A stretch of DNA of 39,821 nucleotides from Candidatus Parepulonipiscium sp. PG-Nuni2H_MBin01 (GTDB taxonomy: Bacteria; Bacillota; Clostridia; Lachnospirales; Cellulosilyticaceae): the NCBI GenBank assembly GCA_001994995.1, contig MDJM01000067.1, positions 1 to 39,821 on the forward strand. Reading direction: 5' to 3'. How positions within the stretch are numbered: position 1 is the stretch's first letter; each line of letters starts with the position of its first letter. The position numbers and the translations under genes are program-made. The notes under the pieces were generated by a model. The model was not told the DNA's origin, searched no databases, and saw nothing but the letters and a program-made list of their open reading frames with translations. Positions 1 through 39,821 of this stretch are shown here, piece by piece.

Positions 1-654
1 GTTTGCCGTGACACGAAGATGTATTTGCAACACAAATAGTCTCCAGTTCTAAACTTTTTAAACATTCTAAATGTGATTTTTAGCTGCCATGTGTAGTACT
101 GTTTTCTGTCATCAGGTTCTTTTCACAGCTTCTTCATTTGTTCGTTGCTGTAAACTTACAGAATTTTTGTCTCTCAGTCACTTTACTTAGTTGAATATTA
201 AAGAATGCAAGGATTTTTTTAAACATTGCAGGACAAGTTTGAGTTTTTATATTAATGAAAAGCTGCAGTCATAGAGAAGTCAAACAGAAAGAAAACTATT
301 ACTAAACAAAAAATGTCAAAGTTTTGAGGGAAAACTGTTGGACTACAGTTCACGTCTGGCCTCCAACACGTGAACAAATGATCCACAACGAGAGCGGACT
401 TAAAGAGGAAGCTGTCATGGATCAACTCTACTGTAAACAGCACCACAGGAAACAGGGTTGAATGTTTTCCTGTGATTTAAAATGATTCCCTCTTGGGAAA
501 TATCTCTGTTGAACTTGGGAAAAGAGGGAGTTTAAAGTGGGAAATTCATTTTGGTTGAGGTTGGTTTTAAGTAAAGTAAAGTTTGGGTTTGCCTAAAGAC
601 ACATTAGATCCTCTGTTTTCATGATATCTCACATTTTTTCATTTTCTGATCCAG
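1..654. other. Eukaryotic (probably fish host) intron-like DNA
   Basis: This stretch has no credible bacterial gene and no Shine-Dalgarno/ORF organisation. Its base composition is more balanced than in the bacterial part. It ends in a pyrimidine-rich tract and CAG (652-654) directly before the myosin-like exon, so it reads as the 3' part of an upstream intron. Short ORFs here have no recognisable motifs. I see no repeat family I can name. Confidence 0.75.
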
Positions 655-813
655 GTGTACACGTACAAGCAGAATGCACTCACACGGCAGAAGGTGCAGC
701 CGATGCACCACAGCAGCATCAGAGGGGTGGAGGACATGGCGACGCTGGAGGACCTTCATGATGGCGCCATCATGCACAACCTCTTCCTGCGCTACCAGCA
801 GAGACACATCTAT
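655..813 (+). CDS. Single exon of a class-X-like unconventional myosin motor domain (vertebrate host DNA)
   Basis: The exon is 159 bases (53 codons, phase 0 at both ends), bounded by a CAG acceptor ending at 654 and a perfect GTAAGT donor at 814-819. The translation begins VYTYKQNALTRQKV, contains GVEDMATLEDLHDGAIMHNLF and ends RYQQRHIY. This is the conserved N-terminal myosin head segment before the TYIGSILxSVNPY stretch, which would lie on the next exon. By recall it is closest to myosin X and its fish paralogues (about half of the residues match human MYO10). It is one exon of a host nuclear gene and is not part of the bacterial genome; no start codon is expected. The class assignment is from memory; the exon call itself is strong. 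Confidence 0.82.
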
Positions 814-1710
814 GTAAGTTTCCTGCAAATTATGACACAACTAATGACTTTAACACAGATTCAAAGCGTCTGGAAAGTTTCTGAACATTAAACAGTTTTC
901 TGTCAACTTTGACCTTTTAGCCTGAGATGACTTTCTGCATATTAAAGCAACATGAGCAGATTCAATTTAGTCGATATGGGAAGACAAAAAAAGATAACAA
1001 ACCAGTTGCTTTTATCACTTCCTGCAGACGCTCCTGTACCTTTACTTTATTTAAAAGGCAAAAAGTGTAAAAATTATAAAGTGCGGGCAAAAGAGAAAAC
1101 AATAAAGCAATATAAATGAAAGAAGTTATGATAAAGTAAAGAAACAAGCTTAAAATAACAAATAGATAAAAAAAAAATACAAATTTTGCAAAGTAAGAGT
1201 AAAAAGAAAATGAATAAGTGAAATATTGTTGATGACATAATCCACAATTACTTTATGAACATCTAGAGACAAAAAACAAACCAATTTTAAAGCATCTAAA
1301 ACTCAGAAGGAAATATTAAATGTCAATCTTACATTAAATATGAATCAATTAATAGAGAATAAACAACAAATAATTAGGAAAATGCCCTGAAATGGGTTTG
1401 CTTAACTTTCCACTGCTATGAAGTTTAAATAAGCTTCCCAGGTGACTGGTATAACTTTGATGAAGTCTCAGATTGATGTTGATCTCTAAATTCTGACATG
1501 AAAGTTGTTGCTTCTGCATCAGATTTTGAATCAACATGAAGATCAGACCTATGGTTGAGAAAACGTCTGAAACAGATCTGCACCTTTTGGAGGAGAAAAC
1601 CTGACATTTAAAGCTCCAAACAAACTCAATCTGTCAGGGTTCGCTGCTTTTCTCTGAAAAGCTCAGTCGTTGCGTAACAGAAGAGATAATCGTCTAGACG
1701 CAGGAAGATA
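814..1710. other. Eukaryotic (probably fish host) intron-like DNA
   Basis: This is intron-like sequence following the myosin exon donor. It is A/T-rich with an A-run near 1168, and has no ORF with recognisable homology and no bacterial signals. The last part (about 1600-1710) still looks eukaryotic, with a G/C content unlike the bacterial genes. In the frame of the downstream protease a TAA at 1709-1711 closes the reading frame, so the join lies close to here. Confidence 0.65.
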
Positions 1711-1740
1711 AGAGTTTATTTATGTAATTACACAAGAGTT
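1700..1740. other. Host/bacterium chimeric junction
   Basis: The sequence changes from vertebrate intron-like DNA to a bacterial protease interior within this interval. The protease frame is open from 1712. The first clearly family-like residues (QELPEKFES) are encoded from about 1733, so the join is probably between 1709 and 1735. The bacterial gene begins mid-protein with no ribosome binding site, as expected for an artificial or assembly join rather than a natural gene start. Confidence 0.75.
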
Positions 1741-3640
1741 GCCAGAGAAGTTTGAAAGTTTAGATATGAAAAAGCAAAAACAAGAGATTATAAAAAGCTT
1801 GGAAGAGAAGAAGTTTTTTATATTAAAGAAATTAGAAGACGAAATTGCTGTGCTCGGTTTTGAGGTAAATATATTAGATTCAGGTTTATCTCTTTTGCCT
1901 ATTGATGATGAGGATATAGATGAAGATAATTTTCAAGCAACTACAGCGCTGGCGGAGTTAGTAATTGAGGAAATTCATATATTAGAGGATACAGCTGAGA
2001 CTGCTCTTGAAAATCTTATGATAGATAAGTTGATTTATGAACTTAGTATACTAATTAAAGCGCTAAAAACTAAGTATAGACATTATGAAGAGTTGGACGA
2101 ATTTTTTGAGAATATTTTTGATGATGTAGTAGATAATGCTGAGTTATTTACAGATAATCAAGATGTAGAGCTTGAAGCGCTTAAAGGGCTTATGCCAATA
2201 GTTCAAACTAAAGGTCTTGAGGATGTAATTCAGAGGTATGAGGTTAATGTGCTTGTTGATAACAGCGGTTTAGTGGGCGCTCCTGTTATAACTTCTAGGG
2301 ATTTAAGTTACAGCAAATTGATAGGTAGCATAAATTTAACTCCAGACCAGAATTTATCTGTTGTGGATGTTCTTGGTATTGAAAGCGGACTTTTGCATGA
2401 GGCTAGAGGCGGATATTTGATTCTTTGGGCACAAGATGTAATTGAAGCATCTGGTGCATGGCAGGCCATTAGGCAAACTTTAATTTCTAATGTGGTAAAA
2501 ATTCAAAATCCTCAAGCTGGTGTTAATAAAACTAAGTATATTGACCCTGAGGGAATTGTATCGCCTGTTAAAATTATTTTAGTGGGTAACTTCGTTATTA
2601 ATCAGTTATTTCAAAATTATGACCCCGAGTTTGCTTCTTTATTTAAATTTAATGTAGATTTTGAAGATGAGTTACCTTATTGTAAGGAAATTGTAGAGCA
2701 AATTGGTTATAAAGTTAAGCAGCAATGTGAGCAGGAGAGATTGAAACCTGTTACTTGTGAGGCGCTCTTAAGGGTAATTAGGCATACTCAGCGTAGAAGA
2801 GATAGAGTAAGTACTAATTTATCTCCTATTTATAAGCTTGTTAGAGAAGCAGATGCGATTGCAATTAATTTTATCACTTCTAAAAACATTGAGCAGGCTA
2901 TTAATTTAAATAGAACTATGTTTAAAAAGCTGACTAAGAGTATTAGAGATGATTATAAGCATGATAGAACTTTAGTTAACGTTAGGGGCAGAAAGATTGG
3001 CCAAATTAATGGGCTTGCTGTATATGAAATTGGCGAGCAGATGATTGGCCAGCCAGTTAAAATTACTGCAACAACTTATAAAGGAAGAAAAGGCGTTATA
3101 AATGTGGAAAAAGCAGCAGGCCTTAGCGGTAATGTTCACACTAAAGGTATAGAGATTATAGAGGGATTTTTAGGGCACCATTTTGCTCAAAATCTTGAAT
3201 TAGGGTTAAGTTGTAAAATTTGTATGGAGCAAAACTACGGTGGTGTTGATGGCGACAGCGCTTCTAGTGCACAGTTATACGCTGTAATCTCAAGCTTGGC
3301 TCAAATGCCGATTAATCAAAGCATTGCAGTTACAGGCTCTATAAATCAATTTGGGGAAATTCAACCAGTAGGCGGGGTTAGCGAAAAAATTGAGGGATTT
3401 TTTGAAGCGTGCAAGCAAAAAGGTGAAATTTTAAATCAAGGAGTGATTATTCCTTACCAAAACCAAATCGATTTAGTTTTAAGCGAAGAAATAATTAAAG
3501 CTATTAAAGATGGTATTTTTCATATTTATCCTATTAAACGTTATGAGCAGGGAATAGAACTGCTGATGGATGAGAGCTATCAGAAGATAGAGGCGCGTGT
3601 ATACGAAAAGCTAAAACATTTATCAAAACATCATAGATAA
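1739..3640 (+). CDS. LonB-like ATP-dependent protease, N-terminus missing
   Basis: This is the C-terminal part of a Lon-related AAA+ protease of the archaeal-LonB-like group (COG1067 type), which degrades proteins in the cytoplasm. It has a coiled-coil-rich start, then an ATPase segment with GGYLILWAQDV, then the Lon serine peptidase domain. The catalytic pair is visible: Ser in GVDGDSAS (residue 507 counted from the TTG) and Lys in GGVSEKIEGF (residue 550). They are 43 residues apart, the same spacing as E. coli Lon Ser679/Lys722. Family members usually have roughly 750-800 residues with an N-terminal domain carrying Walker A. That region is absent here because the gene runs into foreign DNA near 1710. 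The TTG used as start has no ribosome binding site and is arbitrary; in-frame sequence is open from 1712. The intact gene in the organism is probably full length. Confidence 0.85.
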   Translation: MPEKFESLDMKKQKQEIIKSLEEKKFFILKKLEDEIAVLGFEVNILDSGLSLLPIDDEDIDEDNFQATTALAELVIEEIHILEDTAETALENLMIDKLIYELSILIKALKTKYRHYEELDEFFENIFDDVVDNAELFTDNQDVELEALKGLMPIVQTKGLEDVIQRYEVNVLVDNSGLVGAPVITSRDLSYSKLIGSINLTPDQNLSVVDVLGIESGLLHEARGGYLILWAQDVIEASGAWQAIRQTLISNVVKIQNPQAGVNKTKYIDPEGIVSPVKIILVGNFVINQLFQNYDPEFASLFKFNVDFEDELPYCKEIVEQIGYKVKQQCEQERLKPVTCEALLRVIRHTQRRRDRVSTNLSPIYKLVREADAIAINFITSKNIEQAINLNRTMFKKLTKSIRDDYKHDRTLVNVRGRKIGQINGLAVYEIGEQMIGQPVKITATTYKGRKGVINVEKAAGLSGNVHTKGIEIIEGFLGHHFAQNLELGLSCKICMEQNYGGVDGDSASSAQLYAVISSLAQMPINQSIAVTGSINQFGEIQPVGGVSEKIEGFFEACKQKGEILNQGVIIPYQNQIDLVLSEEIIKAIKDGIFHIYPIKRYEQGIELLMDESYQKIEARVYEKLKHLSKHHR

Positions 3641-3649
3641 GATTTCAAG

Positions 3650-3677
3650 ACCCTTTGTATCATGAAGGGTTTTTTTC
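3650..3677 (+). terminator. Rho-independent terminator of the LonB-like gene
   Basis: A 6-bp stem (ACCCTT/AAGGGT) is followed by a run of seven T residues, 10 bases after the stop codon. Confidence 0.75.
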
Positions 3678-3708
3678 TTATGTATGCACGGATTTTTTGT
3701 TATAACCG

Positions 3709-3737
3709 TTGACAAACTAGATATTGCTTGTTAATCT
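3709..3737 (+). promoter_or_regulatory. Possible sigma-A promoter for ilvN-rho
   Basis: A perfect -35 TTGACA lies at 3709-3714. A poor -10 (TAATCT, 3732-3737) follows at 17 bases. The -35 is striking but the -10 is weak, so the call is tentative. Confidence 0.35.
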
Positions 3738-3803
3738 TAATGTAATTCTCTGTTAGTATTACATACTAAGCAGAAATTCAACATATAGAAGGTGGGAATA
3801 TCG

Positions 3804-4286
3804 ATGAAACCAATGATATTATCAGTAATGGCAAAAAATAACTCTGGCGTGATTGCTCGTGTGTCAAGTTTATTTACTAGGCGCGGATTTACTATTACTA
3901 GTTTTACTGGTGAGGATACACATGAGCCTACAATATCAAGACTTACAGTGGCAGTTACTGAGGAAGAACAGTCTCTTCTTCAAATTCAGCGCCAGCTTGA
4001 AAAGCTTGAGGACATTAAGGACGTTATTGTTCTTGATACAGAAAAAGATGTAATTAGAGAGCTTGCTCTTATTAAAGTAAGTTTATCTGATGAGTTTAAT
4101 AATAAAATTAAAACTTTAACTCAAAAGTATGATGTTAGTATAATTGATGTAAATAGTACAGAGGTTATTTTCCAAATATGCAGCACTCGCGAAGGTGTGG
4201 AAAGTTTTATAGAAGAAGTGCGCCCATATGGGATTTGTGAAAGCGTAAGAACAGGCGTTGTTGCATTAGCTACTGTTCAAAACTAA
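3804..4286 (+). CDS. ilvN: Acetolactate synthase small (regulatory) subunit
   Basis: This is the regulatory subunit of acetohydroxyacid synthase, the first common enzyme of branched-chain amino acid synthesis. It binds valine through an N-terminal ACT domain and activates the catalytic subunit. The 160 residues contain the typical ACT opening (residues 1-75: KNNSGVIARVSSLFTRRGF, then ISRLTVAV) and the C-terminal ALS small-subunit domain with RELALIKV and the late GVVALA. I chose ATG 3804 (MKPMILSVMAKN) because AAGGTGGG lies at a proper distance; an in-frame GTG at 3792 lies inside that ribosome binding site. No catalytic ilvB is adjacent, so the large subunit must be elsewhere. rho follows after 15 bases and is probably cotranscribed. 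Confidence 0.92.
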   Translation: MKPMILSVMAKNNSGVIARVSSLFTRRGFTITSFTGEDTHEPTISRLTVAVTEEEQSLLQIQRQLEKLEDIKDVIVLDTEKDVIRELALIKVSLSDEFNNKIKTLTQKYDVSIIDVNSTEVIFQICSTREGVESFIEEVRPYGICESVRTGVVALATVQN

Positions 4287-4301
4287 GATAAAGGAGATAC
4301 T

Positions 4302-5756
4302 ATGGATATTACAAATAAAATGACGCTAGTTCAGTTACGCGAATATGCGAAGGAACAAGGTATAAAGAATATAAGCAAGCTAAAGAAGGCAGAGCTATTA
4401 GAGGCTATTATATCTACAACTGAAAATTCTGTGGTCACAAAACCTGTTGTACGTAGTGAGAACATAAAAAATAGTGAATCAAGACAATCTAATTCTAACC
4501 AATCTAATTTAACCAATAATTCTTCAAAATCCAATTTTTCAACTTCATCATCATCGTATAACAATTATACAGATAAATCCACAGATACTGCTGGGGAGAG
4601 TTCCCCGCGTTATAATTCTGATTCAGACCAAAATCCTTACCGTGTAAGTGGTGCAGGTATGTTGGAGGTTATGGCTGATGGATATGGTTTTTTGCGTGCA
4701 GAGAATTTTATGCGTGGGGATAATGATATTTATGTATCTAATTCACAAATTAGGCGGTTTAACTTAAAGACAGGTGATTGGATAGAAGGAGATATTAGAA
4801 AACCTAAAGATGGCGAGAAAACAGGAGCTTTGCTCTACGTTCATAAGGTAAACGGAGATAATCCAGAAAGAGTTAAAGATAGACCTAATTTTGAAAACCT
4901 TACCCCAATTTTTCCAACGGAACGACTCAACCTTGAATACCAAGAAAAAATCCTATCAACAAGAATTATCGACTTAGTTGCACCAATAGGCAAAGGGCAA
5001 AGAGGACTTATCGTAGCACCCCCAAAAGTAGGAAAAACTATACTTCTTAAGCAAATCGCAAATGCTATAACTCAAAATCACAAAGATGTATCCCTAATTG
5101 TACTTTTAATTGATGAACGTCCTGAAGAAGTAACTGATATTAAGCGCAGTATTAAAGGCCAAGATGTTGAGGTTATTGCTTCCACTTTTGATGAGCCTCC
5201 TGAGCATCATAAGCAAGTTGTGGAAATGGTTTTAGAGCGTGCTAAGCGTATGGTGGAGCAAGGTAAGGATTTGGTGATTTTATTAGATAGCATTACTAGA
5301 ATGACAAGAGCGTATAATCTTACAACTACTCCAAGTGGGCGTACTTTATCTGGGGGGCTTGACCCAGCAGCTCTTTATATGCCTAAAAAATTTTTTGGAG
5401 CTGCTAGGAAGATTGAACATGGCGGCAGTCTTACTATTTTAGGAACCGCTCTAGTGGATACCGGTAGTAAGATGGATGATGTTATTTTTGAGGAATTTAA
5501 AGGAACTGGTAATATGGAGCTTGTTCTTGATAGGTCATTATCAGAGAAGAGGATTTTCCCTGCCATTGATATTTATAAATCAGGGACTAGACGTGAGGAC
5601 TTACTGCTTACAAAAGAAGAAATGACTGTTGTATATCAGCTTAGAAAAGACCTTAGTCGCGGGAATGTGTCTGAAGTGGTCGAAAATTTAATTAAAATGT
5701 TCTCAAAAGCTAGAACTAATGAAGATTATGTTACACAAGTAATGCGAGGCGTTTGA
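4302..5756 (+). CDS. rho: Transcription termination factor Rho
   Basis: This is a hexameric RNA helicase that ends transcription at Rho-dependent sites. Residues 1-42 form the Rho N-terminal helical domain ([12 protein letters not shown]). Residues from about 44 to 110 are a low-complexity Ser/Asn-rich linker. Next comes the cold-shock-like primary RNA-binding domain ([18 protein letters not shown], then [12 protein letters not shown]). The RecA-like ATPase has Walker A in APPKVGKT (Lys near residue 245), Walker [14 protein letters not shown], and [12 protein letters not shown] and SGGLDP. At 484 residues it is longer than the 419-residue E. coli protein because of the linker. ATG 4302 has AAAGGAG upstream. 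It lies 15 bases after ilvN, and rpmE follows with its own promoter. Confidence 0.96.
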
Positions 5757-5776
5757 AATATTAATATTTAGGAGCC

Positions 5777-5805
5777 TTGCATTCAATTATGCCTTGTGTT
5801 ATAAT
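5777..5805 (+). promoter_or_regulatory. Sigma-A promoter of rpmE (extended -10)
   Basis: The -35 is TTGCAT (5777-5782), the spacer is 17 bases, and the -10 is a consensus TATAAT (5800-5805) with a TGn extension at 5797-5799. It lies about 55 bases before the rpmE start. Confidence 0.65.
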
Positions 5806-5833
5806 ACGACTTGTTGTATTCAAAATTGAATGC
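5779..5833 (+). repeat. Inverted repeat flanking the rpmE promoter core
   Basis: Perfect 10-base arms GCATTCAATT (5779-5788) and AATTGAATGC (5824-5833) are separated by 35 bases. The left arm overlaps the -35, and the right arm lies just after the expected transcription start. It could be a pair of operator half-sites or a fold in read-through RNA from rho. There is no U-run, so it is not a standard terminator. Confidence 0.5.
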
Positions 5834-5860
5834 TAGATGTATCTGAAAGAGGTGAGTATC

Positions 5861-6058
5861 ATGAATAAAGAAATTCAACCAAAATATGAAGAATTAACTG
5901 TAACTTGCAACTGCGGTCACAGTTTTCTAACTAGTTCTACTAAAGACAAAATTCGTGTAGAAGTATGTTCACAATGTCATCCATTCTATACAGGTAAACA
6001 AAGATCTGCACAAGCTAAAGGTAGAATTGATAAGTTTAACAAAAGATATAACGCGTAA
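5861..6058 (+). CDS. rpmE: 50S ribosomal protein L31 (zinc-binding type)
   Basis: This is a 65-residue large-subunit ribosomal protein. The four zinc ligands of the C+ form are present as CNC and CSQC, followed by the conserved HPFYTGKQ and the basic C-terminus [11 protein letters not shown]. The start is ATG 5861 (MNKEIQPKY), with GAGGTGAG just upstream; an earlier in-frame ATG at 5837 lacks a ribosome binding site and would add residues foreign to the family. It has its own promoter and a terminator directly after the stop, so it can be expressed apart from rho and from DUF1385. The zinc-binding form of L31 can serve as a cellular zinc store in Bacillus. Confidence 0.95.
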
Positions 6059-6070
6059 TAAGCGTTTAAA

Positions 6071-6098
6071 GAGGTTGAGTAGTCTCAGCCTTTTTTTT
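6071..6098 (+). terminator. Rho-independent terminator of rpmE
   Basis: An 8-bp stem AGGTTGAG/CTCAGCCT (6072-6079 with 6084-6091, one G-T pair) and a TAGT loop are followed by eight T residues. Confidence 0.8.
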
Positions 6099-6116
6099 AT
6101 TGAGAGGAGGGAGATT

Positions 6117-7040
6117 GTGGGACGAATAGATATTGGCGGCCAGGCGGTTATTGAAGGCGTAATGATGAAAGGGCCTACTCACTATGCGGTTGCGGTTAGA
6201 AAATCAGATGACACTATTGATGTGGATGTTAAGCGGACTAATAGTTTGTTAGATAAAAGTAAGCTTTTTAAATTGCCTATTATTAGGGGTATGGTTGTAT
6301 TTGTGGAATCACTAGTATTAGGGACTAAAACTTTAACTTATTCAGCAGAACTATTTGGCGATGAAGAACTTGAGGAAGAAAGTAAGTTTGAATTGTGGCT
6401 TAGGGAAAAGCTAGGTGAGAAAACAGAAAAAGTCTTGCTTGCTTTAACTATGTGTTTGTCGTTTGCCCTTGCAATTACAATATTTATGCTTTTACCCATG
6501 TGGTTAAGTCAGTTGTTTAGGCCGCTTATCCCATCTTCATTTGCTTTAAATTTAATTGAAGGTGTATTTCGTATTACGATATTTTTATTATATATGAAAC
6601 TTGTTTCCAACTTAAATGATATTCAGCGAACCTTTCAGTACCATGGGGCTGAGCATAAAACTATTAATTGTTTAGAGCAGGACATGGATTTAACTGTGGA
6701 AAATGTTAGAGAGTGCACAAGATTGCATAAAAGTTGTGGGACTAGTTTTTTATTTATAGTTATGGTTGTTAGTATATTAGTTTTTAGCGTGTTTACAACA
6801 ACAAATCTATGGATTAGGACAATTGTTAGAATTATTATGGTACCTATTATTTCAGGAATATCTTATGAGTTTATAAGGTGGGCTAGGAAAAACTCTAATA
6901 GCTCTCTTAGCGAATTAGTGAGTAAGCCTGGTATGTGGTTACAAAAGGAATTTACTACTATTGAGCCTGATGATAAACAAATTGAAGTTGCGATTGCTGC
7001 TGTTCAAGGTGTGTTAAATAGTGAAGGCAGTATAAGTTAA
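6117..7040 (+). CDS. DUF1385 family membrane protein
   Basis: This is a 307-residue integral membrane protein of the DUF1385 family (YqhQ in Bacillus); its biochemical function is not established. It opens with the family hallmark DIGGQAVIEGVMMKGP, then has a pair of hydrophobic segments around residues 110-140 (LALTMCLSFALAITIFMLLP), the conserved YHGAEHKTINCLE and HKSCGTSFLF motifs, and further hydrophobic helices. The start is GTG 6117 (MGRIDIGGQ), with AGGAGGG five bases upstream; the longer frame running into the rpmE terminator is not credible. It lies between rpmE and prmC-prfA, an arrangement common in Clostridia. It may be cotranscribed with prmC, 18 bases downstream. Confidence 0.88.
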   Translation: MGRIDIGGQAVIEGVMMKGPTHYAVAVRKSDDTIDVDVKRTNSLLDKSKLFKLPIIRGMVVFVESLVLGTKTLTYSAELFGDEELEEESKFELWLREKLGEKTEKVLLALTMCLSFALAITIFMLLPMWLSQLFRPLIPSSFALNLIEGVFRITIFLLYMKLVSNLNDIQRTFQYHGAEHKTINCLEQDMDLTVENVRECTRLHKSCGTSFLFIVMVVSILVFSVFTTTNLWIRTIVRIIMVPIISGISYEFIRWARKNSNSSLSELVSKPGMWLQKEFTTIEPDDKQIEVAIAAVQGVLNSEGSIS

Positions 7041-7058
7041 AACGTTAGGAGTGTTTTT

Positions 7059-7931
7059 ATGAGTACAGAAACAGTAACAAGCCATCCAATTAATGATGTG
7101 TTGGCATTAGGGAGAATGTTATTAGAGGAAAAACATGTGTCAGATGCAAATATAGATGCTAAATTGTTATTGATGCATGTGTTAGATATGGATACGATGG
7201 AGCTTCTTACAGGGAGTAAAAATTTGGTTGGAGCGGAACAAATTAATGAGTATTTAAATTTGGTTAACCAACGAGGTGCAAAAGAACCGCTACAATATAT
7301 AACTAAACAGCAAGAATTTATGGGACTACCTTTTTTTGTGGATAAAAGAGTGCTAATTCCTAGACAAGATACAGAGTTGTTAGTTGAAGCTATTATAAAT
7401 ATGTCTAAAACTATTCCAATTAAAAAGGCTATTGAAGTGGGAGTAGGTTCGGGATGTATATCTATTGCGCTTGCAGCCTTGGTTAAGGATATATCAGTGA
7501 TAGGTGTTGACATATCTCAAGATGCATTAGACGTTGCATTAGAAAATGCTAAAGCAAATGATGTGGAAGATAAAATTCAGTTTATTCAAAGCGATTTATT
7601 TAGCAGCATAGAAGATGTTGGTCCAGTTGACCTTATAGTATCAAATCCTCCTTACATTTCTAAAACAGAAATTGATACTCTAATGGAAGAGGTGCGCGAG
7701 TTTGAACCTCGTATTGCGCTAACTGATGAAGGCGATGGGCTGAAATTCTATAGTTCAATAGCTATGGAGGCTAAATATTATTTACGCGAAGGTGGAGTTC
7801 TTGCATTTGAAATTGGTCATAATCAAGCAGAAGATGTTAGAAATATATTAATCTATGAGGGTTACAAAAATATAGAGTTGTTACAAGATTATAACAGTAG
7901 AGATAGAGTTATAATTGGGATTATGAGGTGA
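7059..7931 (+). CDS. prmC: Release factor glutamine methyltransferase
   Basis: This SAM-dependent enzyme methylates the Gln of the GGQ motif in peptide chain release factors. The 290 residues contain an N-terminal helical domain (1-85), the conserved [14 protein letters not shown], the SAM-binding [13 protein letters not shown] and the catalytic/substrate NPPY motif ([11 protein letters not shown]). Family length is about 280-290. It sits directly before its substrate gene prfA (4-base gap), which supports the assignment. ATG 7059 has TAGGAG upstream. Confidence 0.95.
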
Positions 7932-7935
7932 AAAT

Positions 7936-9006
7936 ATGTTTGACCAATTAGAGGAATTAATTATAAAATTTGATGATATAAGTCAGCAAGTCAATGACCC
8001 TAAAATTATTGCTGACCAAGATACTTGGCGAAAGCTTATGAAGGAGCTAAGTAATCTAGAACCTATCGTAGTAAAATATAAGGAATACAAATCTACTTTA
8101 GAAGCAATTGAAGAGTCGTTGCTTATGTTAGAAGATAATTTAGAGGCTGATTTTGAGGCACTTGTTAAAGAAGAGTTAGCTGAAAATAAAAGAAGAGTAG
8201 AGCCATTAGAAAATGAGCTTAAAATACTATTAATTCCTAAAGACCCTAATGATGATAAAAATGTTATAGTGGAAATCCGCGGAGGAGCTGGCGGTGATGA
8301 AGCAGCACTGTTTGCAGCTGATTTATACCGTATGTATAGTCGCTTTTCAGAGCGTTCTAAGTGGAAAAGTGAGCTTATGAGTGTAAATGAAAGTGGAATA
8401 GGTGGATTTAAAGAAGTGATATTTATGTTAAGAGGCGATGGTGCGTATTCTAGGCTTAAATATGAAAGTGGTGTTCATCGTGTGCAGCGTATTCCAACTA
8501 CTGAATCTGGCGGACGAATTCATACTTCAACCGTAACAGTTGCAGTATTGCCTGAGGCTGAAGAGGTGGATGTTGAGATTAATATGAATGACATTGTTAC
8601 TGATGTGTTCCGTTCATCTGGAAATGGTGGACAAAGTGTTAATACAACTGACTCTGCTGTTAGGTTAACACATACTCCAAGTGGAATTGTTGTATCTTGT
8701 CAAGATGAAAAATCTCAATTAAAGAATAAAGAAAAAGCGTTAAAAGTATTACGTGCGCGATTATATGAATTAGAATTACAAAAGCAAAAAGCAGAAATTG
8801 CTGCTGAGAAAAAATCACAAGTTGGTACAGGCGCTAGAAATGAGCGAATTCGCACATATAACTTTCCGCAGGGGCGTGTAACTGACCATAGGGTGGGGCT
8901 TACGCTTCATAAGTTAGACCAAGTGTTAGACGGTGACTTGGAAGAAATTATATCTACTTTAACTACAGTAGACCAAGCTGAAAAATTAAAACAATCAGCA
9001 GTTTAG
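7936..9006 (+). CDS. prfA: Peptide chain release factor 1
   Basis: This factor reads UAA and UAG stop codons and triggers peptide release on the ribosome. The 356 residues include the GGQ catalytic motif ([20 protein letters not shown]) and the anticodon-like PxT in [15 protein letters not shown]. That PxT marks RF1 rather than RF2, which has SPF. The ATG at 7936 is preceded by GAGGTGAAAAT. It is coupled to prmC and ends in a terminator at 9017. Confidence 0.96.
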
Positions 9007-9016
9007 AAAATCTTTA

Positions 9017-9047
9017 ATCGCTTAAGAAACTCTTAGGCGATTTTTTT
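9017..9047 (+). terminator. Rho-independent terminator of prmC-prfA
   Basis: A 10-bp stem ATCGCTTAAG/CTTAGGCGAT with a 5-base loop runs into a T-run. Confidence 0.85.
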
Positions 9048-9101
9048 GTTCTATCACGGTACAAGCCTTAATAGATATATATAAAAAAGGAGGTTGGGGA
9101 C

Positions 9102-9830
9102 ATGGAGATAATAGTTTCATTTTTTCTAGGATTTTTATCTGAAGGAATTGGAGTTGCATTAGGAATATTATTATTATACTTATTTAACATTAAAAGCAAA
9201 AGAATGATAGGAATATTATTTGGTGGGACAGCAGGGATTATGATTGCGCTTATTTGTTTTGATGTATTACCAGATGCATTTATAATGGGACAAGACTTAT
9301 TTGTATTTTTAGGTGTTACAATAGGAGTGGGTATAGGGCTGTTTTTGGAACAAATTACTACTACGGTACAAAAAACACTTCATATAGCCGAGGGCCAAAT
9401 GGTACAAACTGGAATAGCGTTACTTATTGGAATTGCCGTACATAACATTCCAGAAGGATTTGCACTAGGCTCCATTGCAGCTATGTCGCAAGACACAGTA
9501 TTAAACTTTGCAGCAATCGTTTGTTTACATAGTATACCAGAAGCAGTTGCACTTACTATACCACTAAAAGAGGCTGGCGCTAAAACTAGTTTCGTTATGG
9601 CTATACCATTTGTGCTAGGCGGCGTTATGGGGATTGGAGCGGTTGGAGGATACTTATTTAGCCAAGTTAGCGAAGCATTTGTAGCAGTTTCATTAGGGCT
9701 AGCATCAGGAATTATATTATACATAGTTTGTGAAGAGTTATTGCCAGAATCAAAACACATTTGGAATGGAAGACTTACAAGCGTGGCAACAGTAATGGGC
9801 GTTTTAATTGGCATGTTAATATTAAGATAA
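9102..9830 (+). CDS. ZIP family divalent metal transporter
   Basis: This inner-membrane protein of 242 residues resembles bacterial ZupT/GufA-type ZIP carriers, which move Zn and related divalent cations into the cytoplasm. About eight hydrophobic helices are visible. The two metal-path motifs of ZIP helices 4 and 5 are present: HNIPEGFALG and HSIPEAVAL. A histidine-rich cytoplasmic loop, common in eukaryotic ZIPs, is absent. It is a single gene: a strong AAAAAAGGAGG site precedes ATG 9102, a terminator of prfA lies before it and another terminator lies after it. The metal cannot be told from sequence. Confidence 0.88.
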   Translation: MEIIVSFFLGFLSEGIGVALGILLLYLFNIKSKRMIGILFGGTAGIMIALICFDVLPDAFIMGQDLFVFLGVTIGVGIGLFLEQITTTVQKTLHIAEGQMVQTGIALLIGIAVHNIPEGFALGSIAAMSQDTVLNFAAIVCLHSIPEAVALTIPLKEAGAKTSFVMAIPFVLGGVMGIGAVGGYLFSQVSEAFVAVSLGLASGIILYIVCEELLPESKHIWNGRLTSVATVMGVLIGMLILR

Positions 9831-9884
9831 TAAGATTATTAAATATGGAAAATTTTTACTAAAATTTTAGTTAACACCTAGTAT

Positions 9885-9918
9885 TGTAATAAAATTCGGC
9901 TATTACACGGTTTTTTTT
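9885..9918 (+). terminator. Probable terminator of the ZIP gene
   Basis: A 7-bp stem TGTAATA (9885-9891) / TATTACA (9901-9907) with a 9-base loop is followed closely by eight T residues (9911-9918). Confidence 0.6.
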
Positions 9919-9942
9919 GTGTAAAATTAACAAAAATATCCT

Positions 9943-9972
9943 GTAATAATAACTTATAAATAGCACATACTA
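9943..9972 (+). promoter_or_regulatory. Sporulation-type (sigma-G/F-like) promoter
   Basis: CATACTA at 9966-9972 matches the Bacillus sigma-G -10 consensus exactly. A GTAATA -35-like element (9943-9948; consensus TGNATA/GNATR) lies 17 bases upstream. It precedes the small Cys protein at 10017 and, beyond it, the DUF1540 gene. Their neighbour is the sporulation gene yyaC. No sigma-A promoter of comparable quality is visible here. Confidence 0.5.
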
Positions 9973-10016
9973 CTTTTGTACCACAAATTATTTAAAACTT
10001 TTATGAGGTGATTAAA

Positions 10017-10148
10017 ATGGCAAAAAAACAAAAAGCAAACAAAGCAGCTAGTAACGTAAGTGATACAACTAAAGCAACTGATTGTGGAAGCAATCAAGCA
10101 TCTAATTGTGGAAGCAACCAAGCATCTAAAAACTGCGGTAGCTGCTAA
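10017..10148 (+). CDS. Small 43-residue protein with Cys-Gly-Ser repeats
   Basis: This short ORF encodes a very basic N-terminus (MAKKQKANKA) followed by a Ser/Asn/Gln-rich tail with four Cys in TDCGSNQAS, NCGSNQAS and NCGSC. The tail is encoded by an imperfect tandem 24-base repeat (10081-10104 and 10105-10128). A strong GAGGTGATTAAA ribosome binding site precedes ATG 10017. It lies 45 bases after a sigma-G-like -10 and 47 bases before a DUF1540 gene. I do not recognise a named family. It is not SCIFF, because the six-cysteine spacing does not match. A small forespore or coat protein is a guess from context. Confidence 0.6.
   Translation: MAKKQKANKAASNVSDTTKATDCGSNQASNCGSNQASKNCGSC
10081..10128 (+). 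repeat. Tandem 24-base repeat inside the small Cys protein gene
   Basis: There are two adjacent copies beginning ATTGTGGAAGCAA, differing at one position (T or C). Each encodes an NCGSNQAS-type unit. Confidence 0.8.
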
Positions 10149-10195
10149 TATAAAAACTTGTTTGTTTCTTTCTGTCCTATAAAGGAGGCGACACT

Positions 10196-10504
10196 ATGCC
10201 GAGATTAACATGTGGTGTTACGAATTGTGCTCACAACTCAGAAATGTGCTGTTCTTTAAACCATGTAGAAATTGAAGGTGCAGGTACTAACTGTGCAGAT
10301 GGTACTTGTTGCCAGAACTTTGTAGAAGCCGTAGGAGCGACTAATTGTTGTGCGTGCGCAAATCCCGTGGTGGACGTTGCTTGTGAAGCAACCAATTGTA
10401 CTCACAACTGTGGGTGTAAATGTAAAGCAGACTCAATTGACGTATCCGGTGTGGGAGCTTCTAATTGTGCAATGACGCAATGCTCAAGTTTTTGTAGCCA
10501 ATAG
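10196..10504 (+). CDS. DUF1540 Cys-rich protein, two domains
   Basis: The 102 residues include 18 Cys and form two DUF1540 units. The first (about 6-43) begins CGVTNCAHNSEMCC and ends ADGTCCQNF. The second (about 61-100) begins CEATNCTHNCGCKC and ends AMTQCSSFC. DUF1540 proteins are small clostridial proteins of unknown role, presumed metal-binding or disulfide-rich. ATG 10196 has AAAGGAGGCGAC immediately upstream. It is probably transcribed together with the 43-residue gene from the sigma-G-like promoter, and ends at a strong terminator. Context with yyaC suggests a spore-related job, but this is inference. Confidence 0.85.
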   Translation: MPRLTCGVTNCAHNSEMCCSLNHVEIEGAGTNCADGTCCQNFVEAVGATNCCACANPVVDVACEATNCTHNCGCKCKADSIDVSGVGASNCAMTQCSSFCSQ

Positions 10505-10516
10505 GCAAAAATAGGG

Positions 10517-10555
10517 AGAGTGCATGACAAAGTTATTTGTGATGCACTCTTTTTA
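10517..10555 (+). terminator. Terminator of the DUF1540 gene
   Basis: A 9-bp perfect stem AGAGTGCAT/ATGCACTCT is extended inward by ACAAA/TTTGT and followed by a T-run. Confidence 0.85.
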
Positions 10556-10570
10556 TAATGCATAAAAATA

Positions 10571-10610
10571 AAAAAAACTGCTCCTTTAGCAATCAAAGGA
10601 ATACAGTTTT
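10571..10610 (-). terminator. Terminator of yyaC (minus strand)
   Basis: Read on the minus strand, AAACTG...TCCTTT pairs with AAAGGA...AGTTT through a small internal loop. It is followed by a run of eight T residues. Confidence 0.75.
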
Positions 10611-10617
10611 TACACCA

Positions 10618-11205
10618 TCACAATTTTTTTTTATAGGTATAAAGACAGCTACAATGCCTTATACCGGAAGAAATTAAATCAGCCATTTTCATAACTAGAG
10701 AAAGTCTAGTTGTTTGAATAACAGACATATTCATAGTAGGACTTTTTAAATTTACAATTCCAATAATGTGTAAATCCCCAACAGCCGGGAGGTCCTTCTT
10801 AACACCTGCGCCAGGTTTTATCGCTCCTTCTCCAATAGCTACACATCCTACATTTTCTGCACTACCTAAGCAGGCATCTATAGAAATGATTAACGCATGG
10901 GGATGGCGAAATTTTATATAAGAAATAGTCTCAGCTAAATTTTTTGCATGAACAGGTTTTTCTAATGTTCCATAAACATGAATATTAGTGTGATTGAAGT
11001 CTTTTAATTTATAGCCAATTAAAGGACCTAAGCTATCTCCTGTAGCTCTGTCAGTACCAATACAAACTAAAATTAATTCTTCTTGATATAATGGAAGGTA
11101 TAGATTAAAGTATTTATATAGTACACGACAGAAATCACGAAAGTGATGTCCATCATGAACATTGATATAAATAGGGGATTTTTTTTGGATTTCCAATTGT
11201 TGCAT
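10618..11205 (-). CDS. yyaC: Spore protease-like protein YyaC
   Basis: This is a 195-residue member of the YyaC family of sporulation proteins, which share the hydrogenase-maturation/GPR-like protease fold. The family pattern is clear: VCIGTDRATGDSLGPLIGYKL, VYGTLEKPVHA, then SIDACLGSAENVG and the GxGxKKDLPAVGD region. In Bacillus yyaC is a forespore gene of poorly defined function. The start is ATG 11205 (MQQLEIQKK) with AAGGTGGCGG upstream; an in-frame GTG at 11217 overlaps that ribosome binding site. The gene is convergent with the DUF1540 gene, and both have their own terminators. Its presence implies that the organism has, or recently had, a sporulation programme. Confidence 0.88.
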   Translation of the reverse strand: MQQLEIQKKSPIYINVHDGHHFRDFCRVLYKYFNLYLPLYQEELILVCIGTDRATGDSLGPLIGYKLKDFNHTNIHVYGTLEKPVHAKNLAETISYIKFRHPHALIISIDACLGSAENVGCVAIGEGAIKPGAGVKKDLPAVGDLHIIGIVNLKSPTMNMSVIQTTRLSLVMKMADLISSGIRHCSCLYTYKKKL

Positions 11206-11391
11206 GATTTCCGCCACCTTTTACCAATTTTTTGCTATATATTTATTATGCACCATTTTTTAGAAAAATATAAGGGGGGTAGGGGCGTTTTTTGTAGAAA
11301 AAATATTTCATGTTATCGACACAAAAGACTAAATTTTGCGCTAGTTATGTAGTATAATATATGTATGGAAGAAGATGGAAGGAGAATAACA

Positions 11392-12753
11392 ATGGGCAGA
11401 ATGACTTACGATCCTCGTGAAGGGGAGAAAAAAACAGTATCAAAAGGTAGTACATCAGGTAAAGGGAAGACTTCAAGTGTAAATGGAAAAGAAATTGACG
11501 CAACAGAAAGATATTCTAAATTAGTGGAAAATATCGAATCTTTAAGACCAGTAGGAGATGTTGAATGTGAGCATATTGTTTATATTGAAGATTATGCTTA
11601 TACATACTTGTATCAATACGCTGGGACAAACCCGACTAAAGAGCAAGCAGCAATTATAGTTGGTGAGTATTATGAAGATACTAAAGAAGCTATTGTATCA
11701 GGGATTATACCTGTAAATGAAGAATATCTTGATGCAGGTGAAAATTGGATAGGACAAAAAGCATTAGATGCTGTTATGGCTGAAAAGGAGCAATATTTTC
11801 CAGGGTCAAATATTTTAGGATGGTTACACATGCAACCCGGCTATGGGACTATGGTTAGCTCGAAAGAGGTTAAAACCCATAGGGATTTATTCCCGCAACA
11901 ACATACTATATTGTTTCTGGTAGACCCTATTAATAAAGTGGAGACCTTCTTTATATATGAGGAGGAAACCTTAAAAGAACAAACAGGTTACTATTTATAT
12001 TATGATGCAAATCCAGCTATGCAGGATTATATGCAACAAAAACCTTTGATTGAGGAAAAAGAACATTTTGAGGATACGGCAGTGAAACAGTTTAGAGAAA
12101 TGGGTAGTAAAAGAAAACAAGAGTATGAAGATAAACAAAAAACTAATTTTTCAGTAGTAGCAGCATCTTTAGTGGTATTAGCTTTAGGTGTGGCATTGTC
12201 ACGCGTTACAGGTGGCGATGATGATTTATTTGGCCAACAAGCGCAAGCTGCAATAAGTCAGGGAGTGCAGGATGAAGAGAGTGGCTATTCTATTTCCTTT
12301 GGTGAGGAAGAGCTGACAAATGCATTAGTTAATGAAGCTATCAACACAAGCGCTAAACTAGAGGATGATGCGGTAGTTATAGAAGCATCAGCTCCTATTG
12401 TAGAAGCGCCAGAAACTACTGTAGTTGCTGTGCAAGCTGATACAACTGTAGTTGTGGAGGTAGAAGAGATTGAGGAAGAGGTTGTGGAGATAGAAGAGAT
12501 TGAGGAAGAAGTTGTGGAAACTGCACAAGAAGAGATTGAGGAAGAGGCTGTAGCAGTAGTTTCCGAAAATGTAGAAGAAGCACATGAAGATGAGTTTATT
12601 GTATATACTGTAGAAGAAGGGGACACAATAAGAAGTGTTAGTGCCAAACATTTTGACAGCGAAGGTCGTGTATGGGACATTATAGAGTGGAACGACTTAG
12701 AGAATGGTGACCACATTTATGTTGGACAACAATTAAAAATTCGTGTAGAATAA
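11392..12753 (+). CDS. JAMM/JAB-like domain, transmembrane helix and LysM domain protein
   Basis: This protein of 453 residues has three parts. Residues about 50-215 resemble an MPN/JAB fold with the sequence GWLHMQPGYG...SSKE. This aligns to the JAMM zinc motif H-x-H-x7-S-x2-D as His146-x-Gln148-x7-Ser156-x2-Glu159, so one metal His and the Asp are replaced. Residues about 253-272 form one hydrophobic helix (FSVVAASLVVLALGVAL). After it comes a long Glu/Val-rich acidic stretch with a 10-residue repeat, and then a C-terminal LysM domain (about 404-451: YTVEEGDTI... VGQQLKIRV). No signal peptide is seen, so the JAB-like part should be cytoplasmic and the LysM outside at the cell wall or cortex. 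The start is ATG 11392 with AAGGAG upstream; an earlier ATG at 11365 has no ribosome binding site. A TATAAT lies at 11353-11358. Function is unknown; a non-catalytic scaffold is likely. Confidence 0.8.
   Translation: MGRMTYDPREGEKKTVSKGSTSGKGKTSSVNGKEIDATERYSKLVENIESLRPVGDVECEHIVYIEDYAYTYLYQYAGTNPTKEQAAIIVGEYYEDTKEAIVSGIIPVNEEYLDAGENWIGQKALDAVMAEKEQYFPGSNILGWLHMQPGYGTMVSSKEVKTHRDLFPQQHTILFLVDPINKVETFFIYEEETLKEQTGYYLYYDANPAMQDYMQQKPLIEEKEHFEDTAVKQFREMGSKRKQEYEDKQKTNFSVVAASLVVLALGVALSRVTGGDDDLFGQQAQAAISQGVQDEESGYSISFGEEELTNALVNEAINTSAKLEDDAVVIEASAPIVEAPETTVVAVQADTTVVVEVEEIEEEVVEIEEIEEEVVETAQEEIEEEAVAVVSENVEEAHEDEFIVYTVEEGDTIRSVSAKHFDSEGRVWDIIEWNDLENGDHIYVGQQLKIRVE
12451..12546 (+). repeat. Tandem 30-base repeat coding an acidic linker
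   Basis: Three units begin GTTGTGGA at 12451, 12481 and 12511. The third carries a 6-base insertion. They encode VVEVEEIEEE-type decapeptides in the JAB/LysM protein and are a candidate site of length variation. Confidence 0.8.
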
Positions 12754-12759
12754 ATATAG

Positions 12760-12790
12760 ACAACAAGAATTTGGGCAGTATTTTTGTTGT
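12760..12790 (+). other. Stem-loop between the JAB/LysM gene and glgA
   Basis: An 11-bp stem ACAACAAGAAT (12760-12770) / ATTTTTGTTGT (12780-12790) encloses a 9-base loop. No T-run follows, so it may be an attenuating or processing hairpin rather than a full terminator. Confidence 0.45.
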
Positions 12791-12821
12791 GTATAGTTGC
12801 GAAAATAGGAGGAGTTTTTTA

Positions 12822-14279
12822 ATGCCGAAATTGAAATGTTTATTTGTATCAACAGAGGTTGTGCCTTATGCTAAAACTGGTGGTTTAGCAGACGTTGCAG
12901 GCGCATTACCTAAGGAGCTAGTTAAACAGGGACTAGATGTAAGAGTTGTTATGCCTTACTACAGACAAGTTAAGGAAAAAATTAACGAAAGCGAATGTAA
13001 CTTAAACTTATGGTATACTGTGGACCTTGGTTGGAGAACGCAAGGTGTAGATGTATATTACGATGATTCAATTGTACCAACATATTTTTTGAAAAATGAC
13101 CATTACTTTCATAGAGATGTACTTTACGGATATGATGATGATTGCGAAAGATTTGCTTTTTTCTGTAGAGCGGTAGTTGAATTAATCACTCGTATTGATT
13201 TTGTACCAGATATTATCCACTGTAATGATTGGCAAACTGGACCTATTCCATTGTTAATTAGAGACCAGTATTATTGGGACACAAAATACCATAACATTAA
13301 GACTGTATTCACTATTCATAACATGAAGTATCAAGGGATTTTTGGCGAAGAAGCGTTAGACTTACTTGGGCTTAATGGGGGATATTCAAACTCTGATAAA
13401 CTAGAATTTAATGGGGGTATAAGCTTTTTAAAAGCTGGACTAATTTACGCTGATCATATCAATACAGTTAGCCCAACTTATGCAGAAGAGTTAAAAACAC
13501 AACAATACGGATGCGGTATGGATAGTCTTATTAGAGAGTCTTTATATTGGAAGACTTCTGGCATACTAAACGGTATAGATACTGATAAGTACGATCCGGC
13601 TACAGATAGGCATATTTATAAAAACTATAGTGCTAAAACTTTAGAGGATAAAGCTATAAACAAAAGTGAGTTTAGAAAAGAGTATGGCTTAAAAGATGAT
13701 GGTAGCATGTTAATTGGTATTATATCTCGCCTAACTGACCAAAAAGGTTTTGACCTAATGAAACATGTGGTTGACCATCAATGGTTTATGGATAAGTTAA
13801 TGTCTTTAAACGTACAATTTGTAGTACTAGGTACTGGTGAGTATGAGTATGAAAATATGTTTAAACATTTCAAACATTTATATGGAGATAGAGCTGGAGT
13901 ATTTTTAGACTTTAATGAAGGTTTAGCTCAAAAAATCTATGCTGCATGTGATGTTTTCTTAATGCCATCTGAGTTTGAGCCATGTGGTTTAGGACAGCTT
14001 ATGGCTATGAGATATGGAGCGGTGCCAGTTGTGCGTCAAACAGGCGGTTTAAAAGATACAGTTATCCATTATAACTATATGACTAAAGAAGGTACAGGTT
14101 TTGAATTTACTGATTACTCTGGCTACTGGTTATTCCGAAAAATCGAGGAAGCTTATGATTGTTATGTAAATAGACCTAAGGATTTCCACAAAATCCAACT
14201 TAACGGTATGACTAAGCAATATGGTTGGGCTGAGTCTGCTACTAAGTATGCAGATTTATATAAATTGATAAAAGGGTAA
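12822..14279 (+). CDS. glgA: Glycogen synthase (GT5)
   Basis: This enzyme transfers glucose from ADP-glucose to the growing alpha-1,4-glucan. The 485 residues have the GT5 opening with the ADP-glucose-binding KTGGLADVAG (Lys18), the N-terminal synthase domain, then a GT-B C-terminal domain with SRLTDQKGFDL, LGTGEYEYE and the PSEFEPCGLGQ motif. The start is ATG 12822 (MPKLKCLFVSTE), preceded by AGGAGGAG; the frame runs open upstream but with no start signal. No glgC, glgD, glgB or glgP is nearby, so glgA stands alone here. A strong terminator follows. Confidence 0.95.
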   Translation: MPKLKCLFVSTEVVPYAKTGGLADVAGALPKELVKQGLDVRVVMPYYRQVKEKINESECNLNLWYTVDLGWRTQGVDVYYDDSIVPTYFLKNDHYFHRDVLYGYDDDCERFAFFCRAVVELITRIDFVPDIIHCNDWQTGPIPLLIRDQYYWDTKYHNIKTVFTIHNMKYQGIFGEEALDLLGLNGGYSNSDKLEFNGGISFLKAGLIYADHINTVSPTYAEELKTQQYGCGMDSLIRESLYWKTSGILNGIDTDKYDPATDRHIYKNYSAKTLEDKAINKSEFRKEYGLKDDGSMLIGIISRLTDQKGFDLMKHVVDHQWFMDKLMSLNVQFVVLGTGEYEYENMFKHFKHLYGDRAGVFLDFNEGLAQKIYAACDVFLMPSEFEPCGLGQLMAMRYGAVPVVRQTGGLKDTVIHYNYMTKEGTGFEFTDYSGYWLFRKIEEAYDCYVNRPKDFHKIQLNGMTKQYGWAESATKYADLYKLIKG

Positions 14280-14283
14280 ATAT

Positions 14284-14327
14284 AATAGGGCGGGTGCGAA
14301 AATAGTAGCACTTGTCCTATTTTTTTT
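14284..14327 (+). terminator. Strong terminator after glgA
   Basis: A 14-bp stem (5' arm begins AATAGGGCGGG, including G-T pairs) with a 10-base loop is followed by a T-run. A TATAAT follows at 14329-14334 and may serve the next gene. Confidence 0.88.
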
Positions 14328-14375
14328 GTATAATATAAAACTAGCAGGGAATATTTTAGTAAAGGAGTTTGCGCA

Positions 14376-15512
14376 ATGAAATCTGGTAAAATAATGGGTG
14401 TAGTAGCATTATTTATTATTGCATATATAGCTTATACTGCTATTACGTATCAATCAAAAGATATAAGTCAACTTAAAGTTAGTAATACTATATTGGAATT
14501 CGACCCGTTAAAGATGGAGTATGTTGGTGTAAACGAAGGACAAGTTATATATATTAGCGGAGATGGTATTAAGGCCCTGAATAAGAAAGGAGAGGAAGTT
14601 TGGGCAGATACATTTTCTCTTAAGGATATAATTGTGTCTCAAAAGGAGCCTTATTTAGCAGTAAGTAATTTAAGGAATAAGCAAATTTATCTGTTTAACG
14701 ATAAAGGTAAGCAGGCGGAAATCTCTTTACAAAATCCTGTGGTAGGCTTTTGTGTTAATCCATCGGGGTATGTAGCAGTTATTGAGGAGATTGATGGAGG
14801 GCATATTATTTCTGCGTATGATAATACTGGTAGGTTTTTAGAGGTAAATAGTGGTAGCTTTACTTCTAATGGGGATTATCCTATAGCTGTAGAAATTTCG
14901 CCTAATAATGAGCTTATTATGGTAAGTTATTTGTATTTAGGCGACACTCAGCTAGCGTCTACAGTAGGTGCAATAGCAGTGGCTCAGCCGCTTGTGGCAG
15001 TGGGCGAACCTATGCTTTTTGGTAATATGGAAAGTGATAATTTAGTATATGAAATTGAGTTTATTTCTAACAATGTGTGGGCTAGCATAGGGGATAAATT
15101 TATAACTTTTTATAGTATTAATGGAGAAATTTTACGCAGCGTGGATGTTAGCGGTGTTTTATATTCACCAGTGTTAACAAGTATGCCTAAAATTGGAGGA
15201 TTTATTCCTATTGTTAAAGGGGTATCTCATATTGGTAGTACTGTTCATGCAGTGAGTGAATTGACGCTATTAAATAGTGAAGATAGTCGCAGTGTAGAGA
15301 TGTCATTTGAGTCGCCTATTAGCTATGTTCATGCAAATAATCAAGGTGTAGTTGTAGGAGATGGCCGAGTTTTTAAAGCATATAATAAGATAGGTATTCA
15401 ATATTTAGAGTACCATGCACGCCAAGATGTCAATCAGCTAATTGCTACAGATGATATTATAATTGCAGTTACAAAAGATAGCGTAGTGAGGTTGGAGAAA
15501 AATTCTATTTAG
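14376..15512 (+). CDS. Membrane-anchored beta-propeller-like protein (DUF5711 type)
   Basis: The protein has 378 residues with one N-terminal hydrophobic helix (residues 7-23, IMGVVALFIIAYIAYTA) and no cleavage site, so it is probably a type II membrane protein with an external domain. The rest is rich in short beta-strand units of the type YISGDGIKALNKKGEEVW, as in PQQ/WD-like propellers. This fits the clostridial DUF5711 family, whose function is unknown. AAAGGAG lies ahead of ATG 14376. A CvpA-family gene follows after 21 bases and is likely cotranscribed, a pairing I recall from Lachnospiraceae. The family name is from recall; the architecture is directly visible. Confidence 0.65.
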   Translation: MKSGKIMGVVALFIIAYIAYTAITYQSKDISQLKVSNTILEFDPLKMEYVGVNEGQVIYISGDGIKALNKKGEEVWADTFSLKDIIVSQKEPYLAVSNLRNKQIYLFNDKGKQAEISLQNPVVGFCVNPSGYVAVIEEIDGGHIISAYDNTGRFLEVNSGSFTSNGDYPIAVEISPNNELIMVSYLYLGDTQLASTVGAIAVAQPLVAVGEPMLFGNMESDNLVYEIEFISNNVWASIGDKFITFYSINGEILRSVDVSGVLYSPVLTSMPKIGGFIPIVKGVSHIGSTVHAVSELTLLNSEDSRSVEMSFESPISYVHANNQGVVVGDGRVFKAYNKIGIQYLEYHARQDVNQLIATDDIIIAVTKDSVVRLEKNSI

Positions 15513-15533
15513 TAAAAAAGGAGTGAGCTAGGT

Positions 15534-16226
15534 ATGTTGTTGGATTTATTAGTAATAGCGTTAATCATTATGTTTTGTATAGTATCTTATAACCGAGGAT
15601 TAGTTATAGCATTATACAAATTGTTTGGCGGAATAATTTCACTTGTGTTAGCATTTTTCTTATATAAGATAGTTGCTAGCGCTTTAGGTATGACTGAGTT
15701 GCCAGCATTAATATCAGAGTTTGTAGCAGGTTATTTAGTTAACTTAGATATAGTAGAAGGGGTGCAAGCCCAAGCGGCAGAGATTCGGGAAAACTTAGCA
15801 TTTTTACCAGATGCTATAGTAAATATGATTATACAAAATAATAATTATGAAGTATACTCTGTTTTAGAGGTAAACAACCTTATAGATTATGTTGCTGTTT
15901 CGATTGGTAACCTAATTATTAATGCGATTTCAATTGTTATTGCGTGGATATTATCTACAATTGGTCTGTCTATAGTTGTTAGTGGAGTTGACTTAGTAAC
16001 TAAATTGCCAGTATTAAATGCTGTTAATAAATTGGCAGGAGCAGTAATTGGATTTATTAATATTATTTTAATAATTTGGATTTTTTGCTTAATAGTGCCA
16101 TTTTTAATAGAAATGCCATCTCTAGTTTGGTTTAGGGATATGTGGGAAACTAGTTTTATATTGCAGTGGTTTTATAATAATAACTTTTTACTGGATTATC
16201 TTACGAGTTTGACGTTAAAAAGTTAA
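15534..16226 (+). CDS. CvpA family membrane protein
   Basis: This 230-residue protein has four or more hydrophobic helices and the CvpA family opening (LDLLVIALIIMFCIVSYNRGL...), then late helices from AVIGFINIILIIWIF. CvpA of E. coli is needed for colicin V production and has broader envelope roles; in Firmicutes the function is unclear. GGAG upstream supports ATG 15534. It lies downstream of the DUF5711-type gene and ends in a terminator. The loop between helices 2 and 3 (about residues 60-115) is longer than in E. coli CvpA. Confidence 0.75.
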   Translation: MLLDLLVIALIIMFCIVSYNRGLVIALYKLFGGIISLVLAFFLYKIVASALGMTELPALISEFVAGYLVNLDIVEGVQAQAAEIRENLAFLPDAIVNMIIQNNNYEVYSVLEVNNLIDYVAVSIGNLIINAISIVIAWILSTIGLSIVVSGVDLVTKLPVLNAVNKLAGAVIGFINIILIIWIFCLIVPFLIEMPSLVWFRDMWETSFILQWFYNNNFLLDYLTSLTLKS

Positions 16227-16240
16227 AATAAAAATAATTT

Positions 16241-16265
16241 AAGGGGGCGAGTTTGCCCCTTTTAA
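16241..16265 (+). terminator. Terminator of the CvpA-family gene
   Basis: AAGGGG(G)C pairs with GCCCCTT around a GAGTTT loop with one bulged G, followed by a short T/A run. Confidence 0.65.
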
Positions 16266-16281
16266 ATAAAGGATGATAAAT

Positions 16282-17148
16282 ATGGATGGAATAGTAAGTG
16301 TATATAAAGAAAAAGGATATACATCTCATGATGTGGTGGCTAAGGCAAGGAAGATACTTGGGCAGAAGCGAATTGGACATACTGGGACATTAGACCCTGA
16401 TGCTGAGGGTGTTTTACCGTTATGTATAGGTAGGGCTACTAAAGTAGTTCCTTATTTAACTGATGCAAATAAGTGTTATGAAGCAGAGGTTATTTTGGGG
16501 GCTTATACAACGACTGAAGATGCAACGGGTGAAGTTGTAGAAACTTTTAATGTATGTGTAACACCTAAACAGATTGAGGAGGTAGTTTCTAGTTTTGTAG
16601 GTGAGTATACACAAACGCCACCAATGTACTCTGCTATTAAAATTAATGGTGTTAGACTGTATGAATTGGCGCGCCAAGGATTAGTTGTAGATAGGCCTTC
16701 TAGAGTTGTAACTATATATAACTGCGAAATTATAGAGCCACTAGTTAATAATAAATTTAAAATTAGGGTAGAATGTTCAAAAGGAACATATATTCGTACG
16801 TTATGTACTGATATTGGTAAAACATTAGGATGCGGTGCACATATGGGTCATTTGCTTAGAACTAGAGTTGGTAAATATACCCTAGAAAATAGTTTTAGTT
16901 TAGAGGATATAATAAGAGGTGATTGGGAATTAACTTGCATAGAAAGTGTGTTTGAAAATTTTGCTCAAGTAGTTGTAAAAGACTATGCTAATAGCCTGCT
17001 GTATAATGGAAATCAAATTTCAGCAGATGATGTGTTGGTGGTGCCAAGTAGTGGTGAAATGGTTAGGATGTATGATAGCTCTAATAAATTTATAGGGATA
17101 TACAAAAGAGTAGGAAGTAAGTTTGTGGTAGAAAAAATGTTTTTATAA
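16282..17148 (+). CDS. truB: tRNA pseudouridine55 synthase
   Basis: This enzyme converts U55 in the T-loop of tRNAs to pseudouridine. The 288 residues open with the TruB signature GIVSVYKEKGYTSHDVV, then KRIGHTGTLDPDAEGVLPLCIG with the catalytic Asp in TLDP, and later the RNA-binding KGTYIRTLCTDIG. The start is ATG 16282 (MDGIVSVYK), about nine bases after AAGGA; an ATG at 16273 in the same frame directly abuts that site. It is followed 16 bases later by ribF, the usual Firmicutes order truB-ribF-rpsO-pnp. Confidence 0.96.
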   Translation: MDGIVSVYKEKGYTSHDVVAKARKILGQKRIGHTGTLDPDAEGVLPLCIGRATKVVPYLTDANKCYEAEVILGAYTTTEDATGEVVETFNVCVTPKQIEEVVSSFVGEYTQTPPMYSAIKINGVRLYELARQGLVVDRPSRVVTIYNCEIIEPLVNNKFKIRVECSKGTYIRTLCTDIGKTLGCGAHMGHLLRTRVGKYTLENSFSLEDIIRGDWELTCIESVFENFAQVVVKDYANSLLYNGNQISADDVLVVPSSGEMVRMYDSSNKFIGIYKRVGSKFVVEKMFL

Positions 17149-17164
17149 ATAGTGGAGGTGGCAG

Positions 17165-18091
17165 ATGATACATTTATATAACACTTATGATATTGAACAA
17201 GAGGAACCAACTGTAGTAGTAATCGGAAACTTTGATGGAGTCCATAGAGGACATCAAAAGCTGTTTGAGGTGGCAAAGCAAAATAGTGAAGGGCGTAGAA
17301 TTGTAGCGCTGTCATTCACTCCGCATCCTAGCTGGGTAATTAGTAATGACCCTAAACAGATGATTATGCGTACGTATGATAAGCGTAATAAGATGAATCA
17401 GTGTGGAGTGGATGTATACATTCAATACCCTTTTACGTTAGAGTTTTCTAAAACTGACCCGGAAGTATTTTTTGAAGAAATTTTAGTTAAACAACTTAAG
17501 GCTAAAGTAGTTGTGGTGGGACAAGATTATCACTTTGGAAAAGAACAGCAAGGTAATATCGAGTTTATGCAAAGTTTTGCAAATAAGTTTAATGTAAAGT
17601 TATGCGCAGTAAAGAAAGTGTTTATTGATGGAGAGGCTATTTCTAGCACAAAAATACGCAACTTAATTTGCGAAGGTAATTTGCAAGAGGCTAAAGAACT
17701 GCTAGGTGAAGATTATGTTGTATCAGGTGCAGTTGTGGAAGGCAAGAAGTTAGGGAGGCAGATTGGATTTCCTACAGCTAACATTTTGGCTAGGGAAGGA
17801 GTGCTGTATCCGCCTAACGGAGTGTATGCGACAAAAGCAAGAGTTAATAAGCAAGATTATTTAGGTATTACAAACATAGGCTGCAACCCTACTGTAGGGG
17901 GTATAATTAAGACTATTGAAACTAACATTTTTGACTTTAATGAAGATATTTATAATGAGCATATAGTTTTGACGTTTTATAAGTTTATTAGACCGGAGAA
18001 AACATTTAAAGGTGTACCAGAATTAATAGAGCAGATTACTCAAGATAAGCAAAAGGTGGCACAGTTAAATTCGATTTATTGTTATGTGTGA
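17165..18091 (+). CDS. ribF: Bifunctional riboflavin kinase / FAD synthetase
   Basis: This enzyme makes FMN from riboflavin and then FAD. The 308 residues contain the N-terminal nucleotidyltransferase domain (GNFDGVHRGHQKLF, with the HxGH-like motif, then SSTKIRNLI) and the C-terminal flavokinase domain (GRQIGFPTANI, PPNGVYATKARV). The length is normal for the family. GGAGGTGG precedes ATG 17165. No FMN riboswitch is seen before it, as expected for its place inside the truB operon. Confidence 0.96.
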   Translation: MIHLYNTYDIEQEEPTVVVIGNFDGVHRGHQKLFEVAKQNSEGRRIVALSFTPHPSWVISNDPKQMIMRTYDKRNKMNQCGVDVYIQYPFTLEFSKTDPEVFFEEILVKQLKAKVVVVGQDYHFGKEQQGNIEFMQSFANKFNVKLCAVKKVFIDGEAISSTKIRNLICEGNLQEAKELLGEDYVVSGAVVEGKKLGRQIGFPTANILAREGVLYPPNGVYATKARVNKQDYLGITNIGCNPTVGGIIKTIETNIFDFNEDIYNEHIVLTFYKFIRPEKTFKGVPELIEQITQDKQKVAQLNSIYCYV

Positions 18092-18148
18092 AAAACTGGT
18101 ATATAATAAGGAATATTTGGGTATTACTAATATAGGAAAATTTAGTAT

Positions 18149-18190
18149 GTATTAATTGATATATATTGTATATATTGATGTAATTAATAC
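18149..18190. repeat. AT-rich inverted repeat between ribF and rpsO
   Basis: The arms GTATTAATT (18149-18157) and AATTAATAC (18182-18190) pair perfectly, with a 24-base interior that is itself near-palindromic (ATATATTGTATATAT). It could terminate truB-ribF weakly, since T-runs occur downstream near 18205. Confidence 0.4.
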
Positions 18191-18243
18191 GCAATAAATC
18201 AATATTTTTTGTTAAGAGTGACAAATTATAACTTAAATTATAG

Positions 18244-18272
18244 TTTACAAGATTTGTTTGCTATGCTATACT
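18244..18272 (+). promoter_or_regulatory. Sigma-A promoter of rpsO
   Basis: TTTACA (18244-18249), a 17-base spacer and TATACT (18267-18272) with a TGC extension just before the -10. It lies about 90 bases before the rpsO start and leaves a leader of about 80 bases. Confidence 0.7.
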
Positions 18273-18288
18273 AGGATAGTATTTATGC

Positions 18289-18331
18289 CATTACTCAGTT
18301 TTTGGAAACTCCGACCATTGCTTGGTAATAG
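18289..18331 (+). promoter_or_regulatory. Structured 5' leader of rpsO (candidate S15 autoregulatory site)
   Basis: An outer pairing of ATTAC with GTAAT encloses two hairpins, AGTTT-TTGG-AAACT and ACCA-TTGCT-TGGT, making a three-way junction-like fold upstream of the ribosome binding site. S15 represses its own mRNA through such folds in several bacteria, including Geobacillus, where the leader mimics the rRNA three-way junction. The pairing is visible; the regulatory role is inferred. Confidence 0.5.
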
Positions 18332-18362
18332 GCAATATATGAATATATTAGGAGGAAATAAA

Positions 18363-18626
18363 ATGACTAAAGAAGTAAAAAGTGAAATTATGCAAAAGTA
18401 CGCTAGAACCGAAAATGATACAGGTTCTCCAGAAGTACAAATTGCTTTGCTTACGCAAAGGATTAACCATTTAACTGACCATTTGCGTACGCATAAAAAA
18501 GATCATCATTCACGCCGTGGATTATTTCTTATGATTGGTAAAAGAAGAGGTTTGTTAGATTATTTAATTAAAACAGACATCGACAGATACCGTACAATCA
18601 TTAAAGAATTAGGAATTAGAAAGTAA
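18363..18626 (+). CDS. rpsO: 30S ribosomal protein S15
   Basis: This primary-binding small-subunit protein recognises the three-way junction of 16S rRNA. The 87 residues carry the family features [18 protein letters not shown] and [15 protein letters not shown], then KRRGLLDYL. The start is ATG 18363 ([14 protein letters not shown]) with AGGAGG seven bases upstream; an in-frame ATG at 18258 lies before the leader structure and inside the promoter, so it is rejected. A terminator separates it from pnp. Confidence 0.97.
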
Positions 18627-18631
18627 GACAG

Positions 18632-18657
18632 AGGGTGGGAGCTTTTCCACCCTTTTT
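18632..18657 (+). terminator. Terminator of rpsO
   Basis: AGGGTGG (18632-18638) pairs with CCACCCT (18647-18653), followed by TTTT. Confidence 0.8.
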
Positions 18658-18664
18658 AAATATT

Positions 18665-18735
18665 TAGGTGACTATGTGTGCAATGTTAGAACTGGCCAAT
18701 CTTTGCTCAATTCTAAGATTGCACAGGTGGACCTA
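18665..18735 (+). promoter_or_regulatory. Long hairpin in the pnp leader
   Basis: TGTGCAATGTTAGAA (18677-18691) pairs with TTCTAAGATTGCACA (18711-18725), 14 of 15 positions, around a 19-base loop. An outer TAGGT/ACCTA (18665-18669 with 18731-18735) can extend it through unpaired bases. It lies between rpsO and pnp, where E. coli has the RNase III hairpin used for PNPase autoregulation. The structure is seen; the function is inferred. Confidence 0.6.
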
Positions 18736-18760
18736 GTTAATAAGAGAGGGAAGGTAGAAT

Positions 18761-20872
18761 ATGATAAAAACTTATTCAATGAATTTAGCTAATAGAGAGT
18801 TAAAAGTTGAAATTGGCAGAGTTGCTGAGCTAGCAAATGGCGCAGCTTTAGTTAGCTATGGTGATACCACAATTTTAGCTACAGTTGTGGCGAGCGAGGA
18901 GCCAAAAGAAGGCGTTGATTTTTTTCCGCTTAGTGTAAATTATGAAGAGAAAACTTACGCAGTGGGAAAAATACCAGGTGGTTTTTTAAAAAGAGAGGGT
19001 CGTCCATCAGAACGTGCAATTCTAACTTCGCGTGTAATAGATAGACCTATTAGACCTCTTTTTCCTAAAGATTATAGAAATGATGTAGTTATTACAACAA
19101 CTGTTATGTCAGTTGAGCAAGATTGTTCTCCGGAAGTGACGGCAATGATAGCTGCTTCATTAGTATTAGATATATCAGAGATTCCATTTAAAGGCCCTGT
19201 TGGTTCGGTTCAAGTGGGTTGTGTAGATGGTGAATTAGTTATTAATCCAACTTTAGAGCAGCGTGAAAAGGGTACTTTAGCACTTACTGTTTCTTCTTCT
19301 AAAGATAAAGTTATGATGATTGAAGCAGGAGCGTATGAAATTTCTGAAGAGGTAATGTTTGAAGCTATTATGAAAGGACATGCCGTTAATCAAGAAATTG
19401 TTAAGTTTATAGAAGAAATTAAAGCTGACTGTGGTAAAGAGAAGAATTATGAATATGATACTGCGGGAATTCCAACGGATATTTATAATGCTATAACAGA
19501 TATTATTGGTGATAAAAGAATGGAAGAAGCAGTTTTCACTGATGATAAGCAAGTAAGAGGGATGCAGTTAAAAGCGTTACAAGATGAAGTTATAGAAAAG
19601 CTTGCTAGTGAGAATGAAGAATATTTACAGTATTTAGTAGAAAGTTTTTATCAATTTGAGAAAAAGACAGTTAGACGAATGATTTTAAAAGACCATAAAC
19701 GTCCAGACGGTAGAAAACTTGATGAAATTAGACCACTTAAAGCTGAAATAGATATTATACCACGCGTGCATGGTTCTGGTATGTTTACTAGAGGACAAAC
19801 TCAGGTGCTTACTATAACAACGCTAGGTTCTTTAGCAGATGCACAAATAATTGATGGATTAGATGAGCTTGAGGTTTCAAAAAGATATATGCATCATTAT
19901 AATTTTCCTCCGTATTCAGTAGGAGAAGCTAGAGCGCCAAGAGCAGCAGGGAGACGAGAAATTGGTCATGGGGCATTAGCCGAAAGAGCATTAGTAGCGG
20001 TATTACCAGCTGAGGAAGAGTTTCCATATTCAATGCGCCTAGTATCAGAAGTAGTTAGCTCAAATGGTTCTACATCTCAAGCTAGTATTTGTGGGTCTAC
20101 GCTATCACTTATGGCTGCTGGGGTACCTATTAAAGCGCCTGTAGCAGGTATTTCTGTAGGGTTAGTAACAGGTGAGACTGATGCTGACTTTGTATTGTTA
20201 ACTGATATTCAAGGTTTAGAAGACTTTTTTGGTGACATGGACTTTAAAGTTGGTGGTACAAAAAAAGGTATTACAGCTATTCAAATGGATATGAAAATTG
20301 AGGGATTAACGGAAGATATTATAAAAGGGGCTTTAGAACAAACTAAGATTGCTCGTGACTATATTTTAGATGAGGTAATGTTAAAAACTATTAGTACACA
20401 TCGTGAAAATCTTTCTCCTTATGCACCGTTTATTACGCAAATGAAAATTAACCCAGAAAAAATCAGTGAAGTTATTGGTGCTAAAGGTAAAACTATCAAT
20501 AAAATTATTGAGGAAACTGGTGTAAAAATTGATATTGAAGACGATGGTAAAGTATCAATTTGTGGTGATAGTGAAGTGAATGCAAAACGTGCTATGGAAA
20601 TTATAGAAAGTATTACTAAGGAATTAGAAGTGGGCCAGATATTTAATGGTAAAGTAATTAAACTTATGAATTTTGGTGCGTTTGTGGAGCTTGCTCCTGG
20701 TAAAGAAGGGCTTGTTCACATATCTCAGTTAGCTCATAAACGTGTTGAGAAAGTGGAAGATGTGCTTAATGTAGGTGACCCTATTGAAGTTCAGATTATC
20801 GAAATTGACAAACAAAGTCGGGTGAATTTATCTAGAAAAGTATTATTGCCAAAACCTCCAAAAGAGAGTTAA
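18761..20872 (+). CDS. pnp: Polyribonucleotide nucleotidyltransferase (PNPase)
   Basis: This phosphorolytic 3'-5' exoribonuclease works in mRNA decay. The 703 residues show two RNase PH domains (first with SFxKREGRPSERAILTSR-like sequence, second with RPDGRKLDEIRPL, MFTRGQTQVL and AGVPIKAPVAGISVGL), an alpha-helical middle, then a KH domain (INPEKISEVIGAKGKTINKI) and an S1 domain (GQIFNGKVIKLMNFGAFVEL). ATG 18761 follows GGGAAGG. Length and domain order are normal. It has its own long leader and ends in a strong terminator. Confidence 0.97.
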   Translation: MIKTYSMNLANRELKVEIGRVAELANGAALVSYGDTTILATVVASEEPKEGVDFFPLSVNYEEKTYAVGKIPGGFLKREGRPSERAILTSRVIDRPIRPLFPKDYRNDVVITTTVMSVEQDCSPEVTAMIAASLVLDISEIPFKGPVGSVQVGCVDGELVINPTLEQREKGTLALTVSSSKDKVMMIEAGAYEISEEVMFEAIMKGHAVNQEIVKFIEEIKADCGKEKNYEYDTAGIPTDIYNAITDIIGDKRMEEAVFTDDKQVRGMQLKALQDEVIEKLASENEEYLQYLVESFYQFEKKTVRRMILKDHKRPDGRKLDEIRPLKAEIDIIPRVHGSGMFTRGQTQVLTITTLGSLADAQIIDGLDELEVSKRYMHHYNFPPYSVGEARAPRAAGRREIGHGALAERALVAVLPAEEEFPYSMRLVSEVVSSNGSTSQASICGSTLSLMAAGVPIKAPVAGISVGLVTGETDADFVLLTDIQGLEDFFGDMDFKVGGTKKGITAIQMDMKIEGLTEDIIKGALEQTKIARDYILDEVMLKTISTHRENLSPYAPFITQMKINPEKISEVIGAKGKTINKIIEETGVKIDIEDDGKVSICGDSEVNAKRAMEIIESITKELEVGQIFNGKVIKLMNFGAFVELAPGKEGLVHISQLAHKRVEKVEDVLNVGDPIEVQIIEIDKQSRVNLSRKVLLPKPPKES

Positions 20873-20877
20873 TAAGG

Positions 20878-20912
20878 GCTGACTTCTATTTTATAGGAGT
20901 TGGCTTTTTTTT
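20878..20912 (+). terminator. Terminator of pnp
   Basis: An 11-bp stem GCTGACTTCTA/TAGGAGTTGGC with a 5-base loop is followed by eight T residues. Confidence 0.88.
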
Positions 20913-20916
20913 GGAT

Positions 20917-20994
20917 AACTGTCTCTAGCTGACATCTTCCTCTAGGAGTGGGACTTAGGGTATAGGGGCGTTGTCCTAAACTCCGGAGGCAGTT
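20917..20994 (+). promoter_or_regulatory. Structured GC-rich leader upstream of ruvA
   Basis: The outer arms AACTGTCTCT (20917-20926) and GGAGGCAGTT (20985-20994) pair over 10 bp. Directly inside, GGAGT (20945-20949) pairs with ACTCC (20980-20984) and, after a GGGAC bulge, TTAGG (20955-20959) pairs with CCTAA (20975-20979). The segment is clearly more GC-rich than its surroundings and precedes the ruvA ribosome binding site by about 20 bases. It has no coding potential. It could be a cis-regulatory RNA or a small palindromic repeat element. Confidence 0.5.
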
Positions 20995-21027
20995 GGATAC
21001 TTAAAATTTAGTAAAGGGAGATGAATT

Positions 21028-21624
21028 ATGATAGCTTATTTAGTCGGAGAAATTACACAAACTTATGATGAGTATACAGTATTAGAGGTAGGTGGCATTG
21101 GTTATGAAATATTAGTGTGCGCAGATTATAAGCTTAGTGGACATCAAAAGATATATATATACGAAAATATAAAAGAAGAAATTCATGATTTATATGGGTT
21201 TGTAACTCTTACAGATAAACAAATATTTAAAAAGCTTATTACTGTAAATGGAGTTGGCCCTAAAGCAGCTTGCCAAATGATTACTATGTATGGTGCAAAT
21301 CAGTTAGCTAGTTATATAATCCAAGGAAACAATCAGGCTATTACAAAAATTAATGGGATAGGAGCCAAAATTGCAAATAGAGTTATTTTGGAGCTTAAAG
21401 ACAAATTGAGTGACTACTTTGAGCCTGTGGTATTCCATTTAAATACTGATTTAACTACTAGTGTAAGTAACGTTGCTAAATACGAGGCGACTGAAGGACT
21501 TGTTGCGCTTGGATATTCTAATACAGAAGCTACTAAAGCAGTTACAGCAATATATAATGATAACGATACGTCAGAGCAGTTAATAAAAAAAGCACTAGAG
21601 TTAATGGCATTAATTGTAGATTAA
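21028..21624 (+). CDS. ruvA: Holliday junction DNA helicase subunit RuvA
   Basis: RuvA binds four-way junctions and loads RuvB for branch migration. The 198 residues have the N-terminal OB-fold (MIAYLVGEI..., DLYGFVTLTDKQIFKKLI), two helix-hairpin-helix motifs (VNGVGPKAACQM and INGIGAKIANRVILEL) and the C-terminal RuvB-interacting domain (EGLVALGYSNTEA). AAAGGGAGATG precedes ATG 21028. It is the first gene of a tight cluster: ruvB 30 bases downstream, then U32, ftsW-like and pbp. Confidence 0.96.
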   Translation: MIAYLVGEITQTYDEYTVLEVGGIGYEILVCADYKLSGHQKIYIYENIKEEIHDLYGFVTLTDKQIFKKLITVNGVGPKAACQMITMYGANQLASYIIQGNNQAITKINGIGAKIANRVILELKDKLSDYFEPVVFHLNTDLTTSVSNVAKYEATEGLVALGYSNTEATKAVTAIYNDNDTSEQLIKKALELMALIVD

Positions 21625-21654
21625 TTATGAAACGCTATTATAAGGAAGAATGGT

Positions 21655-22659
21655 ATGAAAAAACGTATAGTCTCAGCAGATTTACAAATTGAAGATAATG
21701 AAATTGAAGGAAATATAAGACCTATAACGTTAGAGGAATATATAGGCCAAACTAAAGCTAAAGAAGCTTTAGAAATATTTATACACGCAGCAAAAAAACG
21801 TAACGAAGCGTTAGACCACGTATTGTTATACGGCCCTCCAGGGCTTGGTAAAACTACGTTAGCTGGTGTAATTGCTAAGGAGATGGGAGTAAATATTAAA
21901 ATAACTTCAGGCCCTGCAATAGAAAAGCCGGGTGATATTGTAGCTATTCTAAATATTCTTAAAGCAGGTGATATACTATTTATTGATGAAATCCACAGAA
22001 TGCCTAGAATTGTGGAAGAGATGTTATACTCGGCTATGGAAGACTTTTGTATAGATATTATAGTAGGAAAAGGGCCTGCTGCAAAATCTATTAGATTAAC
22101 CCTATCTAAGTTTACTCTAATAGGTGCAACTACACGTGCGGGTATGTTAAGCTCTCCTTTGCGAGATAGATTTGGAATTATACAACGACTAGAATATTAC
22201 ACATTAGAGGAGTTAGCTAGTATTATATCTAGAACAGCTAATATATTAGATACAACTATAGATTATGACGCTTCTATTGAAATAGCAAAATGCTCAAGAG
22301 GTACACCTAGATTGGCTAATAGATTTTTCAAACGCGTTAGAGATATTGCATATATAAAATACGATACTGAAAATATCACTAAAAATGTAGCTATAAAAGC
22401 TTTAAGATTGTTACATCTTGATGAAAATGGTTTAGATGAACTGGATAGAAAAATTTTAAGTACAATTGCGCTTCAATTTAAGGGGGGACCAGTAGGACTT
22501 GATTCATTAGCAGTTACACTTGCCGAGGAACGCGACACACTAGAAGATGTATACGAACCTTATTTATTGCAAAAAGGTTTAATTCAACGGACAAGTAGAG
22601 GGCGAGTATTAACAGATGCTGCTATGGAACTTATAAATAACGGAGGAGTAAATGAATAA
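21655..22659 (+). CDS. ruvB: Holliday junction branch migration ATPase RuvB
   Basis: This is the AAA+ motor of the RuvAB complex. The 334 residues include Walker [12 protein letters not shown], Walker [10 protein letters not shown], sensor [18 protein letters not shown] and the C-terminal winged helix ([30 protein letters not shown], then QRTSRGR). ATG 21655 has AAGGAAG upstream. It overlaps the next gene by eight bases, which indicates translational coupling. No ruvC is seen, typical of Firmicutes, which use RecU. Confidence 0.97.
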
Positions 22660-24850
22660 AGTAGAATTATTAGCCCCAGTTGGTAAAATTGAAAATATGT
22701 ATGCAGCAGTTGAAAATGGCGCTGATGCTATATTTTTAGGCGGAAAAGAGTTTAGCGCAAGATACTCAGCGGAAAACTTTACAATAGGGGAAATTAAAGA
22801 AATTATAAAATATTGCAAGCTAAGAGGAATTAAAGTTTATATAACTGTTAATACTCTAATCAATGAAGCAGAGTTGCCAAAATTATTTGGATATTTAGAA
22901 CAATTACAAAATATCGGTATTGATGCATTAATTATTCAAGATTTGGGAATTGTAAGATTAGTACAAAAATACTTTCCTTCATTAACATTACATGCAAGCA
23001 CTCAGCTTAGTGTTCACAGCGTATATGACGCACAATTTTTAAAATCTCATGGTATCAGTCGCATTGTATTAGCTAGGGAATTAACATTAAATGAAATTAT
23101 AGATATAAAAAATAATGTAGATATAGAAATAGAAACGTTTGTACACGGTGCATTATGTTATTCATACTCAGGTCAATGTTTAATGAGTAGCGTAATAGGT
23201 TCTCGTAGTGGAAATAGAGGTAAATGTGCTCAGCCATGCCGTATGCAGTATGAACTCTGTCGCGATGGTGAAATTATTATTGATAAAACTCATCTGCTAA
23301 GTCCTAAAGACATTTGTACTTTAGATATTTTGCCAAATTTAATTGAAGCTAATATTACTTCATTTAAAATAGAGGGCAGAATGAAATCCCCTGAATATGT
23401 TGCTTCAGTAGTTAAAGCTTATAGAAAATACATTGATAATAATATTCCTTCCGTATTAAATGAAGATTTAAATGAGTTGCAAGCAGTATTTAATAGAGGT
23501 GGTTTTTCAACTGGATATTATAATTTATCTGCGGGCTTACAAATGATGGCTACTAAAAGTCCAAAAAATATAGGTCTTTTAATAGGAAAAGTTAAATCCT
23601 ACAATCCAAAAACTAAACTTGCTACTATATATACTACAAAGCAACTAAATCCTGGAGATGGTATTGAAGTTTGGAATAGTAAAAAACATATTGGTACAGG
23701 TATTTCAAATACTTATAAAGAAAATTCTAGTTTTAGTATCCAAATTCAAGCAGAGCCAGGAAGTTTAGTGTATCTTTCTAAAGACCATTTGCTTTTAAAA
23801 TCGTTAAGGAAAACTTATGAAAAGCCTGTGAGGAAAAGAGAAATTAACGCTAAAGTATATGGAAAAATAGGTCAACCTATTAAGTATACATTGATTTGTG
23901 ATAATATTGAGGTTTGTGCATATGGTGATATATTAGAACAAGCAGTTAATAATCCTATTGCTATTGATAAGATAAAATTACAGTTTACTAAGTTAGGTGC
24001 TACCCCATTTAAAATCAATTGTATAGATATAGAATGGGACGATAATTCTTATATTGTAATTAGTAAGCTTAATGAACTAAGGCGTGAAGTGATTGAAAAA
24101 TTAGAACATGCGCTGTTAACCGTTAATAGTAATCAACCTAAGTATTTTAAAAAATGTGAATTAGCAAATATTATACAGACTCCACAAATTAGTGCAAAAG
24201 TCGAAACCTTTAACCAGCTTAATCAAATACTTCAATATGAAAATATTACTAAAGTTTACTGGGAATGGAATTATAACAATGAAGAGACTATTAGAGCATA
24301 TAAATTATGCCGAAATAGAAATTTTTTAGTAGCGCTACCAGCTATTATGCGCGATGATATATGGGAGAAATATAGTTTAGACAAATTGTTTGAATATAAA
24401 AACATGGGGTACTTATGTAGAACTTTAGGACAAGTTCATTATATTATTGCTAATAAAAAAATTTGTGAAGTAGATTATAATTTAAATGTTACTAATATGG
24501 AGCATGCACAATTTTATTTAGATAGCGGAGTTAGTCAGCTTACTTTATCGCTTGAGACAAAAGAAAATTTACCATTCCAAAAAATTATATATGGGCATAT
24601 GCCTGTAATGACTACGGCGCAATGTTTGCTTGGGCATTATAAGCAGTGTGGTAATAAAGGAAAGTATCATTTAACGGATAGAGTAGGAGCAAAATGGCCC
24701 ATTATTACTGATTGCAAGTCTTGTACTATGCAAATATTAAATGGAAATTCTGCTGAGGAAAAACTATCGGGAATGGTTAGATTAAATTTTAGTATAGAAA
24801 CAGAACGTGAAACGCAGATTGTTTTAAAAAGACTTCTGGGGAGGTGTTAG
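22652..24850 (+). CDS. Peptidase U32 family protein with DUF3656-like region
   Basis: The 732 residues begin with the U32 core ([34 protein letters not shown]). The family signature [19 protein letters not shown] is followed by [10 protein letters not shown]. The Cys residues in and after the signature are conserved in U32 proteins, several of which are now known to be RNA-hydroxylating enzymes (for example RlhA acting on 23S rRNA) rather than proteases. The long C-terminal half (about 380-720) fits the two-domain U32/DUF3656 type. ATG 22652 overlaps the end of ruvB and has GGAGG in the ruvB tail. I cannot tell whether the substrate is protein or rRNA. Confidence 0.88.
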
Positions 24851-24853
24851 TAT

Positions 24854-26260
24854 ATGGATATGTTAATTTTATTAAGCAGATATGTTTTAAGTGGATTAAC
24901 TATAGCCATGTTTGGCATAATTTTATTATTTTTTATTCCAATTGACACAGTTAATGAAAATATTGTAAGGATAAGATTAGAAATTTTATATCATGTACAA
25001 ATGCTATTTTTTTCTATAGCTATGGCCATATTAATGTTTCAGGATTTTACTAATATATTTGTAATTGTAGCTAACTGGACTATTACTACGGCAGCAGTGA
25101 GTATGTATCATTCAATCATTAGAAAAAATAAAATGCACAATGTATTTATTGGGTTTTATATTCTATCATTTTTAGTATTAGTCTCACAAATAGTTTTAAC
25201 TAGATTAAATCCATTGCTTGCAACTAGGCAGTTAGGATGGGTATTAATATCTATAGTAGTAGCATGGGTGCTATTTTATATAAGCCCATACTTAGTGAAA
25301 AAAAATGTAGGAAATATATATTCATTAGTAATCATTGGTATATTGGCTCTACCATTCTTATTTGGTAGCCAAATTAATGGGGCATTAAACTGGGTTAACA
25401 TAGGTGGTATTTCATTCCAACCATCGGAAATGGCAAAAATTTTATATGTAATAGCAATTGCTGAGTTTTTAACTTTATACTACATTAGGGAAAACTCGGA
25501 TAAATCTATATTTAAAGTATTGCTACTTACAGCAGCTGTATTATTAATACTTATAGCACAAAAAGATTTAGGTGGTGCGATGTTATATGCTATTACATTT
25601 TTAGTATTAATGTATACAGGTACGTCGAACATAATAATTCCTTTAGTAGGCGTAGGTGTTGGCGCAGTTGGATTTGGTATGCTAATGCTAGTGTTTAGCC
25701 ATGTGCAAGTGAGAATACAAGCGTGGTTAAACCCGTGGGTGGATATTGTTAACACAGGCTATCAGATGGTACAAGGGCTATTTGCCATGGGAACATGGGG
25801 AGTTTTTGGTAGTGGATTAACTAGAGGCTTGCCACAGAAAGTACCATTTGTTACAACTGATTTTATATTTGTAGCTATTGTAGAAGAATTAGGCGTAATA
25901 ATTGGGATGTGTGTAATATTTAGCTACTTATTACTTGCTATATGGGGCATAAGAATTAGTCTTAAACATAGGATTATGTTCGTTAGATATATAATTATCG
26001 GTTATACAACATTTATAGTAATGCAGAGTTTTATTATTTTAGGTGGGGTAATGCAAATATTACCATTAACAGGAGTAACTTTACCATTTGTAAGTTATGG
26101 CGGCTCCTCTATGTTTAGCTCTACATGTATGATAGCTATAATATTAAGACAAGAAGTGAGACAAGTTAACTTTAAATGGCCGTCAACGTTTGAACAAAGG
26201 ACTCCTAAACCGTTGCGTAGGCGGTTTCGTACAAGAAGTAAGTATAGTAAAAGATTGTAA
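24854..26260 (+). CDS. FtsW/RodA/SpoVE family peptidoglycan polymerase
   Basis: This 468-residue polytopic membrane protein belongs to the SEDS family of glycosyltransferases, which build glycan strands from lipid II. About 12 hydrophobic helices are visible; the first few (residues 5-115) extend beyond the core family, as in the clostridial FtsW-like proteins paired with a PBP. Core motifs are GALNWVNIGGISFQPSEMAKI, LIAQKDLGGAML, RGLPQKVPFVTTDFIF and LPFVSYGGSSM. The C-terminus is basic and cytoplasmic. GGGAGGTG stands six bases before ATG 24854. The next gene encodes its likely transpeptidase partner. Whether it serves elongation, division or sporulation is not resolved. Confidence 0.9.
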   Translation: MDMLILLSRYVLSGLTIAMFGIILLFFIPIDTVNENIVRIRLEILYHVQMLFFSIAMAILMFQDFTNIFVIVANWTITTAAVSMYHSIIRKNKMHNVFIGFYILSFLVLVSQIVLTRLNPLLATRQLGWVLISIVVAWVLFYISPYLVKKNVGNIYSLVIIGILALPFLFGSQINGALNWVNIGGISFQPSEMAKILYVIAIAEFLTLYYIRENSDKSIFKVLLLTAAVLLILIAQKDLGGAMLYAITFLVLMYTGTSNIIIPLVGVGVGAVGFGMLMLVFSHVQVRIQAWLNPWVDIVNTGYQMVQGLFAMGTWGVFGSGLTRGLPQKVPFVTTDFIFVAIVEELGVIIGMCVIFSYLLLAIWGIRISLKHRIMFVRYIIIGYTTFIVMQSFIILGGVMQILPLTGVTLPFVSYGGSSMFSSTCMIAIILRQEVRQVNFKWPSTFEQRTPKPLRRRFRTRSKYSKRL

Positions 26261-26291
26261 TTAGACGGTTAAAATGTTTTAGGGGTGTGTT

Positions 26292-27668
26292 ATGAGAAAA
26301 GAAGATAAAACACTAGTAGTAATAGGGGCGATATTTGGAATTTTGCTTATAGTTAGTTGTATAAAGCTATTAGATATTTCAATTAGTCAAGCTGATGCTC
26401 TAAGTGTACATGACTTTAATCCAAGGCTAGCTCAGGTAGAAGAACAGATGACAAGAGGCAATTTCTTTGATTATAATGGCGTAGCTCTTACTGATAGTAT
26501 AGATGGTAAGAGATATTATGTTTATGATTCTAGATATGCGCATAGTATAGGATATTTAAACTTTGGTGAATATGGTTTAGAAAAAGAATTACACCAACAA
26601 TTATTGTCACCAACTTACAGTATAGAAGAAATTAGCAAAAACCTATTTTTAGATGAAAAATTTTCGGGACGCGACGTTTATCTTACATTGGATAATGAGC
26701 TGCAGCAGTTATGCCAAGAAGCATTAGAAGAATATAAGGGAGCTATTGTAATAATTGAGCCTTCAACGGGGCAAGTTAAAGCTATGTACTGCTCACCTAG
26801 TTTTAATCCTAATACATTAGATGTTGATTGGAGCACATTGTTAGCTGATACAGATAACACACCTCTGTTAAACCGAGCTACTCAAGGGCTTTATCCGCCA
26901 GGTTCTATTTATAAAATAGTTCCTACAATTGCGTTGATGAAATACTACCCTAATGATTGGCAAGATATAACATATACTTGTACAGGTAGTATATGGGTAG
27001 ATGATGAAAATTGTATTAGTTGCTATAACAATGAAGCTCATGGTAACTTAACGCTTGATAAGGCTTTTGCAGTATCTTGTAATACTTATTTTATAAATCT
27101 ACTAGAGTATATAACTCCGATACAATTAGAAAAGGTGTCTAAAGAATTATTTTTTGCTGAACAGTTGCCCACTGAGATTAATGTAGCAATAAGTCCTATT
27201 AATATAGTAAACACAGATGAATTTAGCCAATATGCAACTTATATGGGACAAGGAAAAACTCTTGTAACACCGTTTCATATGGCTATGCTAGCTAGCGCTA
27301 TAGCAAATGATGGAGTGTTAATGTCTCCTTACTGGGTTAACTATATTGAGGATAAATCTGGGGAACAAGTTTTAAAAAATTTGCCTCAGTATCATTCGAT
27401 TTTAATAGAAGAACCTCATGTAGTAGCGCTGCAATACATGATGGAACAAGTGGTGCAATCTGGTACAGCTACTAGCCTTAAAAACCTTACAGGAACAGTT
27501 GGAGTTAAAACAGGGACTGCACAAAATGAATCTGCATATGCGCATTCGTGGGTAATGGGCTATGCCAAAAATGGTAATAACTCATTGGCCTATGCAGTAA
27601 TTGTAGAAAATCAGGAACGAGTAGCTACATCGGTAATCAAGTATGTATTGGAAAATAGTATTAACTAG
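26292..27668 (+). CDS. Penicillin-binding protein, transpeptidase (PbpA-like)
   Basis: This is a class B-like PBP of 458 residues, with one N-terminal membrane helix (residues 7-28) and an external D,D-transpeptidase domain that crosslinks peptidoglycan. The three active-site motifs are present: SxxK as SIYK (Ser205), SxN as SCN (Ser262) and KTG (Lys406). It is shorter than FtsI/PBP2 because the N-terminal dimerisation region is reduced, as in clostridial PbpA proteins encoded beside FtsW-like partners. GGGGTGTG precedes ATG 26292. It is the last gene of the ruvA cluster. Confidence 0.92.
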   Translation: MRKEDKTLVVIGAIFGILLIVSCIKLLDISISQADALSVHDFNPRLAQVEEQMTRGNFFDYNGVALTDSIDGKRYYVYDSRYAHSIGYLNFGEYGLEKELHQQLLSPTYSIEEISKNLFLDEKFSGRDVYLTLDNELQQLCQEALEEYKGAIVIIEPSTGQVKAMYCSPSFNPNTLDVDWSTLLADTDNTPLLNRATQGLYPPGSIYKIVPTIALMKYYPNDWQDITYTCTGSIWVDDENCISCYNNEAHGNLTLDKAFAVSCNTYFINLLEYITPIQLEKVSKELFFAEQLPTEINVAISPINIVNTDEFSQYATYMGQGKTLVTPFHMAMLASAIANDGVLMSPYWVNYIEDKSGEQVLKNLPQYHSILIEEPHVVALQYMMEQVVQSGTATSLKNLTGTVGVKTGTAQNESAYAHSWVMGYAKNGNNSLAYAVIVENQERVATSVIKYVLENSIN

Positions 27669-27725
27669 GCTAGTAGTACAAAACATTAAGTATTTTTAGA
27701 AAATAATAGGAATTATTAAATGGTG

Positions 27726-27754
27726 TTGTAATATACCCAAAATAAGTTTATACT
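27726..27754 (+). promoter_or_regulatory. Sigma-A promoter of the Nudix gene
   Basis: TTGTAA (27726-27731), a 17-base spacer and TATACT (27749-27754), 40 bases before the start codon. Confidence 0.6.
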
Positions 27755-27793
27755 ATACTTAATAGACATACTATGAAAGACAGGTGAATATGT

Positions 27794-28267
27794 ATGATAG
27801 AAACTGTCAGCTGTGGGGGAGTTGTTATCCATAAAGGCAAAGTGCTGGTCCTCTACAAAGATTACAAAAATAGGTATGTAGGATGGGTACTTCCAAAAGG
27901 AACTGTAGAAGTTGGGGAAACACACCAAGTAACGGCTCTTCGTGAGGTTCAGGAAGAAGCAGGTGTTGATGCTCATATTGTGAAATATATAGGGTCAAGT
28001 CAATATACATTTCAAGGCAAAGATGATACAGTAAGTAAAACTGTACATTGGTATTTAATGAAAGCCAATAGTTTCTATACTAAACCACAACGTGAGGAGT
28101 TCTTTTTAGATGCGGGATATTATAAATATTATGAAGCCTATCATTTAGTAAAATTTTCAGATGAGAGATATATTCTAAAAAAAGCTTATAACGCCTATTT
28201 AGAACTTAGGAAAAATAATGAGTGGTTTAGTAAAGATGAAGGAAATTACTACTACAAAAAACGATGA
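27794..28267 (+). CDS. Nudix hydrolase
   Basis: This 157-residue protein has a complete Nudix box: Gly in LPKGTVEVGE, then REVQEEAGV (pattern GX5EX7REUXEEXGU), which coordinates Mg and cleaves nucleoside-diphosphate-linked compounds. The N-terminal SCGGVVIHKGKVLVLY is typical of the Ap4A-hydrolase/MutT-like group. The substrate cannot be predicted. The C-terminal half (about 85-157) has many aromatic and basic residues and is longer than in minimal MutT. AGGTG precedes ATG 27794. It is a single gene with its own promoter, convergent with the ABC-F gene. Confidence 0.9.
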   Translation: MIETVSCGGVVIHKGKVLVLYKDYKNRYVGWVLPKGTVEVGETHQVTALREVQEEAGVDAHIVKYIGSSQYTFQGKDDTVSKTVHWYLMKANSFYTKPQREEFFLDAGYYKYYEAYHLVKFSDERYILKKAYNAYLELRKNNEWFSKDEGNYYYKKR

Positions 28268-28269
28268 TT

Positions 28270-28302
28270 AAGAACTCCAAGTATGGCTTGGAGTTCTTTT
28301 AA
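28270..28302. terminator. Bidirectional terminator between Nudix and ABC-F genes
   Basis: A perfect 12-bp stem AAGAACTCCAAG/CTTGGAGTTCTT with a 5-base loop is followed by T residues on the plus strand. It sits exactly between convergent genes, but the minus-strand T-run is weak. Confidence 0.8.
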
Positions 28303-28303
28303 A

Positions 28304-30208
28304 TTATTTTAGTTTATTAAGTTCAAATTCGATTTTTTCCCACTCGCTATAATATTTAGAAACAGAAGCTTCAAGCTTTTCTTTTTTACCCGTAAGCGCT
28401 ATAGTCTTATTAAAGTTACTATATATATCAGGGTCGCATAACTGCTCATCAATCGAACTCATTTCATTTTCAGCCACTTCTATACTTTTTTGTAGCTTAG
28501 TAAGCTGGGTATTATATTTAGTAATTTGTGACTGAATATCTTTACTCTTTTTCCAATCTAGTTTATTAGCAGATGCAGGTGCATGAATGCTAGGGGCTGA
28601 AATTAGTTTTAATTCTTTTTTCTTTTCTAGATAATAATCATAATCGCCAAGATATAATATCATTCCTTTATTAGACATTTCTAATATTTTAGTTGCTGTT
28701 TGATTTATAAAATACCTATCATGAGAAATATATACTACAGTACCTTCATACGTTGTAAGCGCGCGTTCTAAAACTTCTTTAGACATAATATCGAGATGGT
28801 TAGTAGGCTCATCTAGTAGTAGTAAATTGGTAGCAGACATCATAATTTTTGCAAGAGCAACACGACCTTTCTCGCCACCACTAAGCGTGCTAAGAGGTTG
28901 GAACACATCCTCACCTGTAAATAGGAATGCAGCTAATACATTTCTAATATGACCATCTTTTGCTGAAGGGAAAGCATTTTGTAATTCCTCTAATATAGTG
29001 TTATTCATATTTAAATTGCTGTGTTCTTGGTCATAATAGCCTATGTGTACATTTGTACCAACTGTAATTGTGCCAGCAGTAGGGGCTATATGGCGCATGA
29101 TTAATCTAAATAACGATGTTTTGCCAACTCCATTAGGGCCTACAATAGCAATTTTATCTCCCTTTTTAATATCAAAATTAATATTAGCAAAAATGGGTTT
29201 TCCTACATAACTTAAGCATAGATTTTTAATAGATAAAACATCATTACCACTAACTACTTGTGGCGTAAGTATTAAATTCATTGGCTTATCATCTATCATA
29301 GGCATTTCTAAAACTTCTTGCTTACTAAGCATCTTCTCGCGACTTCTAGCACGTTTAAGCGACTTCTCCCGATTAAATTGTTTAAGCTTCTCTATTACAG
29401 CCCTTTGCCTATTAAGTTCCTGCTGTTGTTTTTCAAATTGCTTAACTTGAGTCTCATGCCACTTGTCGCTTTCAATAATATAGTTATCATAATTTCCATA
29501 ATAAAGATAGCTCTTTCCAAATTCTATATGAACAACTTTATTTACTACCTTATCTAAAAAATATCTATCATGCGATATAATTAGCACAGCCCCTTTATAG
29601 TTTCTTAAAAACACCTCCAGCCATTCGATTGACTCTATATCTAAATGGTTAGTAGGCTCATCAAGCAAAAGTACTGTTGGCTCTTCAAGTAATAACTTTG
29701 CTAAAGCAACTCTAGTTTTTTGTCCACCGGATAACTGCAATATCTTTTGATTATAAATGCTCTCATCAAAACCTAATCCTTTAAGAATTCCTCTAACAAG
29801 GCTTTTATATTCATAACCTTTCTTTGCTTCAAACGCTTGTCTTAAATTATCATACTCTAAAGTGAGGGTTACCGAATGAGTTTGTGCAATTTCATCTTCT
29901 AACTCATGAAGGCGTTTTTCTAAACTTAACACTTCATCAAATACACTGAGTAATTCATCGAACACACTATAATGCGACCGAATTTCCATATGTTGTTTTA
30001 AATATCCTATAGAACAAAGTTTAGAATAAATAACCTCTCCTTCGTCTGGACTAATTTCATTAGTAATTATTTTAAATAAAGTAGTTTTTCCAACTCCATT
30101 ATTGCCGACTATTGCAACTTTATCTTGCGCCTCTATATGAAAATGTACATCTACTAAAACATCCTGCTCATTATACGCCTTTGATACGTGATTACATGCT
30201 ATTACCAT
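28304..30208 (-). CDS. ABC-F family ATPase (ribosome-associated)
   Basis: This is a soluble twin-ATPase protein of 634 residues without membrane segments. Walker A motifs are GNNGVGKTT and GPNGVGKTS; the signature motifs LSGGQKTRVALA and LSGGEKGRVALA and Walker B LLLDEPTNHLDI occur in both halves. A Lys/Arg/Gln-rich linker between the halves (about 240-300) and a C-terminal coiled coil (about 550-634) match ABC-F factors of the YdiF/Uup type, which act on the ribosome to relieve stalls. Some members give antibiotic resistance by ribosome protection, but nothing here indicates that specifically. GGGAGG precedes ATG 30208. It is divergent from rex. Confidence 0.92.
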   Translation of the reverse strand: MVIACNHVSKAYNEQDVLVDVHFHIEAQDKVAIVGNNGVGKTTLFKIITNEISPDEGEVIYSKLCSIGYLKQHMEIRSHYSVFDELLSVFDEVLSLEKRLHELEDEIAQTHSVTLTLEYDNLRQAFEAKKGYEYKSLVRGILKGLGFDESIYNQKILQLSGGQKTRVALAKLLLEEPTVLLLDEPTNHLDIESIEWLEVFLRNYKGAVLIISHDRYFLDKVVNKVVHIEFGKSYLYYGNYDNYIIESDKWHETQVKQFEKQQQELNRQRAVIEKLKQFNREKSLKRARSREKMLSKQEVLEMPMIDDKPMNLILTPQVVSGNDVLSIKNLCLSYVGKPIFANINFDIKKGDKIAIVGPNGVGKTSLFRLIMRHIAPTAGTITVGTNVHIGYYDQEHSNLNMNNTILEELQNAFPSAKDGHIRNVLAAFLFTGEDVFQPLSTLSGGEKGRVALAKIMMSATNLLLLDEPTNHLDIMSKEVLERALTTYEGTVVYISHDRYFINQTATKILEMSNKGMILYLGDYDYYLEKKKELKLISAPSIHAPASANKLDWKKSKDIQSQITKYNTQLTKLQKSIEVAENEMSSIDEQLCDPDIYSNFNKTIALTGKKEKLEASVSKYYSEWEKIEFELNKLK

Positions 30209-30348
30209 ATAATGCCTCCCTAATTATTAATAAGCTAAATAGCTTTAGTGTAAGTCTATCAGAAATTAAAAATGTAATATAGGTTTAATAAATAAAAAAG
30301 TTGGTTAGAATACTAAGAAAACCGCCTAATACAAGTGAGGTGCAAACA

Positions 30349-30987
30349 ATGGAAGAGCGTAAAATTTCTATGGCTGTAGTTAGAAGGTTACCTAGGTACT
30401 ATAGATATTTAGGTGATTTGTTAGATGAGGGTGTAACTAAAATTTCATCGCGTGAGCTGAGTGAAAAAATGAAAGTAACTGCATCTCAAATAAGACAAGA
30501 TTTAAATAACTTTGGAGGATTTGGGCAACAAGGTTATGGGTATAATGTGGAATATTTATATGAAGAAATCGGTAAAATACTAGGACTTAGTCGACGTTAT
30601 AAAATGATTTTAATTGGGGCAGGCAACTTAGGACAAGCTTTGGCTAATTATACATCCTTTAGTAAAAGAGGATTTGACCTTATTGGGATATTTGATATTA
30701 ATCCTAAATTAGTTAGCCTGACCATTCGGGGGGTAGAAGTATTGGATATAGACACTTTAGAGAAATTTGTTCAATCCCATGACGTTGATATTGCAATAAT
30801 TACAGTCCCTAAACTGGGAGCGCAAGAAGTTGCTGATAATTTATCTAATTGGGGAATTAAAGGAATTTGGAACTTTTCTCCTGTAGATTTATTATGTAAA
30901 GATAATATAGTAATAGAAAACGTTAATTTATCACAATCTTTAATGACTCTTGCATACCAAATACATTCTATGAGCGATAAAACTTAA
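30349..30987 (+). CDS. rex: Redox-sensing transcriptional repressor Rex
   Basis: Rex senses the NADH/NAD ratio and represses fermentation and respiration genes when NADH is low. The 212 residues contain the N-terminal winged helix (RRLPRYYRYLGDLL, then SRELSEKMKVTASQIRQDL and FGGFGQQGYGYNV) and a Rossmann NAD(H)-binding domain (LIGAGNLGQALANY). The start is ATG 30349 (MEERKISMAV), with GTGAGGTG upstream; a TTG at 30301 in frame is too early. I did not find a convincing Rex operator in its own upstream region. It ends in a terminator. Confidence 0.95.
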   Translation: MEERKISMAVVRRLPRYYRYLGDLLDEGVTKISSRELSEKMKVTASQIRQDLNNFGGFGQQGYGYNVEYLYEEIGKILGLSRRYKMILIGAGNLGQALANYTSFSKRGFDLIGIFDINPKLVSLTIRGVEVLDIDTLEKFVQSHDVDIAIITVPKLGAQEVADNLSNWGIKGIWNFSPVDLLCKDNIVIENVNLSQSLMTLAYQIHSMSDKT

Positions 30988-30992
30988 ATTGT

Positions 30993-31033
30993 AATATACT
31001 TATGTCACTAAGACGATATAAGTATATTTTTTA
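30993..31033 (+). terminator. Terminator of rex
   Basis: A 10-bp perfect stem AATATACTTA (30993-31002) / TAAGTATATT (31019-31028) is followed by T residues. Confidence 0.7.
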
Positions 31034-31107
31034 TTTGTAACTTTGTGGTATTTATAACAGTTTTGTAGTAAAATAAACTATAAACTATTTAAAAATGGAG
31101 ATTAGCG

Positions 31108-31773
31108 ATGTTAAAAAAATTTTTTCAAAAAAAGCGTACACCTACAGTCATTTCACCAGAACATGAAAAAAATCAATTTATTGAAGATAACCTTGAGATA
31201 ATTAAATATTCTCTAAGCCAGAAAAAGCTACCTATTGTATCTTTAGACCAATCTTGGCATAACATTAAAGGTATTTTACAAGATGATGAGCTATTAAAAC
31301 TTGAGGCGCAGGTGATGGAAGATTTAAAGCGTAGGGGACAGATAACACATGATATTAATGAAAATATAAATGCAAAAAGCGTATTAGTCTCCAAAATTTT
31401 GGAGCTTAGCGAACATTTAGTTGATGAAGATAGCGATATTGATGATATGATAAAAGCAAAAGAAGCGCTAATTCACGCTAATGATGAAATAAGCAAACTT
31501 GAATTAGAAGCAGTACAGTTAGAGGAGATATTAGAAAGTACTAATCATGACCTAATAGAAAGGGCAGTAATTAAGGCGTATACAATTATGATGAATTACA
31601 GAGACCAAGCTAATTCGTTAGAAGATGAGATTGACCACTTAAGAAAAAAGTTATTAGAGAAAACGGAAGAACGTAAGAGCGTTGCAACAAATCATAATCA
31701 GTTATATAATTACTTACATGATGTAGTTGGATATGAGTATGTAAATAAAATGGATAAAATTGTAGGTGAGTAA
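31108..31773 (+). CDS. Coiled-coil protein of unknown function
   Basis: This 221-residue, highly charged, mostly helical protein has no membrane segment or catalytic motif that I recognise. A basic start (MLKKFFQKKRTP) could touch membrane or nucleic acid. Residues about 110-205 form heptad-rich coiled coil (KLELEAVQLEEILES, then DEIDHLRKKLLEKTEERK). The stop codon overlaps the start of acpS (TAATG), so it is translationally coupled to it. GGAG precedes ATG 31108. No function is proposed. Confidence 0.7.
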   Translation: MLKKFFQKKRTPTVISPEHEKNQFIEDNLEIIKYSLSQKKLPIVSLDQSWHNIKGILQDDELLKLEAQVMEDLKRRGQITHDINENINAKSVLVSKILELSEHLVDEDSDIDDMIKAKEALIHANDEISKLELEAVQLEEILESTNHDLIERAVIKAYTIMMNYRDQANSLEDEIDHLRKKLLEKTEERKSVATNHNQLYNYLHDVVGYEYVNKMDKIVGE

Positions 31774-32144
31774 TGATAGAAGGTATTGGGACTGACATTA
31801 TAGAAATTGAACGCATTAAGCGAGCAGTTGAGAATAACGAGGCATTTTTAGATAAAATCTTTACTGATTATGAACGTAGTTACTTTAAGCAAAGAAACTT
31901 TAATGCACAGAGTATAGCTGGAATATTTGCAGCAAAAGAAGCGGTTAGTAAAGCTTTAGGTACAGGTTTTAGAGGCATAAGGATGAATGAAATTGAGATT
32001 AGACATACCGAGTATGGCAAGCCGCTTATAAATTTGTACGGAAGTGCGAAGGAGCTTGCCTCTTTGTTATGCGTAAATAATATGCAAATTAGCATTTCAC
32101 ACTGCAAGCTATATGCAGTTGCTTTTGTTATAGCAGAAAAATGA
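31773..32144 (+). CDS. acpS: Holo-acyl-carrier-protein synthase
   Basis: This enzyme transfers 4'-phosphopantetheine from CoA to the Ser of acyl carrier protein. The 123 residues show the metal-binding GIGTDIIEIERI, then FAAKEAVSKALGTGF and the late SISHCKLYAVAFVI. It starts at ATG 31773, overlapping the preceding stop by one base. alr lies downstream after about 150 bases, the acpS-alr neighbourhood known from Bacillus. Confidence 0.95.
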   Translation: MIEGIGTDIIEIERIKRAVENNEAFLDKIFTDYERSYFKQRNFNAQSIAGIFAAKEAVSKALGTGFRGIRMNEIEIRHTEYGKPLINLYGSAKELASLLCVNNMQISISHCKLYAVAFVIAEK

Positions 32145-32150
32145 AAATAC

Positions 32151-32202
32151 AGCTTGTACTAAAATTATGTCAAAACACATATATAAATGTAAGCTTGTAC
32201 TA
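32151..32202 (+). repeat. Direct repeat upstream of alr
   Basis: AGCTTGTACTA occurs at 32151-32161 and again at 32192-32202, 41 bases apart, in the AT-rich acpS-alr gap. The spacing is about four helical turns. It might be a binding-site pair or chance in this AT-rich region. Confidence 0.35.
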
Positions 32203-32295
32203 TAAAATATCGAACTTTAAAAAAAAAATGTTGAATATCTTCATATTTAAACAGGTCGTAGAGTATATTTAGGTAAGGACACTAAGGAGGTTAAC

Positions 32296-33423
32296 ATGAC
32301 TTTTCTTCAACCAAGAGTGATAGCGGAAGTAAACACCGCTGCTATTAGACACAATTATCAGGAAATTAGAAAATTTGTTTCTAAAAACGTGGAAATTATG
32401 AGCATTGTAAAAGCTGACGGGTATGGACATGGGGCAATTGAGGTGGCTAAAATATTGCAAGACGAGGGCGTTAATAGATTTGGTGTTGCAATTGCTAAAG
32501 AAGGCGAGGAACTGAGGCTTTCTGGTATAAAATCACCTATTTTAGTTTTGGGATACACCCCTATAACTGATATTGAAATGTTAATTGTAAACGACTTGAC
32601 CCAAACAGTTTTTAGTTATGAAATGGCTGAATATATTTCAACACGTGCTAAGAGGTTTAAAAAAGTTATTAATATTCATGTCAAAATAGATACCGGGATG
32701 GGAAGAATAGGCTTCTTGCCAAATTTTAGTAGTATAAATGAGATTAGAAAAATAATGGAGCTTCCTAACATTAATTTGGAAGGAATATTCACACACTTTT
32801 CTACATCTGATGAATACGATAAATCTTATACTAAAGAACAGTGGAGTATATTTAAAGGGTTTATTAGTGAGTTAAAAGATTGCGGTGTGGAAATTCCACT
32901 TATGCATGCGGCTAACAGTGGAGCTATTATATCTCACCCATATACAAGTATGGATATAGTTAGGCCAGGTATTTTACTTTATGGCCACTATCCATCTAAG
33001 TATTTAACGCAGAAAAACGTTTCGTTAATTCCTGCCATGTCTTTGAAAACTCAAGTAGTTCATGTGAAAGAATTATCCCCTTCGCAATATGTAAGTTATG
33101 GAAAAAAGTTTATGACTACGCATAGGACTAAGATAGCAACAATACCAATCGGCTATGCTGATGGTTACTCTAGAAGACTTTCAAACAGGGGTAGGGTTCT
33201 AATTAGAGGGCAGTTTGCAGATATTGTAGGAACGATATGTATGGACCAGTTTATGGTAGACATTACACATATACCAGAGGTTTCGGTTGGTGATGAGGTA
33301 GTTCTATTTGGTCGACAAGGTGACAATGAGATATTAGTTGAGGAATTGGCTAACATTATAGATACAATCAATTATGAACTAATATGCATGGTAGGTAAAC
33401 GAGTGCCAAGAAGGTATGTCTAA
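32296..33423 (+). CDS. alr: Alanine racemase
   Basis: This PLP enzyme interconverts L- and D-alanine for peptidoglycan. The 375 residues have the PLP lysine in SIVKADGYGHG (Lys39, the usual position), the fold-type III barrel with HVKIDTGMGRIGF and THFSTSD, and the catalytic tyrosine region IPIGYADGYSR. AAGGAGG precedes ATG 32296. It is followed by a mazEF module, the alr-ndoAI-ndoA order of Bacillus. Confidence 0.96.
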   Translation: MTFLQPRVIAEVNTAAIRHNYQEIRKFVSKNVEIMSIVKADGYGHGAIEVAKILQDEGVNRFGVAIAKEGEELRLSGIKSPILVLGYTPITDIEMLIVNDLTQTVFSYEMAEYISTRAKRFKKVINIHVKIDTGMGRIGFLPNFSSINEIRKIMELPNINLEGIFTHFSTSDEYDKSYTKEQWSIFKGFISELKDCGVEIPLMHAANSGAIISHPYTSMDIVRPGILLYGHYPSKYLTQKNVSLIPAMSLKTQVVHVKELSPSQYVSYGKKFMTTHRTKIATIPIGYADGYSRRLSNRGRVLIRGQFADIVGTICMDQFMVDITHIPEVSVGDEVVLFGRQGDNEILVEELANIIDTINYELICMVGKRVPRRYV

Positions 33424-33452
33424 ATAAAAAAAGTATAAAATAACTACAGTAG

Positions 33453-33468
33453 GCAATAATAATATTGC
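33453..33468. promoter_or_regulatory. Small palindrome before the antitoxin gene
   Basis: GCAATA-ATAA-TATTGC is a perfect 6-bp palindrome 25 bases before the antitoxin start. It is a candidate operator, though it is short and AT-rich. Confidence 0.35.
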
Positions 33469-33492
33469 ATGCTGTTTTAGGAGTGTGTCGCT

Positions 33493-33678
33493 ATGTTGAG
33501 TTTTATTTCAAATAGAGAAGATGGAAAATCAGATAAGGCAATTGACAGAACAGTCCTAAAGATGATGCGAAGAGGATATTTAGAGATGGCGGATATTAAT
33601 TTATCCATCTCAAATTTGTATTTCCAGGTAGAAAGTGAGGTACAATCTTACTATGATGATTTAGTGGAGTGTGAGTAG
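33493..33678 (+). CDS. MazE/EndoAI-like antitoxin without a DNA-binding domain
   Basis: The 61 residues align, in the segment [17 protein letters not shown], to the C-terminal toxin-binding part of Bacillus EndoAI (LMRRGYMEMAKINLNIA by recall). The usual N-terminal ribbon-helix-helix of about 45 residues is absent. Only about 70 bases separate it from alr, so no hidden upstream part fits. AGGAG precedes ATG 33493. It overlaps a GTG codon of the mazF frame and is clearly one operon with the toxin. It is expected to neutralise MazF but not to bind DNA by itself. Confidence 0.75.
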
Positions 33679-33679
33679 A

Positions 33680-34027
33680 ATGATAGTCAAACGAGGAGAT
33701 GTGTTTTATGCCGATTTAAGCCCAGTCATAGGTTCAGAGCAAGGTGGGGTAAGGCCTGTTCTTGTAGTTCAAAATGACATGGGTAATAGATTTAGTCCCA
33801 CGATTATATGTGCGGCTATAACATCAAAGATTAATAAAGCTAAGTTACCAACTCATGTAGAAATTGATGATAATCGTTATGAGATTGTAAAGAGATCAGT
33901 AATTTTACTAGAGCAAATAAGAACAATAGATAAAAAGAGACTAAAAGAAAAGATTTGTCATTTAGACCATGAATTAATGATGCAAGTAGATAAAGCCATT
34001 CTTGTTAGCTTCAGTGTAGGTACATAA
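33680..34027 (+). CDS. ndoA: MazF/EndoA-type mRNA interferase toxin
   Basis: The 115-residue sequence-specific endoribonuclease is very close to Bacillus EndoA/Maz[52 protein letters not shown] and [13 protein letters not shown]. Catalytic Arg and Thr positions appear kept (GVRPVLV and AAITSK). The start is ATG 33680, one base after the antitoxin stop; a GTG at 33671 in frame sits too close to GGAG. It is followed by a strong terminator. The position after alr matches Bacillus. Confidence 0.94.
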
Positions 34028-34055
34028 GAAGTACTCTGCATAAAGATGTAGTTCG

Positions 34056-34084
34056 AAAAAAGGCTAGATTACGTAGTCTTTTTT
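34056..34084 (+). terminator. Terminator of alr-mazEF
   Basis: An 11-bp stem (six A, GGCTA / TAGTC, six T) with a 7-base loop. The T-run is part of the 3' arm. Confidence 0.8.
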
Positions 34085-34111
34085 AGTTATAGGTAGAATA
34101 TATTTTTTCAG

Positions 34112-34138
34112 GGGAGTGTGAGAAGTCCTCGCATTCCC
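34112..34138 (+). other. GC-rich perfect hairpin before the zinc-ribbon/clpC genes
   Basis: GGGAGTGTGAG (34112-34122) pairs with CTCGCATTCCC (34128-34138) over 11 bp, around a 5-base AAGTC loop. It stands in a 150-base gap after the mazEF terminator. The following bases (TTTCC) are a poor T-run, so a terminator is only one option; a leader hairpin of the downstream operon is another. Confidence 0.55.
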
Positions 34139-34177
34139 TTTCCTAAACTAAAAGCTTAGTTATATGGAGGGAATAGT

Positions 34178-34642
34178 ATGAAGGAGATATTAGGTAAATT
34201 AGGTGAAAGCGTTATGACTACATACAAAGAGGTGTCGGAACAGACGCATAAAACCGTAGACCAAACAAAAACACGTGCACAACTAACGGCTTTAAAAAGT
34301 GACTTGAAAAAACAATTTCAAAAACTTGGCGAATGTTATTATGAATATGCTGAAAATGGGCAAGAATTTAATTGTGTAGAGCTGTTAGCCAAAACTCGCC
34401 AGATTGTGGCTCAAATTCAGTGTTTAGAGCTAGATATTGGGGAAACGCTAGAAACCCAAAAGGGAAGTTTTGATAATTATAAGCAGGGTTTGAAATCAAC
34501 TTGGGCTAAAGAGGTTGCTCAAATAGAGGAAGTTGCACAAGTTAAGCATATTAAATTGTATAAATTTTGTGGGGAATGTAACACCGGCAATTCACCGCAG
34601 AATGTAGTTTGTATTAATTGCGGTGCTAAAATTGAAAATTGA
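34178..34642 (+). CDS. Helical protein with C-terminal zinc ribbon
   Basis: The 154-residue protein has a helical region (about 1-120, with QLTALKSDLKKQFQKLGECYYEYA) and a C-terminal zinc ribbon CGECNTGNSPQNVVCINCG (two CxxC pairs). No named family is recognised. GGAGG precedes ATG 34178. It lies 17 bases before clpC, in the place where Bacillus has ctsR-mcsA-mcsB. McsA also has zinc-binding CxxC motifs, but this protein lacks the rest of McsA, so homology is not claimed. Confidence 0.7.
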   Translation: MKEILGKLGESVMTTYKEVSEQTHKTVDQTKTRAQLTALKSDLKKQFQKLGECYYEYAENGQEFNCVELLAKTRQIVAQIQCLELDIGETLETQKGSFDNYKQGLKSTWAKEVAQIEEVAQVKHIKLYKFCGECNTGNSPQNVVCINCGAKIEN

Positions 34643-34659
34643 AAGGTAGGGAATATAAG

Positions 34660-37104
34660 TTGATTCAAAGTCAGTTTACGCCACATGCACAAGAAGCAAT
34701 AGATTATGCACAGAAAATCATGGAGCAGTTTAGGCACAAATATTTGGGGACGGAACATTTGTTGGTCGGACTAGCTCACGTGGATAATTCTGTGTCTAAA
34801 ACAGCCCTAAAAAATCAGGGTGTTAATGAAGATGATATTATTCAGAAAATTAGGGAATTAATTGGCAAGTCTAGTCATACAGATTCTATTAACAGAGGTT
34901 TTACACCTAGAATGGCACGCATAATTGAGAGAAGTAATCAATTAACTAAACAAATGGGTGCTGATAAGATTGGTACTGAGCATTTGCTTATGACTCTGTT
35001 AAAAGAGGTTCAATCAGTGGGCCTTAGAATTTTAGAGATGTTAAAGGTAGATATTAATAAGTTATATAGTAGTGTAAATAACATTGTAGCTAGCGATAGA
35101 AGTAAAGATGTTACGTTCCACCACTCTAAGCTAAAAGAGAGTAAAACGAGTGTGACTCCTACTTTAGATAAGTTTAGCCGCGACCTTACTCAACTTGCTG
35201 AAGACGGTAAGTTTGACCCTATTGTAGGGAGAGAAGAAGAAATTGAAAGAATTATTCAGATTTTATCTAGGCGTACTAAAAATAATCCTTGTTTAGTAGG
35301 CGAACCTGGTGTAGGTAAAACTGCTGTGGCTGAGGGGCTTGCACAGAGGATTGTGGCTGGAACAGTTCCTTCGCTTCTTAAAGATAAGCGTGTAGTTGCT
35401 TTAGATTTATCTACTATGGTAGCAGGAACTAAGTATAGAGGCGAGTTTGAAGATAGGATTACTAAGGTTATTAAAGAGATTATTGATACTTCTAATATAG
35501 TTGTATTTATTGATGAGCTTCATACTATTATAGGAGCGGGTTCAGCAGAGGGTACTATGGATGCTTCAAATATTTTAAAACCTGCGCTATCTAGAGGAGA
35601 GTTGCAGTTAATTGGTGCTACTACTCTGAATGAATTTAGAAAGTATATTGAAAAAGATGCAGCACTTGAGAGAAGGTTCCAGCCAGTTAAAGTTGAGGAG
35701 CCTACTGTGCAAGAAACTTTAGTGATTTTAGAGGGTATAAGAGATAAATATGAAACTCATCATGAAGTTACTATTTTAGATGAAGCTTTATGGGCAGCAG
35801 TTAAACTTTCTGACCGCTATATTAATGATAGACATTTGCCAGATAAGGCGATTGATTTAATTGATGAGGCGGCTTCAAGAGTTAGGTTAAGAGCATATAC
35901 GTCTCCAGAACATGTGACTGAACTGGAGCAAGAGCTAGCACTTCACTCAGCACAAAAAGAGCAGGCTATTATAGAAGAAGATTATGAAAAAGCAGGGTCT
36001 ATTAAAAAGCAAGAAAATGAAATAAGAGAAAAATTAGTTGCGTTAACTAAAGAATGGGAAGAGTCACAAACTAAGAACCATCAAGAAGTAACGTCTGAAG
36101 ATATTGCGGAAGTTGTAAGCAAATGGGTTAACATTCCGGTTAAGAGATTAGCACAAGAAGAAAGTCATAAGTTAAGAAACCTTGAAGAAGAGCTTCATAA
36201 GCGAATAATAGGCCAGGATGAAGCTGTGGTAAGTGTTTCTAAAGCTGTAAGAAGAGGGCGAGTAGGGCTTAAAGACCCTAATAGACCAATTGGCTCATTT
36301 TTATTTTTAGGCCCTACAGGCGTAGGTAAAACGGAGCTTACTAAAGCTTTAGCTTATACTCTATTTGGTGATGAAGGTTCTATGATTAGAGTTGATATGA
36401 GTGAGTATATGGAGAAGCATTCTGTGTCTAAACTTATAGGGTCGCCTCCTGGTTACGTTGGTTATGAAGAAGGCGGGCAGCTTACTGAGAAAATCAGACG
36501 TAAACCATATAGTGTAATCCTTCTTGACGAAATAGAAAAAGCTCATCCGGATGTATTTAATATACTGCTGCAAATTTTAGATGATGGGCATATTACGGAT
36601 TCTACTGGTAGAAGAGTAGATTTTAAAAATACTATAATCATTATGACTTCTAATATTGGAGCAACTCAAATAACTTCTCCAAAAAGAGTTGGGTTTGTTA
36701 GTTCTACAGATAAACAAAAAGAGTATAAAGATATGAAAAAAACTGTTATGGAAGAAGTTAAAAAATTGTTTAGACCTGAGTTTTTAAATAGGTTAGATGA
36801 GACAATTGTATTCCATCAGTTAACGGTAGAAAATATAGAGCAGATAGCAGAAGTTATGACTAAGTCACTTGTTGAGCGTATTTCTAAAAACGTAGGAGTG
36901 AAATTAGAATTAACAGAAGAAGCGATTAAATTCCTAGCGAAAAAAGGATTTGATGAAGCTTATGGTGCAAGACCACTAAGACGTGCTATTCAGACTATTA
37001 TTGAGGATAAATTGGCAGATGAAATGTTAGAAGGCAAAGTAAAAGAAGGCGATAAGATTACTGTGCAAGTTGATAGCGAAGAAAATGTAAGTTTCGTAAA
37101 ATAG
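34660..37104 (+). CDS. clpC: ATP-dependent Clp protease ATP-binding subunit ClpC
   Basis: This hexameric AAA+ unfoldase feeds substrates to ClpP. The 814 residues contain an N-domain repeat ([44 protein letters not shown]), AAA1 with [15 protein letters not shown] (Lys near 220), a UVR-like middle segment ([18 protein letters not shown]), which marks ClpC rather than ClpB, and AAA2 with [15 protein letters not shown] (Lys near 557), then [13 protein letters not shown]. The start is TTG 34660, with AGGTAGGG about nine bases ahead; an earlier TTG at 34639 overlaps the preceding stop. No CtsR operator or mcsB is visible, so its control differs from that in Bacillus. Confidence 0.95.
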
Positions 37105-37205
37105 CACAATAAATTATCTGGAAATTTGTGTAAGATTACAAAGCTAGGGGTAGCTAGTAGTCCTTATTCACAAAAAAATAAAATGAAATTTTTGTAAAAT
37201 AGTAT

Positions 37206-37234
37206 TTTACTTCTTGCTCTTTTTTAGGTATAAT
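37206..37234 (+). promoter_or_regulatory. Probable sigma-A promoter before the 37281 gene
   Basis: TTTACT (37206-37211), a 17-base spacer and consensus TATAAT (37229-37234), 46 bases before the start. Confidence 0.5.
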
Positions 37235-37280
37235 AAGATATATTTAGCAATAAAAAAATTAATTAAGCGGAGGGTTCATT

Positions 37281-37691
37281 ATGGCAATTGTAGAAGAAAT
37301 AATTCGTAAAAATGCGGACAACACATTGAGTTTTGGAAACCATGAATTAACGAGTAAGACAAAGGTTTTGGACTTCGATTTAGACGGATCAAGTTATAAA
37401 GCAAAGAGCTTTAACGAAGTTACTAAGCTTAAAAAAGAGGGCAAATTAGTATACGAATCATTACCAGGGACAACAGTGCACAATTTTAAGGTGACAGATG
37501 ATCTAGTATCGTTTATGCTAGAAGGGTTTGCGGCTAGCCAGATTACACTTGAGCTTACGCCAACAACTTCTTACGAATTTAAGGTAGATAATGATTTTAT
37601 TGCAAAGGTAACAACTACTGCAACGGGTAAAGTTAACATCTCAGTAGTGGCTACAAATGAACCGAAGCTAGTGGAGCTAATAAGAGTTTAG
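37281..37691 (+). CDS. Small conserved protein, sometimes labelled endosialidase-like
   Basis: This 136-residue, mostly beta-strand, soluble protein has no signal peptide. It opens MAIVEEIIRKNADNTLSFGNHEL, and has SLPGTTVHNF in the middle. I recall similar small proteins in Lachnospiraceae annotated endosialidase, but there is no visible glycosidase domain and the label should not be taken as function. GGAGGG precedes ATG 37281. It is monocistronic, with its own promoter and terminator, which suggests a well-expressed standalone protein. Confidence 0.65.
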   Translation: MAIVEEIIRKNADNTLSFGNHELTSKTKVLDFDLDGSSYKAKSFNEVTKLKKEGKLVYESLPGTTVHNFKVTDDLVSFMLEGFAASQITLELTPTTSYEFKVDNDFIAKVTTTATGKVNISVVATNEPKLVELIRV

Positions 37692-37697
37692 TTTTGA

Positions 37698-37728
37698 AGA
37701 GGATTACTATATGTAGTCCTCTTTTTTT
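37698..37728 (+). terminator. Terminator of the 37281 gene
   Basis: A 9-bp stem AGAGGATTA/TAGTCCTCT with a 7-base loop is followed by seven T residues. Confidence 0.85.
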
Positions 37729-37818
37729 GTGGATTTATTTATCTGTTTAACACAGCAGATTTTTGGTAATAATACTAAAGGTTGGAGCCTTTTTCCCACT
37801 AAATGAGGGACTGGGGAG

Positions 37819-37840
37819 CTAGGGCCTAAAGTTTAGCTAG
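37819..37840 (+). promoter_or_regulatory. Hairpin touching the radA ribosome binding site
   Basis: CTAG (37819-37822) pairs with CTAG (37837-37840). After a GGC bulge, CTAAA (37826-37830) pairs with TTTAG (37832-37836). The 3' arm overlaps the first two bases of the AGGAG site (37839-37843). The GC-rich leader (37793-37825) resembles that of ruvA in the order GGGACT, GGG, TAGGG, CCTAAA. Confidence 0.4.
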
Positions 37841-37850
37841 GAGTGAGTTG

Positions 37851-39203
37851 ATGGCAAAAGTAAAACAAATATTTGTGTGTCAAAATTGTGGGTATGAGTC
37901 GGCAAAATGGTTAGGAAAATGTAACTCATGTAATGAATGGAACTCTTTTGTGGAAGAGAGCGTGGGAACAAAAACTAAAAGTTGTGCTAGCTTAAAAGCG
38001 CCAATTAAATTAAATGACATACATGTTGTAGATGAAAGTAGAACTACAACTGGAATGAAAGAATTAGACCGAGTGTTAGGTGGAGGAATAGTTAAAGGGT
38101 CACTTGTGTTAGTTGGTGGAGACCCTGGTATAGGTAAGTCCACTTTGCTGCTTCAAATATGTGAATCTATAGGCAGACAAGATAAAAAGGTTTTATATAT
38201 ATCAGGAGAAGAGTCGGTAGTGCAAATAAAAATTAGAGGAGAAAGATTGAAGGTAGCTACTAATAATCTTTCGCTATTATCTGAAACTAATATGACTAAT
38301 ATTATAGCACAAGCAAAGCACACTAAACCAGATATTATTATTCTAGATTCAATCCAAACAGTATATTGTGAAGAGGTAACATCTGCGCCCGGGAGTGTGA
38401 GCCAAGTTAGAGAAGCAACTCATGCACTAATGAATTTAGGCAAAGTACATGATATTACTATATTAATAGTAGGCCATGTGACAAAAGAGGGTTCTTTGGC
38501 AGGACCTAGAGTGTTAGAGCATATGGTGGATACGGTTTTATATTTTGAAGGTGAGCGCCATGCTTCGTTTAGAATATTGCGAGCGGTAAAAAACAGATTT
38601 GGTTCTACTAATGAAATAGGAGTTTTTGAAATGGTGGACGTTGGACTAATTGAGGTAAAGAACCCTTCTGAACTAATGTTAACAGGTAGACCGTTGGAAG
38701 TGGCTGGCTCTGCTGTTAGTTGTAATATAGAAGGGACGCGGCCTATGCTTATCGAGGTTCAATCACTCACTAGCTTTACTAGTTTTGGTATGCCAAGGCG
38801 AACGGCAACGGGTATTGATTATAATAGGATGGTTTTACTTATTGCCGTACTAGATAAGCGATTAGGTTTAGACCTGGGTAGCTATGATGCATATGTAAAT
38901 CTTGCTGGAGGCATTAAAGTTAATGAACCAGCTTTAGATTTAGCGGTGGTGGTTTCAATTGCGTCTAGTTTTAAAAATAAACCGATTGACTCTGAAATGG
39001 TTATAATAGGAGAAGTGGGTTTAACGGGTGAAGTTAGAGCAGTTACATTACCGGAGAAACGTGTTATGGAAGCAGCTAAATTAGGTTTTAAAAAATGCAT
39101 TATTCCGAAATCTAATAAATCAAAGTTACCTAAAATTCAAGGAATTGAAGTTATTGGGGTAGATACAGTTAAAGAAGCATTAGAGGCTGCACTAATTAAA
39201 TAA
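37851..39203 (+). CDS. radA: DNA repair ATPase RadA
   Basis: This RecA-like ATPase promotes branch migration in homologous recombination. The 450 residues contain a C4 zinc finger (CQNCGYESAKWLGKCNSC), Walker A GGDPGIGKSTLL, the RadA motif VKNRFGSTNEIG, and a C-terminal Lon-protease-like domain without catalytic residues (YVNLAGGIKVNEPALDLAV, GEVGLTGEVR). The start is ATG 37851, after AGGAG; an in-frame TTG sits directly before it at 37848. In Bacillus it lies beside clpC, as here apart from one inserted gene. Confidence 0.95.
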   Translation: MAKVKQIFVCQNCGYESAKWLGKCNSCNEWNSFVEESVGTKTKSCASLKAPIKLNDIHVVDESRTTTGMKELDRVLGGGIVKGSLVLVGGDPGIGKSTLLLQICESIGRQDKKVLYISGEESVVQIKIRGERLKVATNNLSLLSETNMTNIIAQAKHTKPDIIILDSIQTVYCEEVTSAPGSVSQVREATHALMNLGKVHDITILIVGHVTKEGSLAGPRVLEHMVDTVLYFEGERHASFRILRAVKNRFGSTNEIGVFEMVDVGLIEVKNPSELMLTGRPLEVAGSAVSCNIEGTRPMLIEVQSLTSFTSFGMPRRTATGIDYNRMVLLIAVLDKRLGLDLGSYDAYVNLAGGIKVNEPALDLAVVVSIASSFKNKPIDSEMVIIGEVGLTGEVRAVTLPEKRVMEAAKLGFKKCIIPKSNKSKLPKIQGIEVIGVDTVKEALEAALIK

Positions 39204-39268
39204 TTTTATATACTACAAGTCAATAATATATTATAATAGTATAAAAATATTATGAAATGGGGTAGGTT

Positions 39269-39778
39269 ATGTTAAGAGTAGGAACCGGATACGATGTCCA
39301 TAAGTTAGTAGAAAATAGAGAGTTAATTTTAGGCGGAGTTAAAATTGAGCATTATAAAGGCTTGCTGGGCCATTCCGATGCGGATGTATTAGTGCATGCA
39401 ATAATAGATGCATTGCTAGGAGCAGCAGCTTTAGGTGATATAGGAACACATTTTCCAGATACAGATTCATTTTATGAGGGTATTTCTAGCTTACATCTAT
39501 TAGTAAGGGTGAGCGATTTACTCGATAAATACAACATAACAATTAACAATATAGATTCAACGATTATAGCGCAAAAACCGAAACTTGCACCTTTCATTAA
39601 GGAAATGAGAGCAAATATAGCACAAATGCTAAATATATCATTTAACCAAATTAATATTAAAGCCACTACTGAAGAAAATCTTGGATTTACAGGAAATGAG
39701 CATGGAATGGCTGCTCAGGCAATTGTTTTAATTGATATGCCGTCAACTACTCCCACTTATAGAAGTGGGAGCTTGTAA
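39269..39778 (+). CDS. ispF: 2-C-methyl-D-erythritol 2,4-cyclodiphosphate synthase, altered C-terminus
   Basis: This is the fifth enzyme of the MEP isoprenoid pathway. It forms a trimer with a Zn site made by the D-x-H of GTGYDVHKL and a later His in [13 protein letters not shown]. The C-terminal active-site loop [20 protein letters not shown] is also present. Family members usually end within a few residues after the AIVLI strand (about 157 residues). Here 12 extra residues ([12 protein letters not shown]) follow, encoded by a nested palindrome, so the natural end has probably been replaced or extended by an inserted element. GGGGTAGG precedes ATG 39269. ispD is not adjacent. Confidence 0.94.
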
Positions 39779-39821
39779 AAGCTCGGTTGACTAGACTAAG
39801 CATTTATTTGCTCCGTTATAT
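39742..39821. mobile_element. Nested palindromic element at the ispF 3' end (IS200/IS605-like end or PATE candidate)
   Basis: GTCAAC (39742-39747) is repeated inverted as GTTGAC (39786-39791). Between them lie a perfect hairpin CTCCCACTT-ATAG-AAGTGGGAG (39750-39771) and a second hairpin GAGCTT-GTAA-AAGCTC (39769-39784) with the ispF stop codon in its loop. Subterminal hairpins of this kind are typical of IS200/IS605-family ends and of small palindrome-associated derivatives. No transposase is visible; the sequence simply ends 30 bases later. Confidence 0.45.

Follow-up and report, generated by a model that had tools for sequence, protein, structure and literature searches.

A degenerate JAMM domain joined through one membrane helix to a LysM domain in Lachnospirales and its co-occurrence with endospore formation

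What could a bacterium use a seemingly inactive JAMM/MPN domain for, when the same polypeptide crosses the membrane once and ends in a LysM domain? This question is raised by a gene at positions 11392..12753 (forward strand) of the window, i.e., the whole analyzed DNA stretch of 39,821 nucleotides. The host genome is a 2.7-Mb assembly from the same family as Epulopiscium and Cellulosilyticum, and the nearest named homologue, found in an Epulopiscium MAG, has 53% identity to the encoded protein.

Gene start and layout of the protein

The ATG at 11392 is preceded by the Shine-Dalgarno sequence AGGAG (11380-11384) at a distance of 7 bases. No Shine-Dalgarno sequence was found ahead of the ATG at 11365, the start of the mechanical ORF call, and the expected transcription start is also located at about 11365. 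For these reasons the start at 11392 is favored over the weaker start at 11365, so that the product has 453 amino acids instead of 462 and the numbering Q148/E159 of the earlier analysis, here called the sequence-only reading, is correct. Residue numbers given here follow the 462-aa reading, from which 9 has to be subtracted for the 453-aa protein (Q157/E168 correspond to Q148/E159).

From the N-terminus, the protein consists of an MPN/JAMM-fold domain with a lost metal site (residues 57-215; 11533..12009), a single transmembrane helix (residues 264-282; 12154..12210), an acidic extracytoplasmic linker (12211..12600) and a LysM domain (residues 414-459; 12604..12741), all encoded on the forward strand. 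The membrane helix was assigned by helix prediction together with the long helix 183-230 of the structural model. Since its N-terminal flank is basic, the N-terminus is predicted to be inside. Exactly one membrane helix was found in 86 of 88 homologues, and in 69 of these 86 the more positive side is the N-terminal one. The linker composition is 44 Asp/Glu and 1 Lys/Arg per 138 residues. The LysM domain was detected with Pfam PF01476 (E 3.7e-9) at 36.8 bits, above the curated cut-off of 20.9. The single membrane pass and the C-terminal wall-binding LysM domain proposed in the sequence-only reading are thereby borne out. Its idea of a tie between cytoplasm and wall is backed by the MPN fold, the membrane pass and the LysM domain, as far as the predicted topology holds.

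In homologues of family f8 (L061 2023-2985, L062 401-1387) the QPGYG motif is retained and a LysM domain was not seen.

The MPN fold

A phmmer search with the single sequence against the PDB identified yeast Rpn11 (4owp_B, E 6e-5, residues 48-196), with GWLHMQPGYGTMVSSKE of the window protein aligned over GWYHSHPGFGCWLSSVD of Rpn11. Using a profile built from 73 relatives, the archaeal Rpn11 homologue was found with an E-value of 1.6e-5 and Rpn8 with 0.007. Residues 53-287 were modelled with AlphaFold2 on the 73 relatives (pLDDT 90.5), and the best Foldseek matches of this model were MPN proteins (E 1.7e-10). A second structural aligner gave the archaeal Rpn11 homologue 6fju_B with a Z-score of 17.0 and an rmsd of 2.7 over 155 residues, with BRCC36 and Rpn11 structures at similar Z (about 17).

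The Pfam JAB models did not detect the window protein, for which Pfam and NCBIfam gave LysM-type matches only. The MPN assignment therefore rests on phmmer, Foldseek, structural alignment, the profile search and the intact relatives; those tested (H-x-H...D) exceed the Pfam JAB cut-off. On the basis of the model and the alignments, the assignment of residues 57-215 to the MPN/JAMM superfamily can be regarded as settled. The JAMM/MPN domain claimed in the sequence-only reading thus stood up to structure prediction and Foldseek search, and the predicted fold did not turn out to be unrelated to MPN.

Loss of the metal site

The degenerate JAMM motif reads G152-W-L-H155-M-Q157-P-G-Y-G-T-M-V-S165-S-K-E168 (11818..11868), opposite G-W-Y-H-S-H-P-G-F-G-C-W-L-S-S-V-D of Rpn11 in the phmmer alignment. 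The second His is replaced by Gln157 and the Asp by Glu168, which is the pair of exchanges (Gln148 and Glu159) already pointed out from the sequence. Glu93 (11641..11643) occupies the position of the JAMM catalytic Glu, where E is found in 63 of 88 homologues.

Of the 88 homologues from Lachnospirales, 61 have Q and 12 have R at position 157, and none has H. The first His (position 155) is present in 48 and gone in 40; D and E occupy position 168 in 30 and 17 homologues, respectively, while the fold and the P-G-[YF]-G loop stay conserved. Since His157 occurs in 0/88, His155 in 48/88 and D168 in 30/88, the metal site is lost group-wide. An assignment as active JAMM metalloprotease (MPN+) was rejected, given H155-M-Q157...S165-S-K-E168 and the absence of His157 from the 88 homologues. 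Judged by these alignments, the window protein classifies as an MPN(-) pseudoenzyme whose metal ligands are lost in the whole orthologous group, in agreement with the earlier view that it resembles non-catalytic MPN proteins more than an active enzyme. The expectation that H-x-Q and E might be fixed held in part: the second His is universally absent, but Gln is common without being universal and the E is not fixed.

A peptidase that is still active and uses an atypical metal site formed by Glu93, His155, Gln157 and Glu168 would be compatible with the window species, which retains Glu93 and His155 and has an acidic residue at 168. Because the homologues form one clade, an activity common to them would require the ligands to be conserved, but no ligand combination is kept (His155 in 48/88, Asp/Glu168 in 47/88, His157 in 0/88), which makes such an enzyme very improbable.

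Distribution and relation to endospore formation

Homologues were found in 62 of 76 sampled relatives and in 215 of 295 Lachnospirales genomes, and the MPN domain, the helix and the LysM domain persist over 22 families of the order. The presence of the gene was compared with that of the SpoIVA ATPase domain in the 76 relatives and then in the 295 genomes, and the resulting 2x2 table was counted by hand. Both genes are present in 199 of the 295 genomes and both absent in 68, whereas 28 are discordant (gene only in 16, spoIVA only in 12), many of the discordant genomes being incomplete MAGs. For the 213 near-complete genomes (≥90% complete and ≤5% contaminated) the numbers are 156 with both, 47 with neither, 5 with the gene only and 5 with spoIVA only (phi 0.87). 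These counts are not independent, since related genomes share losses.

The joint absence is also seen within families. Family f5 comprises 21 genomes with both genes, 1 with spoIVA only, none with the gene only and at least 6 with neither; in family f22, 9 genomes have both and at least 5 neither. Genomes free of both genes are full-size and complete and belong to several families (e.g., G027 with 3.4 Mb and 100% completeness, and G044 with 3.2 Mb), so that general genome reduction is not the cause of the joint absence. G025 and a few other near-complete genomes carry spoIVA without the gene, which is therefore not universally needed. In Lachnospirales the gene thus follows endospore formation, as determined by phylogenetic profiling.

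Neighboring genes and promoter element

The divergent neighbor is yyaC (DUF1256; 10618..11217, reverse strand), which flanks the homologue in 51 of 88 loci. According to PMC3416734, yyaC belongs to the core sporulation genes under sigma-F, and both Epulopiscium and C. lentocellum have retained it. Downstream on the forward strand, a DUF5711 protein (14376..15512) and a CvpA/Colicin_V family membrane protein (15534..16226) are conserved neighbors in 46 and 42 of the 88 loci, respectively. In the window, glgA separates the gene from these two partners, and the genes farther downstream (TruB, RibF) are housekeeping genes.

Upstream of many homologues a common arrangement was identified, consisting of CGACA, a TTGAYA-like hexamer that begins 9 bases further on and, after a spacer of 21 bases, TATAAT at +36. 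In the window this element extends over 11317..11358 (forward strand) with CGACA at 11317-11321, the −35-like hexamer AGACTA at 11326-11331, the 21-base spacer and TATAAT at 11353-11358. In its strict form the element precedes 24 of 88 homologues, whereas shuffled sequences gave 0.2 and, of the 925 other genes in these loci, 2 have it.

Genes activated by Spo0A characteristically have sigma-A promoters with a long spacer. Read on the opposite strand, the Spo0A box TGTCGAA (PMC3485338) contains CGACA. Upstream of the homologues, the consensus motifs of sigma-E, sigma-K and sigma-G were not enriched, and a loose sigma-F/G pattern was in mild excess (12 versus 4.4 expected). The pattern of the homologue promoters was found before neither spoIIGA nor spoIIE in Lachnospirales (0/30 each), so that Spo0A control is only a candidate. 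From these motifs, the promoter may respond to a sporulation regulator, possibly Spo0A.

The locus also has features that would fit a general envelope protein of vegetative cells, one that always ties membrane and wall and was lost along with sporulation through a shared genome change or through its linkage to yyaC. The promoter resembles a sigma-A promoter, classical sporulation sigma motifs are not enriched, glgA, truB and ribF are among the neighbors, and the DUF5711 and CvpA neighbors are without a shown sporulation role. Against such a protein stand the genomes lacking both genes, which are full-size and complete in several families (G027, G044). In addition, yyaC is adjacent in only about 60% of the loci, yet the concordance of gene and spoIVA is far higher. 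A general vegetative function is thus considered rather unlikely.

Relatives outside the order and origin of the domain

A single-sequence scan of genome contigs found no relatives; a profile scan yielded more than 500. Since the search pattern of the latter included EDY, the conservation of EDY in that set is partly by construction; in a set found without the EDY pattern, the Glu was present in 61 of 61 and the Asp in nearly all sequences. None of the 88 Lachnospirales members lacks Tyr213, Asn216 or Met219, and homologues from outside almost never align in that segment. With the persistence of domain, helix and LysM over the 22 families, this points to retention for a purpose other than catalysis. 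Together, the E75/D76/Y77 helix and the Y213/N216/M219 segment give the impression of an interface specific to this lineage.

When the class and the phylum were searched with profiles, many families of Bacillota were found to have homologues built in this way (MPN, one helix, often LysM). Outside Lachnospirales, H, H and D are intact in 23 of 39 homologues. In a maximum likelihood tree, a branch with 98/94 support divides the sequences into two groups, one with the 44 sampled Lachnospirales sequences and a degenerate copy from family f5, the other with the intact proteins and the two Rpn11 outgroups. Owing to this split, the intact homologues are to be seen as active-looking cousins and not as active members of the same order. 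Intact H-x-H...D homologues, which might have indicated an active enzyme, thus do occur outside the order, but none was found within it (0/88). The simplest reading of the tree is that catalysis was lost once, at the base of Lachnospirales. Separate site losses were found in other lineages (e.g., H-x-C in f46, G/R in f72 and f84).

In six genomes from five families, a JAMM gene is located near ubiquitin-type genes, which occur in varying subsets: ThiF-type E1, UBC-type E2 (PF00179), YukD-type Ubl (PF08817) and Prok-RING_1 (PF14446), in addition to an S1C-like protease and an FHA membrane protein. These intact relatives are thus members of ubiquitin-like operons. Because some intact cousins occur in such E1/E2/YukD-like Ubl/RING operons, the window protein appears to descend from a deconjugase of a ubiquitin-like system in bacteria, having lost both its activity and its operon partners. 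Its own assignment to a ubiquitin-like operon was rejected, as E1, E2 and Ubl are absent from the scanned neighbors of the gene and a search of the window genome for E2, RING and YukD types gave none.

MPN(-) domains elsewhere pair with MPN(+) partners. In the same way, the dead domain could still serve a ubiquitin-like system by binding a Ubl or, like Rpn8 in its pairing with Rpn11, a JAMM partner that is active; two JAMM-TM paralogues are indeed close together in the intact operons of two families. This is already weakened by the missing cascade: a UBC-type E2 above the cut-off was found in 0 of 76 Lachnospirales genomes, Prok-RING_1 in 1 of 76 and a YukD-type Ubl in 8 of 76. A remaining function in a ubiquitin-like system is therefore improbable. 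The same scarcity bears on the ubiquitin-fold-binding scaffold considered in the sequence-only reading.

Possible role in spore and offspring development

The reading preferred here is that of a bitopic protein whose dead JAMM domain serves for docking in the cytoplasm and is held to peptidoglycan while spores or offspring develop. It draws on fold, dead site, predicted topology, ancestry, co-occurrence with sporulation, synteny and promoter element, and is considered somewhat probable. The ancestor would have been a deconjugase of the JAMM type that worked in a ubiquitin-like system of bacteria. After the decay of the active site in Lachnospirales, the domain would have been retained as a cytoplasmic module for protein docking. 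One helix would pass the membrane, the flexible acidic linker would bridge the gap, and the LysM domain would grip the glycan strands of peptidoglycan. The conservation of Tyr213, Asn216 and Met219 suggests that the MPN domain may bind a protein partner. The protein would be used in endospore development and, in Epulopiscium, in the sporulation-derived formation of intracellular offspring, where a cytoplasmic or membrane assembly would most likely be tied to the peptidoglycan of the septum or the engulfing envelope.

'Ca. Epulonipiscium viviparus' (L075) has kept both the gene and the promoter element. This organism produces live offspring by means of the sporulation machinery and has lost mature spores; many late spore genes are lost, and engulfment and cortex genes are kept (PMC3416734). 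Since the gene is retained despite the late-gene loss, a role up to engulfment or early cortex formation is suggested and not one in coat, resistance or germination. The protein would accordingly act in asymmetric division or engulfment, not later. SpoIIM and SpoIIQ are reported missing from Epulopiscium and C. lentocellum (PMC3416734), for which reason a tie between membrane and peptidoglycan is of interest there. If the proposal is true, the transenvelope anchor could supply part of the membrane-to-wall link in these bacteria; that it replaces SpoIIM or SpoIIQ is speculation.

The fuller scenario joins a single loss of catalysis at the base of Lachnospirales to a sporulation-stage transenvelope anchor, in which a ubiquitin-system fold is tied to peptidoglycan at asymmetric division or engulfment and in Epulopiscium offspring formation. 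Taken as a whole it can only be put forward tentatively. Neither the link to sporulation nor the descent from ubiquitin-like operons had been anticipated in the sequence-only reading. The gene adds an unannotated candidate to the sporulation genes of Epulopiscium and of a major order of spore-forming gut bacteria.

Comparison with known systems

Each of the elements has precedents, namely MPN(-) proteins, LysM anchors and operons for ubiquitin-like systems in bacteria. The MPN(-) subunits Rpn8, CSN6 and eIF3f likewise have an MPN fold, have lost the H-x-H ligands and serve as non-catalytic binding modules. In contrast to these, the window protein is bacterial, membrane-bound, fused to LysM and without a known MPN(+) partner in its genome, and by sequence it is nearer to Rpn11-type JAMMs than to Rpn8 (profile search). 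With the MPN(+) deconjugases Rpn11, the Caldiarchaeum Rpn11 homologue and PfJAMM1 it shares the fold and the GW-x-H-x-x-P-G-[YF]-G loop, whereas every sampled Lachnospirales member is without the second zinc His and the Asp is mostly replaced. SafA and SpoVID are LysM proteins of sporulation that are not known to be bitopic or to have an MPN domain. LysM likewise serves spore development in these two, and the window protein differs from them by its bitopic build and the MPN domain.

RING-bearing bacterial ubiquitin-like operons (prokaryotic RING fingers) were reportedly described by Burroughs in 2011. Bacterial operons with E1, E2, Ubl and JAB were described by Iyer (2006; PMC1779556), where LysM is not mentioned. 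The JAMM-TM-LysM component of ubiquitin-like operons is the nearest intact relative of the window protein, while the Lachnospirales component stands alone and dead. The combination of dead JAMM, membrane helix and LysM in one chain, order-wide and tracking endospore formation, was not found in the literature searched; in this literature, no paper joins LysM, JAMM and sporulation in this sense. An old part of the ubiquitin pathway seems to have found a new, structural use in spore development, since the relatives carry the gene almost only when able to form endospores. If true, bacteria would here offer a clear example of an enzyme of the ubiquitin system that has lost its activity and now serves structure or regulation, in parallel to eukaryotic Rpn8 and CSN6.

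JAMM-TM-LysM proteins elsewhere in Bacillota

The Bacillota hold a broad JAMM-TM-LysM family, some members of which look active and are located within full E1/E2/Ubl/RING operons. Their presence in such operons places a ubiquitin-like system at the membrane and the wall. The operon loci are L309 3965-12402, L310 4247-11347, L185 4289-7746, L294 1551-7951, L293 and L297. In L309 and L310, the RING gene lies between two JAMM-TM paralogues, of which only one has LysM; the H-T-H...D motif is intact in both. The Ubl proteins (L185 7435-7746, L309 12124-12402, L294 2713-3009) have a conserved ITAG near the C-terminal end, followed by short variable tails (I; NGSV; RGRACLTGWN). Judged from these tails, trimming would be needed to expose the glycine, perhaps by a JAMM protease.

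In family f120 (L298 5739-6614, L304 5712-6695 and relatives), orphan MPN-TM proteins carry an intact HTH...D motif, with x-G-L-G in place of P-G-Y-G, and an E1/E2 gene was not detected nearby. By their motif, these proteins are possibly active wall-tethered JAMM proteases. Another degenerate MPN-TM-LysM lineage with the site G/R...D (L186 3176-4189, L187 3384-4520) adjoins apparent flagellar filament genes (FliD-like and FlaG-like by eye) in two genomes.
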